Part shown: one piece after another, positions 1 through 64,000 of the stretch
Layout: every line of letters begins with the position of its first letter
How positions within the stretch are numbered: position 1 is the stretch's first letter
Source of the DNA: Terriglobia bacterium
Lineage (GTDB): Bacteria > Acidobacteriota > Terriglobia > Terriglobales > Acidobacteriaceae
Length of the DNA stretch: 64,000 bases
Assembly (NCBI GenBank): GCA_021324365.1
Contig: JAJPJE010000060.1
Coordinates: forward strand, 1 to 64,000
Direction of reading: 5' to 3'
Notes under the pieces: generated by a model
Told to the model about the DNA's origin: nothing
Database searches by the model: none
What the model saw: the letters and a program-made list of their open reading frames with translations, nothing else
Translations under genes and position numbers: made by a program

Positions 1-148
1 CTCCCTTTCAGATTGTACCTAGTTCCCTGCTTGGCTCAACTCTGGGAAGGGTCAATCCGTCCTATTTTGGTGGGTTGAACGCTGCGAAAAGGTGTCCTGC
101 ATTTCCTGTGATCCCGTTCATTGCCATCAAATCCAGGAGTGAGTCATA
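1..148. other. Intergenic start of window
   Basis: No gene is recognised here. The only clear element is a Shine-Dalgarno sequence AGGAG at 135-139, nine bases before the pgsA ATG. Confidence 0.5.
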
Positions 149-844
149 ATGCGAGTCGGACCAGGTGTTGTCCGCCTCTGCCGGCCTGTGAATCTGCCCA
201 ACTACATCACGCTTACGCGTATCTTTAGCATTCCCATCTTCATGTGGCTGCTGACGACCAGACGCATTCCCAGCGCTCATGGCGAGCAGGAACTTCTGGC
301 CTCAGCGGTGTTCATCGCTGCCTCGATTACGGATGGGATCGACGGTTATCTGGCACGACGCCGTCATCAGATCACCACGATGGGTATACTGCTGGATCCC
401 CTGGCAGACAAGTTGATGATCGCCGCCGCCTACATAACCTTGGTGCAGGTGAATCCGCATATCGTACCGGCATGGATGGCGGTCATCATTATCGGGCGCG
501 AATTCCTGGTCAGTGGCTTGCGATCGATTGCTGCCTCCCAGGGTTTCACGATCGAGGCAAGCGACCTCGGCAAATCCAAAATGGTGGTCCAGATCGTCTC
601 GGTGGTTGCCGCCATCCTGAATCACCGTTGGGACGAATGGCTCTTCTTTAACGGCAGATTTGTTTTTTCGGTGAAACTGGTCGCGCAGATGGCGATCTGG
701 TTCATGGTGGTGTTGTCGCTGGCATCTGCCATCGATTACTTCTGGGCATTCTGGCGAAAGATAGACCGTCAAGTGGTCAAGAGTCAGCGCCGGCGAGCGT
801 TCGTCCTGAGCCGCCGTCGCAAACGCGATGTCGCTCCAACGTAA
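149..844 (+). CDS. pgsA: CDP-diacylglycerol--glycerol-3-phosphate 3-phosphatidyltransferase
   Basis: Integral membrane enzyme that makes phosphatidylglycerol phosphate from CDP-diacylglycerol and glycerol-3-phosphate, the committed step of phosphatidylglycerol synthesis. The CDP-alcohol phosphotransferase signature D-x2-D-G-x2-A-R-x8-G-x3-D-x3-D is complete (DGIDGYLARR followed by GILLDPLAD), and several hydrophobic helices follow. At 231 aa it is slightly longer than usual because of a 13-residue N-terminal extension. The typical family start (NLPNYITLTR) follows a GTG at 188, but the ATG at 149 has the better ribosome site (AGGAG, nine bases upstream), so I keep 149. The C-terminus is Arg/Lys-rich. 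The 3' end overlaps the next gene by 17 bases, suggesting co-transcription. Confidence 0.93.
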   Translation: MRVGPGVVRLCRPVNLPNYITLTRIFSIPIFMWLLTTRRIPSAHGEQELLASAVFIAASITDGIDGYLARRRHQITTMGILLDPLADKLMIAAAYITLVQVNPHIVPAWMAVIIIGREFLVSGLRSIAASQGFTIEASDLGKSKMVVQIVSVVAAILNHRWDEWLFFNGRFVFSVKLVAQMAIWFMVVLSLASAIDYFWAFWRKIDRQVVKSQRRRAFVLSRRRKRDVAPT

Positions 845-1418
845 ACTCGCTCCACAGCTTTCCTCGCAACCGCACGAATACTCGCCGGAAGAACGCCGAA
901 TTCTGCTCGGGGTAGCACACCAGGCCATCGCTGCCGCACTAACCGGTAAGTCATTGGACACTGCACCTCCCACGGAACACCTGGCCGAACACCGAGGTGC
1001 GTTCACTACTCTCACCCTCGCTGGTGAACTGCGCGGGTGCGTCGGGTACGTTTTCCCGAATTACTCGCTATATCGAACCGTGGCGGAGACTGCCGTAGCC
1101 GCAGCGATGCACGACACCCGCTTCGTTCCCGTAACCCCGGATGAACTGCCAAGCATTGAGTACGAGATCAGCGTCCTTTCGCCGCTCCAATCTATTGATC
1201 CGGAAGATGTCGAGATCGGAAAACATGGACTTGTGGTTACCTTCGGGGGGCGTCGCGGCCTGCTGCTCCCTCAAGTTCCGGTAGAACACGGCTGGGACCG
1301 CGACACCTTCCTTGCACAAACGTGTCTGAAAGCAGGCCTGCCGCCTGACGCATGGCAGCGTGGCGCTACGCTACAGGGTTTCACTGCAGAGATTTTTAGA
1401 AGTCAGAAAGGACAGTAG
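828..1418 (+). CDS. AMMECR1 domain protein (AmmeMemoRadiSam protein A type)
   Basis: A 196-residue protein consisting almost entirely of an AMMECR1 domain. The hallmark LRGCVG motif lies near residue 68, followed by the conserved region with YEISVLSPL and GLLLPQVPVE. In many bacteria this domain occurs in the AmmeMemoRadiSam system together with a MEMO1-like protein and a radical SAM enzyme; neither partner is in this window. The biochemical role of the domain is not established to my knowledge. The gene starts inside pgsA and overlaps it by 17 bases, so it is probably translated from the same message. Family assignment is secure; function is not. Confidence 0.88.
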   Translation: MSLQRKLAPQLSSQPHEYSPEERRILLGVAHQAIAAALTGKSLDTAPPTEHLAEHRGAFTTLTLAGELRGCVGYVFPNYSLYRTVAETAVAAAMHDTRFVPVTPDELPSIEYEISVLSPLQSIDPEDVEIGKHGLVVTFGGRRGLLLPQVPVEHGWDRDTFLAQTCLKAGLPPDAWQRGATLQGFTAEIFRSQKGQ

Positions 1419-1477
1419 CCACGGATCTACGGATTCTGTCGCTGGTATTTCCTGAAACATCCGGTGAAATCCGTGGC
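1418..1477. other. Inverted repeat between convergent genes
   Basis: Nine-base arms GCCACGGAT (1418-1426) and ATCCGTGGC (1469-1477) are perfectly complementary across a 42-base loop and are followed by a T-rich stretch on the + strand. It sits between two convergent genes and may act as a terminator or be a dispersed palindrome. The long loop makes it a weak intrinsic terminator. Confidence 0.4.
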
Positions 1478-1483
1478 CTGTTG

Positions 1484-2383
1484 TTATTGTGCTTTTTCGC
1501 GCTCTACGTAGTCGCCCAGATCGATAGTCTCCAGAGCGTTACTCACCAGCAGGGTTGAACTGGTAGGTGTCACCCCGACAACGACCAACTCGCCGACAAC
1601 GCGCGACGGAAGTTGCGCCTGGCGCTTGCCATTCGGAATCAACACATTCTTCTGCGTGTCGTCCATGATGTCGTGATAGTCATAGGAAATTGCGTCAACC
1701 GGATCGATCTTCTTGGGATCGTAGCTGCGCAGCGCTCGGAAGCGGTCGCCTACTTTCACCCCCTGGCCCGATCCAGCATTGATGTATACGGCGTTGCGAT
1801 AACCAACCTGGCTATCGAATTCCTTCGCCAGAATGATGCGCGCGGTAAGGTCGCTGGTCCCGGGCGCCGGAAAGCGCTCCGGCGAAGGCAGTGGCATCAT
1901 CACCAACTGACGTTCCGGGATCGGCACCACGATGTCACCTAGCGTCATTGCCTGGCAGCTTAACTCGATCTGCGCAATCGCGATGTCTCCGCGAATCGCT
2001 ACGACCTTAACATGCCCAATATCCGCATACGGCTGGCCCATCGACTTTAAAGCGCGGGTCTGGCCGGGAAACAATTCGTAGCGATTCGGATCCGTAAGTT
2101 CGCGGATCACGGCGTAGCTCTTGCCTTCTTCGAAACCGCCACCGGAGAGAAACACCGTCTCCTTTTGCGCGTACAGCGCCTCACTGGGCGTCTCAAAACC
2201 CGACACCACGATGTTGTTTTTTGGAACTGCTTCGCGGCTCACAAAGCCTGCGCAGTAGACGTCAGAATAGGTTGCAGGCTCGGGCTCAATCGTGTGCTTC
2301 GAGGTCTCGACCGTCGGCGCCGATTGCTGGGCGGAAACCGCTAAGGCGCTGAAAAGTATGGCCACCAAAGAAATCTTCTTCAT
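1484..2383 (-). CDS. Exported protein of unknown function with two similar halves
   Basis: A 299-residue protein with a clear Sec signal peptide (MKKISLVAILFSALAVSAQQ). I do not recognise a named family. The mature part seems to hold two related segments, residues about 70-160 and 180-295. Each ends in a beta-rich stretch with a pattern like G-x-V-x-V-V-x(n)-GD-x-V (MTLGDIVVPIPER in the first, IDLGDYVEREKAQ in the second). This resembles the C-terminal domain seen in FlgT-like and LysM-associated envelope proteins, but that is only a resemblance. Start ATG at 2383 has GGAG seven bases upstream. It is divergent from aroDE and is probably periplasmic or outer-membrane associated. Confidence 0.75.
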   Translation of the reverse strand: MKKISLVAILFSALAVSAQQSAPTVETSKHTIEPEPATYSDVYCAGFVSREAVPKNNIVVSGFETPSEALYAQKETVFLSGGGFEEGKSYAVIRELTDPNRYELFPGQTRALKSMGQPYADIGHVKVVAIRGDIAIAQIELSCQAMTLGDIVVPIPERQLVMMPLPSPERFPAPGTSDLTARIILAKEFDSQVGYRNAVYINAGSGQGVKVGDRFRALRSYDPKKIDPVDAISYDYHDIMDDTQKNVLIPNGKRQAQLPSRVVGELVVVGVTPTSSTLLVSNALETIDLGDYVEREKAQ

Positions 2384-2532
2384 TGACAGGCTCCAAGTAC
2401 CCGGCTTCGGCCGGATTTGGCAGCTTTAAACTTTCATCTGCTGCCATGTTAGTAACCCACGCAAATCTGCGGGAAACCGGAACGAACGCAAGGATACCGT
2501 CATTTGCCACCACTTGTAGTTACCCAAACGGT

Positions 2533-2556
2533 ACTGAACTGTCACCAAAGTTCAGT
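2533..2556. promoter_or_regulatory. Inverted repeat upstream of aroDE
   Basis: ACTGAAC (2533-2539) and GTTCAGT (2550-2556) form perfect 7-base arms in the divergent spacer between the exported protein gene and aroDE. The position, 67 bases before the chosen aroDE start, would suit an operator or a 5'UTR hairpin. No regulator is identified. Confidence 0.3.
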
Positions 2557-2622
2557 TACTTTGCTGTACCTGATTGCATATGTCGCGGTGCATCTGTAAT
2601 ATTGCGCCTTTTACGGCCTGCA

Positions 2623-4275
2623 ATGACTTCGGACAGTTCAACTTACGGGCTGCGACCTATCCCGCAGCGGCTTCCACGGGTGTGCGTTGCTATCTTCGGT
2701 TCCAATCCTCAGGAGATGGTGGAGAAAGCGGAATCGATAGCCCACGATAACCCGTTTATTGAGTTCAGGTTAGACTATCTGTCCAATCCTCTTCAGGGAC
2801 TACCAAAACTAAAGGCCTTTCTTTCACAACACACCTATGTGCAAGCCGTTGCAACCTGTCGTCGCGTAGCAAGCGGAGGTAAGTTCAAGGGATCTCTGGC
2901 TTCGCAGCTCGAGGTCTTACTCAAAGCCGCCGAAGCTGGTTCGCAGTATCTCGATCTGGACCTACAGAGCGCTCAGTCGTTAAAACAAGCTGACATTGAG
3001 AGGCTTCGGCGCAGAGCTGGCCTGGTGCTTTCGTATCACGATTTCAAGTCCACTCGGAAGATCAACGAGATCTTCGAGCAGATGAAAGTTTACCCAGCCG
3101 ACATCTACAAGGTGGTCACCACAGCCACCAGCCTCTCGGACAATGTGGCAATGATGCATTTTCTCGAGGAGCAGAGCTCACGCCATTCCCTGGTCGGCGT
3201 CTGCATGGGAGAACAGGGCATCATCAGCCGTGTCATTGGCGTCCGTGCCGGTAGCATTTTCACTTTTGCTGCCGCCAGTCCGGGCGAAGAAACCGCGCCG
3301 GGACAGATTGCCGCTAAAACACTGCGCGACGTCTATCGCATCGACCAGGTGGATGCGGCGACAAAGATATATGGGGTGGCCGGAGATCCCATTCAGCATT
3401 CGCTCTCTCCGGCCATGATGAATGCGGCGTTCCGGCGCGAAAACCTCGATTCGGTTTACTTGGCGCTACATGCAAAGAAGATTGATGACCTCGTGAACGT
3501 GATTCGCGGTATTCCCTTACACGGCGTAAGCATCACGATGCCTTACAAGGAAGCCATCCTCGAGCACCTCGACAATTGTGAGCCCCTCTGCCAGAAGATT
3601 GGCGCCTGCAACACCGTCATTCGCGGACAGGATGGAAAGCTCTACGGCTTTAACACCGATGTAGCCGGCGTAGTTCGGCCCATCGAGCAACGCATCCATC
3701 CTAAGGGCGCGAAGATTCTGGTCCTGGGTGCAGGGGGCGCCGCTCGCGCGGCAGTGTTTGGGCTTAAGGAACGGGGTGCTGAAGTTTCCATTCTGAATCG
3801 CACACCCGCAACCGCGCAGAAACTCGCCCGACAAGCGCAGGCGAAGACCATCCGGCGCGACGATCTGAAAAAGCTCAGCTTCGATGTGATCATCAATGCC
3901 ACGCCAGTTGGTATGGGTGGCAATGGATCTTTGCTGAATGATAAAGAACTGAACACGCGCCTCGTGATGGACATGGTCTACAACCCAGTCGAAACGCGGC
4001 TGCTGCGCATGGCCCGCGAAAAGGGCATTGCAGTCATTAGCGGTGTGGAAATGTTCGTTCAGCAGGGTGCTCGTCAATTCGAAATCTGGACAGGAAAACC
4101 CGCACCGATTGCCGAGATGCAGTTTGTAGTCGTTTCAGAGCTGAAAGCACGAATCTCGGCGGAGCCCAGGCGGGAATACCCGATGGAGGCAGGCGAAAAG
4201 AAACCAGCTCCGGAGAAGAACGCCGTTGCTTCGAAGAAAGCCGTTCCGGCCAGGAAAAAGGCGGCCAAGAGGTAG
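2623..4275 (+). CDS. aroDE: Bifunctional 3-dehydroquinate dehydratase (type I) / shikimate dehydrogenase
   Basis: Catalyses steps three and four of the shikimate pathway. Residues about 20-240 are a type I dehydroquinase: EFRLDYL, SYHDF, and the Schiff-base lysine in YKVVTTAT. Residues about 245-520 are a shikimate dehydrogenase: HSLSPAMMN substrate loop, MPYKE with the catalytic Lys, FNTDVAG, and the nucleotide motif GAGGAARAAVFGL. The open frame extends upstream to 2383, but those 80 codons show no family similarity and cover the promoter region. The ATG at 2623 gives a normal start just before the first strand. The last ~35 residues form an unusual Lys/Ala/Pro-rich tail, probably disordered. 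The fused order DHQ-SDH is like that of plant and some bacterial AroDE proteins. Confidence 0.93.
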   Translation: MTSDSSTYGLRPIPQRLPRVCVAIFGSNPQEMVEKAESIAHDNPFIEFRLDYLSNPLQGLPKLKAFLSQHTYVQAVATCRRVASGGKFKGSLASQLEVLLKAAEAGSQYLDLDLQSAQSLKQADIERLRRRAGLVLSYHDFKSTRKINEIFEQMKVYPADIYKVVTTATSLSDNVAMMHFLEEQSSRHSLVGVCMGEQGIISRVIGVRAGSIFTFAAASPGEETAPGQIAAKTLRDVYRIDQVDAATKIYGVAGDPIQHSLSPAMMNAAFRRENLDSVYLALHAKKIDDLVNVIRGIPLHGVSITMPYKEAILEHLDNCEPLCQKIGACNTVIRGQDGKLYGFNTDVAGVVRPIEQRIHPKGAKILVLGAGGAARAAVFGLKERGAEVSILNRTPATAQKLARQAQAKTIRRDDLKKLSFDVIINATPVGMGGNGSLLNDKELNTRLVMDMVYNPVETRLLRMAREKGIAVISGVEMFVQQGARQFEIWTGKPAPIAEMQFVVVSELKARISAEPRREYPMEAGEKKPAPEKNAVASKKAVPARKKAAKR

Positions 4276-4384
4276 GGAGTTGCTTGCGGATGTCACCATC
4301 AGCTATCGGCTATTGCACCTCAGCGGCGATAACTACTGGTTTGTTCCTTGCGATAAATAGCTGCCCGCCGGGGCCAGCGAAAAG

Positions 4385-5521
4385 CTACACGGCCTTTTGG
4401 CGTTGTTCCAGGCTAAGGTCCGAGTGAACCACAACCTGATTCCGGCCGCGTGATTTCGCAGCATAAAGCGCAGCATCCGCGGCCTGAATCAATTCGCGCT
4501 TGAAGCGAGCGTCGGTGGAGTAAATCGCAGTTCCCAGACTGATTGTCAAATGCTCCACCGTACCGGGACCTCCAACGAAAAATTTCGCTTGCTCTACACT
4601 GTGCCGTAAGCGTTCCGCAACGTGCAACGCACCGGAGCTGTTGGTTTCTGGAAGGATGATGACAAATTCCTCTCCGCCATAGCGCGCAACCGTATCCACT
4701 TCGCGCATGTCTTTGGTAAGCAGGGCGGCGACATCGCGCAGGATCTGATCGCCCACGTGATGGCCGTAGTTATCGTTAAAAGGCTTGAAAAAGTCGATGT
4801 CGATCATGATGAGCGCCAGGCTCGTCTTCTTGCGTTCGCATCGCTTGATTTCCAGTTCGAGCTGCTGCTCGAAATAGCCACGCGTTTTCAGTCCGGTCAG
4901 GTAATCGGTGAAAGCGAATGTCAGCAAGCCCTCATTTGCCTGTTCTCGAGTGAGGAGCGATTCGGCAACGAGCGCAAGGCTCCAGAGAAGCTGTGCATCT
5001 TCAGCCCTGAATCCCTCGCGCGAACCGGAAAACAGCTGCATGGAGCCCATCGTGCGATTGCTTACCAGCAATGGTACGACCAAGGCTGACGCCGCCTCCA
5101 TTGCGTTCAGCAACGCGTCGGCTTGAACATTCGCGCCGCGCGCAATCAGCATGGGACGCCCAAATTTGCTGACCCAGAAGTGAAAGATATTGCCGTGCTG
5201 CAAAACGCCATCCACCAGCACTTCGCCACGACTCACTCGCAAGCTGACCTGCTCGGCGGAGTCTTCCCAAAAATACAGGGCAGCCTTGTCGTACGGAGCG
5301 ATTTCCATCGCGAAGTCGCACAACATGTTTAAAGCCGTTTCCAGCTGCATCGGGAGCCCGCTGAGCATACTCAGGCGCAGAATGGTATTGATTTCTCGCC
5401 AGCGGCGTTGAATGGTCGTCTCGCCCATTTCCGAAAAGACCTGCACCACAAAGTGGTCCGGAGGGCAAGACTCCTGAAGCTCGGGCTGAATAGACATCGA
5501 AGGACTTTTGATCGTACTCAC
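4385..5521 (-). CDS. Diguanylate cyclase with GAF sensor domain
   Basis: Soluble 378-residue signalling enzyme predicted to make cyclic di-GMP from two GTP. Residues about 50-195 are a GAF-like sensor domain, and residues about 205-365 are a GGDEF domain. The active site reads GGEEF at 282-286, the metal/GTP region MIDIDFFKPFND is intact, and the inhibitory I-site RxxD (273-276) lies exactly five residues before GGEEF, so product inhibition is expected. There is no transmembrane segment. The start ATG at 5521 lies about 47 bases downstream of the transcription start predicted from a sigma-54-type promoter at 5580-5594 on the same strand. This links c-di-GMP production to the sigma-54 activators in the window (inference). 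Confidence 0.92.
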   Translation of the reverse strand: MSTIKSPSMSIQPELQESCPPDHFVVQVFSEMGETTIQRRWREINTILRLSMLSGLPMQLETALNMLCDFAMEIAPYDKAALYFWEDSAEQVSLRVSRGEVLVDGVLQHGNIFHFWVSKFGRPMLIARGANVQADALLNAMEAASALVVPLLVSNRTMGSMQLFSGSREGFRAEDAQLLWSLALVAESLLTREQANEGLLTFAFTDYLTGLKTRGYFEQQLELEIKRCERKKTSLALIMIDIDFFKPFNDNYGHHVGDQILRDVAALLTKDMREVDTVARYGGEEFVIILPETNSSGALHVAERLRHSVEQAKFFVGGPGTVEHLTISLGTAIYSTDARFKRELIQAADAALYAAKSRGRNQVVVHSDLSLEQRQKAV

Positions 5522-5579
5522 TCATCCAGTGCCGGGAACGGCTCTATACCAATAGGCGTTCAACTCCGCCACTCTCAAA

Positions 5580-5594
5580 GCAAGCTATCTGCCA
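5580..5594 (-). promoter_or_regulatory. Sigma-54 (-24/-12) promoter of the diguanylate cyclase
   Basis: Read on the - strand the 15-mer is TGGCAGATAGCTTGC followed by T. It has TGGC at -24, TTGC at -12 and the exact 10-base GG-to-GC spacing; only positions six and seven (GA for CG) deviate from TGGCACG-N4-TTGC. The expected start site is near 5568, about 47 bases before the GGDEF gene ATG. Confidence 0.6.
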
Positions 5595-5968
5595 TCCACG
5601 ACGGAAAGAGCGCGAATATCGCCGCCCGCGCGAATTCTCAACGGCTACTTGCGTACGACTCTCCTTTATATCTTTCCTTTCGTTCATTTGATGCAGGAAT
5701 AGCACACCCATAACTGGGCACCGCATGTCGTAGAGTGAGCAAAGCGGTTCTCAGCGGGAGAGATTGGTAACATGAGATCTATCGGCGTTTTTTCCAGATG
5801 AAATGACTCACTGAGTTATTGAGCGATTGGTAACTCCTAGAGACCGATCAGTCCAAGGCAACCGCAACTACTTCTCTTTGCATCAGCAGTGGTGCAGTCG
5901 TTTGGGGCGATTCCGATTTCACAAGAAACTCAGCATTCAGAGCCCACCTGCATCAATCCTGTTGCGGT

Positions 5969-5983
5969 TGGCTTGTAGCATGC
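5969..5983 (+). promoter_or_regulatory. Possible weak sigma-54 promoter before gvpL-like gene
   Basis: TGGCTTGTAGCATGC keeps the invariant GG and GC at correct spacing but deviates at three other consensus positions. It lies about 135 bases before the GvpL-like start. It could easily be chance. Confidence 0.22.
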
Positions 5984-6119
5984 GCTAGGATGACCCTTGG
6001 GCAGTAAGCCCAGCTAGCTTCAATCAGTACCTAGCCGTTTCTTTCCGTAATCGAGACAGGCCCTTGCTTCCACTCGCTGAGGCTGACTGATCAGCCCGGT
6101 CATACCCGGAGAGTTCCAC

Positions 6120-6854
6120 ATGGCGTGGTACGCGTACTGTATTGCTGAGCAGAAAGCATTTTTGAGCGGCACTCGCGCTCGTCGACCCTTTTCCATCCCC
6201 AGCATCACCGGCATCGACGGATCCCAGGTTTTTGGGTATCCAAGCGGTGATTTCGCGGTAATCGTCAGTAACTACACTGAGGGCACGCTCGATCAGAAGG
6301 CGGCTCTCGATCATGCTCGCGTAATCAGCGAGTGTTTCCGCACCAGCACTGTTCTTCCGTTCCGATTTGGGACGGTTTTCCAGACTGAAGACGCAATCCG
6401 CCGGGCCGTGCGTACCAACCGTAAAGCGCTGATGGACAGCGTGAACCATCTGCGCGGCAAAGCCGAGATGCATCTGAAGCTGGTGATCCGCGATGGTGCA
6501 GTACGCGAAAACATTCAGGCGGCCTTGGCCAGCAGTATTGGCGGCGCCTATTTGACCGAGATCCGGGAACGGGCTGCACTTCAGCGAGACCGGCAGACAA
6601 AAGCGAAGTCGCTCTCAGTCCAGGTGCATCGTCTATTCAATCCGCTCGATGAAGAAGTAAGCTGCAAGAAAGTCGATTCTGGCGGGTTGCTGATCGATAT
6701 CGCTCACCTGATCGACAATGCATCCGTGGAAAAGTATCAGAACCGCTACGTCGCCGCTTCGCGCCAGTTGAAGGATTGCCAAATCGCGCTGAGTGGCCCC
6801 TGGCCGCCTTATCACTTCCTGCCCGGTAAACTGAAAGGCGTCGGCAATAGCTAA
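6120..6854 (+). CDS. GvpL/GvpF family gas vesicle protein (lone copy)
   Basis: A 244-residue protein of the GvpL/GvpF family. It begins with the typical WYAYCI strand, and residues 77-87 (TVLPFRFGTVF) are the family signature. Residues about 90-170 match the helical region that follows, and the C-terminus returns to a hydrophobic strand region (GGLLIDIAHLID). In gas-vesicle producers GvpF/L are accessory proteins that bind the shell protein GvpA during assembly. Here no gvpA, gvpN, gvpJ or other vesicle gene is within the window, so vesicle formation cannot be inferred and the role is unknown. A strong terminator follows 25 bases after the stop, so it is probably monocistronic. The next genes are a histidine kinase and a sigma-54 activator on the same strand. 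Confidence 0.85.
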   Translation: MAWYAYCIAEQKAFLSGTRARRPFSIPSITGIDGSQVFGYPSGDFAVIVSNYTEGTLDQKAALDHARVISECFRTSTVLPFRFGTVFQTEDAIRRAVRTNRKALMDSVNHLRGKAEMHLKLVIRDGAVRENIQAALASSIGGAYLTEIRERAALQRDRQTKAKSLSVQVHRLFNPLDEEVSCKKVDSGGLLIDIAHLIDNASVEKYQNRYVAASRQLKDCQIALSGPWPPYHFLPGKLKGVGNS

Positions 6855-6878
6855 AGAAAAAGAAATTGTTGTTCCGCT

Positions 6879-6905
6879 ATCCGGTCCTTCGGGACCGGAT
6901 TTTTT
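6879..6905 (+). terminator. Intrinsic terminator after gvpL-like gene
   Basis: Perfect 9-bp stem ATCCGGTCC / GGACCGGAT closed by a stable TTCG tetraloop and followed by a run of Ts. This is a textbook rho-independent terminator 25 bases after the stop codon. Confidence 0.9.
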
Positions 6906-7057
6906 GTGTTCATTTCAACAGGCACTCTGGAGGTGTCCCACCATCGCTGGCTTCCACCAGAAAAGCAAGCGTATCCATTTACTCATTGCTGGAATCCTGC
7001 ATCCAAACTTTAAGCAGAGTAGCACCCGAACGCGGCAGGTGTGACTCTTCTGTTCCC

Positions 7058-8656
7058 ATGCCGTTACCTAAAGCTAGAATCCTGGTGGTGGATGATGAGA
7101 AAAATGTTCTCACGACAATCCAGGCCATCTTGCAGGAAGACGGATTCGAAGTCGATGCCGCCGACGATGGTGCTCTAGCCATCGAGGCAATCCGTGCGCG
7201 CCATTACGATTTGGTACTCACTGACCTTAAGATGCCCGGTATCGATGGACTTGGCGTCTTGGCTGAGGCGCGCAAGTGCTCTCCCAATACCGTAACGATG
7301 TTGATGACTGGATACGGTTCCCTCCCATCGGCGCTCGAAGCCGTGCAACTGGGTGCCTACGATTATCTGCTCAAGCCGATGGAAGTCCCCGAGTTGAAGC
7401 AGGCTGTGAAGCGTGGTCTGGAACGGGGGAAACTCTCGGAAATCGACACCCTCTATCGGATCAGCCAGGCCTTAAGCGGCACAATCGATCCAGCAGAAAT
7501 CACTGCGGAGATCGCCGATGCAACGCGGCGCGTTTTGCGGCTCGAATATGCGAGTCTGATCGTCGTTGGAGCTGAGGACGCCGAAAATAAACTCACATCA
7601 GTCCTGAGTTCTCCTCCCATCGAGGCGAAACTCAGGTCCGGACAAATCGTCACCCTCAGTGAAGGTGATCACACCTTTTGCGAATGGGCCTCAACGAGAA
7701 ACATTGTTTCAGCGGCGATTGTGCCCGGCCGCTTGAAGGGCGCCCTCATCTGTGCGCTTCTGGCACATAACGCATCGGCTCCGTTTGAGTTCCACGCTTC
7801 GGTCCGGCGCTTCATGCGCGGACTGGCTGAGCAAGCGGCCCTGGCGGTAAACAACACGCGTTTGTTTGAGGAACTGAAACAGAATAACGAGCAATTGCAG
7901 TCGGCTAATCAGCGCTTGCGCGAATTGGACCAGCTGAAGTCCCGCTTTTTGCGCATGGCAACACACGAACTGCGTACGCCGTTGACCCTTATTCTCGGCT
8001 ATAACTCGATGCTCGCAGACAGTTCACACGAGCGCCTCTCAGAGGATGAACGCCTGATGCTCTCCGAGGCGATCCATTCCTCGAGAAGACTAATTCACCT
8101 CGTCAACTCCATGCTCGACATCAACCGGATTGAGGCGGGCAAAATGCAGCTTCGTCTCAGTCCCTGCAATCTGGTTAAGACCCTAGAGCGCGTGGTCGCC
8201 CTGTTTCAGACCGAAGCTCAAAAGAAGGGGATCCATCTGGGACTTCAGCTTCCGTCCCGATTGATCAGTGCGGTTGTGGATGGCGAGCGCATTGAGCAGG
8301 TCATTATTAACCTGATTGCTAATGCGCTGAAGTTTACTGACAGCGGAGGATCGGTGGTTGTGAGCCTCGATTCCTTGCGCGGCGAAGCAGGATTCGAGGT
8401 TGCCGTTCGCGACACCGGAATCGGTATTCCAGAAGGGCAGCAGTCTCAAATTTTCGAGGAATTCGCCAGGCTGGAGGGGCCCGGTTCGCAAAAACACGAG
8501 GGCTCAGGCTTGGGATTAGCGATTGCCAAGCGCATCGTCGAAGCACACGCCGGTAATATTTCAGTAACCAGCAATGTTGGTCATGGGAGCACCTTCCGCT
8601 TCCGAATTCCTACAACTTTGGCCGGAGCCGAAACGGGAGAGGCGGTTCCGGCATGA
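7058..8656 (+). CDS. Hybrid two-component protein: receiver-GAF-histidine kinase
   Basis: Soluble 532-residue signalling protein. Residues about 5-125 are a receiver domain (VVDDE acidic pocket, phosphoacceptor D56 in TDLKMPG, Lys in LLKP). Residues about 140-270 form a GAF-like sensor. A coiled-coil linker (FEELKQNNEQLQSANQRL) leads to HisKA with the H-box MATHELRTPL (H303). The ATPase domain has NLIANALKF, DTGIGIPEG and SGLGLAIAKR. No membrane helix is visible, so the signal is cytoplasmic or arrives by phosphotransfer to the N-terminal receiver. The frame is open upstream to 6866, but the ATG at 7058 starts the receiver directly and lies beyond the terminator. The sigma-54 activator gene 200 bases downstream is the likely partner. 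Confidence 0.92.
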   Translation: MPLPKARILVVDDEKNVLTTIQAILQEDGFEVDAADDGALAIEAIRARHYDLVLTDLKMPGIDGLGVLAEARKCSPNTVTMLMTGYGSLPSALEAVQLGAYDYLLKPMEVPELKQAVKRGLERGKLSEIDTLYRISQALSGTIDPAEITAEIADATRRVLRLEYASLIVVGAEDAENKLTSVLSSPPIEAKLRSGQIVTLSEGDHTFCEWASTRNIVSAAIVPGRLKGALICALLAHNASAPFEFHASVRRFMRGLAEQAALAVNNTRLFEELKQNNEQLQSANQRLRELDQLKSRFLRMATHELRTPLTLILGYNSMLADSSHERLSEDERLMLSEAIHSSRRLIHLVNSMLDINRIEAGKMQLRLSPCNLVKTLERVVALFQTEAQKKGIHLGLQLPSRLISAVVDGERIEQVIINLIANALKFTDSGGSVVVSLDSLRGEAGFEVAVRDTGIGIPEGQQSQIFEEFARLEGPGSQKHEGSGLGLAIAKRIVEAHAGNISVTSNVGHGSTFRFRIPTTLAGAETGEAVPA

Positions 8657-8781
8657 AGGCGATAAGCAACTCAGATCGTATCTTTGCTATCTGGATGCTC
8701 AAACAGAGAATCGGAGTAGAATATCTGAAACCATTGCGCCACAACCAAGGTAGTCGCTCTTTCGGAAGCTCATTTCCGAGG

Positions 8782-8797
8782 GTAACGTGTGTGTTAC
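8782..8797. promoter_or_regulatory. Short inverted repeat before sigma-54 activator gene
   Basis: GTAAC (8782-8786) and GTTAC (8793-8797) are perfect arms around GTGTGT in the 201-base spacer upstream of the response regulator. It is a possible operator; no factor is identified. Confidence 0.25.
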
Positions 8798-8857
8798 GCC
8801 AGAATTACGGACCAAGTAACGGGACATCCGGGATCCAGGATTCCCAGGGGGCTCTTA

Positions 8858-10369
8858 ATGCCGTCGCCTAAGACTCGAATACTGATCGTGGACGACGACC
8901 CCAGCATGTCGCGCTTCTTGAGCGGGTATCTCATCCGGCAGAACTTCGACGTCAGCACCGCCGCCAGCGGCGAAGAAGCCATTCGTGTGTTCCGCGTCTA
9001 CGACCCGGCGCTGGTCCTTCTTGATATGGCCATCGGGGGCATGGATGGCCTTGAAACCCTGGAGCGGCTGAAACAGATCAAGCCGGACCTATCAGTGATT
9101 GTTGTATCCGGACAAAACAACCCCGATCTGATCTTCCGGGCCTCCAAACTGGGTGCGGACGACTATGTCGCCAAGCCATTCGAGCCCAAAGATCTGGAAT
9201 TGCGCATCGCTCGTGTGCTTGATAAGCAGCGATTGGTTTCGGAAGTGACGCAATTACGGGAACAGGTCCGGAGGCAAAGCGACTTCAGCATGCTCTTCGG
9301 AACCAGCCCCAAGATGGAAGAAGTAAAGTCGACCATCGAGCAGGTGGCTGACACGAATGCCACCGTGCTGATTCGAGGCGAAAGCGGCACGGGTAAGGAA
9401 GTAGTTGCGCGCATGGTGTACGGCCATTCGCTCCGCCATGAAAAGCCATTCGTGAAGGTCAATTGTGCCGCTATTCCGCACGAGTTACTGGAAAGCGAAC
9501 TATTCGGATACGAGCCGGGAGCATTTACCGGCGCAACCAGGCAGAAACTCGGCAAGTTCGATTTGGCGAACCAGGGAACGCTGTTCCTCGATGAAATCAG
9601 CGAGATGCATCCCGCGCTGCAGGCCAAGCTGCTGCACGTGCTCCAGGATGGTGAATTCGCGCGCCTCGGTGGCAAGCGGGATATTGCCGTCGACGTTCGC
9701 GTGCTTGCGGCCACCAACAAGCCACTAGAGCGTGCGGTGCAGGAAGGACTGTTCCGGGAAGATCTGTTCTACCGCCTGAATGTCGTGACCATACACATCC
9801 CGCCTCTGCGGGAGCGGCGCGAGGAAATCCCCGTATTTCTTGAGTTTTTCCTCCGTAAGTACAGCGAGTTTTACGGTAAGAATCCCCCGCCGTTCAGCGA
9901 CTATGCCGTCGGCCGAATGATGGAGTACAGTTGGCCAGGCAACATCCGGGAACTTGAAAATCTCGTAAAGCGATACGTTATTGTCGGGAAAGAATCGCAG
10001 ATCATCCGCGAACTCTCGACGCATAAACCAATCCTTTCTTCGACCACGGGTGCCAGCCCGCTCTGGGGTTTGAAAACAACTGACGACAGTGTGCGGGGAG
10101 ACGGCGCTGCAGCCGCTGCTTCCTCGAAGAGCATCGTTACCATTCCGCCACCCGAAAACGGCGAGATGGAATTGCCTTCTCTACTCGAAATCGGACGTCG
10201 TGCCGCAATGCAGGCTGAACGGGAGGCCATCGAAAGAGTGCTTACCCAAACCCGTTGGAATCGACGCCAGGCTGCAAAGATTCTGAAGATCAGTTACAAG
10301 GCACTCCTGAATAAACTGAAGATTATCGAGCAGCAGAGTAGCTCACAGAATAAGCAGCAGAGTGCCTAG
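8858..10369 (+). CDS. Sigma-54-dependent response regulator, NtrC family
   Basis: A 503-residue bacterial enhancer-binding protein. Residues about 5-120 are the receiver (VDDDP, phosphoacceptor D56 in LLDMAIGG). The central AAA+ domain (about 145-375) has Walker A GESGTGKE, an intact GAFTGA sigma-54 contact loop and Walker B LFLDEISEM. The C-terminus (about 460-495) is a Fis-type helix-turn-helix (RRQAAKILKISYKALLNKLK). It activates sigma-54 promoters using ATP after phosphorylation. The upstream kinase at 7058 is the likely phosphodonor. The frame opens at 8789, but the ATG at 8858 begins the receiver. The receiver has GG where most have a proline after the D56 loop, a mild oddity. Targets are unknown; the -24/-12 sites in this window are candidates. 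Confidence 0.93.
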   Translation: MPSPKTRILIVDDDPSMSRFLSGYLIRQNFDVSTAASGEEAIRVFRVYDPALVLLDMAIGGMDGLETLERLKQIKPDLSVIVVSGQNNPDLIFRASKLGADDYVAKPFEPKDLELRIARVLDKQRLVSEVTQLREQVRRQSDFSMLFGTSPKMEEVKSTIEQVADTNATVLIRGESGTGKEVVARMVYGHSLRHEKPFVKVNCAAIPHELLESELFGYEPGAFTGATRQKLGKFDLANQGTLFLDEISEMHPALQAKLLHVLQDGEFARLGGKRDIAVDVRVLAATNKPLERAVQEGLFREDLFYRLNVVTIHIPPLRERREEIPVFLEFFLRKYSEFYGKNPPPFSDYAVGRMMEYSWPGNIRELENLVKRYVIVGKESQIIRELSTHKPILSSTTGASPLWGLKTTDDSVRGDGAAAAASSKSIVTIPPPENGEMELPSLLEIGRRAAMQAEREAIERVLTQTRWNRRQAAKILKISYKALLNKLKIIEQQSSSQNKQQSA

Positions 10370-10900
10370 AGTTGGTAGATGGATGCCAACTCAAGCTTTA
10401 AGGCTACCGCCTCGTAGTGCCCGAAGGTTGCCCATTCCCAGATTAAATATTCGAAAGATTGAAACAGTAACATCCGACTTTAGAGCTACTTGGACGAATT
10501 CTGACACAATCCACAAAGGCAGCAGGAGAAATTTGGTTGCGGGAGTGCAGCTTACTCAAGCAACAAAAGAGGCCATTTGAAATGAAGCAACCCTCTTCCT
10601 GAGATGTACTAGTCCCTTTTGAGCCTTTCGCGGCTGCGGAAGGCCGCCTTTGCATCGCCTACCAAGTTTTGGTTTCCCTCCTCCTGCCTCTTTATGGCGG
10701 TCCGAAATGGACCGCTTTTTCTTTTTTGCAATGTTTCATTCCGCACCATTTTCAGACTGTCCGCATCCAACGGGGTTGCATTCTTGGACTGCAAGTGGGA
10801 AATTGACGCACCCCCAACCCGGGCGTATCATTCCCGTTTTGTTCGGCGCAGAAGCCCGAGTCTGAGAGTACAAGGCAAGGAGCCACAGGTAGACGAATCA
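10370..10900. other. Intergenic region with terminator
   Basis: No gene is recognised. A GC-rich 9-bp hairpin (10623-10644, one G-T pair) and a clear intrinsic terminator (10697-10727) end transcription from the activator gene. The remaining 170 bases should contain the dksA-like promoter. An open frame runs through into that gene but lacks coding character before 10901. Confidence 0.5.
10697..10727 (+). terminator. Intrinsic terminator
   Basis: Stem GCGGTCC / GGACCGC with a five-base loop (GAAAT), followed by TTTTTC and a further T run. It lies about 330 bases downstream of the sigma-54 activator stop. Confidence 0.85.
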
Positions 10901-11269
10901 ATGGATAAGAAGAAGTTAGAACAACTCAAGAAGCGGCTGGAAGAGAGGCAACAGGAGCTCCGGCGCCAGGTCGTTAACCGGGAGCAAGACGGGCGAAACC
11001 AGGGCGAAGATATCGCCCAGGACATTGCTGATCGCGCCGCCAGTTCGTACAACAAGGAATTCCTCTTCACTCAGAGCACTAATGAACGGCAGCTGCTGGG
11101 GATGGTCGACTCCGCGCTCGCCCGCATGCGCGAAGGAACTTACGGCGAATGCATCAGTTGCGGTAATGAGATCAACTCAAAACGCTTGGAAGCGGTGCCT
11201 TGGACCCGTTACTGCATCGAGTGCCAGGAAAAACTGGAAAAGGGCCAACTCGAACAGGCCGCAATGTAG
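10901..11269 (+). CDS. DksA/TraR-type zinc finger transcription factor
   Basis: A 122-residue protein of the DksA family, which binds the RNA polymerase secondary channel and modulates initiation with ppGpp. An N-terminal helix pair (rich in K, E and Q) carries the coiled-coil tip motif D-x2-D-x-A (DIADRA). The C-terminal four-cysteine finger is complete (CISC...CIEC). All four Cys are present, so it is the zinc-binding class. Translation is assigned to ATG 10901; the frame is open to 10619 but the upstream part contains the previous terminator. A perfect terminator follows the stop, making it monocistronic. A TraR-like or general stress regulator role is also possible. Confidence 0.9.
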   Translation: MDKKKLEQLKKRLEERQQELRRQVVNREQDGRNQGEDIAQDIADRAASSYNKEFLFTQSTNERQLLGMVDSALARMREGTYGECISCGNEINSKRLEAVPWTRYCIECQEKLEKGQLEQAAM

Positions 11270-11594
11270 ATTTACCGATTGTGTGTTCAGGCCGCCGGAA
11301 AAGTCTGGCGGCTTTTCTGTTTGTGCCCTGATTTTTCCGCTCGGACGAAGATCCGCCCCTCCACCTCTGCCTGGATTGCCAATAGTCTCAAACTGCCTCA
11401 GCCGAAAATGCGAATTACGCATGCCTGGATGCGAACCAAGCTCGGTGGCAGATCATCGGCGGCATGTCAGCACCAGGAGAAGCCGCGAAACATTAGGAAA
11501 TTCAGCATACCTCAGTTTGGTAGTAGCGCAGCAACTGACCAACACTCTTAGTATTAGCCTCTCACGTGTTTCGAACGTACACGTCTATATTGCA
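11270..11594. other. Intergenic region
   Basis: Contains the dksA-like terminator at 11291-11318. No other gene or motif is recognised before the glycosyltransferase start. Confidence 0.5.
11291..11318 (+). terminator. Intrinsic terminator of dksA-like gene
   Basis: Stem GCCGCCGGA / TCTGGCGGC (9 bp with one G-T pair), loop AAAG, then TTTTCT. It starts 21 bases after the stop codon. Confidence 0.85.
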
Positions 11595-13145
11595 ATGATG
11601 AGCTCGCCGACGTCGGCACCACGCACCGAACCTTCAGGAACGACCGGACGCCCAGAATCGATTTGGTTGAGCGACACCGCCCTTCTGATCTATATCGCGC
11701 TGGCGACCGTTATCGTCCATTTAATCACCGGAAGAAACTACGGATTCCATCGCGACGAACTTGCAACCCTCGAAGATGCGCGTCACCTGGCACGAGGCTA
11801 CATCGCATATCCTCCGGTAACTCCCTTCTTCGGCAGAATCTCTCTGTTGCTGTTTGGAACCTCGCTGACCGGCTTCCGCTTCTTCGCAGCGGTGGCCGAA
11901 GCCGCCGCGGTAGTAATTACCGGCCTCATGGCTCGCGATCTGGGCGGACGTCGCCGAGCTCAGATGGTTGCCGCCGTCGCTGCGCTTCCTTTCTGCATCG
12001 CGGCGGGCACCTTAATGCAGTACGTGTCTTTCGATTACCTCGCCTGGGTACTTACCGCCTACTTCTTCATCCGGCTGTTAAAGACTGAAGATCCGCGCTG
12101 GTGGACAGCAATCGGCGCTGGGATCGGCTTCGGCTTGATGTCGAAGTACAGCATCGTCTTCTTCGTTGCGGGACTCCTGGTCGGCATGTTGTTGACGAGC
12201 GCACGCCGATACCTTCTCAGTAAATGGTTTTGGGTTGGCGTGGGCGTCGCATTCTTAATATTTCTGCCCAACTTCTTATGGCAAGTGCAACACGGCTTTA
12301 TTTCCATCGATTTCCTGAAACATATTCACGCGCGCGACGTTCGCATTGGTCGAACTGAGAACTTTCTTCCCGGTCAACTGAACCTGATTCTGCTTGCATT
12401 TCCGCTCTGCCTTGCCGGACTGTACTTTTACTTTGTCGCAGGGGCAGGTAGGCGCTTCCGTACAGTCGGATGGATGTACGTAGTCCCCCTGCTGCTGTTC
12501 GTGATCGGCAAAGGCCGTGCCTATTATCTTGGCGCTGCTTATCCCATGCTCTATGCCGGGGGAGCCGTCTGGGGAGAGCAATGGCTCGCGTCCATGAAGC
12601 GCGGAACGGCCAATCTCGTTCGCGCCTTAGCCTGGGTTGCGCTGCTTGCAGATGTCGTCCTTATGTCGGCGCTGTTCTTGCAGATTGCGCCCGTGAACTC
12701 CTCATGGTGGAAATTCGCCATCAAGAGCAATGGTGATTTTGTCGAGGAAATTGGCTGGCCGGAACTGGTTCGGATCGTCGCGCAGATCCGCGACTCACTG
12801 CCCGTCGAGGATCGCGCGCATCTCGGAATTCTGGCAGGCAATTACGGCGAAGCAGGAGCTCTCAACCTCTACGGACCAGAATACGGATTGCCGCGAGCCA
12901 TCAGCGGGATCAACTCATTCTGGCAGCGCGGATATGGTGATCCTCCACCGCAAACACTGATCGTCGTCGGCCTCTCTCAGGGTTTTCTCGAGCGCCAATT
13001 CGCATCCTGCCAACTCGCCGCACACGTCTGGAACCATTACGGCGTACAGAATGAGGAGACGAGAGATCATCCAGATATTTACGTTTGCCGCGGATTGAAA
13101 CAAAGCTGGCCGGAGTTCTGGAAGAGCTTCCGCTATTACGGATAA
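11595..13145 (+). CDS. Glycosyltransferase family 39-like membrane protein
   Basis: A 516-residue polytopic membrane protein with about ten or more hydrophobic helices. The first periplasmic loop carries NYGFHRDELATLED, the acidic DE motif typical of polyprenyl-phosphate-dependent sugar transferases of the PMT/ArnT (GT39/GT83) fold. The C-terminal ~120 residues form a soluble domain. Such enzymes move a sugar from a lipid carrier to protein, lipid A or glycan on the periplasmic side; the donor and acceptor here are unknown. The frame is open far upstream into the dksA-like gene, but that part is not hydrophobic. ATG 11595 (or 11598) precedes the first helix. No partner genes are adjacent. Confidence 0.85.
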   Translation: MMSSPTSAPRTEPSGTTGRPESIWLSDTALLIYIALATVIVHLITGRNYGFHRDELATLEDARHLARGYIAYPPVTPFFGRISLLLFGTSLTGFRFFAAVAEAAAVVITGLMARDLGGRRRAQMVAAVAALPFCIAAGTLMQYVSFDYLAWVLTAYFFIRLLKTEDPRWWTAIGAGIGFGLMSKYSIVFFVAGLLVGMLLTSARRYLLSKWFWVGVGVAFLIFLPNFLWQVQHGFISIDFLKHIHARDVRIGRTENFLPGQLNLILLAFPLCLAGLYFYFVAGAGRRFRTVGWMYVVPLLLFVIGKGRAYYLGAAYPMLYAGGAVWGEQWLASMKRGTANLVRALAWVALLADVVLMSALFLQIAPVNSSWWKFAIKSNGDFVEEIGWPELVRIVAQIRDSLPVEDRAHLGILAGNYGEAGALNLYGPEYGLPRAISGINSFWQRGYGDPPPQTLIVVGLSQGFLERQFASCQLAAHVWNHYGVQNEETRDHPDIYVCRGLKQSWPEFWKSFRYYG

Positions 13146-13196
13146 CGTTGAGATGCGTAGGACAGGCTTGCTCGTCCGTCCCACGCAATCACTGGC

Positions 13197-13505
13197 CTAA
13201 ATCTGTTCGTCGGCGGAAGGGCCGTAGATCGCCGGCACCGTCGCTCCCTTCAACCGCAAATAGACCGTGAGCTGCCCGCGGTGGTGCGCAAGATGACTGA
13301 AGATAGAATCGCTGATCACCACATGCCGCGGATCCTCATTCACCACCCGTCCCGCCACTTTGAATTTCCACGGCTTCATCAGATGTTCGTCCGTGGTTTT
13401 CGCCAGCGCGGCACGTGCTTCCGCAACCGATGTGTCCAGCAGTTTCAGCAGGTCTGCGGTTGAGGTCTGCACGGCGGGCGTAAACGTTTCGGACGTAGCC
13501 GTCTG
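13197..13505 (-). pseudogene. DinB family protein, N-terminally truncated
   Basis: The C-terminal ~100 residues of a DinB/YfiT-type four-helix metalloprotein are well preserved: LLKLLDTSVAEARAAL, the helix with HLAHHRGQLTVYLR and the typical ending VPAIYGPSADE. About 55-60 N-terminal residues, including the first metal-ligand helix, are missing. Going upstream the homology stops near 13505, exactly where the coding sequence of a divergent membrane protein begins. An ATG (13520) gives a 107-residue frame, but its first residues come from antisense of the neighbour. Full-length family members are about 160-170 aa from memory. It is probably inactive. Confidence 0.65.
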
Positions 13506-13509
13506 GCGC

Positions 13510-14934
13510 TGGGATAGCATCTTCCCCGATCGCCGCGACTATGCGAATCTTGTGCCTCTGCCAATCTCGCTCCGAAGCATTTTCGCGGCCAACCTTATCG
13601 CACTCCTGTTGCTCGCCGTCGTTCTTGCGGTGGACGTAAACGCGGTTTCAGCGCTTCTGTTCCCGTTAATCGTCAGTGCCTCCGAAAATGCATTCGGGAT
13701 TTTCGCGAATTTCGTCTGGGTCCACATGGCGGTGGTGCTGCTCGGAAGCGTCTTCAGTTTCTGTGCGGTCTTCGCGACTGTCGGCGCGCTGATGAGCGTC
13801 CTGCCCTACTCGGCATTCCGCCGCCTCTCGTCCTATTTTCGAGCCCTGCTTATCGCCTACTTCGTGGCGCTGCTTTTGACCAGCTTCGCGGTACCGCCTT
13901 TGCTGAAGGACCTGCCGAATTCCTCAATCAGGTTCTTGCCTCCGGTATGGTTCCTTGGCTTATGCCAGTTGCTGCGTGGGCGAACTACTGAGGTGCTCTC
14001 CCAGATGGGTCACATCGCCATGGATGCGACACTCGTCACGGCCACCCTCGGCATTGCGATTTACGCGGTGGCTTACCGTCGTTGTTTTCTGCAAATTCCG
14101 GAAACCGCGGATGTCATACCATCGGCGAGCCGCAACCGCAGCACATGGCTATTTCGGTTGGCTGATCGAGCCCTCTTGCCAACATCCTTCCAGCGCGCGG
14201 CGTATCGCTTTACGATTTACACAATGCTGCGCAGCGACCGCCAGGGGCTTGTATTTGGCGGATTCATGGCTTTCGGGTTCGCGCTTGCTTCGCAGCTCCT
14301 CTTTTCTGCGTTTCGCGGATCGCAGTTGCACGCCGCAGCAGTCCCGGACGTTCTCGCCATCCCGTTGGCGCTCGCCTATTGCGCAATACTCGGAATGCGA
14401 TTTGCCTTCGATATTCCCGCAGAGTTACGCGCCAACTGGATTTTTCGCTTCGCCGGCGACCCCCACGCAAACGATTGCCCAGGGCTCGCGCAGAAAGTCA
14501 TCCTCGGCCCGGTACTCGCGTGCTCAACCATACTCGTTCTGCCCGCCTACGGCCTGCTCTGGGGATGGAAGACGGGGATCGTACACGCTGTGGTTGTTGC
14601 CTTGTGCTCGCTCTTGCTGGTCCGAATCCTCGTGCGAGGCTATCGCAAGATTCCCTTCACCTGCTCCTATCCACCCTTCGCGCAGTCGGCGGTGGTGGTG
14701 GTCCTGCTGTATGTGCTCGGATTCTTTGTGTTCGTCGTAGGCGTGTCGCACCTGGAGCCCTGGATCATCGCCTATCCAATCACTAGCGCAGTCACGTTTC
14801 TCGGGCTTGTGCTGTTGACCGCCTTATTGCGCCGTTTATATCGGGAGGAAAATGTCGAAGCCACTAATGACGTAGTCTTCGACGAAGCGTCCGCCGCGGG
14901 GTTCGAACTGCTCGATCTGAGAAAAGGAGGTTAG
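13510..14934 (+). pseudogene. Multi-pass membrane protein of unknown function, probably 5'-truncated
   Basis: Coding-like sequence with roughly ten hydrophobic helices. It starts abruptly at WDSIFPDRRDY, which in similar acidobacterial membrane proteins I recall lies well inside the protein after N-terminal helices. Upstream the same frame runs through antisense DinB sequence, so the natural 5' end looks lost at a junction near 13505. If translated, the start could be ATG 13360 (chimeric) or an internal ATG such as 13726. The overall plan resembles an ABC-exporter-type permease without an ATPase, but I cannot name a family. The C-terminal ~25 residues are acidic and soluble. No stop or frameshift interrupts the remaining 475 codons. 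Confidence 0.5.
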
Positions 14935-14967
14935 GCGCGGACGGGCGTCCGCGCCTATGACATTCAG

Positions 14968-15540
14968 TCACGCAGCGGGCTGACGAGCTTTCCCGCTTTT
15001 CTTACTGAACAGATCGATCATGCCTTTGCTAAATTGTGGAATGTCGTCTGGCTTTCGGCTGGATACCAGATTTCTGTCGATCACGACCGGCTCGTCGACC
15101 CACTCCGCTCCCGCGTTCTTCAAGTCCGTCTTCAACGACGGCCACGACGTGATCCGCTTTCCGCGTGCCTGTCCGGCTTCCACAATTGTCCATGGGCCGT
15201 GACAGATCGCTGCGACCGGCTTATCCGCTTGGAAAAATGAGCGAACGAAGTCGACCGCCTCCGGAATCATCCGCAGCTTGTCGGGATTGATCACGCCGCC
15301 CGGAAGCAGCAGCGCGTCAAATTGTTCCGCATGCGCTTCCTTCAGCGGGATATCGACTTTGATCTCATCTCCCCACTCGGTGAATTTCCAACCACGGATT
15401 TTGTCGTCCTTCGGTGAAACCACGCTGGTGCGAGCGCCGGCGTTGTCTAGTGCTTTACGTGGCTCGACCAATTCCACCTGCTCAAATCCATCGGTCGCGA
15501 GAATTGCTACCTTTATTCCTTCCAATTCCTGTACTGCCAC
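14968..15540 (-). CDS. DJ-1/PfpI family protein (YhbO-like)
   Basis: A 190-residue class I glutamine amidotransferase-like protein of the PfpI/YhbO group. The nucleophile elbow AICHGPW carries the conserved Cys, the acidic partner lies in the N-terminal strand region (DGFEQVELVEP), and LLLPGG is typical. Members act as stress proteins with reported protease, chaperone or deglycase activity; which applies here is unknown. I chose GTG 15540 because it has a strong AGGAGG six bases upstream and begins the first strand, whereas the upstream ATG (15690) adds 50 residues with no family similarity. It lies downstream of the alcohol dehydrogenase in the same direction with a 128-base gap. Confidence 0.9.
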   Translation of the reverse strand: MAVQELEGIKVAILATDGFEQVELVEPRKALDNAGARTSVVSPKDDKIRGWKFTEWGDEIKVDIPLKEAHAEQFDALLLPGGVINPDKLRMIPEAVDFVRSFFQADKPVAAICHGPWTIVEAGQARGKRITSWPSLKTDLKNAGAEWVDEPVVIDRNLVSSRKPDDIPQFSKGMIDLFSKKSGKARQPAA

Positions 15541-15668
15541 TTGAAACCTCCTTTTTATGATTCTCGGGTGTTCCGTGCGTGCCCTCTGTTGGTAACCGGT
15601 GGGACGCTGTATCTGCCAGTTCGAGTGCCTACGCGCGCATTCCTCTGGCGACCAGTGCGACTGACGAC

Positions 15669-16862
15669 TTACGCCGCGGCGGCTGCCCATGGATCCAAGA
15701 CAACTTTCGTGCAGTTGTCTTCTTTATCGCGGAAGATCTTGTACATCTCCGGCGCATCAGCGATCGGCACGCGGTGACTAATGACAAAACTCGGATCGAT
15801 TTCTCCGCCCTGGATGCGTTCGAGCAGCGGTTGCATGAAGCGCATCATGTGCGTTTGGCCGGTCTTCATGGTCAGCGCCTTGTTCATGAACGCACCCATG
15901 GGAATTTTGTCATCGAAACCCGCATAGACTCCCGGGACAGATACCGTACCTCCCTTGCGGCATGCCTGGATTGCCTGCCGCAATGCGATGGGCCGATCGC
16001 TTTCGGCCATTATTGCCTGCTTGGTGCGGTCCATCATGTACATAAAGCCGTGATCGTGCGCTTCCATGCCGACCGCATCGATGCAGGAGTCCGGGCCGAT
16101 GTTCCCAGTCATCTCCTTGATCGTCTGGATCACATCATCAACCTCTTCGTAGTTGATGGTTTCCGCACCACCCTGCTCAGCCATCTGCAGCCTGTAGTCG
16201 AATCGATCGATCGCGATCACCCTTTCGGCGCCGAGCATGAATGCACTGCGTATCGCAAACTGGCCCACTGGCCCGCATCCCCAGATCGCGACTGTGTCCC
16301 CGGGCTGGATGTCGGCATTCACTGCCCCGAAGTATCCCGTCGGGAAAATGTCGGACAGAAACAGCACTTTGTCATCCGGCATGCCATCGGGAATTTTCAA
16401 TGGACCCACGTCCGCATAAGGAACACGCGCATATTGCGCCTGACCCCCGGCGTATCCGCCCATCATGTGCGTATAGCCAAAAAGACCAGAAGGCGAATAC
16501 CCCATCATCTGTTCGGCAATCCAGTAATTGGGATTAGAGTTGTCGCACAGTGACCAAAGCTGGCGTTTGCAGAAGAAGCAGTTTCCACATGCAATAGTGA
16601 AAGGCACCACAACGCGGTCGCCTACCTTCAGCTTGTTGCGATCGACGCCGGGACCAATTTCCACTACTTCTCCCATGAACTCGTGCCCGACGATGTCTCC
16701 CTGTTCCATCGTCGGAACGAATCCACCATAGAGGTGCAGGTCGGAGCCGCAGATCGCGGTGCTCGTAATGCGAACAATTGCGTCGCGCGGGTTGAGGATC
16801 TTTGGATCAGGAACGTCCTCTACGGATACTTTCTCTTTGCCCATCCAACAGACTGCCTTCAT
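15669..16862 (-). CDS. Zinc-dependent alcohol dehydrogenase (formaldehyde dehydrogenase-like)
   Basis: A 397-residue medium-chain dehydrogenase. Catalytic zinc ligands sit in CGSDLH and [12 protein letters not shown]. The structural zinc loop C-x2-C-x2-C-x7-C is complete ([15 protein letters not shown]), and the NAD(P) fold has WGCGPVGQ. Length and an insertion after the zinc loop place it near glutathione-independent formaldehyde dehydrogenases and related threonine-type enzymes; the substrate is not known. Its ATG overlaps the stop of the SRPBCC gene as ATGA, so the two are translationally coupled. Confidence 0.92.
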
Positions 16863-17629
16863 GACACACTCCTTCTGGCTTCCACCATCTCCTGAAAACC
16901 ATGTTCCCCGCGTGCGGGTTTTACCGGGTTTATCGACCGCATTACTCCGGTGACGACGCTTCGTGGGCCGTGCGACTGACCCTCGGTTGTAGGAATTTCG
17001 CCGGTTTCCACCAGCGCCTTGGCCCGCCGAAGATTCTGCCGAAGTAAAAAGCTTGCACTCTTACTCAAGTAGCGCGCCGCTCCCGCCAGACCGCCTGCCG
17101 CAGGGCGAAAGCGCACAGTCGATGTAACAATGGTTCCCCGATCGTCAGCGGCTTTTCTGAATCGTACGGAGCCTTCTGCATCCACATCGGATCCCGGTAG
17201 AGATCGCCAGTCGATGCCTTCGCTCTGTCGATCGGTGTAGAGTTCGGCATCCCAGCGCACCTGCCCGATCACTGGAACCCGCGCGATGAAGCGATAGGTC
17301 CGGTCGGCGATCTTGTTGACCGATTCAATGTGAGACATGTACTGCGGAATGGTTTCGAATTCGCGCCAGAATCGGTACGCCTCGTCTGGCGAGGTATTCA
17401 GGAGCAGGCTGGTTTCAGCAACACCGGGTTCTGTATTTGAGTTCAATTTCATTCCGGCATATGCCAGTAGACCTCCGGCAGCAGCCATGGCGATTCCGGA
17501 TTTTGAGCGTCGAGTTAGGCCGACGACGGCGAGAGTTCCTCCGCCGAGTAGCGCACCCCACTTAGGAATTGATTTGGAGCGGCTGCCATCTGGGCCATGT
17601 TGCGAAAACAAAGTCTCTGATTCATGCAT
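16859..17629 (-). CDS. SRPBCC family membrane-anchored protein (cyclase/dehydrase-like)
   Basis: A 256-residue protein. Residues about 20-65 contain two short hydrophobic stretches rich in Gly/Ala ([15 protein letters not shown] and [16 protein letters not shown]). Residues about 75-215 are an SRPBCC/polyketide cyclase-like lipid-binding fold starting [18 protein letters not shown]. The tail (about 215-256) is basic and polar. Such proteins are common beside zinc alcohol dehydrogenases in acidobacteria-like genomes and may bind a hydrophobic ligand. Start is ATG 17629; the longer frame to 17719 adds an Arg-rich stretch without support. The stop overlaps the downstream dehydrogenase ATG by four bases. 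Confidence 0.85.
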
Positions 17630-18247
17630 AGCGATCCGCCTTGTTCGGGAATGAATGGTCAGATGCGACGATCGACGTGAGGATGTCCTTCCGCAATACC
17701 TAATCGCTCGGACGATCACCCGCCTTGTTTGTGCGGAAAAGGGGCGCCCGAGCCCCCGGCGGAGCCGCAGGGTGATGCTCCGCCCGATGCCGGGGAATTA
17801 GGCGTCGGTAGTGTGACTAGTTTGGAGTTCCACGGATGCTGCACAGGCAACTCTCGGTGACAGCGGTATTCCTTGCTTTAAGGTCCAAACATTGGGAAGA
17901 CGTTGAAGATTTGGAGGCTCATTTGACGCTGGCGTGGAGATCAAGGTCAGGGGCGTTGATTCGATCCTGCTGCCATGGCGCTCGCGCATTAGAAACCGAA
18001 TTGACGGTGACAGCCACAAGCGTGCTAATTTGAGTGGAGATGTGATGCATGAGGATATCACTGGAGGACGACGGGTTAGAAAAACAGAGTTAAGAGTGGC
18101 GAGGCAAGCTGTCTGAGCAACCCTGATTGTGACACTCGCATCAACCGGTGATGGCTCTCTTTTTACTCCGGATCAAACATCTCTGTTTTTTGCTCTCCGT
18201 TTAAACTGGGTGCACAACTTGAGGACCGTGGCATTTCTCGAACAAGG
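17630..18247. other. Intergenic region with GC hairpin
   Basis: No gene is supported. It separates the divergent SRPBCC and triple-PAS kinase genes. A perfect 8-bp hairpin GGCGGAGC / GCTCCGCC (17758-17784, 11-base loop) is flanked by CCCC and GGGG, so the fold may extend. Short open frames here show no coding character. Confidence 0.5.
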
Positions 18248-20146
18248 GTGGAACCAACTGTGTCGTCGATGACAGAACATCTACGCGAAAACCTTCGTTA
18301 TCTTTTCGCCGCAATTGTTGAGTCATCCGATGATGCCATCATCAGCAAAGACCTGAACGGCATTATTACCAGTTGGAATCCCGCTGCCACGCGGTTATTT
18401 GGCTACTCCGCCGAGGAGATGATCGGTCAACCGGTACTGAAGCTCTTCCCTGAAGAGTTGAAGTACCAGGAAGCCGGCATTCTTGCCAGCCTGAGGAGCG
18501 GCAAGGGCGTTCGCCAGGATGAAACCATACGCGTTCACAAGAACGGAACGCGCCTGCTGGTGTCTCTCAGCACTTCGCCCATCTTTGACGGCGAGCACAA
18601 CGTGATTGGCGGATCGAAGATCCTCCGCGATATCTCATCCCACAAAGCCGCCGAACTGGCTCGCATGAGACTGGCAGCCATCGTTGAATCGTCAGACGAT
18701 GCGATTGTCGCCAAAGACCTGAACGGGATCGTAATGAGCTGGAACAAGGCCGCGGAGAGGCTGTTCGGATATACCGAGAAGGAAATGATCGGGCGCTCAA
18801 TCACCACGATCATTCCTCCGGAACTCCAGTACCAGGAGCCCGAGATTCTCAGGAAAATTCGATCTGGCGAGCGGATCGAACATTTTGAAACTGAGCGTGT
18901 CTCGAAGTCGGGCGAACGCATCTCGGTATCGCTAACCATCTCCCCCGTAAAAGATACCCACGGGCGCGTAATCGGAGCTTCGAAGATTGCGCGTAACATC
19001 TCTGAACGCCGGGCTGCAGAGGAAGCACGTCTCAGGTTGGCAGCCATCGTGGAATCCTCCGACGACGCCATCATCAGTAAAGACCTGAATGGCATCATTA
19101 CCAGCTGGAACAAAGCTGCGGAGCGCCTTTTTGGCTATACCGCCGATGAGATCGTCGGCCGCTCAATTCTTACGATCATTCCTCCTGAGCTGCATGACGA
19201 GGAACCAGGTATCCTTCGAAGACTTGCGGCAGGCGAGCGCATCGAACACCACGAGACGGAGCGCATTTCCAAGTCGGGCAATCGCATTCTTGTGTCGCTC
19301 ACGATCTCTCCTATCCGAAACGACAAGGGCCGTGTGGTTGGCGCTTCAAAGATCGCGCGTGATATCACGCAGCGGAAGCAGATTGAGATGGCGCTCATAC
19401 AGTCCGAAAAGTTGGCCGCAACAGGCCGCATGGCCGCTACCATTGCACATGAGATCAATAATCCGCTGGAAGCCGTAGTCAACCTGATTTTTCTGGCTCG
19501 TAACCAGGCTTCTCTTGACGACAATGTGCGCAACTATCTGCTAACAGCGGAAAAGGAAATCGAAAGAGTATCGCTCATCGCGCGCCAGACCCTCGGCTTC
19601 TATCGTGAAACGACGGTGCCGGCACCGGTCGTCATCCATGATGTCATTCGAGACGTCATAGCGGTCTACCAATCTAAGTTCCGCTCGCACGGAATCCGCG
19701 TGCAGACCGACATGCGCGCGATACGTTCTCTGACTGTTCGCAAGGGCGAACTCACCCAGATCATCTCGAACTTGATATCTAACTCCATCGATGCCATGCC
19801 TCAAGGCGGCACTCTGTTCCTGAGTGTGCGCGAAGTCTGCCGAGACAAAGGAGATGGCATTGAAGTGGTTGTGAAGGATCAGGGAACGGGTATTCCGAAA
19901 GAAGTCTTGCCGCGCTTATTCGAGCCCTTCTTCACCACAAAAAGAAACGTTGGAACCGGATTGGGCCTATGGATCGTCAGGCAGTTTCTGGAGAATCACA
20001 ATGGCGAGATTTTCGTCGAGAGCCATTCGGAGAGAGTGGATCGTGGTACGACGTTCCGGATCTTTCTGCCTTTTGCGAATCAATTTAGCGCAGGGAATAA
20101 TACCGTAGTAGATGTTAATGAGAAAGCGGGAGAGCGTGCGTGCTGA
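18248..20146 (+). CDS. Sensor histidine kinase with three tandem PAS domains
   Basis: Cytoplasmic 632-residue kinase. Three PAS-PAC units with nearly identical openings (AAIVESSDDAI then KDLNGI) start at residues about 21, 143 and 265. HisKA follows with the H-box IAHEINNPLE (H401), then an ATPase domain with ISNLISNSIDAM, DQGTGIPKE and GTGLGLWIVRQF. The H-box and ATPase type resemble NtrB-like kinases. No transmembrane segment is present, so it probably senses an internal ligand or redox state. Start is GTG 18248, with ATG 18269 as the alternative. The 3' end overlaps the receiver gene by seven bases, so the pair is one operon. Confidence 0.92.
   Translation: MEPTVSSMTEHLRENLRYLFAAIVESSDDAIISKDLNGIITSWNPAATRLFGYSAEEMIGQPVLKLFPEELKYQEAGILASLRSGKGVRQDETIRVHKNGTRLLVSLSTSPIFDGEHNVIGGSKILRDISSHKAAELARMRLAAIVESSDDAIVAKDLNGIVMSWNKAAERLFGYTEKEMIGRSITTIIPPELQYQEPEILRKIRSGERIEHFETERVSKSGERISVSLTISPVKDTHGRVIGASKIARNISERRAAEEARLRLAAIVESSDDAIISKDLNGIITSWNKAAERLFGYTADEIVGRSILTIIPPELHDEEPGILRRLAAGERIEHHETERISKSGNRILVSLTISPIRNDKGRVVGASKIARDITQRKQIEMALIQSEKLAATGRMAATIAHEINNPLEAVVNLIFLARNQASLDDNVRNYLLTAEKEIERVSLIARQTLGFYRETTVPAPVVIHDVIRDVIAVYQSKFRSHGIRVQTDMRAIRSLTVRKGELTQIISNLISNSIDAMPQGGTLFLSVREVCRDKGDGIEVVVKDQGTGIPKEVLPRLFEPFFTTKRNVGTGLGLWIVRQFLENHNGEIFVESHSERVDRGTTFRIFLPFANQFSAGNNTVVDVNEKAGERAC
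18308..19405 (+). repeat. Three in-gene PAS repeats with exact 366-base period
   Basis: Homologous openings encoding AAIVES occur at 18308, 18674 and 19040, each 366 bases (122 codons) apart. Units two and three are the most alike. The exact period without indels points to in-gene duplication followed by divergence. Confidence 0.85.
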
Positions 20147-20601
20147 ATATCGAACCCGGAATACTGCTTGCAAATGATCCTACGTTATCCAATAACCTCC
20201 CCGATTTCCGGGAAGAGAAGTCCGTTGCTTCCAAAAAACAGCGGCGCAAAGTGTTGGTTGTTGATGACGAACACCTGATTGCGGATACCCTGGCGGAGAT
20301 TCTGTCGCGCCACGGCTTTATAGCCAGGGCAGCCTACGGCGGCGAACGCGCTCTGCAAGTCGCCAAGCGCTTTCATCCCGATATCGTTGTCGCCGACATT
20401 CTCATGCCCAGTATGAACGGGGTGGAACTTGCCATTTTGTTGCGAAAGCTCAGCCGGCAAACCAGGATCCTGCTGTTCTCCGGCCATGCGAACTCTGCCG
20501 AGCTGCTCAGCGAAGCGCGGGACGAGGGCTATCATTTCGAAGTTGTGGCCAAACCAATCCATCCTGACAAACTCCTGCAGCTCTTACAGGAAAAACGCTA
20601 G
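20140..20601 (+). CDS. Single-domain response regulator
   Basis: A 153-residue protein with an N-terminal extension of about 35 residues and a receiver domain (VVDDEH, phosphoacceptor Asp in VVADILMPSMNG, Thr/Ser replaced within LLFSGH, Lys in VVAKPI). No output domain, so it probably acts by protein contact or phosphorelay from the overlapping PAS kinase. Start GTG at 20140 overlaps the kinase by seven bases; a shorter start near residue 29 would skip the extension and is possible. Confidence 0.85.
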   Translation: MLNIEPGILLANDPTLSNNLPDFREEKSVASKKQRRKVLVVDDEHLIADTLAEILSRHGFIARAAYGGERALQVAKRFHPDIVVADILMPSMNGVELAILLRKLSRQTRILLFSGHANSAELLSEARDEGYHFEVVAKPIHPDKLLQLLQEKR

Positions 20602-20745
20602 CAAAGGCCATGCTGCTCGCCCGGTCCTGACCTGAACGCCGGCATGCAGGTGCAATCTTAAAAGCCGGGGTTTGTAAGCTTCGAGTGTCGCTGCCAGCAT
20701 TTTCTTGACGTGGTAATCTGTCCATCGCATTGATCGAGGTTCACC

Positions 20746-23490
20746 ATGATTCGGTTTCTGCGGTTGTCCTTGGTTCCCGTTCTCTTCCTGCTCTCGTCCA
20801 CGCTCTTCGCTGACAATCTCAGTTATCTTCGGCTGGATCCCAGCATCGTCGAAAGCCGCACGCAGCTATCGCCTCAAGATGCGAATGCGCGGCTCGCAAT
20901 GTTGAAGAATCAGTTCGCCAGCGCAGGATGCGCCGACAAGCAACTGAAAGAACAGACGATCCCGGGCCAGCAGCTTCCCAATTTAGTCTGTATCCTACCC
21001 GGCCTTGATCCGGGAGCGGTGGTTGTTGGCGCCAATTACGACTACAGTTCCACCGGCGACGCAGCCCGCGTCGACTGGGCTACTGTCAGCATGCTCCCTT
21101 TGATCGCCGAATCGCTGCGGAGCGTTCCGCATCGCTATACCTTCATTCTCGTGGCGTTCAGCGGGCACGACCGGCAGATTGGATCAAGCTACTACCTGAC
21201 ACAACTTACGGATTCTCAGCGTGTTGGCATTCGCGCCATGGTAGACCTTAACCAGATCGGCCGCGGTCCGACCATGTACTCGCTGCCGCAACTAAAGCTT
21301 CCGAGCGGCAGCAGCCAGGTCGCGAATCTATCCGGAAGCGACAAGGTGAATCGTGAGAACGTCCTCAGTAAGCTCCTGCCCGCTTCGGCAAAAGCGATCA
21401 AACTTGATACTCCAGCTGAATTGAAGGACGCAGCTCTCACGGATGCGCAGTCCTTCGACAACTCTTATATTCTCGCGCTGACGGTCACATCCGCGCCTGG
21501 CCCCTCCAATGCGGTTGATGCGAAGTCTTATTACGACACATACAACTTACTATGTCTTTATGCGCTAGTACTGGACCGTGCGCTTGGCCCCGCCGAAGCG
21601 CCTGCCACAACAACTGTTGTAGCGCAGAACACGCCTCCTGCCTCGCCGGCACAAGCGGCATCAACCGTACCTGCAGCAACTCCCGCCCAGCAAACTGGCT
21701 CGCCGAGTGCTAACAGCTTTGAACGCGGGGCGGGCAACGCACAGAACACCATCACCGGTCAGATGCCACCAGCGCCTCCAAATTCACCGAACCCGGTCGT
21801 TCGCGTATCCTCGCGCCTCGTGCAAGTGGATGTGGTGGTTACGGACAGCAAGGGACAGCCCATCCACGGACTGAAGGCCACCGACTTTACCATCATGCAG
21901 GATGGGAAGCCGCAGCAACTCAAGGTATTCGAGGCGCATACCACTCGCGCACCTCAGGCCAAGGTAGTTCAGACTGCGCTGCCCTCGAACACCTACACGA
22001 ACCTCCCGCGCGACCCGTCCGACAGCAGTTGGAACATCATCATGGTCGACCTGCTGAATACCGAAACCCATGATCAGCAGACACTGCGGGCACAATTGAT
22101 GAAGCTTCTGAACAACCTGCCACCGGGCCGCCAAGTTGCGCTTTTTGAATTGAATCGCCAGCACCTCGTCATGTTGGAGGGCTTCACCGACAGGCCGGCT
22201 GAGTTAATTAAGGCTGCGAGCAACATCAAGGCGGAGCAGTCGCCGCTTATGATGAGCGAGGCCGCACGGGAAGACGAAATCGGAACTACCGAAGCCGCCG
22301 AGCGAATTGCTCTCGAGGGGCACAGCGGCGGCCCGGGCGCCGTTTCGCCGGGTGTGATCAACGACGCCGCCCAGGACCAGATGCGCAAGCGCGAGCAGGC
22401 GATTCGCAACACCGAGGCCTACGATCTGGCTCAACGCGTGAACTACACCATGGACGCTTTTCAAACCATGGCGCGCACCGTGGCCGGTTATCCGGGACGT
22501 AAGAATTTGATCTGGCTCTCGGGCGGATTCCCCATCCGCTTTGAAGCTGATTCTCGTTACAACGAATATCAATGGGACACTGCGAGTGACTACACTCGAC
22601 GCGTGATCAATGTTTCCACGCAGGTGGCGCAAGCTCGCATTGCCGTTTATCCGGTCGACATTCGCGGCATGATGACACACGACGTTGCTATCAGCGCCAC
22701 ATCGGCCGCGACTGCAAGCTACGCGCAACCGGGCGCCATGGCGCTGAACAATCCTTCGACTCCTGACCCGAGAGGCGGGCTGCTGAATGAACAATCCCAG
22801 CGGAACGCTAATGAATTCGACGCCATGCGTGACATCGCCGATCAGACAGGCGGCCATGCGTTCGTGAACAGCAACGACTTGAATGCCGCTATCAATCGCA
22901 GCATCGATGATGGCGCAACCTATTACACCCTGGCGTATACCCCCGAAAAAGAAGAGACAATCAAATATCACCAGATCGAAGTGAAATTGGATCAAGCTAG
23001 TGCAAAGTTGTCCTACCGGAAAGGCTATTACACTGAGCCTCCCGCGAAGGCTCAACAAGCTTCAGGCGTAGCTGCCCTTCAGGGAGCGATGAACCCCGGA
23101 ACGCCGCAATCCACTTCCCTTTACATGACCGTCTCCGTCTACCCTCCGGACGCAAATCACAGGACCGTTCGCATCCTGTACAACATCAACCCGAACGGCG
23201 TCGCGTTTACTGATCTGCCGAACAAGTCAAAACACGCTTTGGTGGATTGCATGGCAGTTGCGTACAACTCGAAGGGAATCGTTGCCGCGCACGCATCGGA
23301 CACCCTGGATGCAACCATCGGACCGGCGCAATTCGAGCAGGTAATGAGCCGCGGCTTGCCGGCAGAACAGGAACTCGATTTGCCGCCCGGCAACTACAAC
23401 CTACGCTTCGGCGTTATGGATCGTAACTCACAGCGCATCGGCACGGTCGATGCGCCGGTGGTGGTCAACGAGCAAGTCGCGAAAAAATAG
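20746..23490 (+). CDS. Secreted fusion of M28-like domain and VWFA-related domain
   Basis: A 914-residue exported protein with a signal peptide ending near ALFADN. Residues about 25-285 resemble an M28 aminopeptidase fold: GANYDYSSTGD is where active enzymes have the GAHYDH-type metal motif, and FILVAFSGHDRQIGSSYYL matches the FvaFdgEE/GLxGS region. The metal-binding His and acidic residues are largely replaced, so peptidase activity is doubtful. Residues about 285-345 are a Pro/Ala/Gln/Thr-rich linker. Residues about 347-765 are the acidobacterial VWFA-related domain (SSRLVQVDVVVTDSKGQPI, then IIMVDLLNTE in place of a classical MIDAS). The C-terminal ~140 residues are beta-rich. It is probably an outer-envelope or extracellular protein; role unknown. 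Confidence 0.82.
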   Translation: MIRFLRLSLVPVLFLLSSTLFADNLSYLRLDPSIVESRTQLSPQDANARLAMLKNQFASAGCADKQLKEQTIPGQQLPNLVCILPGLDPGAVVVGANYDYSSTGDAARVDWATVSMLPLIAESLRSVPHRYTFILVAFSGHDRQIGSSYYLTQLTDSQRVGIRAMVDLNQIGRGPTMYSLPQLKLPSGSSQVANLSGSDKVNRENVLSKLLPASAKAIKLDTPAELKDAALTDAQSFDNSYILALTVTSAPGPSNAVDAKSYYDTYNLLCLYALVLDRALGPAEAPATTTVVAQNTPPASPAQAASTVPAATPAQQTGSPSANSFERGAGNAQNTITGQMPPAPPNSPNPVVRVSSRLVQVDVVVTDSKGQPIHGLKATDFTIMQDGKPQQLKVFEAHTTRAPQAKVVQTALPSNTYTNLPRDPSDSSWNIIMVDLLNTETHDQQTLRAQLMKLLNNLPPGRQVALFELNRQHLVMLEGFTDRPAELIKAASNIKAEQSPLMMSEAAREDEIGTTEAAERIALEGHSGGPGAVSPGVINDAAQDQMRKREQAIRNTEAYDLAQRVNYTMDAFQTMARTVAGYPGRKNLIWLSGGFPIRFEADSRYNEYQWDTASDYTRRVINVSTQVAQARIAVYPVDIRGMMTHDVAISATSAATASYAQPGAMALNNPSTPDPRGGLLNEQSQRNANEFDAMRDIADQTGGHAFVNSNDLNAAINRSIDDGATYYTLAYTPEKEETIKYHQIEVKLDQASAKLSYRKGYYTEPPAKAQQASGVAALQGAMNPGTPQSTSLYMTVSVYPPDANHRTVRILYNINPNGVAFTDLPNKSKHALVDCMAVAYNSKGIVAAHASDTLDATIGPAQFEQVMSRGLPAEQELDLPPGNYNLRFGVMDRNSQRIGTVDAPVVVNEQVAKK

Positions 23491-23594
23491 CGCTCGGGTG
23501 CAGCTTTAAGCGGTGCAGAACAATTCGGGGCGAAGTTGCTTTGGAGGGTCGTGGCATCAGCCACGCCGAAGCAAGTTCTTTCTCTTTGAGCACC

Positions 23595-23618
23595 CCTCGC
23601 CGGCTTTAGCCGGCGAGG
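23595..23618. repeat. GGCTTTAGCC-type palindrome
   Basis: Perfect 10-bp arms CCTCGCCGGC / GCCGGCGAGG around TTTA, in the space between convergent genes. Flanked by related smaller palindromes (GTGGC-ATCA-GCCAC near 23550 and GGAGGCTTTAGTCTCC near 23640). It may also serve as a bidirectional terminator. Confidence 0.6.
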
Positions 23619-23691
23619 CATCTGCTTCTGTCATGCGAGGAGGCTTTAGTCTCCAAGGGATCTCTATCGAACAACGATTGTCGCGCCGCCT

Positions 23692-26202
23692 CTACTTTTT
23701 CTTCTTTCCACCCAGCACTGAATTCAACAGCCCTCCTAAATTCTGCTGCGGCTGCTGTTGCTGCTGCTGATTGGCGTTCTGTTGCTGCGGTGATTTCTGC
23801 CCGGTGAGAGCGCCGAGTATCCCTTGCACTCCGCCGTGAGTAAGCTGCCCGGGATTTGCCAGGCTTGGAAGCATGTTCTGCATCTTCATCTTTGCAACCG
23901 CTTCCAAGTCCGGCGCTACATGCGGCGAATCCAGGCTCCCTGTAATCAGTACTGGAAGCACAAGTTCACCATTCTTATTCGCAAGCGCCGTCTGCATCAT
24001 GCCGCCGACATTGTTACCTCCAACATCGCCGCTGAGTTGTTTCGAGAGAACCGCGTTGGCATGCATGTCGAGAGTGTTATTCACGAGATTAATGATGCCT
24101 TGCGCGGCTACCGTTGCGCCTCCCAACTCCGCCTTGAAATCATTCGTCTGGGCAACACCATTCACCACGTTGAAGGTTCCCGAAAGCGCCGCAATCGCCG
24201 TGTACCCTTTGTTCTGCGTTGCGCTCGCATTTAGGAACTTCCCCACTGACGCAAGCTGATTCATGATGTCCATCTTCGTAAACTTGCCGTTGGTGAGGTT
24301 GATCCCAAGCTTTCCATTCAGCGTCCTGGTTATGTCATTCGCGTTCGCTGCCTGGAATCGTGCATTGCCGTTGGCGGCCAACAGACCGTAAAGCATGTTC
24401 TTTACGGAACTAACAGATGACAGCAGTTGGTTCGCATCGACATGCTGCAGGTTCGTGTTCATCGAAACCGTGCTCGGATTCGTACGCGTGTCCAGTGTGA
24501 TCGCGCCGGTCTCGGTTCCGCCATATAAATTGGCAGTCAGCGGTGAGGCAGTAATTGTGCCGCGATCGAGCGTGACCTTCGATTGCAGATTGGTCAGCAC
24601 CAGGTCATCATAAGTAAGCGTTCCCACGCTGATATTCCCATTGCCTGTCGCGCGCTGCAGAATCCCCGGGCTGGAGGACGCCGGAGTCACTGCAGCATTG
24701 GCTCGCGGAACTAGCGACCAGTTCTCCGCCTTCTTCTGCGGCGGAGGAGCCGATGATGTCAACTCCTGCAGGTAGTTCAAGTTCAACTTGTTGCCTGTGA
24801 TGTTGAACTGAACCTGAGGGCTGTCGCTGGTGTAATTGTTTAGCGTGAGTTCCACGTTCACTGTTGCGTCGCCAGCAGTTGGCGTGAACTGGTTCGTCTG
24901 GATCGTCGTGGGGGACATCTGTACCTGCAGACTGGGAATCTTCAACGGTTCCTTCATCTGCCCTGCCGTTAACTGAAGATTGCTCCCCTTTAATGTTCCA
25001 TTCAATGCCGGACGATCCGCAGCCCCTTGCGCATGGATGTTCGCCGTCAGTTGGCCTGCCGCTGTTGTTCCGGGCGCCAGTCCCACTCCGAATGCCGAGG
25101 CAAGGCGCACGATCTCCGCAATCGAGACATTCGACGTCGCCAGGTTCATGTTGATCTGCATAGGCATCGGCTTAGTGTTCATGCTCCCGCTCAATGACAC
25201 GGGTGTTGAGCCCAGATGCAACGTCCCATTTTCAATTGAAATCTGCCCCGAGTTGGTATCATCGGTCGCCTTGTAGTCGAGAGAAATCGGATAGCCGACG
25301 TCCACACCGTGGATCTTTGCCTGATCCAGTTTCAACGTCCCATTGGAAGCGATAATACCTTTCTCATTCTTCGCTTTTACATTTCCGGACGCAATGCCGT
25401 CGATTCCCTTCAAGGCAGAACTCTGTGCCAGTGAGGCCACATCGGCAACCGAAACATTGGAAAGTGAAATCGTCCCATCAAAGGGCATCAGGGCCGCGTT
25501 GTTGCCTTCCGGAATCGGACCCGCATTACCGTTGACTTCGATCTTCTGGTCCGACTTGCCGTTGATATGAACTGCCGCGTCGATATCGAACGTCTTACCC
25601 GGTGCAAAATCATTTAGCGTGACATCGATGTCGTTGTAGGTCGCTTGTGTGTTCGCCTGCTGGTCGACATACTTGACGGTTCCGTCCTTAATCACAAGGT
25701 GTGCCAGCGAGAACTGGCTCTCGCTGCTCTTTGCAGGGGCATTCGGCTGCTGCTGCGGTGCCGGCTTCTGCTGTGGCTGACTCGGCTGTGACTGGCCGGA
25801 GGGATTCTGCGCCTCTGGTTTTCCAAGCGACGCATAATTCCACACACCCTGCTTGTTGCGAATCAACTGGATGTGTGGCTGGTCCAGTGTTAGCGATTGA
25901 ATCTCCACGTCCTTGTGCAGCAGCGGAAACAGTTTCACGCTGACATTAAGCTGTTGCACCGTCGCAAACGGTCCCGCACCAAAATGCGGGTCCTCGCTTA
26001 TCGAGACATTTTGCAGTTTCACGGAAGGCGGCAAGAACGATGCACTGATGTCCTTGAAGTCAACCTGCCTCCCAAGTGCTTGTTGCAGTTTTGCCTGAAT
26101 TTGCGTGCGATAGCTATTCAGATCGAGGAAATGTGGAATGATGGCCAGTGCGGCCACGATCACGACAACGACAATTGCTACGACGATGAGAACCTTTTTC
26201 AT
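23692..26202 (-). CDS. AsmA family envelope protein
   Basis: An 836-residue protein with one N-terminal membrane helix (VLIVVAIVVVVIVAALAII) followed by HFLDLNSYRTQIQAKLQQALGR, the classic AsmA opening. The long beta-rich periplasmic body carries repeated GTLKLD/GAITLDT-type strands. AsmA-like proteins form grooves thought to move phospholipids between membranes. Residues about 140-165 and the last ~35 residues are Gln/Pro-rich low-complexity stretches, the latter encoded by CTG-rich repeats on the + strand (23743-23792). Length is within the family's broad range. Convergent with the VWFA gene and divergent from the phosphatase gene; probably a single-gene unit. Confidence 0.88.
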   Translation of the reverse strand: MKKVLIVVAIVVVVIVAALAIIPHFLDLNSYRTQIQAKLQQALGRQVDFKDISASFLPPSVKLQNVSISEDPHFGAGPFATVQQLNVSVKLFPLLHKDVEIQSLTLDQPHIQLIRNKQGVWNYASLGKPEAQNPSGQSQPSQPQQKPAPQQQPNAPAKSSESQFSLAHLVIKDGTVKYVDQQANTQATYNDIDVTLNDFAPGKTFDIDAAVHINGKSDQKIEVNGNAGPIPEGNNAALMPFDGTISLSNVSVADVASLAQSSALKGIDGIASGNVKAKNEKGIIASNGTLKLDQAKIHGVDVGYPISLDYKATDDTNSGQISIENGTLHLGSTPVSLSGSMNTKPMPMQINMNLATSNVSIAEIVRLASAFGVGLAPGTTAAGQLTANIHAQGAADRPALNGTLKGSNLQLTAGQMKEPLKIPSLQVQMSPTTIQTNQFTPTAGDATVNVELTLNNYTSDSPQVQFNITGNKLNLNYLQELTSSAPPPQKKAENWSLVPRANAAVTPASSSPGILQRATGNGNISVGTLTYDDLVLTNLQSKVTLDRGTITASPLTANLYGGTETGAITLDTRTNPSTVSMNTNLQHVDANQLLSSVSSVKNMLYGLLAANGNARFQAANANDITRTLNGKLGINLTNGKFTKMDIMNQLASVGKFLNASATQNKGYTAIAALSGTFNVVNGVAQTNDFKAELGGATVAAQGIINLVNNTLDMHANAVLSKQLSGDVGGNNVGGMMQTALANKNGELVLPVLITGSLDSPHVAPDLEAVAKMKMQNMLPSLANPGQLTHGGVQGILGALTGQKSPQQQNANQQQQQQPQQNLGGLLNSVLGGKKKK

Positions 26203-26462
26203 AAAGCACCCCGAAGAGCAGCACAGGATGGCAGCTCGGCTAACAAGGTGACGCTTACCGGGTTGGAATGAGCAGAAGGCTTACCCGGTTGTACATGCAG
26301 AGTAGATCCCCAGGCACGCACTGAGGTTAATCGACCCTTAAGGACTTGTCGAGAGCAGCTGGCGACGGCAACGTAGGTCGGTTTCAATTTGCAACAGCTC
26401 CGGCAATATCGTTCCACCCGAGTTTCCGGCCCGCTGCTGCTTGGGTTGATATAGTAGCGGCA

Positions 26463-27866
26463 ATGAATGCCACCATTCCGCAACAGGTGCTGCGCGGAGA
26501 CTTGCTGCAACTCGCCCTTGGTGTCATCGTCCTGGCAACTGGGCTGGCTGCGTGTTTTCTCTTCATTCCGCGCGCACGCAGGCGAGACTATACACTGCTT
26601 TTTTTTGGGCTGGCTGCAGTACTTTATGGAATACGGTTGTTGGTTACGCCGCAAACTTCAAGATTCGTGGCAGGTTCTTCAAAGACAGTCCTGGCGTACA
26701 TTGACGTGATCATTACGGGCGTTATTACCGTCCCCCTCGGGCTCTTTTTCGCCGAGATTGTGCCCCGCTGGAAGCGACTCGTTTATGTCATCGTCGCGCT
26801 ACAACTGGCAGAAGGAATCTTCTACATTGCCAGCCAACTGTCTGACCGTGCTGCCGAGCTTTCTACAAGGATCAACGGTATCACCGTGCTGGTCACCATA
26901 CCTTTCTTGATCCTGTTGTTCATCACTCCGGAAAAAGGCGATCGCAACTTGTGGGTGGTACGAATCGGTTTTGTCGTCTTTACTGGGTTCGTCATCTACA
27001 CCAATCTGGTCACGATCAAACTCATTGCCGGGAACCCCGGCATTGAGTATCTCGGCTTCGTCTTTCTGCTCTGCTGTCTCGGATATGTCGCAGCATCCCA
27101 GGCACTGCACAAAGAGGAGAAACTGACCGCCATCAATCGAGAACTTGAAATCGCCCGCCAGATCCAATCCGGTTTGCTGCCCGGCCAGAACGCAGCCATT
27201 CCCGGCTTGCAGATCGCGACCAAATATGTGCCCGTCTCTTCCGTCGCGGGCGACTTCTACGATTTCCTGCAAACTGATGGAAAGGGACTCGGCGTACTGA
27301 TCGCCGACGTGACTGGACACGGCGTGCCGGCTGCGCTCTCCGCCTCGATGGTAAAGATCGCTATCCGATCGCAGGCTGACCGGGCCCACCGCCCCGCGGA
27401 AGTCCTGGCGGGCCTGAATTCTGTTCTTTATGGAAACGTCCACGGGCAATTCGTTACCGCCGGATATGTTTATCTGGATGTGGAGAAACGCATGCTTTCT
27501 TACTCCGGCGCCGGACACCCTCCTCTGCTGCTCTGGCGAGCGCGTGAGAAGAGAGTGGTTTCCATTGAAGAGAATGGGCTTTTTCTGGGTGCGTTTCCCG
27601 GGTGCGAATACACGGTTGCGACCAGTGCCTTCCATCCCGGAGACCGCGTTCTGCTTTACACGGATGGCATTCTCGAGGCGCCTAACCCCCAGGGGGAAGA
27701 ATTCGGCGCAGAGCGGCTCAAGGATTTTGCCGCGACACACTGCAAACTTCCAACAAACGAATTCTGCGATTTATTGCTTGCCACCATCGAAAAATGGTCT
27801 TCGCGATCAGCGGCCGGAGAGCAACACGATGACCTGACACTTGTAGCCGTGGATTATGCGCTGTGA
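26463..27866 (+). CDS. Membrane RsbU/SpoIIE-type PP2C phosphatase
   Basis: A 467-residue protein. Residues about 10-215 form seven or so transmembrane helices acting as sensor region. A short coiled-coil (LTAINRELEIARQIQSGLLPG) leads to a SpoIIE domain (about 245-465) with metal-binding motifs VAGDFYD and DVTGHGVPAAL and the C-terminal HDDLTLVAVD. Such serine phosphatases dephosphorylate anti-sigma factor antagonists in partner-switching systems; no such partner is adjacent. The chosen ATG 26463 opens the membrane domain; the longer frame to 26346 overlaps the promoter region. It is divergent from the AsmA gene. Confidence 0.9.
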   Translation: MNATIPQQVLRGDLLQLALGVIVLATGLAACFLFIPRARRRDYTLLFFGLAAVLYGIRLLVTPQTSRFVAGSSKTVLAYIDVIITGVITVPLGLFFAEIVPRWKRLVYVIVALQLAEGIFYIASQLSDRAAELSTRINGITVLVTIPFLILLFITPEKGDRNLWVVRIGFVVFTGFVIYTNLVTIKLIAGNPGIEYLGFVFLLCCLGYVAASQALHKEEKLTAINRELEIARQIQSGLLPGQNAAIPGLQIATKYVPVSSVAGDFYDFLQTDGKGLGVLIADVTGHGVPAALSASMVKIAIRSQADRAHRPAEVLAGLNSVLYGNVHGQFVTAGYVYLDVEKRMLSYSGAGHPPLLLWRAREKRVVSIEENGLFLGAFPGCEYTVATSAFHPGDRVLLYTDGILEAPNPQGEEFGAERLKDFAATHCKLPTNEFCDLLLATIEKWSSRSAAGEQHDDLTLVAVDYAL

Positions 27867-27878
27867 TTAACCGACCGT

Positions 27879-27908
27879 TTGACGCTGCCAAAACGCGCTT
27901 GTTACACT
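27879..27908 (+). promoter_or_regulatory. Sigma-70-type promoter of the YfgM-like gene
   Basis: TTGACG at 27879-27884 and TACACT at 27903-27908 with an 18-base spacer. The predicted start near 27915 leaves a 30-base leader before the TTG start codon at 27945. Confidence 0.5.
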
Positions 27909-27944
27909 AGCTAGTCTTCATTCCAAACAAGTTAGGACCACCCA

Positions 27945-28658
27945 TTGCGCAGTACCGAACGCCATCAACTCAAACAGGACAAGTTTGCCGCTACCACCGC
28001 CGAAACCTATTCGTGGGCTCTTGAACACCGCAACGAAGTAATCGCCGCCGGTGTGGCGATCATCATCGTTCTGGGTATCGCGCTGGGGATCTATCTCTAC
28101 ACTCAGCGCCAAAGTCAACAGGCTTCCGTGGCCCTCAACCAGGCCATGCGAACCTATACCGCACCGATCCGCCCGGCAGGAATGCCCGCCGAGCAAGGTC
28201 AGGAGTCCTACGCTTCAATTGCGGAGCGCGCCAATGCGTCGCGGCCGAAATTCCAGTCCGTAGCCGATTCCTACCCGCACACCGATGCCGGAAAGATGGC
28301 CTTGTATATGGTAGGCATTACCGAGACCGAGGCTGGCAACAATTCCGCAGCAGAAGCAACTTTGAAGAAAGCCGCGGAAAATGGCAGCAAAGACCTGGCC
28401 GCACTGGCAAACATCGCGCTTGCCAATATTTATGCGGGGAGTGGACGCGATCAGCAGGCCGTCGACATCTACAAGGGCCTGATCGAAAAGCCGACAAATA
28501 CCGTCACGAAATCGGCCGCGCGCATGGCGCTCGCCCAGGTTTATGCTACAAAAGATCCGGCTAAAGCTCGCGAACTCTACGAAGAGATCAAGAAGGACGA
28601 TCCGAATTCGGCTGCATCCACTCTTGCGAATAATCGTCTGGAAGCACTGAAGCAATAA
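27945..28658 (+). CDS. YfgM-like membrane-anchored TPR protein
   Basis: A 237-residue protein with a single N-terminal helix (VIAAGVAIIIVLGIALGIYLY) and a periplasmic tetratricopeptide region (ANIALANIYAGSGRDQQAVDIY is one clear TPR pair). The opening RHQLKQDKF is typical of YfgM/Tol-Pal-like tetratricopeptide proteins, which act at the Sec translocon with periplasmic chaperones in E. coli. The start codon is TTG (27945): it is the only start that keeps the conserved opening and it lies just downstream of a good promoter. A terminator follows 18 bases after the stop. Confidence 0.85.
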   Translation: MRSTERHQLKQDKFAATTAETYSWALEHRNEVIAAGVAIIIVLGIALGIYLYTQRQSQQASVALNQAMRTYTAPIRPAGMPAEQGQESYASIAERANASRPKFQSVADSYPHTDAGKMALYMVGITETEAGNNSAAEATLKKAAENGSKDLAALANIALANIYAGSGRDQQAVDIYKGLIEKPTNTVTKSAARMALAQVYATKDPAKARELYEEIKKDDPNSAASTLANNRLEALKQ

Positions 28659-28676
28659 TCACTGGATTTTGCAACG

Positions 28677-28711
28677 AGCCGCGCCTCCGGGTGCGGCTTT
28701 CGTTTTTTTTT
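28677..28711 (+). terminator. Intrinsic terminator of YfgM-like gene
   Basis: Arms AGCCGC (28677-28682) and GCGGCT (28693-28698) around a ten-base loop, followed by TTCG and a run of Ts. Confidence 0.75.
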
Positions 28712-28818
28712 GCTCGAACCGGTGTCTATACATTTGTCATCTCAGAATTTGCGATCGCGAGATGACCGATCTTTTGGTATTTACAGATCGCTGCCATTGA
28801 TGCAGAGGCTCCGATTTG

Positions 28819-28856
28819 CAATTACCAGATTTCCCGATTACCAAATTACCAATTCT
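28819..28856. repeat. AATTACC-type short tandem word array
   Basis: About five imperfect 7-9 base units (AATTACCAG, ATTTCCCG, ATTACCAA, ATTACCAA, TTCTCC) in a row, ending 40 bases before the next gene. A similar array occurs at 31256-31289. Confidence 0.6.
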
Positions 28857-28895
28857 CCTGGGTGCTATCCTGTCTAGTTCTCAGGTGCTTGAAAC

Positions 28896-29330
28896 ATGAC
28901 CCTGTTCGAAGCCCCAGCGTACGATCCCCGAAAAGCCCGGCGCCGCAACATCACCATCGTCGCAATCGTCGTCGCTGTTCTCATCGTTGGTACCATCGCC
29001 TGGTTCTACCGCAATTACCCGGAAGAACGCGTTGTGCAAAAATTCATGACCGCGCTCGAGAACAAAGATTACGAAAAGGCATACGGCATCTGGCAGCACG
29101 ACCCAAACTGGAAGCAGCACCCGCAGAATTATCCGAACTACAGCTTTGGCGAGTTCTACCAGGACTGGGGTCCTGGCGGCGAGTGGGGCTTGATACACAG
29201 TTTCCACATCGATGGGTCGGTTAGCGGCGGCAGTGGGGTAGTCGTCGTGGTAACGATCAATCAGCGCAAAGAACAGGCACGCCTCTGGGTCGAAAACAAA
29301 TCCAAAACCATGACCTTCTCCCCCTATTAG
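28896..29330 (+). CDS. Small membrane-anchored protein of unknown function
   Basis: A 144-residue protein with an N-terminal basic stretch, one transmembrane helix (ITIVAIVVAVLIVGTIAWF) and an ~95-residue periplasmic domain beginning VVQKFMTALENKDYEKAY. That opening is like DUF4878/lumazine-binding-type (NTF2-like) domains, where a helix with AL-x2-KDYEKAY starts the cone-shaped fold. No catalytic residues are apparent. I do not recognise a specific family. Start ATG 28896 immediately precedes the basic segment. Confidence 0.72.
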   Translation: MTLFEAPAYDPRKARRRNITIVAIVVAVLIVGTIAWFYRNYPEERVVQKFMTALENKDYEKAYGIWQHDPNWKQHPQNYPNYSFGEFYQDWGPGGEWGLIHSFHIDGSVSGGSGVVVVVTINQRKEQARLWVENKSKTMTFSPY

Positions 29331-29378
29331 CAGACATCAGTTCAGCAGCTAGCATTGAGAACCAATCGGCTTTGAAGG

Positions 29379-29498
29379 GGCGCGGCTTCAGCCGCGCCGT
29401 TATGAGCCGAATCGTTGCCGGCTTTAGCCGCTGAGGAAAGCCGCGGTTTCACGACTCTGGCACCGTGCGCCAAGCCTGTCCTGAGCGAAGCCGAATGG
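29379..29498. repeat. Cluster of dispersed intergenic repeats
   Basis: Contains a perfect palindrome GGCGCGGC-TTCA-GCCGCGCC (29379-29398), a second CGGC-TTTA-GCCG (29419-29430) and the word GTCCTGAGCGAAGCCGAATGG without its first base (29479-29498). The first two match the palindrome type at 23595; the last is a word I recall as common in acidobacterial and other intergenic repeats. Confidence 0.55.
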
Positions 29499-29542
29499 TT
29501 CGCCTTCTTTTGGTTAACGTGTGAACAGCCTTCATCCGCACA

Positions 29543-30106
29543 CTAATACACTTCGGCGATTGCAGGTCGTAAAGGCCGCTCGGACACTGGACAGATCGGC
29601 TCGTTACCAAAGATCGGGGTTGCGTCCTTCGGCATGAAATTTCGCAACCAAGTCACCACGTTTACGATCGACTGCGGAAACGGCTGGCGATGGTCCGGAT
29701 CAAGCCATCGATATTGTTCCACGTTATGGTTCGTCAGAATCTCAGCCCCAAATGATTCGGAACCCTGTGTAACGATTCCTGGAATTCCCCCGTCGGCGGC
29801 ATCCATCTCTTTCAGCATCGCCTCGAGCTTCGACAACTCCTCATTCGGTAAAATACCTTGAACGCGTTCAATTTTGTTTATTGTTTTCCGGAACATCTGG
29901 TATGTTCCGTCACCGTACACCGCAACACAAACCGTCAGGAGCTTCTGTGCGGCAAAGTCCTGGCTGTACGACAAACGTGTAATCGGCTGCGGCATCTTGT
30001 CATTTGGTTTGTCTTGGGCGAAGACGGCGATCACAAAGAAACTTGATGCGAGGAAAACAACAATTGCCCATGGCGCCTCCCGCGGAGGAACGAACCAAGC
30101 GTTCAT
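29543..30106 (-). CDS. Exported protein of unknown function
   Basis: A 187-residue protein with a membrane/signal segment (IVVFLASSFFVIAVFAQ). The mature part contains a beta-rich region (VCVAVYGDGTYQMFRKT) and an alpha segment (PNEELSKLEAMLKEMDAADGG). This pattern occurs in small secreted acidobacterial proteins that respond to or measure dose-like relationships, but I cannot assign a family. It lies downstream of fabD on the same strand with a 75-base gap that includes a repeat word; co-transcription is possible. Confidence 0.6.
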   Translation of the reverse strand: MNAWFVPPREAPWAIVVFLASSFFVIAVFAQDKPNDKMPQPITRLSYSQDFAAQKLLTVCVAVYGDGTYQMFRKTINKIERVQGILPNEELSKLEAMLKEMDAADGGIPGIVTQGSESFGAEILTNHNVEQYRWLDPDHRQPFPQSIVNVVTWLRNFMPKDATPIFGNEPICPVSERPLRPAIAEVY

Positions 30107-30158
30107 TCTTGCACTGCCAATTCGGTTGGAACTGATTGCTGAGTGCTGCCACTGACTA

Positions 30159-30171
30159 CTGGCTACTAACT
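30159..30171. repeat. CTGGCTACTAACT word, copy 1
   Basis: The 13-base word CTGGCTACTAACT is identical at 39603-39615. Both copies lie in short gaps between co-directional minus-strand genes, next to further ACTA-type words. Confidence 0.5.
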
Positions 30172-30181
30172 CCTGGTCTTT

Positions 30182-31144
30182 CTATAACACCGTCGCGCTG
30201 CTCGGAGCGAAATGATTGACGGTCTTTGCCAGCGACTCTTCATTCTCGACATTGAGGCATGTCTTGCTTCGGTCGATCTGGCGCATTAGTCCGCACAGAA
30301 CCTTCCCCGGACCGACTTCCACGAACGTTGTTACGCCCGCGTCGATCAGCTTCCGCATTGAGGCTTCCCACTGCACGGCGCCTGTGACCTGTCGGATCAG
30401 TGCGTCGCGCGCGCTCTCTGGCGAGTCGATAATCTCAGCATCGACATTCGTGATCAGCTTGTACTCCATCGCACGGAACGTCAGCGCCTTCAGGTCGGCG
30501 GCCAGTCGGTCCTGAGCCGGTTGCATCAGCGCACAATGGAAAGGAGCGCTGACCGGCAGGATCACCGCCCGTTTCGCACCTTTTTGTTTCGCCAACTCCG
30601 CCGCGCGTTCAACAGCGGCTTTGCTCCCGGAAATAACGATCTGATCGGGAGAGTTGATATTCGCTGCCTCGCAGACCTGTCCCTGCGCGGCTACATTACA
30701 CGCTTCACGCACTATTTCGAGTTTCATGCCAAGGATGGCAGCCATCGCGCCTTCTCCGACAGGCACCGCTTCCTGCATGTACTTGCCGCGATTGCGAACC
30801 GTTCGTACCGCGTCGGCGAAGTCAATCGTACCCGCAGCCACATGCGCGGAGTACTCCCCAAGGCTGTGTCCTGCCGCATAGGTCGGCACAATTCCTTTGC
30901 TGAAGAGCACACGGAAAGCCGCGACTGAGGCGGTGAGAATCGCGGGCTGGGTGATCTCCGTAAGCCGTAATTGATCTTCGGGCCCTTCAAAGCAAAGTTG
31001 CGAAAGCTTGTATCCGAGTGCTTCGTCGGCTTCGTCGAATGTTTCCTGTGCGACCGGATATAGTGCGGCGAGATCTCTGCCCATGCCAACAGCTTGAGAG
31101 CCCTGGCCCGGAAAAAGGAATGCGATGGTTTGCGATGAGGACAT
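30182..31144 (-). CDS. fabD: Malonyl-CoA:ACP transacylase
   Basis: A 320-residue cytoplasmic enzyme that loads malonate onto acyl carrier protein for fatty acid synthesis. The opening FPGQGSQAVGMG, the nucleophile motif GHSLGEY (S94) and the catalytic His region PVSAPFHCALM are all intact. It belongs to the yceD-rpmF-plsX-fabD cluster transcribed on the minus strand. A 148-base spacer with repeat words separates it from plsX, so it may have an extra promoter. Start ATG 31144 gives the standard N-terminus. Confidence 0.95.
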   Translation of the reverse strand: MSSSQTIAFLFPGQGSQAVGMGRDLAALYPVAQETFDEADEALGYKLSQLCFEGPEDQLRLTEITQPAILTASVAAFRVLFSKGIVPTYAAGHSLGEYSAHVAAGTIDFADAVRTVRNRGKYMQEAVPVGEGAMAAILGMKLEIVREACNVAAQGQVCEAANINSPDQIVISGSKAAVERAAELAKQKGAKRAVILPVSAPFHCALMQPAQDRLAADLKALTFRAMEYKLITNVDAEIIDSPESARDALIRQVTGAVQWEASMRKLIDAGVTTFVEVGPGKVLCGLMRQIDRSKTCLNVENEESLAKTVNHFAPSSATVL

Positions 31145-31225
31145 GATGATCTTTCAATATTGAGGTCAACTGCCCAGAAGTTACTGGAAACCTCGAAGAT
31201 TCACTGCAACGTAAAATCTTCACCT

Positions 31226-31289
31226 GTCATGCCGAGCGCAGCGAGGTATCGTTTTCAATTACCCAATTACCAAATTACCCAACTACGAA
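31226..31289. repeat. Repeat words in the plsX-fabD spacer
   Basis: GAGCGCAGCGAG (31234-31245, preceded by GTCATGCC) is followed by an AATTACC array (31256-31289: CAATTACCC, AATTACCA, AATTACCC, AACTACG). The first word recurs at 33572-33583 and as its complement at 33625-33636; the array resembles the one at 28819-28856. Confidence 0.6.
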
Positions 31290-31292
31290 TTT

Positions 31293-32333
31293 TTAGGCTT
31301 GCGCCGATTGCATGCGACTCGACGCAATCTCTTCTTCGATGCGCTTATTAATCTTACGATCGGCGTATTCGGCTGCCACGCGAATCGCATTCTTGATCGC
31401 GTTCGCGTTCGAACTGCCATGCCCAATGATGCAGGCGCCCTTTACTCCCAACAGGGGAACTCCGCCGTACTCGGAATAATCCAGGCGCTTTTTGAAATCG
31501 ATGAACGCCTTCCGCGAAAGCATCGCGCCGACCTGTCCGCTGATGGTAGCGCTCAATGACTCTTTCAGCAGATGACGAACCGTCTCCACCAGACCTTCGG
31601 AAATCTTCAAGGCGACGTTGCCCACAAAGCCGTCACACACGATCACGTCCACGTTGCCGTTATAGAGATCGCGTCCCTCAACGTTTCCCACGAAATTCAA
31701 AGGCAGGTTTTTGATCAGCGGATATGCAGCCCGCGTCAGTTCGTTGCCCTTACCCTCTTCTTCACCGATGGAAAGGATTCCCACGCGCGGCCGATCCAGG
31801 CTGAAGATCTTGCGCATGTAGATTTCGCCCATGATCGCGAACTGTTCGAGGTTCTGCGGCTTGGAATCGACATTGGCGCCAACGTCCAGCAGCACAGCCG
31901 TGGTGCCCTTCGCGGTCGGAAAAACGCTCGCCAACGCAGGACGATCGACGCCCGGTAGTGCGCCGAGAATCATCTTCGCCGTCGCCATCACCGCACCGGT
32001 GTTGCCGGCGCTGGTGAATCCCGCGGCTTTCCCCTCGCGCACCAGGCGCAGTCCGACATGCATCGAAGAGTCTTTCTTCGTGCGCGCAGCCTGCACGGCC
32101 TTCTCGTCCATACCAATCGCCTGGCTGGCTTGAACGATTTCTACGCTTTTCTTGTAAAGGTGCCAGGATGGATGCTCGTGTAACTGCCGCCGCAATTCGG
32201 TCCGGAGCACATCTTCTTTTCCAACTAGAAAGACGTGAACGTCATAACTGCGAACAGCCTGAAGCGCGCCCTCTACTTCAGGTGCAGGCGCGTCGTCCGA
32301 TCCCATGGCATCAACCGCTATGACGGTGGGCAT
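31293..32333 (-). CDS. plsX: Phosphate acyltransferase PlsX
   Basis: A 346-residue peripheral membrane enzyme that converts acyl-ACP to acyl-phosphate for phospholipid synthesis. The N-terminal [11 protein letters not shown] and the central [18 protein letters not shown] are PlsX hallmarks, and EEGKGNEL and [10 protein letters not shown] fit as well. It sits between rpmF and fabD, the classical order, linking ribosome and lipid synthesis genes. Length is normal. Confidence 0.95.
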
Positions 32334-32428
32334 TGATCCCAGCCCCCTGGCTGAGGTGCTCCGGACGTGCCGGAGTTCCGGGCCTCACTCCGGCGAGCCT
32401 GAGTGCGCTCGCCACGGGCCCACATCGC

Positions 32429-32617
32429 TTAGCTTGCCTTTTCCTTCAATTCCAGGACTTCCCGCCCTTTGTAGTAACCACACTTGGGGCAGGCGCGATG
32501 AGGCAATTTCGCCTCATGACAGTTGGGACACTCCGAGGTGGTCGCTCGCGTTAAATGGTCGTGCGCGCGCCGGGTGCTGGTGCGTCGTTGAGAGTGTCGC
32601 CGTTTCGGATTTGCCAT
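32429..32617 (-). CDS. rpmF: 50S ribosomal protein L32
   Basis: A 62-residue protein with the universal L32 opening MANPKRRHSQRRTSTRRAHD. It has an intact zinc-binding set CPNC and CPKC, so this is the zinc form. It lies between yceD and plsX as in most bacteria. The gap to plsX is 95 bases. Confidence 0.97.
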   Translation of the reverse strand: MANPKRRHSQRRTSTRRAHDHLTRATTSECPNCHEAKLPHRACPKCGYYKGREVLELKEKAS

Positions 32618-32740
32618 GATTCGTTCCTTAATTCAGATTTTGATGTAGTACCCACACCTTGCCTCTTTCGGCAGCTGTGGGGTTTCACAGATCCGGTGCT
32701 TCTCACCCGGACCAAATTCCGGTATCTCCAGGCTCGACTC

Positions 32741-33298
32741 TTAGTGGCCGAGCTTATCGCGAAGTTCCCCGAGTGCGTGCCACCGAGGGTCCGGCTCCGT
32801 GCGAGTACAACCGCAGGCGCCTTGATTCAGGTTCTGCCCGCAACTCCGGCACAGTCCCTTGCAATCTTCGCTGCAAAGCAGCTTCAATGGGAGCGCCAGA
32901 AGTAGTTGTTCACGTAGCACCTCTTCCAGCAACAATCCCTCGCCCTGGTAATAGCCGATGTCGACGTCGTCTTTACCCAGACTAATCTCTTCTTTGCCTG
33001 CATCGACTCCCTGGGGACGATACATCAGATCGAAGGTTTTTCGAACCTCCTGATACACCGGGTCCAGGCAGCGCGCGCACAGCAGTTCCAGCCGGGTGGA
33101 AAACTCGCCCACGAGCCGGATATCTTCGATCAACGACTTACGGCCGTGATTCTCTTCAACTATCGAAGCCTTGCCATCAGTCTTGAGCGGCGATGATTGT
33201 TTCGCATCAGGACCAAGGTCAATCGTGCCGGACTGCCACTCCTCGTGGAACTCCTGCTCGTCCTCGTGGAGGTGCAGTTCGCGTAGACTTATGAACAT
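32741..33298 (-). CDS. yceD: YceD/DUF177 family protein
   Basis: A 185-residue DUF177 protein, the usual partner upstream of rpmF, implicated in 23S rRNA accumulation in E. coli and plants. It contains the conserved LLCARCLDPV motif and a C-terminal Cys cluster (CSEDCKGLCRSCGQNL). I place the start at ATG 33298 (MFISLREL), the usual beginning. The open frame continues to 33421 but that segment lacks similarity and a ribosome site. First gene of the yceD-rpmF-plsX-fabD unit. Confidence 0.9.
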   Translation of the reverse strand: MFISLRELHLHEDEQEFHEEWQSGTIDLGPDAKQSSPLKTDGKASIVEENHGRKSLIEDIRLVGEFSTRLELLCARCLDPVYQEVRKTFDLMYRPQGVDAGKEEISLGKDDVDIGYYQGEGLLLEEVLREQLLLALPLKLLCSEDCKGLCRSCGQNLNQGACGCTRTEPDPRWHALGELRDKLGH

Positions 33299-33703
33299 CT
33301 TAGGGCACACTGCCCCAGCGGCGTCTGGCGCTGAGGACGCAATATTTAAGAATAAAGGTCGGCTTCCGGTGGTGTCAACCAAGGCAGAGCTATGTTGGCG
33401 AACGCTGGGAGACATGACCAACTCCTCAGTTCCGCCACTAGACTAGCGCGATCTGATGTTAACTACGGAACAACTTACAAATGGGTAACTAGAGAATACA
33501 CTGAGTAGCCAATCTGCGATTTTGCTTCCGGTAGCGTTGATTTGACGTGTCCGAGCGTAAGAGAGTCTAACGAGCGCAGCGAGCTATAGTTATCAACCCA
33601 AAACTGTGGAGTGATAGCGTTCCCTCGCTGCGCTCCGGCTGACAGCAGTTGAAAGGGAGATGACTTACAGCGCAGGCCTGAAACGGCTCATGCCTCGCGC
33701 TCG
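33299..33703. other. Intergenic region with inverted repeat words
   Basis: No gene is recognised. It should contain the yceD promoter. The 12-base word GAGCGCAGCGAG at 33572-33583 has its exact complement at 33625-33636. Confidence 0.5.
33572..33636. repeat. Inverted pair of GAGCGCAGCGAG
   Basis: GAGCGCAGCGAG (33572-33583) and CTCGCTGCGCTC (33625-33636) are perfect 12-base inverted copies 41 bases apart. The same word is present at 31234-31245. Confidence 0.6.
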
Positions 33704-33946
33704 CTAGATGTTCGATTCCGTCCCTGTCGGACGGCTTTCACTGCCCATCACCGACTGCGCGCTCTGCCGGATCTGGCTTACACTGCGCTGCACACGTTCG
33801 CGTCCCTGATCGATGGTATCGCGTGCCGAGTCGGCCAGGTCGTTCGCCGTTTCTGAAAGCCGGTTGCGGGTTTCATCACCGCTCATCGGAGCGAATAGAA
33901 TACCCAGTCCAACGCCGAGTCCAAGTCCAAAGAGAAAACCTTTCAT
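33704..33946 (-). CDS. YtxH-type small membrane protein
   Basis: An 80-residue protein with one N-terminal helix (FLFGLGLGVGLGILFAP) directly followed by the YtxH-like SGDETRNRLSETANDLADSA amphipathic segment with heptad character. AGGAGG lies five bases before the ATG. YtxH-domain proteins are general-stress-associated in Bacillus; the role here is unknown. Confidence 0.85.
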   Translation of the reverse strand: MKGFLFGLGLGVGLGILFAPMSGDETRNRLSETANDLADSARDTIDQGRERVQRSVSQIRQSAQSVMGSESRPTGTESNI

Positions 33947-34170
33947 GCTGCCTCCTGTGCTGAGTAATTCAAGATGCTACCTGCGGCGTTTAGTCTGGCC
34001 GCACGAAGCCAAGAGCTATGTCGTTACCTTCTCAGAGATGCGGGCCTGCCCGCAGACGTTTGCTGCAACATCCTATTGAAAAATGCGAGTTCCCGTTAGT
34101 GCAAACTCTTCCGCCGAACACAATTCGGAAAACCACAGGGAAGCACCGGCTGCTTGTTACACTGATCCAT

Positions 34171-35298
34171 ATGATCGACGGCTTCGCCACCTCGGCCGGA
34201 ACTGCACGTTACCGCGACCGCTTCCCTTCGCTTGCTCATGCCGGACATTTCCGCCAGCCGGCGGCTCCCGGAGTCAGTGACTTGTGGTTGTCCTCGATAG
34301 GCCTGGGTACCTATCTTGGTGAAACCGATGTGGCATCCGACATTTCGTACACGCAATCGATCGAGCAGGCTCTCCGGTCGGGGATCAACGTGCTCGACAC
34401 CGCCATTAACTACCGCCATCAGCGTTCGGAACGAAACATCGGCGTTGCCATCACGCACTTGATCGATTCTGGCGAACTGCACCGTGATGAGGTCCTGGTG
34501 TGTACTAAGGCAGGGTATTTGCCTTTTGATACCGAATTACCTGCCGATCAACGCGATTACCTTCGCAAGGAATATGTAGAAACCGGGGTTGCTCCCTCCG
34601 GAGAGATCGCCGGCGGTATGCACTGCATGGCCGCAAGCTATCTCGACGATCAACTCGAGCGCAGCCGCCGCAACACGGGCTTCGGTACCCTGGATGTCTT
34701 TTATCTCCACAATCCCGAATCACAACTGGGATACGTTCCCGCGGACACGTTTCGCGATCGACTGCGCAATGCATTCCGATGGGCCGAAGATGCCGTGAAA
34801 GACAAGCGCATTCGCTGGTACGGCATTGCCACTTGGAACGCATTGCGCGTAGCACCCGGTGATCGCAGTTATATGAGCCTGGAACAGGTACTCGATATCG
34901 CACACGATGCCGGAGGTGACGATCACCATTTCCGCTTTGTGCAGCTTCCGTTGAACCTCGCTATGACCGAAGCGTACGGACTTGGCAATCAGACGCTTCG
35001 GGGTGAGCGTGGTTCAGTACTTTCGCTCGCAGAACAATACGGCATCGCCGTAGTCGCGAGTGCCACTCTGCACCAGGGACAGCTCACACACGGGCTGCCC
35101 GAAAAATTAAAAGAAGTAATGGGACTCGACAGTGACACCGAAACCGCTGTCCAGTTCGTACGCTCTGCGCCCGGATTGGCGACTGCACTTATCGGCATGA
35201 GCCGTCCCGACCATGTGCTGGAAAACGTTAAGGTCGCCTCCCGACCGCTGATGACAATCGAAGAATGGGAAGGCCTCTTCTCTCCCGCTGAATCGTGA
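34171..35298 (+). CDS. Aldo/keto reductase
   Basis: A 375-residue TIM-barrel oxidoreductase. The tetrad is visible: Asp and Tyr in DTAINYRHQRSERNIG, Lys in VCTKAGYLP and His in FYLHNP. The C-terminal cofactor region (SATLHQGQL, then ALIGMSRPDHVLENVKVA) is typical of NADPH-dependent family members. It is larger than most AKRs (about 320-340 aa) because of an N-terminal ~25-residue extension and an insertion after the third strand (DTELPADQRDYLRKEYVE). I chose ATG 34171; the frame opens at 34018. The substrate is unknown. Confidence 0.9.
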   Translation: MIDGFATSAGTARYRDRFPSLAHAGHFRQPAAPGVSDLWLSSIGLGTYLGETDVASDISYTQSIEQALRSGINVLDTAINYRHQRSERNIGVAITHLIDSGELHRDEVLVCTKAGYLPFDTELPADQRDYLRKEYVETGVAPSGEIAGGMHCMAASYLDDQLERSRRNTGFGTLDVFYLHNPESQLGYVPADTFRDRLRNAFRWAEDAVKDKRIRWYGIATWNALRVAPGDRSYMSLEQVLDIAHDAGGDDHHFRFVQLPLNLAMTEAYGLGNQTLRGERGSVLSLAEQYGIAVVASATLHQGQLTHGLPEKLKEVMGLDSDTETAVQFVRSAPGLATALIGMSRPDHVLENVKVASRPLMTIEEWEGLFSPAES

Positions 35299-35352
35299 GA
35301 TTGTGCTTCAGGCTCGGCCCGATGGTACCCGAGGTTCGGCTGGCGGTGGTGC

Positions 35353-35387
35353 CCCAGGTTCGGCCCATCTTTTGGGCCTAACCTGGG
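35353..35387. terminator. Long hairpin between convergent genes
   Basis: Fifteen-base arms 35353-35367 and 35373-35387 pair at 14 positions (one C-T mismatch) around TCTTT. It lies between the aldo/keto reductase and the DUF899 gene, which converge, and probably acts as a bidirectional terminator despite lacking a long T run. Confidence 0.6.
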
Positions 35388-35400
35388 AACGACTCACTGA

Positions 35401-36189
35401 CTACTTCTTCGAACAGCAGTTATCCTTCGCTTGTGCAAACAGCATCATCGCGTCAAATGCCTTTGGATCTCCGTACTTGTCATGATGCCTTACCCACGCC
35501 ATCGGCCAGGGCAGGCCTTCTTCATTGCGTCCCTTTGGGGTGAGATCAAGAAAGTTGTACACGTTCAGCATGATGTCCAGTCCCCGCCCAAACGAAGAGT
35601 ATGTATGGAAGACCTCACCGTCTTTTCGATGGAAGACGCTCACACCCGGCGCTTCTTCTGCCGGGAAGGTAGCCGTCTCGTAGTTGTAGACGATCTTCCC
35701 ATTCTCAGCGTCGTGCAGAGCGAACGACACGTTGTAGTCGGAATTGAAGTCGCTGCCGAACGACGACACCCATGGAAACTTCCATCCCATTCTCTTCTTG
35801 AATGCCTCGATTTCAGGGAAGGTGGCTCTCGAAACCGCGATCAGGTTCGTATCCCGTTGCAGCATGTGCACGCGGATTGAATCGAACTGGTCCGAAATCA
35901 TCGAGCAGCTCGGGCACGCTTCTTTCCACCCCGGCCCGAACATCAGGTGATACACGATCAACTGGCTGCTCTCGCCGAACAATTCGTCGAGCGCAAGCTT
36001 TCCGTTCGGACCATCAAACGTGTACCGCTTCTCCACTTTTTCCCATGGCAGTTCGCGACGTTGCCGGCTCAATTCATCACGAAGATGTGTGAGTTCTTTT
36101 TCCTTCGCCAGGAACTGTTTACGGGCCGCAAGCCATTCCGCGTGTGAAACTACATTTGCCCCACTCTTCTGCACTATTGCCGTTGCCAT
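35401..36189 (-). CDS. DUF899 thioredoxin-like protein
   Basis: A 262-residue protein of the DUF899 family, related to thioredoxin/AhpC folds. It has VSHAEWLAARKQFLAKEKE, FGPGWKEACPSCSM with a C-x2-C pair, and the GVSVFHRKDGEVFHTYSSF tail signature. Activity is not established to my knowledge. It is the last gene of a run ArsR - SRPBCC - 44-aa protein - DUF899 with small gaps and good AGGAG sites, so it is probably under ArsR control. Confidence 0.9.
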   Translation of the reverse strand: MATAIVQKSGANVVSHAEWLAARKQFLAKEKELTHLRDELSRQRRELPWEKVEKRYTFDGPNGKLALDELFGESSQLIVYHLMFGPGWKEACPSCSMISDQFDSIRVHMLQRDTNLIAVSRATFPEIEAFKKRMGWKFPWVSSFGSDFNSDYNVSFALHDAENGKIVYNYETATFPAEEAPGVSVFHRKDGEVFHTYSSFGRGLDIMLNVYNFLDLTPKGRNEEGLPWPMAWVRHHDKYGDPKAFDAMMLFAQAKDNCCSKK

Positions 36190-36194
36190 CGTGG

Positions 36195-36329
36195 TTACTC
36201 CTTTTCTTTCGAAACGCTCTTCTCAATCTTCTTCTTCCGAAGAACCTTCATCACCAGCGCGGTGAGCCCACCGCTCGATACCGCTCCGCCCACCGCCATG
36301 CCCGCACTCGCGATGCATGCTGGACACAT
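36195..36329 (-). CDS. Small membrane protein with N-terminal CPAC motif
   Basis: A 44-residue protein starting MCPACIASAGMAVGGAVSSG. The first five residues hold C-x2-C, followed by a Gly/Ala/Ser-rich hydrophobic helix (to LTALVMKVL) and a strongly basic tail (RKKKIEKSVSKEKE). AAGGAGGAG sits just before the ATG, an excellent ribosome site; the longer frame to 36395 lacks one. It lies six bases from DUF899 and ten bases from the SRPBCC gene, firmly inside the operon. I do not recognise a family. A metal- or redox-binding membrane peptide is plausible. Confidence 0.75.
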   Translation of the reverse strand: MCPACIASAGMAVGGAVSSGGLTALVMKVLRKKKIEKSVSKEKE

Positions 36330-36339
36330 AAACTCCTCC

Positions 36340-36792
36340 TTACTTCGCTTCCGCTGCTGCCTTGATCCGCTGGTTGATCTGAGTCCACCCCGCATTGACG
36401 CCCTTACGATGGTCTTCCTGGATCAATCCAAACGCCTTGTGATGGAACTTGATCAGCGTGCAGCCACTCGATTCGCTCAGTCGGTACTGCAGGTTCGAAA
36501 CAACGCCATACGACATAAACAGCGGACCGGTGATCTCCAGCAACGTCGGGCGCTTTATCGCCTGCACGTGCCCCCAGAAATGTCCGTTGCCGTCGCCTAG
36601 ATCGCGATACCACCGGCCGCCCGGCCATGCCTCCAGCTTCATCGGCATCTTTTGCTCCGGTGTCTCATTTTCCGGGCCGAGCTGCTCCAGCAGCGTCTCA
36701 AATGTCGTCGCGATCGGCGCATCCACCTGGATTTCTTGCTCGACCAGCAGACTGGGGCTTTCGATTCCTGGGATCGTTGCACTCGCACTCAT
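36340..36792 (-). CDS. SRPBCC/AHSA1-type protein
   Basis: A 150-residue START/Bet v1-like protein: IQVDAPIATTFETLLEQLGP opens the fold, the central part contains WPGGRWYRDLGDGNGHFWG, and the closing helix includes HRKGVNAGWTQINQRI. Members bind hydrophobic ligands or act as chaperone-like stress proteins. AGAGGAGG lies seven bases before the ATG. The gene is directly downstream of the ArsR regulator, an arrangement common for AHSA1-type proteins, and precedes the 44-residue protein and DUF899. Confidence 0.88.
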   Translation of the reverse strand: MSASATIPGIESPSLLVEQEIQVDAPIATTFETLLEQLGPENETPEQKMPMKLEAWPGGRWYRDLGDGNGHFWGHVQAIKRPTLLEITGPLFMSYGVVSNLQYRLSESSGCTLIKFHHKAFGLIQEDHRKGVNAGWTQINQRIKAAAEAK

Positions 36793-36860
36793 AGTTCTTC
36801 CTCCTCTAAATTTTTCAATCGCTAATGACCGCCCACAACGGTCGAAACGACCTTCGTCGC

Positions 36861-37196
36861 TCAGTTATGCTCGCGAGCCTTGTGCTCCGCACGCTCCTTA
36901 ACCCGGAGTAACTGATGCGCCCACAAACGCTCGAAAGTTTGGGTCCACTCATATAGCGGACGAATTCCATCCGGATTGGCTTGATACAGCATTTGCCTCC
37001 CATGCCGCCGCACGCGAACCAGCCCAACCTTGTGAAGCACCTTCAAATGCTTCGAAACCGAAGGCTGCTCCATCCCGAGCCTGGCCACCAGTTCGCCGAC
37101 CGGACGTTCCCCCTGCGCGAGGTATTCGAGAATCTCCCGCCGCCGCGGCTCAGCTACGGCATTGAACGCGTCGGAAGTGGTAGCGGCCCGTGCCAT
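36861..37196 (-). CDS. ArsR-family transcriptional regulator
   Basis: A 111-residue winged-helix protein: VAEPRRREILEYLAQGERPV, then the recognition helix QPSVSKHLKVLHKVGLV and the wing RRHGRQMLYQ. It lacks the CVC metal motif of ArsR/SmtB metal sensors, matching the metal-independent subgroup associated with SRPBCC proteins. The promoter has TTGACA and TATATT placed so that transcription should start at or next to the ATG (37196): leaderless. An operator palindrome lies within the promoter, suggesting autorepression. First gene of a four-gene operon. Confidence 0.92.
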   Translation of the reverse strand: MARAATTSDAFNAVAEPRRREILEYLAQGERPVGELVARLGMEQPSVSKHLKVLHKVGLVRVRRHGRQMLYQANPDGIRPLYEWTQTFERLWAHQLLRVKERAEHKAREHN

Positions 37197-37230
37197 GCAG
37201 TTAATATATTCCCATATAGGAATATGTCAA
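37196..37230 (-). promoter_or_regulatory. Leaderless promoter with operator for the ArsR operon
   Basis: On the - strand, TTGACA (37225-37230) and TATATT (37203-37208) are separated by 16 bases. Counting 6-7 bases beyond the -10 element puts the start at the A of the ATG (37196). The perfect palindrome ATATTCC-N6-GGAATAT (37206-37225) overlaps -10, spacer and the edge of -35, ideal for repression by an ArsR dimer. Confidence 0.75.
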
Positions 37231-37297
37231 GCGCAAAAATAAACTCTTTCCTGGCCGCTTAGCCCGCTTGCTCGTGGACTGGTTACAGTTGATGGAT

Positions 37298-37330
37298 TTG
37301 AAAAGGCGTGGCTTCATCCGCCCTTTTCAA
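37298..37330. repeat. Imperfect palindrome with GGCTTCATCC core
   Basis: Arms TTGAAAAGGCG (37298-37308) and CGCCCTTTTCAA (37319-37330) pair with a single bulged C around TGGCTTCATC. The core recalls the GGCTTTAGCC palindromes at 23595 and 29379. Confidence 0.5.
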
Positions 37331-37474
37331 AATAGAACTCTGCAGGATTTATGCCTCATCCCAAACTGGAACCGTCCTGAAAATTCAGGCCCGTTCGATT
37401 GCAATATGGCCTTCGGACGGGCGTCAATTTTGTATCCGCTTCACTTCGTGAAAACGGAGCCAAGAGGACTAATC

Positions 37475-37831
37475 ATGATGGAAACTGAACTTCTAAATCG
37501 TGACGCGGCGCGCAGGAAGGAATCGCGAAGGGCGAGCATCTCCGCGCCGCCTATATGCTTTCGGCAATCGTTGCTCTCGTCTCGGCGATCGCATCCATCA
37601 TCGGCCTGCGATTTCCAGGCGTGTATGGCAGCAGCGGCTGGGGGAATGGCACATCGTTAGGAAACGATCTGATAACGCTACTGGTGGCAGTCCCGACGCT
37701 GGCAGTGTCCATCATCTACTCGATTCACGGATCGGTTCGTGCACGCCCTCGTCGGGGTCGGCGCGCTCCATTACACGTTCTACAACTATGCTTTTATAAG
37801 CTCCTGGGCGTCGGCGTATGGGTACGCGTAG
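37475..37831 (+). pseudogene. Frameshifted membrane protein remnant
   Basis: An ATG at 37475/37478 with AGAGG upstream opens METELLNRDAARRKES. Hydrophobic coding then continues in the next frame (GEHLRAAYMLSAIVALVSA, then GNDLITLLVAVPTLAVSIIY), and after about 37745 it shifts again to LVGVGALHYTFYNYAF before a stop at 37829-37831. The three segments read as one multi-helix membrane protein, but two frame changes and an early stop break it. The parental family is not identified. Confidence 0.45.
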
Positions 37832-37854
37832 ACCGCCCCACAGCATCCTGCTAC

Positions 37855-38313
37855 TCACCGTATCCTGACTTGAATGCTCGGGGGCTTTGAGTTCACAACG
37901 AGGTCACGTGCGACTGAAGGATCAGTGCATGTCTTCTGATTGAAATCTGAAGTGACCTGCAATGGCACCATGTATTCTTCCCCATCCTTCTGCACTCGAA
38001 GCCAATACTTACCTCTCCGGAGTCCTTGAAACTGGAAATCTCCATATTTATTCGACTGCCCCGTAGCAATCGGCGCCTCTCCGCAGCAGGGTTTATCGCT
38101 GGGACCTGCTGCATAAAGACTCAACGAAGCATTCGTCAGGTACGGAGCAGGAAAGAGTGATTCCACTTTTCCAATCTTCACGTATGCAGGCTCACACTGA
38201 ATTTCCCCGCAAAGCTGATCAATGTGCAGCCAAATCGGTCGGGAGTCATCGGCCTTCTCTCCGAATCCAGCCGTGCACAAGAAGAGGAAAAGCACCGTTT
38301 GCCGGACGGTCAT
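37855..38313 (-). CDS. Exported protein of unknown function
   Basis: A 152-residue protein with a signal peptide (TVLFLFLCTAGFGEK). The mature part has six or so cysteines, including LCGEIQCEP and PCCGEAP, and a beta-sandwich-like segment GDFQFQGLRRGKYWLRVQKDG resembling carboxypeptidase-regulatory/Cna-B domains, where G-x-F-x-F-x-G-L-x2-G-x-Y is typical. Probably a secreted single-domain protein stabilised by disulfides. No operon partner is evident. Confidence 0.7.
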   Translation of the reverse strand: MTVRQTVLFLFLCTAGFGEKADDSRPIWLHIDQLCGEIQCEPAYVKIGKVESLFPAPYLTNASLSLYAAGPSDKPCCGEAPIATGQSNKYGDFQFQGLRRGKYWLRVQKDGEEYMVPLQVTSDFNQKTCTDPSVARDLVVNSKPPSIQVRIR

Positions 38314-38477
38314 GGGCGCTAGACCTCCTAATTGACTGATTAGCGGTGGATAACTGCATTTATAACTCGTTGCCTCAAACTGAATCGATCCGCACTACTC
38401 GAATCTATGTCTCGCCCAACTGGCAGGTGCCCCACGATTCGATAAACTGCAAGTAGAAGCTCAAGAGAGAAGATAAC

Positions 38478-39587
38478 CTATAGCGTTCTCTTGAACAGCG
38501 GCGTCGCGATCATCAGCGCGATGGCGGCAAACGCGCCCAGGAAGAGCATGTCTCCCGAGACCGCGCGCAGGCTCGCATCTTTCAGCAGCAGGCCTTTGAA
38601 ACCGTGCACCGCATAACTGAACGGATCGACATATGCTATGCCGCGCAGCCACCATGGGAAGGCGCGAATCGGATAGATGGCTCCCGAGGGAAAGAACAGC
38701 AGCGTGTTGAGCACGCCGAAGGTGGCGCGCGGAACCAGCGGATCTTCCACTCGCACCATCATCAGGAACATCATCGAGTTCAGTGCCAGCGCAGTGCAGA
38801 GGATCATCAGCATCAGGCCGAGGAACACATCCGGGCGGAACACCGAACCCACGCCCGCCAGCAGGGACCCGATCACCGTGATCACCACGCCGGAAACCAC
38901 GGCCTTGATCGCGCCGGCCAGGTTTAGTCCAAACACCAGCTCGCTTCGCGTGATCGGCGTTACCAGGTAGCCCTCGTGGATGCCACGCGCTTTGTCGTCA
39001 ATGTAAAGCATGCCTCCGCCGATCATTACCGACACGAACATCGCCAGTGTGATCGACCCAGGCAGCAGGTATTTCATGTACTCGATGTAGGGATACAGTT
39101 CGACCGTCTCGAGTGCAATACTCTGCAGCATGCGCGGCTGCACCACCGGCGCATTCAGCGCGTCGGTCAGCTCGCTCATTTTCTGCTCCAGCGAGGAGCT
39201 CATGAAATTATCGCTGTTGTCGACGATCAGCGCCAGCCGTGGATGCTCCTGTTCGTACACTCGCCGCGAGAATTGCGGAGGGATGATAACAGCGCCATCG
39301 ATTTTGCCATTGCGCACATCTTCCATCGCCTTGCGATCGTCGGTGTAATACACCGGCACAAACGTGCGCACGTTTGCCTGCACCGAGTCGAAGGCCTCGC
39401 GTACCTTAAGTGCCATGGTGCCGCCGTCCTCGTCGACAACTCCGAGGCGCGCATCGCGAATCTTTCCGCCAAAAGCGTTGCCCAGGACAATCAATTGCAC
39501 CAGTGGAAATACTGTTGCTACCAGCATCAGCGCCGGGGAGCGCAGGAACTTGCGCAATTCGCGTTCGACAATGGCCCACATTCTCAT
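38478..39587 (-). CDS. ABC-2 type transporter permease
   Basis: A 369-residue permease of the ABC-2/YhhJ type. One N-terminal helix (ALMLVATVFPLVQLIVLG) is followed by an ~140-residue periplasmic domain and about five C-terminal helices including LPGSITLAMFVSVMIGGGMLYIDD and RDARG-like DKARGIHEGYLVTP. ATG 39587 has GGAAG upstream; the longer frame begins with TTG at 39599. With the upstream ATPase and HlyD genes it forms an export system, probably for drugs or hydrophobic compounds. Only one permease gene is present, so it should act as a homodimer. Confidence 0.9.
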   Translation of the reverse strand: MRMWAIVERELRKFLRSPALMLVATVFPLVQLIVLGNAFGGKIRDARLGVVDEDGGTMALKVREAFDSVQANVRTFVPVYYTDDRKAMEDVRNGKIDGAVIIPPQFSRRVYEQEHPRLALIVDNSDNFMSSSLEQKMSELTDALNAPVVQPRMLQSIALETVELYPYIEYMKYLLPGSITLAMFVSVMIGGGMLYIDDKARGIHEGYLVTPITRSELVFGLNLAGAIKAVVSGVVITVIGSLLAGVGSVFRPDVFLGLMLMILCTALALNSMMFLMMVRVEDPLVPRATFGVLNTLLFFPSGAIYPIRAFPWWLRGIAYVDPFSYAVHGFKGLLLKDASLRAVSGDMLFLGAFAAIALMIATPLFKRTL

Positions 39588-39602
39588 TGTTTCTTCCAAC
39601 TT

Positions 39603-39615
39603 CTGGCTACTAACT
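39603..39615. repeat. CTGGCTACTAACT word, copy 2
   Basis: Identical to 30159-30171 and followed by more ACTA/CTAC words through about 39652, filling the 66-base space between the permease and ATPase genes. Confidence 0.5.
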
Positions 39616-39653
39616 ACTGCCTACCCGCCTCTCAACTACCCACTAACCACTAA

Positions 39654-40682
39654 TCAATACCCCGGCCGATCCGGCATCACAAAGTTGAAGGCCTTCACCT
39701 GCTCGTCGCGCAACTGGCGTCCGGTGTAATGCACAAACACATCGTCTAGTGATGTACTCTGTACCGTCAGTGACTTCACTTCCACACCTGCTTTAAGCGC
39801 CATCTCCACCAGCGCGGTCGTCGTGCTCGGCCCTGTTCCGGTCATCACGCGATACATGTTGCTGCTCTCGTTCTGCACGTTATGAACGCCGGGCAAGTTC
39901 TGCAGCTGCGTTTCCCAATCCGGTGGAGTCTTCGTGAACTGCACCTCGATCACATTCGAACCCGGGACCGTTTGCTTCAGCGCCATCGGCGTGTCCAGCG
40001 CAACGAGCTTGCCATGATCCACAATTGCAATCCGATCGCACAGCCGGTCCGCTTCGTCCATGTAGTGCGTGGTGATCAGCATGGTGAGCTTGCGTTCATT
40101 CTTGATGCGGGTCAGCATCTCCCAGACCGCGACTCGCGACACCGGATCGAGTCCCGTCGTCGGCTCATCCAAAAAAAAAATCTTGGGGCTGTGTACCAAG
40201 CCGCGCGCGATCTCTAGCCGCCGACGCATGCCGCCCGAAAGCGTCTTTGTCTGTGCACTGCGCCACTTCGTCAGATCGACCAATTCGAATAGCTCGTCCA
40301 TCGACCGCTTCCGTTGTTCGGCCGGAATCCCGTAGAGCTTCGCGTAAATGCTGAGATTCTCATCCAGAGTTAGGTCCGGATCGCTTGTCATCGCCTGTGG
40401 AATTACGCCCATGCAGCGGCGGGCATCATCAGCATGCGTGCTAACGTCGAAGCCCGCGATGTGCGCCGAACCTGCGGTGATCGGAATCAGCGTGGTCATC
40501 ATCCGGATCAGCGTCGACTTGCCCGCGCCGTTCGGCCCTAGAAGTCCGAAGATTTCTCCCTCCGCAACGCTAAACGAAATGTCATTGACCGCGATGAAGT
40601 CGCCGTACTTCTTGACGATGTGCGACACCTCTATCGCCGGCGTTGTACCGTGACCGTCGCCCGATTTGTGAATCTCACTCAT
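39654..40682 (-). CDS. ABC transporter ATP-binding protein (DrrA/CcmA-like)
   Basis: A 342-residue ATPase with Walker A GPNGAGKST, signature LSGGMRRRLEIARGL, Walker B IFFLDEPTTGLDP and the switch His in LITTHYMDEADR. The C-terminal ~90 residues form the extension (VIEVQFTK, then LTVQSTSLDDVFVHYTGRQL) typical of drug-export ATPases. It powers the adjacent ABC-2 permease; HlyD protein links across the periplasm. The gap to the permease gene is filled by repeat words. Confidence 0.93.
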   Translation of the reverse strand: MSEIHKSGDGHGTTPAIEVSHIVKKYGDFIAVNDISFSVAEGEIFGLLGPNGAGKSTLIRMMTTLIPITAGSAHIAGFDVSTHADDARRCMGVIPQAMTSDPDLTLDENLSIYAKLYGIPAEQRKRSMDELFELVDLTKWRSAQTKTLSGGMRRRLEIARGLVHSPKIFFLDEPTTGLDPVSRVAVWEMLTRIKNERKLTMLITTHYMDEADRLCDRIAIVDHGKLVALDTPMALKQTVPGSNVIEVQFTKTPPDWETQLQNLPGVHNVQNESSNMYRVMTGTGPSTTTALVEMALKAGVEVKSLTVQSTSLDDVFVHYTGRQLRDEQVKAFNFVMPDRPGY

Positions 40683-40773
40683 GTCCTTTTTCAGCAGCTT
40701 GTACTTGAGCTGGTGCCCTGGCTTCGCCCGTCTTTTTCGTTAACTTGGGATGCGCCAGCTTTGCCTTCGCCGA

Positions 40774-41901
40774 TCACTGTTTCTCCGCCACCGAATTGGC
40801 CTGCTGCAAGCTATGTAATTCCGGCGCACTGGCCTGTGAAGTCGGCTTGTTCAGCACGTCCTTGTGGACCAGCACTTCGGCAGTCATTCCCGGCACCAAC
40901 TTTTGCAGGCTGTTGTCGATTTGGAGTTTCAGCGCAATCGTCTTGATGTCACGCTTGGTGCGGCTTACATCACGCTGTGTAGCGTAATCGCCTTCTACGG
41001 CTTTGAAGATCACACGGCCTTGGACCACGCTGCCCGACGGTAGTCGCACCGGCAGTACGTCACCGATCGCCACTTTTTCTCCGTAGGTTTCCGGTATTGC
41101 CGCACGCACCCAGGTATCATTCAGGTCGACAATTGTCACGATGGGCTGTCCGACATTCACGACTTCGCCTTCACGGGCGGCACGCACAGAAACGATTCCG
41201 GTAACCGGCGCCACAATTTTCGTGTAGGCAAGCCTTGCATCGACTTCGGCGATCTGCGCCTGGGCCGTGAGTGCCTGGCCGCGCATCGCATCCACCGTGT
41301 GGACGGCGGCATTCGCCTGATTTACCCGTGCCTGCGTCGAGGCCAGATCCGACTCGGCTGCTTTCACCTGATCCTTTAGCGAGTCGACGCGCGCTTGAGC
41401 CTGTTTCAAAGCCGCAACAGCAGTATCGCTGGATTGTGTAGAAGCAACGCCTGCTTTTGCGAGTTCGACCATGCGATGCGTATCCAACTGCTGACGCTCA
41501 AGATCAGCCTGCGCCTCCAGCAGTTGTGCCCGCGTGGACTGTACGCGCGACTGCGCACTCAACACGTCATTCGAGGTATAACCCTTGGTTGCAATTTCCG
41601 TGTAGCGCGATTCGCTCACCCGTGAACGCGAACTGGCTAGGGTTGCTTCCGCTTCGTGCTTCTGCGCTTCGAGTTCTGCAGAATCCAGTACTGCGATTAC
41701 ATCGCCGGCTTTCACCGGGGTTCCTTCATCAACCAGCAGCTTTTCGATTCTGCCGGCGATTTTCGGACTGACAATCACCTGGTTCGCGTCTACTGTGCCA
41801 ACCAACACCAAACCATTCTCGCGGCGTGTCGTCGCGAAGTAGTAGATGGTCGCGATCGAAAGCAGTACGAGCAGAAGGATGCCGAATTTCCCTTTCTTCA
41901 T
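40774..41901 (-). CDS. HlyD family periplasmic adaptor
   Basis: A 375-residue membrane fusion protein. An N-terminal helix (FGILLLVLLSIATIYYFAT) anchors it; lipoyl halves lie around VDANQVIVSPKIAGRIEKLL and APVTGIVSVRAAREGEVV, separated by an ~130-residue coiled-coil hairpin with many Gln/Ala heptads. The beta-barrel region contains PVRLPSGSVVQGRVIFKAVEG. It joins the ABC exporter to an outer membrane channel, which is not encoded here. Its ATG overlaps the TetR stop as ATGA. Confidence 0.92.
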   Translation of the reverse strand: MKKGKFGILLLVLLSIATIYYFATTRRENGLVLVGTVDANQVIVSPKIAGRIEKLLVDEGTPVKAGDVIAVLDSAELEAQKHEAEATLASSRSRVSESRYTEIATKGYTSNDVLSAQSRVQSTRAQLLEAQADLERQQLDTHRMVELAKAGVASTQSSDTAVAALKQAQARVDSLKDQVKAAESDLASTQARVNQANAAVHTVDAMRGQALTAQAQIAEVDARLAYTKIVAPVTGIVSVRAAREGEVVNVGQPIVTIVDLNDTWVRAAIPETYGEKVAIGDVLPVRLPSGSVVQGRVIFKAVEGDYATQRDVSRTKRDIKTIALKLQIDNSLQKLVPGMTAEVLVHKDVLNKPTSQASAPELHSLQQANSVAEKQ

Positions 41902-42605
41902 TGCGTCACCCCTGTCTGCAAGCTTTGAACAATTTGCAAGCCGTGTTCGCGATCGACAAACAGGGCTGCGGCAACGAAATCGAGCACCGCGGCTCTGCGG
42001 CGCGCGATGAATTCAGGCGCAAGTGGATCGCATTGAAGGAAAATTCTTACCACAGGAGCGCTCACGAAATAATGCACACACATCCCGACAACAGAAGGCA
42101 TGAATTGCATTGCGTCGACCTCGCGAAACTCTCCGGCGACGACTCCCTGCTGAAGCACGGCTATAACCTTCGTGAGCATCGGCCTGAAGTGTCGCTCTAC
42201 GATTCGTTTCATGTGCGGCGAGGGATTGCGCCCCACCCGCATCATTTCCAGTTGAACCAATCTCGGAAGAAAAGGCGACTGCGCCAGACGGTCGAAATAC
42301 CCAGCAACGAAGCGCATCAGCTTGTCGCCCGGCTTGAGATCAGAATCAAGGATTGGGAAAACCCGCTCCCGTAAGCCGCTGAAGGCAAAATCGAGAACCG
42401 CTCCGTAGAGTGTTTCTTTGTCCTTGAAGTAGTAGTAAAGGAGTGCTTTGTTCACGCCGGCCGCGCGGGCAATTTCGTCGGTACGCGCGCCGGCAACACC
42501 TTCGTCAGCGAACTCGCGGATAGCAGCGGTGAGGATTGCCTCGCGGCTGTGTTCCGCGCTGCGACTGCGGATGGGGTCACGACGGCTTGGAGTGACAACC
42601 TTCAT
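41898..42605 (-). CDS. TetR-family regulator of the efflux operon
   Basis: A 235-residue repressor. The N-terminal HTH (REAILTAAIREFADEGVAG, then IARAAGVNKALLYYYFKDKE) is canonical; the C-terminal ligand-binding region is AcrR/CerR-like (LVQLEMMRVGRNPSPHMK). It is the first gene of the efflux operon and overlaps hlyD by four bases. An inverted repeat right at its own promoter (42611-42624) suggests autoregulation. Ligand unknown. Confidence 0.92.
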   Translation of the reverse strand: MKVVTPSRRDPIRSRSAEHSREAILTAAIREFADEGVAGARTDEIARAAGVNKALLYYYFKDKETLYGAVLDFAFSGLRERVFPILDSDLKPGDKLMRFVAGYFDRLAQSPFLPRLVQLEMMRVGRNPSPHMKRIVERHFRPMLTKVIAVLQQGVVAGEFREVDAMQFMPSVVGMCVHYFVSAPVVRIFLQCDPLAPEFIARRRAAVLDFVAAALFVDREHGLQIVQSLQTGVTQ

Positions 42606-42610
42606 TTAAT

Positions 42611-42651
42611 TAACTGGTTAGTTAGTATAGCAGCAACCTAAAAAAACGCAA
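42611..42651 (-). promoter_or_regulatory. Promoter and operator of the TetR-efflux operon
   Basis: On the - strand, TTGCGT (42646-42651) and TATACT (42624-42629) are 16 bases apart. Immediately downstream the inverted repeat TAACT-N4-AGTTA (42611-42624) overlaps the -10 edge and the start site, a fitting TetR operator six bases before the ATG. Confidence 0.6.
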
Positions 42652-42837
42652 GCCCTTGATTCCCACCCAACGCTCATTTCTCTGCGTGCTAGTCATCACC
42701 GGGTTGCGTGATATAGCCCACATCCGGGATGTCAAAGCGCGTAGATCATAGTTCTAAGCCATTGAATCTACAGCTGATTACAACAGGCACGATTTTGGAC
42801 TCGATCTTGCCTTCGTAAGTTCGGGGAAGGAAGCGTC

Positions 42838-44295
42838 ATGGCAATAGACCTCCGAATTCTGGGCCGCAAACTCTACCAGACCTTCGCCGCAGTCCGTACC
42901 GGAATCATTCTGATACTGGTTGTCGGAGTATTTGCGGCGCTCGGCACGGTGATCCTGCAGCGACCCTCAACCGATCCCGAGATCCTGCAAAGAGCCTATT
43001 CGCCACAGACGCTCGCCTTGCTCGACCGCGTCGGTCTGACTGACGTTTACCACACCTGGTGGTTCATCACCCTGCTCGCATTGGTGAGCATCAGCATTGT
43101 GTTTGCGTCGCTGGAACGCTGGCCCAACGCATGGCGCTTTTACGCACGGCCCTACACTTATCCTGAGCCTCACTTCCGCCTGGGCCTGCAGCACAAGAGC
43201 GAAATCCCGATCGCAACAGAAGAGCACGGTCTCAGTGCTGCACGCGCTGCATTCAGAAAAGTCGGGATTTCCGCAAAGGAGGTCAGCAACCACGAGCCGG
43301 CAGCGCTGTTCGCCGAGCGTCATCGCTTTGCGGTGATGGCAGTTTACGTTATTCACGCGTCACTGCTGCTGATCTTCATTGGCGGCATGATCGACGGGGT
43401 ATTCGGCTACCGCGGATTCCTGCAACTTGTAAAAGGCGAAACGAAGAATGTCATTGAAATGCGCGATCGCGCGGATCGTGTCGACTTTAAGACCATTCCT
43501 TTCAGCGTCCGTTGCGACGATACAGGGCAGGAAAACTACGCAGACGGCAGCCCGAAGAAATGGTGGTCAAAGCTGACGGTTGTTGACAACGGCCGCGATG
43601 TGCTGAGTAAAGAGATCGTCGTAAACGATCCGCTTGTCTATCGCGGGCTGCGCTTCTACCAAGCCAGTTACGGCGAGAGCGGCGATCTGGAATCGCTAAT
43701 CTTAAACGTCAGGCAGTCGGGTGAGCCCGACAAGGAGTTGACGCTCACAGCTTCCAGTCCTGCACAGCTCAATCCCACGACCACGATCCAAGTCAGCCAA
43801 TTTATTCCCGACTTTTACATCCAGGACAATGAAGTTCACCTTCGCTCCAAGGATCCGGTTAACCCGGCCATTCAACTGGCGGTGAATCACTCAGGAAAGA
43901 TATCGACCGTTTGGGTATTTCCTGCGCAGGACCAGATCGGTGATGCAACACCGTTCACCTTCGAACTGAAAAGCGGCAAGCTGGCTCACTTCACCGGGCT
44001 CGAGGTTTCGCATGAACCGGGGCAATACGGGGTGTGGGCCGGATGCGTGTTGATGGGCTGCGGCCTGCTGGTCGCGTTCTACATGGTGCATATGCGCTTC
44101 TGGGCAGTTCCGGTTAGGAAGCCGAGTGGTGAACTGGTTCTGTGGGTAGGCGGAGCGTTCAACAAGAACCGCGACCGCTTTGAAGAGTTCTATAAGCAAG
44201 TCGTTGACGCGATCCAGGAGGAGCTGAAGACAGGCGGTTCCCCCAACGTGAATGCGGAAGTACAAGACACGCTCGCCGGCGCGTCAAGTCGCTAA
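42838..44295 (+). CDS. resB: Cytochrome c biogenesis protein ResB (Ccs1)
   Basis: A 485-residue membrane protein of the system II heme delivery complex. Two N-terminal helices (GIILILVVGVFAALGTVILQ and WWFITLLALVSISIVFASLE), one at 165-185 (AVYVIHASLLLIFIGG) and one at about 405-425 frame a large periplasmic domain with DPLVYRGLRFYQASYGE, the ResB signature. It works with CcsA, encoded directly downstream, to ligate heme to apocytochromes. The window also encodes a CxxCH cytochrome (61933), a possible client. Confidence 0.94.
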   Translation: MAIDLRILGRKLYQTFAAVRTGIILILVVGVFAALGTVILQRPSTDPEILQRAYSPQTLALLDRVGLTDVYHTWWFITLLALVSISIVFASLERWPNAWRFYARPYTYPEPHFRLGLQHKSEIPIATEEHGLSAARAAFRKVGISAKEVSNHEPAALFAERHRFAVMAVYVIHASLLLIFIGGMIDGVFGYRGFLQLVKGETKNVIEMRDRADRVDFKTIPFSVRCDDTGQENYADGSPKKWWSKLTVVDNGRDVLSKEIVVNDPLVYRGLRFYQASYGESGDLESLILNVRQSGEPDKELTLTASSPAQLNPTTTIQVSQFIPDFYIQDNEVHLRSKDPVNPAIQLAVNHSGKISTVWVFPAQDQIGDATPFTFELKSGKLAHFTGLEVSHEPGQYGVWAGCVLMGCGLLVAFYMVHMRFWAVPVRKPSGELVLWVGGAFNKNRDRFEEFYKQVVDAIQEELKTGGSPNVNAEVQDTLAGASSR

Positions 44296-44306
44296 TGGAG
44301 GCAAGA

Positions 44307-45728
44307 ATGGCACAAGCAACTCTGCGGATGAAAACGCAAACCGATGTCGAGGCACAGCCTTCGAACGGAAACGCACTCCTGGTCTTCGTGGGGCTGGGAA
44401 TGGCATTTCTTCTGATCGTTGCTCTGCTCGGGGTCGCGAAGTCCGGACATTTATATAGCGAAAGCAATCTTCTGTACCTGGCTTTGACCTTCTACGCGGG
44501 AGCGGCTGCGCTTTACATGGGCTTCGGCGTTACCGGCACCGAGCGCTACGTTAAATTCGCTTCGATTGCGACCATGATCGGTCTTCTCGCGAATACGCTC
44601 GCGGCAGGACACCGCTGGTACGAGGCAGGGCATCCTCCGTTTGCCAGCCTTTACGAAATGCTGCTCAGTTTCGTATGGACCGTCGCATTGCTCACCTTAA
44701 TTTGCGAACGTAAATTCAAAGTGCAAATCATCGGCTCAGTCACGATGCCGCTGGCTGTAACCGGCGTCATCCTGATGCAACTCCTGCCCTCGGATGTGCG
44801 ACCCCTGGTCCCTGCGCTGCAATCCACCTGGCTGCATATTCACGTCACGTTGGCGATGCTCGCCTACGCTGCCTGCGCCATGAGCTTCGCACTGGCGATG
44901 ATGTTCCTTATCAAGGACAACATGAAGACGGACACTTTCCTTGCAGCGACGAGCGCAACGGTAACGGCGATCTATCTTGCCATGATGGTCAGGTTCGAGC
45001 GCTGGGGGGGCTTCAGCGTCATCGCATGGAATCCGCAGGAAAAACAGGAAGTGTTTCTCGGACGTAATGTTCGCCTTTTTCTTACAATTCCCGATCTCGG
45101 ATGGATTTTCGTTATCTCACTGGTTGCGGCAGCCGCACCTCTAGCTCTCTATGCGCTGGCCAAGTCGCGCAAGGATGAATCGCTGCTTGGCTTCGCCAAT
45201 CAGGCAATCTTCGTTTCAATTCTGCTGCAGGCCGTTGCGCTGGCGGCTTTCATATTCAAAGTCAAGACCGGCGTTTATATGTCACCCGACGCGGATGGCA
45301 CGTTTGTTAGTGATCTCGCAGCGAGTCCATTCATTCTGGCGGGACTGATCAGCGGTATTCTTATTTCTCTCCTCTATCTTTTGCTCCTTTGGCGGCGGCA
45401 GGATCTGGAACGCCTGCTGCCCAGTTCCGACGCACTCGATAAACTCATTTATAAGACCATTGGCATAGGGTTCCCACTTCTAACACTGATGATTGCGGCG
45501 GGCGCCTATTGGGCAAACCGCACATGGGGTTCGTACTGGAGTTGGGATCCGAAAGAGACATGGGCCGCCATCACCTGGCTGGTATATGCGGGATACCTGC
45601 ATATGCGCATTACACGAGGATGGCGCGGCCGTCGTGCAGCGTACTTTGCAATCCTTGGTTTCGCGGTGGTCATGTTCACGTTTTTTGGCGTGACTTACCT
45701 GCTTCCAGGACTGCACGCTTACGCATGA
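44307..45728 (+). CDS. ccsA: Cytochrome c biogenesis protein CcsA/ResC
   Basis: A 473-residue membrane protein with about ten helices. The heme-handling WWD motif reads WGSYWSWDPKETWAAITW, and His residues lie in flanking loops (AGHRWYEAGHPP, WLHIHVTLAM). It exports heme and attaches it to c-type cytochromes with ResB. ATG 44307 is preferred: GGAGG lies five bases upstream. An ATG at 44295, overlapping the resB stop, would add four residues. Confidence 0.94.
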   Translation: MAQATLRMKTQTDVEAQPSNGNALLVFVGLGMAFLLIVALLGVAKSGHLYSESNLLYLALTFYAGAAALYMGFGVTGTERYVKFASIATMIGLLANTLAAGHRWYEAGHPPFASLYEMLLSFVWTVALLTLICERKFKVQIIGSVTMPLAVTGVILMQLLPSDVRPLVPALQSTWLHIHVTLAMLAYAACAMSFALAMMFLIKDNMKTDTFLAATSATVTAIYLAMMVRFERWGGFSVIAWNPQEKQEVFLGRNVRLFLTIPDLGWIFVISLVAAAAPLALYALAKSRKDESLLGFANQAIFVSILLQAVALAAFIFKVKTGVYMSPDADGTFVSDLAASPFILAGLISGILISLLYLLLLWRRQDLERLLPSSDALDKLIYKTIGIGFPLLTLMIAAGAYWANRTWGSYWSWDPKETWAAITWLVYAGYLHMRITRGWRGRRAAYFAILGFAVVMFTFFGVTYLLPGLHAYA

Positions 45729-45812
45729 GTTTCCGAGCTCAGGCAGACCTCCTGAGGAGGCGGGGCTTGGAGACAGGTCCCGCCAGCAAGTCCGTCCGGC
45801 GTGGGGAACTGA

Positions 45813-46982
45813 GTGAAAGAACCGGAGCAGAAACCGTTGACTAGTATTGCCTCTCCGATTTCGCAGGTAGTTGCAACGGAAACCAAGACGCCGGTCTCGG
45901 CGCGGCATCGTCACGTTCGGCTGAACTGGCAAGCCAAAACCCTGATTCCAGTGGCCGCCGCTTTGCTCAACGGCGTTCTTGTCTTTTTGTTTACCACGCT
46001 GACATTGCATCCGGACGAACGCGAATCCGTTCTGCTGGTGGCCTCCGCTGGAGCGGTGGTGATCTGCGCCATCCTGCTGATCACGCTAACGGTTGTCGTC
46101 CGGCGCCCCATGCTTGAGCTGCAACAGAAGATTCAGCACGTTGCTGATGGAAACCTCGATGTGGAAGTCGGCTTCAGTTCGCGTAATGACGACATCGGCG
46201 ACCTCGGTCGCAATTTCAACTACATGGTCGAGCAACTACGCGAAAGCCGGCAGGAAATCGAGCGGCTGCACCGCACGCAAATGTCGCGAGCCGAACACAT
46301 GGCGACCCTCGGCGAATTGGCCGCCGGCCTGGCACATGAGATTCGCAATCCGCTGGCAGGCATTGCCGGGGTGATGCAGATCGTCTCTCGCGACCTACCT
46401 CCCACCAGCCCCGCACGTGAAGTCGTAAAAGATGTGCAGGAAGAAGTGGTGCGCATCAATCGCATCGTTTCCGACCTTCTGGAAACGGCTAGGCCGCGTA
46501 CTCCAGAGTTTCATCTTGCCGACCTAAACGCTACGGTGGAACACGCGGTCGGATTTGCTCGGCAGCAAGTGCTGTCAAAGCCCATCCAGATCAATTTCAC
46601 CAAGGCTCCTGACCTTGCTCTGGTGGAACATGATCCTCGCCAGCTTCATCAGGTACTACTCAACCTGCTACTAAACGCTATCCAAGCCTTGGAAGGTGCC
46701 GGCAGGGTGGATGTGCTCATCACGCAAACTGGTGAAAACACGGTCTCTGTTGCAATCAACGACACCGGGCCCGGAATCCCTGCTGAAAATCTCAACAACA
46801 TCTTCCGACCTTTCTTCACCACGAAGGGCCACGGTACAGGATTGGGACTACCTCTGGCTCGGCGAATTGTCGAGGACCACGGCGGAAAGCTCGAAGTCAC
46901 CAGTGACCTTGGTCATGGCAGCACCTTTACGTTAGTGCTGCCCTTCCGGCGGCCACGACCGGAAATGACGGCAAACGCGTGA
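45813..46982 (+). CDS. Membrane sensor histidine kinase (HAMP-HisKA, NtrB/AtoS-like)
   Basis: A 389-residue kinase with two helices (LIPVAAALLNGVLVFLFT and VLLVASAGAVVICAILLITL) separated by a short periplasmic stretch, then HAMP (about 100-150), HisKA with the H-box LAHEIRNPLAG (H175) and an ATPase domain with LLNLLLNAIQALE, NDTGPGIPAE and GTGLGLPLARRI. This type pairs with sigma-54 activators; one begins 24 bases downstream. The periplasmic segment is very short, so the sensed cue may be in the membrane or cytoplasm. Start is GTG 45813. Confidence 0.92.
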   Translation: MKEPEQKPLTSIASPISQVVATETKTPVSARHRHVRLNWQAKTLIPVAAALLNGVLVFLFTTLTLHPDERESVLLVASAGAVVICAILLITLTVVVRRPMLELQQKIQHVADGNLDVEVGFSSRNDDIGDLGRNFNYMVEQLRESRQEIERLHRTQMSRAEHMATLGELAAGLAHEIRNPLAGIAGVMQIVSRDLPPTSPAREVVKDVQEEVVRINRIVSDLLETARPRTPEFHLADLNATVEHAVGFARQQVLSKPIQINFTKAPDLALVEHDPRQLHQVLLNLLLNAIQALEGAGRVDVLITQTGENTVSVAINDTGPGIPAENLNNIFRPFFTTKGHGTGLGLPLARRIVEDHGGKLEVTSDLGHGSTFTLVLPFRRPRPEMTANA

Positions 46983-47006
46983 GTTCCGTAGTAATCTAGA
47001 AGCGGG

Positions 47007-48479
47007 ATGCCCCTCGAAAAAGTCTTAGTTGTCGACGACGAAAAGCTCGTTCGGTGGTCGCTGCGACAAAAGTGTCAGGAGTGGGGATATCAGGTCATGG
47101 AGGCCCCCGACGGCACTACTGGCGTAAAAGTTGCACAAGCGGAAATTCCCGACCTGGTACTTCTTGATGTCCGTCTTCCGGACATTGGCGGACTCGAGGT
47201 TCTCCGCAACATTAAAGAGAGCAACTCGGCTCGGGCCGTCATCATGATTACGGCCGACCCGCAACTTGAGGACGTGAAGCAAGCCCTCAAGCTCGGGGCT
47301 TATGATTTCGTCGGCAAGCCTCTCGACTTCGACGAACTTGCCGTTACCGTAAAGAATGCTCTCGAAGCCAACCGGCTCCGCAATGAAGTCGAGACTCTTC
47401 GCGGCGAGGTGCGCCGCCGTACCGGCGTGCACGAGGTTATCGCCGAATCCAAGAAGATGCAGGAAGTAATGTCGTTCGTGAATAAGGTAGCGGCAAGCGA
47501 AGCCAGTACCATCCTTATTCAGGGCGAAAGCGGTACCGGTAAGGATCTGATCGCAAAAGGCATTCACTACGGCAGTTCGCGTCAGGATCGGCCATTTGTC
47601 GCAGTGAACTGTTCCGCGATTCCCGAGACGCTGATGGAAGCCGAACTATTCGGTCACGAGCGCGGCGCCTTCACCGACGCCAAGGCGATGAAAAAAGGTT
47701 TGTTCGAGGTCGCTGACGGGGGAACGCTCTTCCTTGACGAGATCGGCGAACTCTCTCCGCTGCTACAGGCCAAGATGTTGCGCGTCCTCGAAGATCAGGT
47801 AATCCGCCGTGTCGGTGGCGTTCGCGACATGCAGGTCAATGTACGCGTAATCGCCGCATCGAATCGCGACTTGGAGAAGATGGTTCAGGAAGGGACCTTC
47901 CGGCAGGACTTGTTTTATCGTCTGGCCATCATCTCGATTTTCCTGCCTCCGCTGCGCGAGCGCCGCGAAGATATTTTGCCGATGGTCGACTTCTTCATCG
48001 AGCGCTACAACAAGAAGTTTCGCAAGAGCGTTCGCGGTATCACGGAAGAGACGCGCAGGCTGCTGCTTGCTCACAACTGGCCGGGCAATGTCCGCGAACT
48101 GAAGAACGCCATCGAGCGCGCCATGATCCTCGAAGAAGAACAGTTCCTGCGCCCCACCTACATGCCGTTCGCCGTCGGGCATCAGAATGCTGGTCTGACT
48201 GCGTTCCAGAAAATCTCTGGTCCCTCCGATGGGCACGCCTTGCCGAATGGTCGCTCACTTCCGCCGCTCGTTATCCCCGAGGGCGGAACTTCGCTTGAAG
48301 AAGTTGAACGCGCCTTAGTGGAAATGGCGATGCGGCAGGCAAATAGCAATCAGACACACGCCGCGAAGCTGCTCGACATCAGTCGCGACGCCCTACGCTA
48401 CAAACTGAAGAAGTTCGGCCTGATGCGCGCCGAAGACGAATCGGCGGATGAGGCCAGCGAGGCGCAGAGAGCGGGATAG
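47007..48479 (+). CDS. Sigma-54-dependent response regulator with GAFTDA loop
   Basis: A 490-residue NtrC-family activator. Receiver about 5-120 (VVDDEK, D54 in LLDVRLPD, Lys in VGKPLD); AAA+ about 145-375 (Walker A GESGTGKD, Walker B LFLDEIGEL, RELKNAIERAM); C-terminal Fis-type HTH (HAAKLLDISRDALRYKLKKF). The sigma-54 contact loop, residues 220-225, reads GAFTDA rather than GAFTGA; the second Gly is Asp224. Substitutions at this position in NorR give altered, partly constitutive activators (from memory). Cognate kinase is directly upstream. Confidence 0.93.
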   Translation: MPLEKVLVVDDEKLVRWSLRQKCQEWGYQVMEAPDGTTGVKVAQAEIPDLVLLDVRLPDIGGLEVLRNIKESNSARAVIMITADPQLEDVKQALKLGAYDFVGKPLDFDELAVTVKNALEANRLRNEVETLRGEVRRRTGVHEVIAESKKMQEVMSFVNKVAASEASTILIQGESGTGKDLIAKGIHYGSSRQDRPFVAVNCSAIPETLMEAELFGHERGAFTDAKAMKKGLFEVADGGTLFLDEIGELSPLLQAKMLRVLEDQVIRRVGGVRDMQVNVRVIAASNRDLEKMVQEGTFRQDLFYRLAIISIFLPPLRERREDILPMVDFFIERYNKKFRKSVRGITEETRRLLLAHNWPGNVRELKNAIERAMILEEEQFLRPTYMPFAVGHQNAGLTAFQKISGPSDGHALPNGRSLPPLVIPEGGTSLEEVERALVEMAMRQANSNQTHAAKLLDISRDALRYKLKKFGLMRAEDESADEASEAQRAG

Positions 48480-48519
48480 CTGTTGGCTCCGAGGCTCTGA
48501 TGCCGCGCAATTCAAGTGC

Positions 48520-49527
48520 CTACTCGCATCGATTTCCGTCGATCCGAAACTCCTGTACACGGCGATTATTGGTATCCGCTACGAAGAGGCATCCTGACTG
48601 AATCCACAATCCCGATGGCCTATTAAACTGCCCTTCTTTTTCGCCGGTGTTACCGAATTTGTATATCCAGTGTCCTTGTGGATCGAGTACATGAATCTGT
48701 CCGAGGTTGCTGTCGCTCAGGTACAAGTTGCCGGACGCATCTACTGCCAATCCGGAGCGCTCGCTCGCGTCGGCGACGGTGATCTGTCGCTGGAACCGGC
48801 CTTGTATGTCCAGAATGTCAACGCGAAGATTCGCCGGATCCAGCACGTAAACCGAATCCCCTGAAACTGCCACTTGCGTGGGATTGGCGAATTCGCCTGC
48901 GCCCTTGCCTCCGCCACGCGTTCCGATCCGTCCGAGCACCTTACCCTGCCTACTTAGAATAATGACCATATGCCTGCGCGTGTCGCAAACATAAATGCGG
49001 CCGCTGCCGTTGTGGATCGCAATCCCTCGTGGTTCCTCGAAGTACGATTCGCGCCTGTGCGAACGCATCAGTTCATGACTGAACTTCCCGCGCGCATCGA
49101 AAACCAGAACGCTGCGCGAGTCACCATCAGTCACATAGACATTCCCGTCGCGATCCGCCGTGATCGACTGCGGAGAATTCATACGAGCCGAACTTGAAAG
49201 CAGCAAGTACTTTCCTCGCCCGAAATCGAAAACGTGTATTGAAGGCGAACCGGCGTCCACTACGTAAATTCGTTTGCTGGAATCGGTTGCAACAGCCACT
49301 GGAGATTTCAAAACGTCGGTTGAGGCGGCCTGTTCCTTGCGTCCGGCTGCGATATCGAGAGCCTTGTCGAGGATTGGATGATCGCGCTTCACGTCCTGCG
49401 CGGAAGAAAATTGACGAACGAAGGTAGGCTGTCGCGCAACATTGTTCTGTCCCTCACAATCTAAGCGCAGAACTAAGGTGCAGATCAAAGCAAAGGCGAC
49501 TGCGAGATGGAGCGATACGCTCCTCAT
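48520..49527 (-). CDS. Exported NHL-repeat beta-propeller protein
   Basis: A 335-residue protein with a signal peptide (LHLAVAFALICTLVLRLDCEG). From about residue 70 it holds five to six NHL-type blades: SPVAVATDSSKRIYVVDAGS, PRGIAIHNGSGRIYVCDTRR, NPTQVAVSGDSVYVLDPANL, GLAVDASGNLYLSDSNLG and RPSGLWIQSGCLFVADTNNR. Such propellers bind protein or ligand partners outside the cytoplasm; the partner is unknown. I start at ATG 49527 because it precedes the signal peptide; the frame continues to 49635. Convergent with the sigma-54 activator. Confidence 0.87.
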   Translation of the reverse strand: MRSVSLHLAVAFALICTLVLRLDCEGQNNVARQPTFVRQFSSAQDVKRDHPILDKALDIAAGRKEQAASTDVLKSPVAVATDSSKRIYVVDAGSPSIHVFDFGRGKYLLLSSSARMNSPQSITADRDGNVYVTDGDSRSVLVFDARGKFSHELMRSHRRESYFEEPRGIAIHNGSGRIYVCDTRRHMVIILSRQGKVLGRIGTRGGGKGAGEFANPTQVAVSGDSVYVLDPANLRVDILDIQGRFQRQITVADASERSGLAVDASGNLYLSDSNLGQIHVLDPQGHWIYKFGNTGEKEGQFNRPSGLWIQSGCLFVADTNNRRVQEFRIDGNRCE

Positions 49528-49712
49528 GCATTCGTGATCATAAGTCAGTTTCGGACGATTCGGTGAAAGCGAACATGAAAGTATTTGCGCTGTCGCTTGT
49601 AAGAATTCCTCCCAATTGTGCAAGAAATTGCGCATCTTCTTTCATGTGGAATTCCGCAAGTACTTGGTTTCATGGAGAGTAATCCGGTACTTGGATTGCA
49701 CAGTTTCAGGGC

Positions 49713-49916
49713 ATGCGGATTACCATGACCCTCACTCGTCGCAACGGCGGTCTTGTCGCGCTTGGCCAAAACGAGGCCGTGAGAATTCTGCTTGCTAAAT
49801 CCGACCACGAGTTGCAGCACTCCAGCGTGCGCTCCTCTCGGCAACCGGGATGGTTTGCGCGGTTCATGCGCAGCTTTATTGCGTTTGCTCAGGCCGCGTT
49901 GCAACTCTCGCGGTGA
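49713..49916 (+). CDS. Possible small protein, unsupported by family
   Basis: A 67-codon frame starting ATGCGGATTACCATG with mostly G or C at third positions and a hydrophobic C-terminal segment (WFARFMRSFIAFAQAALQL). There is no clear ribosome site and I recognise no family. It may be a chance frame. A bidirectional terminator follows about 47 bases after the stop. Confidence 0.3.
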   Translation: MRITMTLTRRNGGLVALGQNEAVRILLAKSDHELQHSSVRSSRQPGWFARFMRSFIAFAQAALQLSR

Positions 49917-49962
49917 CGCGACATTTCCACACGCACCACGGCTGTGAAATTCTTGCAAATAG

Positions 49963-49990
49963 AAAAGCCCGGCACGTTCGCCGGGCTTTT
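49963..49990. terminator. Bidirectional intrinsic terminator
   Basis: Perfect 11-bp stem AAAAGCCCGGC / GCCGGGCTTTT with a six-base loop. The arms supply A and T runs in both directions. It lies 17 bases past the stop of the minus-strand phosphoesterase gene. Confidence 0.9.
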
Positions 49991-50007
49991 CTGCTTTGCA
50001 CCTCTGA

Positions 50008-52047
50008 TCAGTCTTCGTCCACATCTCCGAAGCTGAACAGATCCATGAGGTTGCCGATGGCCGGCTTGTTCCTTGGGACGTACGGATTGTTCCTCTCGGC
50101 GCGCGGGTTTGGCAGATTGTCACGGCTGCGGTCGGTCAGAGGTTTCAATCCCCAGTTTGCCTCGATGAACTTCACCACCGAAGCGTGATCTGAGTACACA
50201 TGCGAGATGTGGCCGGGCTTGGTCCAGGGGGAAACCACGATCATAGGCACACGAGTGCCGTCGCCGAAGAAATCGACGGCTTGCACGTAGCCGGAATCGT
50301 AGTAACCGCCTCCCTCGTCGAAAGTGACAAAGATTGCGGTGCTCTCCCACAATTCCGGATTCGCCTGGACGCCATCGACAATCTTCTTCACGAAACCTTC
50401 GAACAGGTTCAGCTTGGAAGAAGCCGGATGTCCATCCAGATATCCGTCAGGTTTTACATAAGACACTGCAGGCAGCGTACCGTTCTTGATCGCCGCGTAA
50501 AGGTCCGTCGTATCCTTCAGATGAGAACGGCCTGCCGCGCTGGTCATGATCGACGTCGAGTACTGGAAGGGGTTGCAGATGCTGCAGTACGTGTTGTTCG
50601 GAGCCACGTAATTGAGGTAGGGGTTAGCTAGATACGTGTTCCACTGATCGCCGTAGTATGCCCAAGAGATATTCTTCTCCATCAAGGCATCGCCAATGGT
50701 ACGCAAGGTGGAAGGCGGAATCGTGAAAACGGTATTGTTGGGCGCTTCCGCAACGTTGGTCAGCGAGTCCTGGTAGGCGTTCGTTCCATCGCCGTAGTAG
50801 CCGGGGTTGTAGTTGTTCAGGAGGTAGTAGTGACCGGAAGCACACTTTGGATCGACTTCGTACGGGAGAGATGAAAGGTAGTTGAGCACCGCAGAAACTC
50901 CGGGTGCGTCGGAATCCGAGCAATTGCTGTAGGTTCCGCCGCCGTACGACATCGAGCCATAGGAGCCGCCGCCGTAGCCATCCTGAGCGTAGTAATTGTT
51001 GGTACCGGGCTGCGCGTTGGGATTTTCGATTTCGTCAACAACACCGGCATTGGCGGTTCCTGCCGCGACCAGTTGCTTGTGCGGTGGCACGGCTGGATTT
51101 CCCTTGCCATCGCTGAACCAGATCGCGTCGGCATCACCGAGCATGACGTGATTGGCGCCCGTTCCGCCGTTCACGCCCTGGTGGTAGTTGTCGCTCATGG
51201 CGTAATGATTGGCCAGATACGTCAAATAGGGCGCATCGCCATTCTGGACGTTGTAGAACGCCATTGCCGTCGAGCCTTCATGCGTCGACTCGTTGTTGAA
51301 GCCAGCTGGCTGCGCATTACCGTTCGAGCTTGCGCCAACGGTCGTCTCGACCCACGGGAAGAGATCGGCACGGCATCCGCTGGGATTCCAGGTGGTCGCG
51401 TAGGCCGCATCGCAATCCAGTTGCTGCCACATCTGGTAGAAGCGGTGCACCGGGCTGGCAGTGTATGCGTCGTAAGGCAATGTGGCCGACGTCAACTGGA
51501 ACGGTCCCGGAGGAAGAGTCGTAGCATTAGGAATACGAGCATCCGGCACGTGGCCTGTCTGACCAGTGCCGCCGGTGGTCAGATACTGGTAATAGTCATT
51601 CGGCAATCCATTCTCAACCGCCATGGCATCGGCGACCGTCGCAAATGGCGCAGTCGTCGGCCCACCCACCATGGCCGGCGGCAGAACCGAGTAGATTGTC
51701 TTCCCGCCCGGTGCTACCTGGTACTTGTCGGCGTGAGTGTCGGTTGCGCTCCACTGGCTTCCAAGAAAGAAGTTTGGTCCCGGTGTGCCGTCTCTGTTCA
51801 CAATCCCTTCTGACAACAGGTTCTTCACGCTCTCACCTTTTTTCGGTTTGTAGGTCGCGAATACGTGATCGAAGCTTCGGTTCTCACCGATAATGACAAT
51901 GACATGCTTGATCGGAGTACGAGTTTTGCTGGAATTGTCGGGTTGGGCTTCCGCTGCTGCGGGAATCGCTGTCTGTAGTAGGAGCGAGAACAGAGCCGTA
52001 CTCGCTGCTGCTCGCCATTTGCGGGGCACACACTGAATTGCATCCAT
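50008..52047 (-). CDS. Secreted phosphoesterase (AcpA/phospholipase C family)
   Basis: A 679-residue exported enzyme of the phosphoesterase family (PF04185). A signal region (ASTALFSLLLQTAIPAAAEA) is followed by IKHVIVIIGENRSFDHVFATY, the metal/nucleophile region (Glu-Asn and Ser). Metal-binding motifs recur near the C-terminus (FVTFDEGGGYYDSGYV and SDHASVVKFIEANWGLKPL). Members hydrolyse phosphomonoesters or phospholipids in the periplasm or outside the cell. A Gly/Tyr/Ser-rich stretch lies around 365-385 (YGGGSYGSMSYGGGTYS). It ends with a strong terminator, so it is probably monocistronic. The substrate is unknown. Confidence 0.9.
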   Translation of the reverse strand: MDAIQCVPRKWRAAASTALFSLLLQTAIPAAAEAQPDNSSKTRTPIKHVIVIIGENRSFDHVFATYKPKKGESVKNLLSEGIVNRDGTPGPNFFLGSQWSATDTHADKYQVAPGGKTIYSVLPPAMVGGPTTAPFATVADAMAVENGLPNDYYQYLTTGGTGQTGHVPDARIPNATTLPPGPFQLTSATLPYDAYTASPVHRFYQMWQQLDCDAAYATTWNPSGCRADLFPWVETTVGASSNGNAQPAGFNNESTHEGSTAMAFYNVQNGDAPYLTYLANHYAMSDNYHQGVNGGTGANHVMLGDADAIWFSDGKGNPAVPPHKQLVAAGTANAGVVDEIENPNAQPGTNNYYAQDGYGGGSYGSMSYGGGTYSNCSDSDAPGVSAVLNYLSSLPYEVDPKCASGHYYLLNNYNPGYYGDGTNAYQDSLTNVAEAPNNTVFTIPPSTLRTIGDALMEKNISWAYYGDQWNTYLANPYLNYVAPNNTYCSICNPFQYSTSIMTSAAGRSHLKDTTDLYAAIKNGTLPAVSYVKPDGYLDGHPASSKLNLFEGFVKKIVDGVQANPELWESTAIFVTFDEGGGYYDSGYVQAVDFFGDGTRVPMIVVSPWTKPGHISHVYSDHASVVKFIEANWGLKPLTDRSRDNLPNPRAERNNPYVPRNKPAIGNLMDLFSFGDVDED

Positions 52048-52336
52048 CTTCCATCCTCCATAAAGGTGGTGGATGGAAAGTAAGCCGAATATTTTGCGGG
52101 CCGGTTACAACAATGTAAAGATCCCGAGAATAATCGCCCTATGAAATCCAGCCAAGAGAAGGCTTGCGAGTTGGTGATGTTTGGAGAATAGGTGCGGAAA
52201 AATTGAAATACAGCAGAAATAAACGGCGACGGAAAATCGACAGGATTTCGAGATTAACAGGACTTGAGTCGAGCTGCAGGATGTGTAGGTTCCCACGTCT
52301 GCTCATTACGGCAGGCGTGGGAAACAAGACAGGCCG

Positions 52337-53161
52337 TTATTTCGGTAATTCGAGCTTCTGACGCGAGTCGGCTGTCGTGTTTGCACTCGCATCGTTGCTG
52401 TTGTTCCGTGAACCTGCCGCCAGCTCCGATTGACGGTACTTCGGCTCGCTCACATAACCGTGCACGTGGTTCTTCGAAACCTTATTGATCACCAGTTCCA
52501 CTGGACGGCCGCCATCGGCAGCATAGAACACCACAGGCTGTAGCAGATTCACGTGTTTCTGCGACAGCTTTGCGTCGTCCACCATCAGTTCGAGATCGGC
52601 AAACTGGTTCTTCGTGTTCGCCTTCTTCAGACGGATTCCGACTGGGCCCTGTTGCGAGAATTGCTTCGACTTGTCCAGATCGAACTCATAGTACTTGCGC
52701 TCGCCCTTGCGCTCCAGGGCAACCAGTTCCTCGTGCGTTGAAGCGATGGAGCCAGACAATTCGGTGCGCGTTCCGGCAAGGTCCTGCCGGGTCTGATCGA
52801 TCGCCTTCTGCTGCTCATCAAGCTTCGACTGAAATTGCTTCCAGCGTGGATCGTCGCGGCGCACCGCCGCATGCGCCTTGTGATGAATGGCGTTGTTGCT
52901 GGCTGAATGCGCGGCCGACTGCTTCTGTGCTTCAGCAGCCTGTTGTTGAGCCTGCGCTTCGCTCAATTGATTCAGGCGCAAGTTCAGCGCGTCCATCTGG
53001 TTGCGGGTTTGGTCAAGTGCGGTAGAAATCTGCGCGTTTTGGGCCGTAAGTTGCTTCGATACCCCGCGCTCGTGCCAGCCGTAACCGAGGGCGGCAATAA
53101 CCAGGAGTAACGACGCAATAATGCCCAAATGAGAGGGCCGAACAGGAAGTTCGTGAGACAT
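52337..53161 (-). CDS. Membrane-anchored coiled-coil protein
   Basis: A 274-residue protein: one N-terminal helix (LGIIASLLLVIAALGYGW), a long Gln/Ala-rich coiled-coil (about 30-140, with AQAQQQAAEAQKQSAAH) and a C-terminal beta-rich domain (about 140-250: YYEFDLDKSKQFSQQGPVGI, LQPVVFYAADGGRPVELVIN). It may be a periplasmic scaffold. I do not recognise a family. ATG 53161 is chosen since it opens just before the helix; the longer frame to 53209 overlaps the spacer. Confidence 0.75.
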   Translation of the reverse strand: MSHELPVRPSHLGIIASLLLVIAALGYGWHERGVSKQLTAQNAQISTALDQTRNQMDALNLRLNQLSEAQAQQQAAEAQKQSAAHSASNNAIHHKAHAAVRRDDPRWKQFQSKLDEQQKAIDQTRQDLAGTRTELSGSIASTHEELVALERKGERKYYEFDLDKSKQFSQQGPVGIRLKKANTKNQFADLELMVDDAKLSQKHVNLLQPVVFYAADGGRPVELVINKVSKNHVHGYVSEPKYRQSELAAGSRNNSNDASANTTADSRQKLELPK

Positions 53162-53198
53162 GTTCCACTCCAGGGAGACTGCTTTCTGGCATGAAGAA

Positions 53199-53213
53199 TG
53201 GCACGTCAATTGC
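53199..53213 (+). promoter_or_regulatory. Perfect sigma-54 (-24/-12) promoter
   Basis: TGGCACGTCAATTGC matches TGGCACG-N4-TTGC at all eleven consensus positions with correct spacing. It points rightwards; the expected start is near 53225, about 150 bases before the GH5-like gene. Chance occurrence in a window this size is roughly 3%. Confidence 0.75.
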
Positions 53214-53374
53214 CAGAGTCGCCGCTTTGTAAGCTGCTGATTTCCCTACGTAAGTACCCGAGTACAATCCAGCTTGCCTGGTAGGGCTTTCCAGCACATG
53301 GGAAGAAATTACGATGTGCTGGAGGTACCTGATAATCTCGTTCTGATCAACTCTCGCGCGAGTTCGATATCTTG

Positions 53375-54511
53375 ATGAAGCTGAGTTCGAAGGTCACCCT
53401 GGTTTGCGCTGTCGTTGTGATCGCCGCGAGTCCTCTGCTCGCACGCACCCGTTGGACGTTGGAACAAGCCGGCACCTGGTATCAGCAACAACCGTGGTTG
53501 GTGGGCAGCGACTTTATTCCCGACGATGCCATAAACCAGCTGGAAATGTGGCAGGCCAATACTTTCGATCCGAAGGAAATCGACCGCGAACTCGGTTGGG
53601 CCGAATCCCTCGGCATGACCACCATGCGCGTCTTTCTCCACGACTTGCTCTGGGAGCAGGACGCAACCGGTTTCAAACAGCGACTGGATCAGTTTCTCGC
53701 AATTTGTCAGCGGCATCATATACGCCCACTCCTGGTTCTATTCGATTCGTGTTGGGATCCGGATCCGAAGCTTGGCCGGCAGCATGCGCCGATTCCCGGT
53801 GTTCACAACTCCGGATGGGTGCAGAGCCCCGGCAATAACGCTCTCAAGGATGCAAAGCAATATCCGCGGCTGAAGGCGTATGTTGTCGGCGTTATCGGCG
53901 CGTTTGCGAAGGATACGCGTGTTCTCGGATGGGATCTTTGGAACGAACCGGACAACGACGGCGGAGGTTCCTATCAACATCTGGCCAACAAAGAAGAACT
54001 GGTTGCGGCTTTGCTCCCGCAGGTCTTCGAATGGGCGAGGTCCGTAAATCCTTCTCAGCCACTCACCAGTGGCGTTTGGGCAGGCTCAGCCGAGGAGTGG
54101 AGCGATCCGGGAAAGTGGGCTCCGATTCAGCGCACACAATTGCAGGAGTCGGACGTCATTTCGTTTCACAATTACGGTTGGCCTGAAGATTTCGAAGCGC
54201 ACGTAATCGCTCTCGAACGCTTGCACCGGCCGATCCTGTGTACGGAGTACATGGCGCGTTCCGTCGGCAGCACCTTCGACACCGTTCTTCCCGTGGCAAT
54301 GAAGTATCACGTCGCGGCCATCAATTGGGGCTTCGTTGCGGGTAAAACGCAGACGTATCTCCCATGGGAATCATGGCAACACCCGTATGTAAAAACTCAG
54401 CCACCAATCTGGTTTCACGACATCTTTAGAAAAGACGGGACTCCCTACCGTGAGCGCGAGATTCAGCTTATTCGCGCGCTGATCGGCAATTCAAAAGAAA
54501 TATCAAAATGA
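53375..54511 (+). CDS. Secreted GH5-like glycoside hydrolase
   Basis: A 378-residue exported protein with a signal peptide (VTLVCAVVVIAASPLLA). The TIM-barrel core has DLWNEPDN near residue 190 (acid/base Glu after Asn, clan GH-A) and a second conserved Glu in ILCTEYMAR (expected nucleophile), with HNYGWP before it. Closest in style to family 5 cellulases/mannanases; the polysaccharide is unknown. The start is ATG 53375; a TTG three bases upstream is less likely. Nine bases separate it from trmO, so the pair should share the sigma-54-type promoter at 53199. Confidence 0.85.
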   Translation: MKLSSKVTLVCAVVVIAASPLLARTRWTLEQAGTWYQQQPWLVGSDFIPDDAINQLEMWQANTFDPKEIDRELGWAESLGMTTMRVFLHDLLWEQDATGFKQRLDQFLAICQRHHIRPLLVLFDSCWDPDPKLGRQHAPIPGVHNSGWVQSPGNNALKDAKQYPRLKAYVVGVIGAFAKDTRVLGWDLWNEPDNDGGGSYQHLANKEELVAALLPQVFEWARSVNPSQPLTSGVWAGSAEEWSDPGKWAPIQRTQLQESDVISFHNYGWPEDFEAHVIALERLHRPILCTEYMARSVGSTFDTVLPVAMKYHVAAINWGFVAGKTQTYLPWESWQHPYVKTQPPIWFHDIFRKDGTPYREREIQLIRALIGNSKEISK

Positions 54512-54520
54512 GGTTTTCGA

Positions 54521-54970
54521 ATGTTCTCGATGCGGCCAATTGGGTTTATCAGCAGTCCCTATAAGGATGGCCAGAAGATTCCGAAGGGCCTTGGTGTAAA
54601 GCACGATGCCGAAGGCGTGTTGGAGATTTTGCCGGAGTTCGAACAGGGGCTATTGGATATCGAAGGGTTTTCACACCTCTTCGTCTTATGGGCGTTCGAT
54701 CGCTCGAAGGAATCTCTCCTTGTCGTAACTCCGCCCAGCGATAACCGGCCTCATGGAGTGTTTGCGACGCGCGCACCAGTGCGGCCCAATCCGATTGCCT
54801 TGACTGTCGTTCGATTGCTTCGCCGTGAAGGTCCGAAACTTCATGTGCGCGGAATCGATATGCTCGACCACACGCCGATTCTTGATATCAAACCGTATCT
54901 CTCTAGCGTTCCCGAGGATCAGTTGAAGCGAGGCTGGCTCGCCGAAGCCGAAGCTCGTGCTCAGAAATAG
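54521..54970 (+). CDS. trmO: tRNA (N6-threonylcarbamoyladenosine)-methyltransferase TrmO/TsaA
   Basis: A 149-residue TsaA-like protein with IGFISSPYKD at the N-terminus and the SAM-binding signature GVFATRAPVRPNPIALT. E. coli TrmO methylates t6A37 in tRNA-Thr; it has an extra C-terminal domain that is absent here, so this is a minimal form and the substrate is uncertain. It is nine bases downstream of the GH5-like gene. Confidence 0.88.
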   Translation: MFSMRPIGFISSPYKDGQKIPKGLGVKHDAEGVLEILPEFEQGLLDIEGFSHLFVLWAFDRSKESLLVVTPPSDNRPHGVFATRAPVRPNPIALTVVRLLRREGPKLHVRGIDMLDHTPILDIKPYLSSVPEDQLKRGWLAEAEARAQK

Positions 54971-55007
54971 CCTCTGGTCTCCACTAATCTGCCGCTCCGC
55001 CCGAAGG

Positions 55008-55514
55008 TCACTGTTTTGAAGTCGGCGGCTTCGGCTGTCTTTTGATGACTTCCGCGGCGGGAAGCTCATTGCCGTTCCTGTCAACATAGTGGATGTCGAA
55101 TGCACCGTCGATCACATCGTAAAACAGACACGTTGCGGTGCAGGTGAATTGATGAACTTCTTTCGCGGGAAGAAAAACGTAATCTCCGTTTTTAACCTCG
55201 TGAGGCTCTTGGCCTCTCACTTCCAATGTGCCGTTTCCAGCGAGGAACATGAGCTGCTCATTAGCGGAGTGCCAATGCCATGCGATAAGACAATTCGCCT
55301 CAACCTTGGCCAGAATGGTCGCAGCGCCGTTACTCGGATCACCATGAACGGCGGACAACGTCATGCAGGAAGGAAGCACCGGGAGGTGGCTGAAGTGAGT
55401 CGATGAAACTGATGCAATACTCATCTGATCGCTTCCGCTTTGTGCTATCGCAAGTACTGAAAGCAGGCAAGAGGCAATTGCAAGCACAGAAGCGGCAGCC
55501 AGTATCCTTCGCAT
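55008..55514 (-). CDS. Exported cupin protein
   Basis: A 168-residue protein with a signal peptide (ILAAASVLAIASCLLSVLAIA) and a single cupin domain. Motif one is AWHWHSANEQLMFLAGNG (His-x-His and Glu metal ligands) and motif two is GDYVFLPAKEVHQF with the fourth His ligand. It probably binds a divalent metal in the periplasm; it could be a dioxygenase, isomerase or binding protein. A GAGGTGGGG ribosome site precedes the ATG. Convergent with trmO. Confidence 0.87.
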   Translation of the reverse strand: MRRILAAASVLAIASCLLSVLAIAQSGSDQMSIASVSSTHFSHLPVLPSCMTLSAVHGDPSNGAATILAKVEANCLIAWHWHSANEQLMFLAGNGTLEVRGQEPHEVKNGDYVFLPAKEVHQFTCTATCLFYDVIDGAFDIHYVDRNGNELPAAEVIKRQPKPPTSKQ

Positions 55515-55642
55515 ACCCCACCTCGTAACCGTGATTTTGCGCGGAGTATAGCAGAACGGTTCCTATCCTTAACATCGGCATTCTCACGGTAACGTTCTCG
55601 GCTGCTGGCCGTCTAAACCGGACAGTGGAAAGGACCCGCCTG

Positions 55643-56127
55643 ATGCGAATCGCTGTAGGCTCGCTTTGTCTGCTGCTTGTTTGTTCAACCCTCAAATCGC
55701 AAACTACGCCCAGCACGTAGTGGGTGTGAATTTCGGCGCCGGCTTTCTGAACGCGCAGGACGCGGAGGAAATCAAGAAAGCGGTTGCGAGTTCAACCGCG
55801 GACGTGAATCTTACAGGCGCGGCGCTCGATGAATATGCCGCCAAGGACCACGAAAATGATGGATCGGCGCATCCGCAAGTGGGCCATGCCACGGTTGACG
55901 ATGCGGCAGCCTGCATCGATCACATCGTGAAAGTAACAGGCATCGATCATGTCGGCATTGGCAGCGACTTCGATGGAATCGGAACTGTGCCTCGAGGTCT
56001 GGAAGATGTCTCCAGGATGCCGAACCTCACAGCGGCCTTATTGAGACTCGGCTACAGCGAGGCCGACATCCAGAAGATGATGGGCGGGAACTACCTGCGA
56101 GTGATTCGCGAAGTGGTCGGCCAGTAA
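55643..56127 (+). pseudogene. Membrane dipeptidase (M19), internally deleted remnant
   Basis: ATG 55643 opens a signal peptide (MRIAVGSLCLLLVCSTLKSQ) that stops in frame about 25 codons later. In the next frame, from about 55715, coding resumes as the C-terminal third of an M19 dipeptidase: VVGVNFGAGFLNAQDAEEI, then IDHVGIGSDFDGIG with the metal-site Asp, and the ending PNLTAALLRLGYSEADIQKM. About 200-250 residues of the middle, with most metal ligands, are gone. The remnant is an in-place deletion with frameshift and is almost certainly inactive. Confidence 0.75.
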
Positions 56128-56134
56128 AAAAGGA

Positions 56135-56830
56135 TCACGCGGGCTTCGCGTACGATCCGGGACTGTCGGCAGTTGCGCGCCACTGCGGTTTGCGCTTATG
56201 CTGGGCTTCCGAGAGCGCCCGCCGAACACCTTCTGCGTCGAAGTCTGTCGCATACACCGGAGTGCCGGGTTGCTGCCGCCAGGAATCATCAAGCCTACCG
56301 GCATCGACCGGATCGAAGCCAAGCTGGTTCACGAGATCCATCACAATTTTCTTCGCTGCCGGATCGTCTCCTGCCACGGGCAAGGCGATTCGTCCAGGAC
56401 TCCCAGCGGGCTTGCCGCGTTCCAGTAGATGTTTTGCATAAATGTTGTTGAAGACCTTTATGACCGGGCGGCCGAGTTGCTTCTCGACCCAGCGGCTTTC
56501 GGGCATGCCGGCTTCGATCTCGGCAATGCGGCCATCACGCTGCTGCGGATAGTAATTGCCGGTATCGATCACCACAACATTCTTTGGCACGTCCGCAAAC
56601 AGATTTTTGGAGAGATCGGTGATGTGTTTCTCAGGAATCGTGACGATTACGACATCTCCGCAATGAGCAGCTTCTTCGACCGTAACCGGCGTCGCTCCTG
56701 TTTCTTCGACAAGATTCTTGAGCGATGCCGGCCCTCGAGAATTCGCTACAAACACTTGATGTCCAAGAGCAGTCAGCCTGCGTGTGAGGTTGCCACCAAT
56801 GTTTCCTGCGCCGATGATTCCGATCTTCAT
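56135..56830 (-). CDS. NADPH-dependent F420 reductase-like oxidoreductase
   Basis: A 231-residue protein with the N-terminal dinucleotide fold GIIGAGNIGGNLTRRL and the conserved VIVTIPEKH and VIDTGNYYP segments of the F420-dependent NADP reductase family (PF03807). In bacteria lacking F420 these proteins often act as NAD(P)-dependent reductases of unknown substrate. Nothing nearby indicates F420 synthesis. Start ATG 56830 gives the canonical opening. Confidence 0.87.
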   Translation of the reverse strand: MKIGIIGAGNIGGNLTRRLTALGHQVFVANSRGPASLKNLVEETGATPVTVEEAAHCGDVVIVTIPEKHITDLSKNLFADVPKNVVVIDTGNYYPQQRDGRIAEIEAGMPESRWVEKQLGRPVIKVFNNIYAKHLLERGKPAGSPGRIALPVAGDDPAAKKIVMDLVNQLGFDPVDAGRLDDSWRQQPGTPVYATDFDAEGVRRALSEAQHKRKPQWRATADSPGSYAKPA

Positions 56831-56929
56831 GGAAACTCCTTGAGGTTGGTTTGATGCATATTTGGATTCATCGCAAATTCGATTGGAAACAGTTTTGAGA
56901 AACTCGGGTTACGTGCTACAGGTCCAAAG

Positions 56930-57421
56930 ATGAAACACTTCGCTGCGAGCTTCGCCCTCCTAGTAATGTCACTCTGCGCCATCGCCGCGGCCCAGAGCGA
57001 GCAGGAATTGAAATTGCGGCTCATCGTACCGAAGCCCGATGTCTGCCTGAACGATGATTCGCTGCCTCTCGAGATCGTGTTGATGAATGAAGGTGGCAAG
57101 CCAATCTCCGTGTACATGTCGAGCCTTTCCGAGTTCTCATTCACGAGCGAAAGACGGGAACAAAATAGAAGTACGGTCCAGACGTTCAACGACGATAAGC
57201 CCACTGCTGATGCGGCGAAAGCCTCGCCGATCACCATCGAGCCACACTCATCGCTGGTTATTCCGCTGCGCCATGACATCTCAGCACAGTTCTTCTATGG
57301 AGCCGACGTTTACTCATTGAAAGTTGGATACCGCGACATCGCCGCGAGAACGGCGAAGAACGCGTTCGTCGGACACGTGACCTCGAACTTCGCTTTGTTT
57401 CGGAGAGTGGACTGCCAGTAA
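56930..57421 (+). CDS. Exported protein of unknown function
   Basis: A 163-residue protein with a signal peptide (FAASFALLVMSLCAIAAAQ). The mature part looks like one immunoglobulin-type beta sandwich: LPLEIVLMNEGGKPISVYMS is a typical strand pair, and IEPHSSLVIPLRHDI follows. Often such proteins are lipoprotein-like envelope factors, but no lipobox is visible. Divergent from the F420-type gene and convergent with the molybdoenzyme operon. Confidence 0.7.
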   Translation: MKHFAASFALLVMSLCAIAAAQSEQELKLRLIVPKPDVCLNDDSLPLEIVLMNEGGKPISVYMSSLSEFSFTSERREQNRSTVQTFNDDKPTADAAKASPITIEPHSSLVIPLRHDISAQFFYGADVYSLKVGYRDIAARTAKNAFVGHVTSNFALFRRVDCQ

Positions 57422-57463
57422 CCCACCTTTTGCTTTCCTTGAGCATAGGGTAAGCAAAGTCCG

Positions 57464-57706
57464 CTACCCGCACCTGCCTGTCCCGTGGCACGGGCGGGAT
57501 TTGCTGTTGCAGGTACCTGGTTCTGCAAGTTCCCCATCGGGTCCGATGCAGGTCTGGGTGTGCATGCACCAGAAAAGACCTTCGTTCGACGACTGAACCG
57601 TGGGATCGGGTTCCGCCTCGATGAACTGCCCTTTCCAGCGGAGGGCGGTGCAGAGATCAGGATGCCTGGTGTCAAACCTTTCCAGATCGCAATGTTGGTT
57701 GATCAT
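57464..57706 (-). CDS. Cysteine-rich 80-residue protein, fourth gene of the molybdoenzyme operon
   Basis: An 80-residue cytoplasmic protein without signal peptide that contains seven cysteines (positions 6, 19, 47, 53, 66, 73, 79), four of them in the last 30 residues. Its ATG at 57706 overlaps the stop of the FAD-subunit gene as ATGA, the coupling expected of a genuine operon gene. Reading: CDLERFDTRHPDLCTALRWK, then LFWCMHTQTCIGPDGEL. I recognise no family. Given the operon it may bind an iron-sulfur cluster or help insert cofactors into the dehydrogenase. Confidence 0.75.
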   Translation of the reverse strand: MINQHCDLERFDTRHPDLCTALRWKGQFIEAEPDPTVQSSNEGLFWCMHTQTCIGPDGELAEPGTCNSKSRPCHGTGRCG

Positions 57707-58695
57707 GCCTGCTCCCCCGTCGCGGCCTGCAGGAGCGCGCGCTTTACGGCGACCCGGGTCAGTTGGATTTTGTAAGCGTTCCGGCTGAGCGGTTTTGCAG
57801 CAGCCACCGCAGCCTTGCCCGCAGCGTCCGCCGTCTGTTCGGTGATCGCTTTCCCGGAAATTGCATCGGCCGCTTCTTTCGATACCCATGGAACTGGCGC
57901 GACCGCGCCGAGCACGATTCTCGCGGACTGCACAGTGTTGCCGTTCATCTTCAGAGCAACCGACGCGAGTGACAATGGCCAGTCGAATGAATACTTCTGC
58001 CGGACTTCGTACTGGGCAGTTTTCAGATTCTCCGGCGCGGGCAGCAGGATGTCGGTTACAAATTCATTGGGCTTGAGATCATGTTCACGTTCGCCTGTGG
58101 ATTTCGGGGTCAGGTAAAACTTCTCTAAGATGACTTCGCGCGTGCCGCCAGGCCCAAACAAGCGAACGGATGCACCGTACACGATCAGGGCTGGAGCAAT
58201 CGTAGACGGAGCAACAAAGAACGCCGGACCGTCATTGCCGAGGATCGCGCCGTAGCGGTTGTCGCCTTCAATCATCAGCGACTTGCCATCGGGCCCCTGC
58301 GCGAGCAGCCCCATGCCATTCCGGTAATACCAGCAGCGCGGACGCTGGCAGAGATTGCCGCCAATTGTTGCCATGTTACGAATCTGCGGGCTGGCAGCTT
58401 CATCCGCGGCATAGGCGAGCATCGGATAATGCCGGCGAACATCGGCATTATCTGCGAGCTGCACCAGTCGAGTGAGCGCACCAATTTTTAATCCCGCACG
58501 CGGCGCAAAGCTGATCGTATCCAGCCCCGCGATTGACTTGATATTGACCAACCGCTTCGGGCTCTCGACATCGTCCTTCATCAGCGCCAGGAGATCGGTA
58601 CCACCCGCGAACACCGCCGCTTGCGACCAGTCGCTACCGAGCAGTTGCACGGCCTGTTCCTTGGAAGTTGGCGATGTGTATTCGAAGGAATGCAT
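57703..58695 (-). CDS. FAD-binding subunit of xanthine dehydrogenase-family enzyme (PaoB/YagS-like)
   Basis: A 330-residue subunit with FAGGTDLLALMKDD and ATIGGNLCQRPRCWYYR, matching the CoxM/PaoB FAD-binding fold and its IGGN FAD motif. In E. coli PaoB a loop after the CWYFRD-like segment holds cysteines for a [4Fe-4S] cluster (from memory); here that loop (NGMGLLAQGPDGKSLMIEGD) has no Cys, leaving only the pair in CQRPRC. Transfers electrons from the FeS subunit to an acceptor. Its ATG overlaps the stop of the catalytic subunit gene by one base. Confidence 0.93.
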   Translation of the reverse strand: MHSFEYTSPTSKEQAVQLLGSDWSQAAVFAGGTDLLALMKDDVESPKRLVNIKSIAGLDTISFAPRAGLKIGALTRLVQLADNADVRRHYPMLAYAADEAASPQIRNMATIGGNLCQRPRCWYYRNGMGLLAQGPDGKSLMIEGDNRYGAILGNDGPAFFVAPSTIAPALIVYGASVRLFGPGGTREVILEKFYLTPKSTGEREHDLKPNEFVTDILLPAPENLKTAQYEVRQKYSFDWPLSLASVALKMNGNTVQSARIVLGAVAPVPWVSKEAADAISGKAITEQTADAAGKAAVAAAKPLSRNAYKIQLTRVAVKRALLQAATGEQA

Positions 58696-61091
58696 TACGC
58701 TACTCCTTTCGAGGAAGTCGTCTTGTGCAATGCGGACAGCACGCGATCCGGCGTCAGCGGCAGGAAAGGCACACGCACACCAATGGCATTCGCGACCGCA
58801 TTCGAGATCGCCGCGCCTGGAGAAATGACAGGAGGTTCGCCGAGCCCGATAACGCCGCGCTCGTCGTAGCCTTTGCCGGTCATCATGTGAACAACCAGCT
58901 CGGGAATGTCTCCGTATCCTGCGAGACGGTAGTGCTCCATGTCGGCATTGAGCATGCGTCCGGTCACCGGATCGAGAACCTTCTCTTCATAGAGCGCATA
59001 GCTGATACCCATGATGAGCGCTCCGTAGCACTGGCTCTCGGCCGTCTTGAGGTTGATCACCAGGCCGCAGTCCTGAACAGCAACCATCTTGTTCACGGTC
59101 ACAATGCCTGTCTCCGTGTCGACAGAAACATCTGCCATCTGCACGCCACCGGCGCCGCTGTTGGTCAGATCGGGAGGCTCCTGCTTGTTCGGATTCTTCC
59201 CTTGCGACGTGATCGGCATAGCGCCAATGCGCGCACATGCTTCTTTCCAGCTCAGGCTGCGGCTCGGATCGGCAGTTACGAAAACCTTGCCGCCTTTGGC
59301 CGAAAGCTGATCGGGCGTAGCGTTCAGCGCAGGCGCCGCCTTGGCAAAGACCTGCTTCAGCGCATTGACTGCTCCGCGCCGCGTCGAACTCGAAACGCCG
59401 CCAATCGTAGTGCTGCCACCGGAGCCACCCGAAACCGGATACTTACTATCGCCGATAAGCAGCTTGATCTGGTCGATTGGAATTCCGAGCGTTTCTGCCG
59501 CAACCATCAAGATGGCGGTTCGCGTTCCAGTACCGAGATCCTGTGTGCCCATCTTGATCTCGACTGCGCCATCCGGATAGACGGTGAAATCACAGTTGCT
59601 TGCGTGACCACGGCCGCCCCACGTGTGCAGGGACAGACCCATGCCTCGTTTGATGGGACCAGCCGTCTTGTCGCCCCGCGCGTGCCAGCGGCTCTTCCAG
59701 CCCATGAGTTCATCGGCCTTGGCGAATTCCTCTGTATACGTTTTCGCACGTGGACCGGTCATCTCGATATTTTTCAGCAGGAAGGCCATCGGATCCATGT
59801 TCAGCTTCGCGGCCATGTCGTCGAAGGCGCACAACGTGAGTACCGCTGCCTGAGGATGGTTTGGCGCGCGCCACGCCCTTGCCGGACCTCCATTCGTCGC
59901 AACAGACGTGTGCTCGAGCCGCTGATTGGGAACATCGAAGACGTAAGGGATAGGAGGCATACCACCGCCGCCCGGCCCACCTGTTCCCCAGGAACTCGAT
60001 TGCCAAACCAGCAGTTCGCCATCTTTCTTCGCGCCCAGTTTTACACGTGCGAATGCAGAGGGACGCGCACCCGCAACCTCAAGTTCGGCCCGGCGTTCGA
60101 GCATCATTTTCACTGGTGCTCCGCCCGCCTGCTTCGACAGTTGAGCGGCGACAATTGCCCATCGATCGGGACTAAACTTGCTACCGAACCCGCCACCAAC
60201 GTTCTGCTGCTGCATATGAATGTTTGAAGCCGGAATACCGAGCGGCTCCGCCATTTGTCCGGCCATCCCCGAAACATTCTGTGTCGAGATCTGTACCTCG
60301 ATGTGATCGCCGGGCCCCCATGCGGCTACAGCACCATGAGGTTCCAGACAGCAATGCGTGATCACCGGAACACCGTAGAGACCTTCGCTCACAACTTCGG
60401 ACTCTTTGAATGCGGCAGCCGGGTCGCCTTGAGTCTTCGCGGCCTGCTTCTTGAACGGCGACTTTGGTTTCTGCACTGCTGGCTTGATTTGCGCGGTCCG
60501 AATCGCGGCAAGCACGCTCTTGTCCACACCTTCTTTGCCGGCAGCGTCCAGAAATTCCTGAGCAGGCTGGAAGGTGATGCCGTCACGCTTTACGCGGGCG
60601 ATTACATCCTCATCAGGCACCTGGTTCTGGAACATGTTGATAAGGTCGTCCATGCTCAGCGGCCCGGTGTCTTCCTGAGCGCTCTTTGGCTCCGACCAAT
60701 CGTCGACCATATGCGGCAGAACCTCGTATTCCACCTTGATGGCGCGAACCGCATCTTCAGCAGTCCCTTCATCCACCGCAGCAACTCCGACGATGTCATC
60801 TCCAGCCCAGAAGATTTCACTGCCGGGACCCTGCACCACCTTCACAGCTTTCACACCCGCCATCTTTTCAGCTGCGCTGGTGTCGACACTCTTTACTTTG
60901 CAGTGGGCATACGGGGAGCGGACCATCAGTCCGAAGAGCAAGCCTTCGGGGTTGTAGTCGTAGGTGTACTTCGCGCGTCCAGAAGACTTGCTGGGTCCAT
61001 CGACGCGCGACACCCGACTGCCGATTACCGAGCGGTCTTTCGCATCCGGCCAGGAATAGGGCGTTTTGTCTTTATCGGTAACGGGACTCAT
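58695..61091 (-). CDS. Molybdopterin-binding catalytic subunit of xanthine dehydrogenase-family enzyme (PaoC/YagR-like)
   Basis: A 798-residue catalytic subunit that should oxidise an aldehyde or N-heterocycle with water. N-terminal hammerhead SRVDGPSKSSGRAKYTYDY, Moco region GGGFGSKFSPDRWAI and FDVPNQRLEHTSVATNGGPARAWRAPNHPQA, and the C-terminal GLGEPPVISPGAA with the catalytic Glu. An extra ~80-residue segment at about 143-221 (GPLSMDDLINMFQNQVPDED and KPAVQKPKSPFKKQ) interrupts the usual domain boundary. The gap to the FeS-subunit gene is three bases. Physiological substrate unknown. Confidence 0.93.
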   Translation of the reverse strand: MSPVTDKDKTPYSWPDAKDRSVIGSRVSRVDGPSKSSGRAKYTYDYNPEGLLFGLMVRSPYAHCKVKSVDTSAAEKMAGVKAVKVVQGPGSEIFWAGDDIVGVAAVDEGTAEDAVRAIKVEYEVLPHMVDDWSEPKSAQEDTGPLSMDDLINMFQNQVPDEDVIARVKRDGITFQPAQEFLDAAGKEGVDKSVLAAIRTAQIKPAVQKPKSPFKKQAAKTQGDPAAAFKESEVVSEGLYGVPVITHCCLEPHGAVAAWGPGDHIEVQISTQNVSGMAGQMAEPLGIPASNIHMQQQNVGGGFGSKFSPDRWAIVAAQLSKQAGGAPVKMMLERRAELEVAGARPSAFARVKLGAKKDGELLVWQSSSWGTGGPGGGGMPPIPYVFDVPNQRLEHTSVATNGGPARAWRAPNHPQAAVLTLCAFDDMAAKLNMDPMAFLLKNIEMTGPRAKTYTEEFAKADELMGWKSRWHARGDKTAGPIKRGMGLSLHTWGGRGHASNCDFTVYPDGAVEIKMGTQDLGTGTRTAILMVAAETLGIPIDQIKLLIGDSKYPVSGGSGGSTTIGGVSSSTRRGAVNALKQVFAKAAPALNATPDQLSAKGGKVFVTADPSRSLSWKEACARIGAMPITSQGKNPNKQEPPDLTNSGAGGVQMADVSVDTETGIVTVNKMVAVQDCGLVINLKTAESQCYGALIMGISYALYEEKVLDPVTGRMLNADMEHYRLAGYGDIPELVVHMMTGKGYDERGVIGLGEPPVISPGAAISNAVANAIGVRVPFLPLTPDRVLSALHKTTSSKGVA

Positions 61092-61094
61092 CGG

Positions 61095-61724
61095 CTATGC
61101 TCCCTTCCTTCCGGCATGGACTACGCCGCGAATTCCTGCATAGGTTCCGCAGCGGCAGAAGTTTCCCGCCAATTCCTTACGCGCCTGTTCGGGAGTGGGA
61201 TTCGGATATTTATCGAGCAGCGCCTTAGTCGCAATCACAAACCCGGGCGTGCAGAAGCCGCACTGCTGCGCATCGTGATCGACAAACGACTGCTGGATGG
61301 GATGAATCTGATCGCCACGCGATAGACTTTCAATTGTCTCGATCTTCTTTCCCTGCGCGTCAATTGCAAGGACGGAACAGGCATACACTGTCTTGCCATC
61401 CATCAGCACGGTGCAGGCGCCGCACTCGGCACGATCGCATACGCGCTTGGCGCCGGTGATGTTGAAGTTGTTCCGTAATGCATCCAGCAAGGTGACGCGA
61501 GGCTCTAATTCGGCGCTGAGCTTTTCGCCATTCACCAGCAAGCTGATGGGAACCTTGCCCGGCCCAGAAACCGCAACTTCTTCTCCAGCCGCCAGCACCG
61601 TTTTGGGGCTTGCGACGACCGGGACAGTAGCTGCGATGGTGGATATCTTCAGAAAATCGCGCCGCGAAACGCCGGACGGCTCAACTTCTTCTTCGACGGG
61701 AGAAACAGGATCACTCCGCTTCAT
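61095..61724 (-). CDS. 2Fe-2S subunit with Tat signal (PaoA/YagT-like)
   Basis: A 209-residue subunit with a twin-arginine signal SRRDFLKIS followed by a hydrophobic stretch, so the folded complex is exported to the periplasm with its partners. Two [2Fe-2S] sets are complete: CDRAECGACTVLMDG plus C later in VYACSVLA, and CGFCTPGF with CRCGTY. First gene of the four-gene operon. It relays electrons from the molybdenum site to FAD. Confidence 0.94.
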   Translation of the reverse strand: MKRSDPVSPVEEEVEPSGVSRRDFLKISTIAATVPVVASPKTVLAAGEEVAVSGPGKVPISLLVNGEKLSAELEPRVTLLDALRNNFNITGAKRVCDRAECGACTVLMDGKTVYACSVLAIDAQGKKIETIESLSRGDQIHPIQQSFVDHDAQQCGFCTPGFVIATKALLDKYPNPTPEQARKELAGNFCRCGTYAGIRGVVHAGRKGA

Positions 61725-61885
61725 GAGGGCCTCGTGATAACTGGATCAGGTTAATGCGAATCGAACCGCACGAAATTTGCGACTGAGCGTGCCACAGAAT
61801 CCGCAAGGCAGATAAGTATACAAATTTTTCACGGAAGAGGACGCCCGCGAGAAAATTTGGTCACAGTGAGGTCATTCCAATACAG

Positions 61886-61922
61886 GAAAATAAAACGAGC
61901 GGCTCTGATTCTGGCCGCTCGT
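61886..61922 (-). terminator. Intrinsic terminator of cytochrome c gene
   Basis: Read on the - strand, a 9-bp stem (ACGAGCGGC / GCCGCTCGT, 61895-61922) is followed by TTTATTTTC. It separates the cytochrome c gene from the downstream molybdoenzyme operon. Confidence 0.8.
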
Positions 61923-61932
61923 CTGGGACGAC

Positions 61933-62241
61933 TTACTTCTTCAAGGTGCGAATGAACTTTACAAGGTCATTAATTTGGGCATCCGTCAGTTTGCCGGCAT
62001 AAGCGGGCATCTTGGGAGCTTTGCCCTTTTCGATGATCGTCTTCAGGTCGGCATCCGACTTACCCTGTGCTTCGGCTGCACTAAGCGCGGGGACGTTCGG
62101 CATTTTGCTAGTTCCTTCGGGCCCATGGCACATTGCGCACTTCGATTTGTACAAATCGGCGCCAGTATCCGCCGCAAGGCTTACGCCCGCCGCGCCAAGT
62201 ACCAGCGCGAGTGCAAATGCACTACATAGCAGTTTCTTCAT
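61933..62241 (-). CDS. Periplasmic class I cytochrome c
   Basis: A 102-residue protein with a signal peptide (LLCSAFALALVLGAAGVSLA) and one heme site CAMCH; the distal Met is probably in the KAPKMPAY segment, and the closing helix is INDLVKFIRTL. ATG 62241 is preferred, since GGAG lies nine bases upstream; an ATG at 62256 would use that GGAG as codons. It is a soluble electron carrier and, being upstream of and in the same direction as the periplasmic molybdoenzyme operon, a plausible electron acceptor for it (inference). Confidence 0.93.
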   Translation of the reverse strand: MKKLLCSAFALALVLGAAGVSLAADTGADLYKSKCAMCHGPEGTSKMPNVPALSAAEAQGKSDADLKTIIEKGKAPKMPAYAGKLTDAQINDLVKFIRTLKK

Positions 62242-62573
62242 TCGAATGATCTCCATAATATGGGGATTAACTTACCTTCAGTTACAAAGGGCACCCTAGA
62301 GGCCACATTCTACGCCGGTCTACCGCTTGTCAAATCAGCAAGTTGCGGAATTTTTCAACACTCTTGCGCACGGGTTCCCGCGCAAAAAGCCTCCATCCAA
62401 AGCGCCATATCCCACAACTGCCAACGAGTGCACCGCGGCCAAAATCGGCTACGACCGCAAGTGGCTGAATCCGTGAGAGTTGTTGGTACAGATTTTCATC
62501 TGCTTTTGGCATGGCGGGTGCGCTTGTGTGATCCATCTTGTTGTGTACGGAGTATGCGGTGGAATCCACCTTG
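62242..62573. other. Divergent promoter region, cytochrome c / hemA
   Basis: No gene is recognised. It contains a moderate sigma-54-like site at 62507-62521 on the hemA side. Confidence 0.5.
62507..62521 (+). promoter_or_regulatory. Possible sigma-54-type site before hemA
   Basis: TGGCATGGCGGGTGC keeps TGGCA, G at seven, and TGC with exact spacing; it deviates at two positions. The predicted start lies about 40 bases before the hemA ATG. Could be chance. Confidence 0.3.
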
Positions 62574-63851
62574 ATGGTTGTTGGAGTGAATTTCAGAACA
62601 GCTCCCGTCGAAATTCGCGAGCGCTTCTGGATCAGCGAGAGCCGCCGCTGCGAAGCACTGGTTGATCTTTCTTCCTCTCCAGCGATCGAGGAAGTAATCG
62701 TTCTGGCCACCTGCAATCGAACCGAGTTCGTCGTCTGGACGCGTGACGCCAGCGCCGCTGCCAATTCCATCTTGAAGTTTCTTACTAATCAGTACTGCCT
62801 TCGGCTATGTGAATGGAAGCATTTCTACCGTCTGCTGGATGAGGCGGCCCTGGTGCATATTTTCCGCGTTGCCAGCAGCCTCGACTCGATGATCGTGGGA
62901 GAGCCGGAAATTGTGGCCCAGGTAAAGGACTCGTGGTCGCTCGCGCAGAAAGTAGGAACCACGCGCCGCTTCCTGGATGCGGTTCTTCAGAAATCTCTTT
63001 CAGTCTCCAAGCGGGTTCGCAATGAAACCGCTATCGGTCACAGTGCGGTTTCGGTTCCCTATGCCGCTGTCGAACTCGCACGCCAGATTTTCGGCACGCT
63101 CCAGGATCGCAAGATCCTGCTGATGGGCGCCGGCAAAATGAGCGAACTTTCTGCGCGGTATTTAAAAAAGTATGGCGCGAGCGATCTGCGGGTCATCAAC
63201 CGCACACTGGAGAACGGACAACAGCTTGCCAAGCAACTTGGCGGTACGGCTTACGCCTTCGAGCAGCGATGGCAGCACCTGCTGGAAGCCGACATCGTGA
63301 TCAGTTCGACTTCATGCCCGCATACCATCTTCAGCCGCGAAGAGGCTGAACTGATGCGGCGCGAACGGGACGGGCGCCCCTTACTGCTGATCGACATTGC
63401 CGTACCGAGGGACATCGATCCGGCAGTACGCGACGTACACGGGATTTTCCTTTACGATATCGATGACCTAGAAAACGTGGTCAAACGCAATAGTGGGGAG
63501 CGCGCTACGGCTGCGAATGCCGCGCAGGAAATCATCAACCACGAAGCAAAATTCTTTCGGCGTAAGCTCGCGGCCGAGCGAATGGTTCCGACCATTGTTG
63601 CACTGCGTTCACGGCTGGATGATATCTGTCGGCAGGAACTCGATTCATTCCGTTCCGATGGCGGTCCGTTTACCAGCGAACAGGAAAAGGCGCTGGACAC
63701 ATTGACGACGCGGATCACCCAGCGCATCTCCAATCAGTTGGCGCGAGAGCTGAAAGACCGGGATGAGAAAATTGAGCAGGACCAATTGGCAGCCGCAATA
63801 CATAAGTTGTTCCATCTGGAAGAAGAGGAAGCGGCGCTGAGCGCCAATTAG
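62574..63851 (+). CDS. hemA: Glutamyl-tRNA reductase
   Basis: A 425-residue enzyme that reduces glutamyl-tRNA to glutamate-1-semialdehyde, the first step of heme synthesis by the C5 route. GVNFRTAPVEIRERF opens the protein, C47 in ATCNRTE is the catalytic cysteine, SSLDSMIVGEPEIVAQVKD and GHSAVSVPYAAVELA follow, and GAGKMSELSARYL binds NADPH. The C-terminal dimerisation helix region is present. I use ATG 62574 because it opens the conserved start; the frame extends to 62538. The next gene begins 14 bases after the stop. Confidence 0.96.
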   Translation: MVVGVNFRTAPVEIRERFWISESRRCEALVDLSSSPAIEEVIVLATCNRTEFVVWTRDASAAANSILKFLTNQYCLRLCEWKHFYRLLDEAALVHIFRVASSLDSMIVGEPEIVAQVKDSWSLAQKVGTTRRFLDAVLQKSLSVSKRVRNETAIGHSAVSVPYAAVELARQIFGTLQDRKILLMGAGKMSELSARYLKKYGASDLRVINRTLENGQQLAKQLGGTAYAFEQRWQHLLEADIVISSTSCPHTIFSREEAELMRRERDGRPLLLIDIAVPRDIDPAVRDVHGIFLYDIDDLENVVKRNSGERATAANAAQEIINHEAKFFRRKLAAERMVPTIVALRSRLDDICRQELDSFRSDGGPFTSEQEKALDTLTTRITQRISNQLARELKDRDEKIEQDQLAAAIHKLFHLEEEEAALSAN

Positions 63852-63865
63852 GAGCTTTTGAAACG

Positions 63866-64000
63866 ATGGGCAGCTCGCAAAGAATGCGGCCTCAACCGCA
63901 AAAGACATCCGGCTTGTGGACCACGAGTCAGGCTTACACGCTAGGCGTGGTTTGCCTCGCAGCCGGTCTAGCGATCGGCTACCTATTGCGTGGATCGGAT
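63866..64000 (+). CDS. Membrane-anchored protein, N-terminal part only
   Basis: ATG 63866, 14 bases after hemA with GGAG upstream (63851-63854), opens a frame that runs off the window after 45 codons. It starts with a polar stretch and then a single membrane helix (TLGVVCLAAGLAIGYLLRG). The opening resembles periplasmic TPR (CcmH/NrfG-like) proteins of acidobacteria, but the visible part is too short to assign. It may share an operon with hemA. Confidence 0.6.
   Translation, partial: MGSSQRMRPQPQKTSGLWTTSQAYTLGVVCLAAGLAIGYLLRGSD

Follow-up and report, generated by a model that had tools for sequence, protein, structure and literature searches.

Which gene does a sigma-54 promoter serve when its sequence can be read on both strands? 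This question is raised by a short element in the 64,000-nucleotide stretch of acidobacterial DNA analyzed here (the window). A pattern search found TGGCACGTCAATTGC at 53199-53213 on the plus strand, which matches the sigma-54 consensus TGGCACG-N4-TTGC at 11 of 11 fixed positions; neither strand of the window has another exact match. It lies in a 213-bp intergenic gap that runs from the ATG at 53161 of a minus-strand gene to the ATG at 53375 of a plus-strand gene. An earlier note, which had described the match and its intergenic placement correctly, read it as a promoter directed at the plus-strand genes, a GH5-like hydrolase and trmO, and suggested sigma-54 control of polysaccharide breakdown. 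Comparison with relatives points in the opposite direction. With a probability of roughly 0.88, judged from comparative sequence evidence, the gene served by this sigma-54 promoter is the divergent one at 52337-53161 on the minus strand.

The exact match by itself is of little weight, because the 4.44-Mb genome holds one such match against about 2.8 expected from base composition, and a reversed control pattern gives two; exact consensus matches are thus not enriched. When up to one mismatch is allowed, 128 consensus matches are found genome-wide, compared with 94 for the reversed control. The original estimate of 0.03 sites per window is about right in view of base composition (0.04) and somewhat low in view of dinucleotide-preserving shuffles, where the mean is 0.11 exact matches per window and 10 of 100 shuffled windows hold at least one.

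The symmetry of the site is central to its interpretation. The 17 bases at 53199-53215, TGGCACGTCAATTGCCA, form a near-palindrome with mirror arms TGGCA and TGCCA, of which the full-consensus match is a by-product. Since the site is near-palindromic (TGGCA-N7-TGCCA), the minus strand too reads as a sigma-54 core of the form GG-N10-GC. This minus-strand -24/-12 core, TGGCAATTGACGTGC, occupies 53201-53215 (read from 53215 to 53201), with its GG at 53214-53213 and its GC at 53202-53201, and it faces the gene at 52337-53161 from 54 bp before the ATG at 53161. The earlier note had read the plus strand alone; the match it reported there holds, and the minus-strand GG-N10-GC of the same palindrome was overlooked.

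Conservation among relatives of the divergent gene provides the evidence for direction. Of the 298 genomes of the order, 275 contain a match to the protein of 52337-53161, and among the matches listed, relatives with 45-60% identity occur in 43 other genomes while the remaining ones show about 30% identity. The close group consisted of 42 usable upstream regions, namely the window and 41 relatives with 45-60% identity; L145, with an upstream region of only 58 bp, and L274, whose start was not found, were left out. All relatives compared belong to genera other than that of the window genome, and relatives within one genus are not independent. The core TGG-N9-TGC, facing the gene and within 95 bp of the called start, is present in 39 of these 42 regions (38 of the 41 relatives and the window), compared with a mean of 1.05 and a maximum of 5 in 1000 shuffles of the same 42 upstream stretches. 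The core-to-start distance in the relatives is 40-85 bp, a range that includes the 54 bp of the window. Three regions lack the core. In two of them, L269 and L275, inspection by eye shows such a site ahead of an in-frame ATG further upstream; in the third, L272, no TGG-N9-TGC site was seen. Furthermore, a looser GG-N10-GC search on 29 upstream regions recovered identical sites, and at two positions left free by the search rule, most of the 38 relatives with the core have A (32 at position 5, 28 at position 10). In the group with about 30% identity, in which starts are less surely called, the 150 bp before the start contain TGG-N9-TGC in 1 of 21 cases and TGG-N10-GC in 4 of 21. A predicted sigma-54 promoter at this place, oriented towards the minus strand and serving the divergent gene, is well supported by these comparisons. 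Of the original promoter claim, the existence of a promoter at this place is well supported by the 38 of 41 relatives, and its direction and the gene it was said to serve are not.

The relatives also explain how a perfect match can appear on the plus strand. The plain consensus score favors that strand (11 of 11 versus 8 of 11 for the minus strand), whereas a matrix derived from the 38 relatives gives 14.6 bits to the minus reading and 11.8 to the plus reading, the relatives themselves spanning 11.4-21.7 bits; this score leans towards the minus strand because the matrix was built on the divergent gene's own promoters. The -12 side of the family promoters often ends in CGTGC, the complement of which is GCACG. 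The plus strand of the window reads TGGCACG-N4-TTGC because TGGCAA at -24 and CGTGC followed by CA at -12 are near mirror images. Directly after the -12 GC, 2 of 39 promoters, including that of the window, have C and the others have T or A, which makes the window promoter atypical. The dinucleotide CA at this position is found in the window alone, so the perfect plus-strand match is a local accident of the window copy.

Could the palindrome nevertheless work in both directions? A 17-bp palindromic sigma-54 element could load RpoN polymerase either way and fire both ways, in which case the GH5-like gene, newly landed beside it, would have been captured into the regulon by recent gain and the activator sites would serve both genes. 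Such an arrangement is suggested by the GG-N10-GC spacing that both strands of these 17 bp show, each orientation matching a sigma-54 core, and it finds a parallel in PMC7657599, which describes motifs for RpoN binding on the sense as well as the antisense strand and has a table with a similarly palindromic site. We consider it unlikely, as the plus-orientation core in the 95 bp before the start is confined to the window itself (1 of the 42 regions, 0 of the 41 relatives); in addition, the site would presumably accommodate one polymerase at a time.

A promoter that faces the GH5-like gene and trmO, with a start near 53225, is very improbable. The 11 of 11 consensus positions on the plus strand, the intergenic placement, and the genes that follow in that direction speak for it. 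Against it stand the plus core confined to the window copy, a leader that would be about 150 nt long, and the upstream regions and surroundings of GH5-like relatives. The GH5-like (cellulase family) hydrolase, encoded at 53375-54511 on the plus strand, has a probable signal peptide by eye and a partial match to PF00150 that barely exceeds the cut-off (23.6 bits versus 23.5, E 4.2e-05); trmO follows at 54521-54970 on the plus strand (PF01980, E 8.2e-36). Of 200 genomes of the family, 87 have relatives of the GH5-like gene, and 80 loci were taken from named contigs. For the upstream comparison, 94 distinct regions were kept of 109 loci, with 14 duplicates and one locus without a callable start removed. 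Within 300 bp, TGG-N9-TGC directed towards the GH5-like gene occurs in 5 of 94 regions, showing no excess over shuffles (mean 7.0, range 1-16), and within 95 bp it occurs in 1 of 94 (shuffle mean 2.0). The best consensus scores in this direction are likewise shuffle-like, with three regions at 9 of 11 and none above, compared with 3.25 at 9 and 0.3 at 10 in shuffles. An exact full-consensus match on the reverse strand at L097 was rejected as chance; by eye, it lies in what looks like the end of an upstream gene.

Gene surroundings give the same picture. Neither trmO nor the divergent gene was found near the GH5-like gene in any of the 80 loci (0 of 80 each), 49 of which are at least 11 kb long, while the GH5-like gene itself was recovered in 80 of 80 as a control. 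Similarly, the GH5-like gene and trmO were found in 0 of 20 neighborhoods of the divergent gene, a gene that tblastn detected in 20 of 20. Relatives that still carry the GH5-like gene, all with other surroundings and from other genera, were checked for the GG/GC positions, and loss of these positions was found. The GH5-like gene is thus not the conserved target of the site, and the proposed sigma-54 control of polysaccharide breakdown is not supported by either the 94 GH5-like upstream regions or the 42 members of the promoter family. That the consensus match arose by chance, with no sigma-54 promoter here in either direction, would fit the genome-wide and shuffled-window counts given above, and is the least credible reading given that 38 of the 41 relatives share the placement and core ahead of the divergent gene.

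Two further features of the GH5-like side were observed. Strong palindromes, for example ACGGTAGCGCTACCGC, lie a short way upstream of some GH5-like relatives such as L004, and a palindrome matching at 14 of 16 positions occurs in the last 120 bp before the gene in 13 of 94 regions (shuffles mean 3.6, maximum 7), which hints at control by a LacI-type or similar repressor. Further downstream, 55666-56127 on the plus strand encodes a 153-aa fragment of an M19 membrane dipeptidase covering profile positions 229-319 of 319, perhaps a decayed gene.

If the site is the promoter of the divergent gene, where might its activator bind? An EM motif search over 39 promoters (best of 60 starts) yielded GAAATTCTTGCC, in effect the 11-base palindrome GNAANNNTTNC; its usual distance ahead of the TGG is about 98 or about 77 bp. 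Pairs of GNAANNNTTNC spaced 20-22 bp apart and scoring at least 10 of 12 are present in 25 of 39 promoters, compared with a mean of 0.07 and a maximum of 1 in 200 shuffles, a test that is partly circular because the motif was found and scored in the same 39 sequences. Broken down by spacing, the number of promoters with such a pair is 22 of 39 for 20 bp, 10 for 21 bp, and 2 for 22 bp, and none has one at 23-25 bp; for shorter spacings it is 17 (18-19 bp), 9 (15-17 bp), and 6 (12-14 bp). In the window, the first probable activator site, GTAATTTCTTC, is located at 53302-53312 on the minus strand, starting 97 bp upstream of the promoter TGG, with a pair score of 10 of 12, and the second, a weak degenerate copy with the sequence GAAAGCCCTAC, is located at 53281-53291 on the same strand. 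The two sites are 21 bp apart and would therefore lie on the same helix face. The GNAANNNTTNC pair about 20 bp apart and about 75-98 bp upstream of the promoter is probably an enhancer-binding-protein site in many relatives.

Closer in, 20 of 39 promoters carry an ACTTAC box, with at most one mismatch, whose end lies 12-15 bp ahead of the TGG; in shuffles the mean is 0.9 and the maximum 4. Its form in the window is GCTTAC at 53229-53234 on the minus strand, ending 13 bp before the TGG, and the box is perhaps a further activator half-site. In addition, an inverted repeat, TCCAGCACAT / ATGTGCTGGA at 53290-53323, flanks activator site 1 and may be involved in regulation of the GH5-like gene or form a leader hairpin.

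With the divergent gene as its target, the promoter would work in the way usual for its class. RpoN-RNA polymerase would bind TGGCAATTGACGTGC on the minus strand and wait there as a closed complex. From GTAATTTCTTC and the weaker GAAAGCCCTAC, some 75-98 bp further upstream, an AAA+ enhancer-binding protein bound there would then loop over to the polymerase and open the complex through ATP hydrolysis. Transcription would start near 53189, if the start follows the -12 GC at the customary distance, which would give a leader of about 28 nt; a GGAG ribosome site is present at 53171-53168, ahead of the ATG at 53161.

Components of such a system are encoded in the genome. An rpoN gene is present (E 5.9e-60), as it is in 288 of the 298 genomes of the order and, among the matches listed, in 42 of the 43 further genomes that carry the divergent gene, the exception being G112, an 87% complete genome; with 288 of 298 genomes carrying it, the presence of rpoN is non-discriminating. 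The sigma-54 activator domain gives 25 matches in the genome, 18 of them strong (about 18 full domains). Two activators in the window had been noted before, and both are confirmed as receiver-AAA+-Fis proteins on the plus strand: one at 8789-10369 and a nearer one at 47007-48479, preceded by a histidine kinase gene at 45813-46982. With the best five candidates per genome scored, 66 of 298 genomes contain a match to the nearer activator with an E value of 1e-120 or lower. As the regulator of the divergent gene it was rejected, since by eye, among the matches listed and again with the best five candidates per genome, it accompanies the gene in 9 of 43 gene-bearing genomes, which is the chance level (65 of 297).

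What does the conserved target encode? The gene at 52337-53161 on the minus strand specifies a predicted protein of 274 aa that combines an N-terminal hydrophobic helix and a coiled coil with a conserved C-terminal part. Searches of Pfam, NCBIfam, and PDB gave no known family or solved relative, only weak and scattered matches of coiled-coil type. A single-sequence AlphaFold2 model was poor (mean pLDDT 59.9, pTM 0.25), and helices were assigned from this poor model. The product is predicted to be a small membrane-anchored coiled-coil protein, perhaps with a role in the cell envelope. The same genome contains a second relative, 30% identical, at L192 (G000:C57:2286-2945), the upstream region of which has no TGG-N10-GC.

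Neighborhoods were compared across 21 loci, of which one is the window and the other 20 are stretches of 14-19 kb; family clustering covered 20 of the 21, the gene copy of L214 being masked by a longer overlapping frame. Two families are common to at least three of the 21 neighborhoods: the divergent gene itself and a loosely related activator family found in the window, L218, and L230, where the L218 and L230 members are only 34-35% identical to that of the window, the activator at 47007-48479. Seventeen more families are common to two loci, and 14 of these reflect same-genus pairs (L218 with L230, L228 with L231). As only the gene and one loose activator family are common to three or more neighborhoods, the promoter travels with the gene and not with a gene block.

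Compared with known systems, the arrangement resembles the sigma-54 promoters of NtrC targets in having a GG-N10-GC core close before the gene, rpoN and NtrC-type activators in the genome, and a pair of probable sites that lie about 100-125 bp ahead of the expected start. The NtrC box given in PMC8743547, TGCACCAnnnTGGTGCA, is different from the site motif GNAANNNTTNC. The gene also differs from NtrC targets, being an orphan that encodes a predicted membrane coiled-coil protein and not a known nitrogen gene. In sigma-70-type palindromic two-way promoters, one symmetrical element is readable on both strands. The present site is likewise symmetrical and readable on both strands, but it is made of sigma-54 elements and its second direction is unconserved. 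The promoter mechanism is ordinary, and what is uncharacterized is the target gene and the activator site. The literature searched, which took in only a minority of subscription papers, yielded no work on a sigma-54 regulon in Acidobacteria.

For this acidobacterial family, the result provides a concrete conserved sigma-54 target, and it ties an uncharacterized protein family to an activator that is traceable by its site. It is also a clear case in which a perfect consensus match may point the wrong way, and conservation decides the direction.
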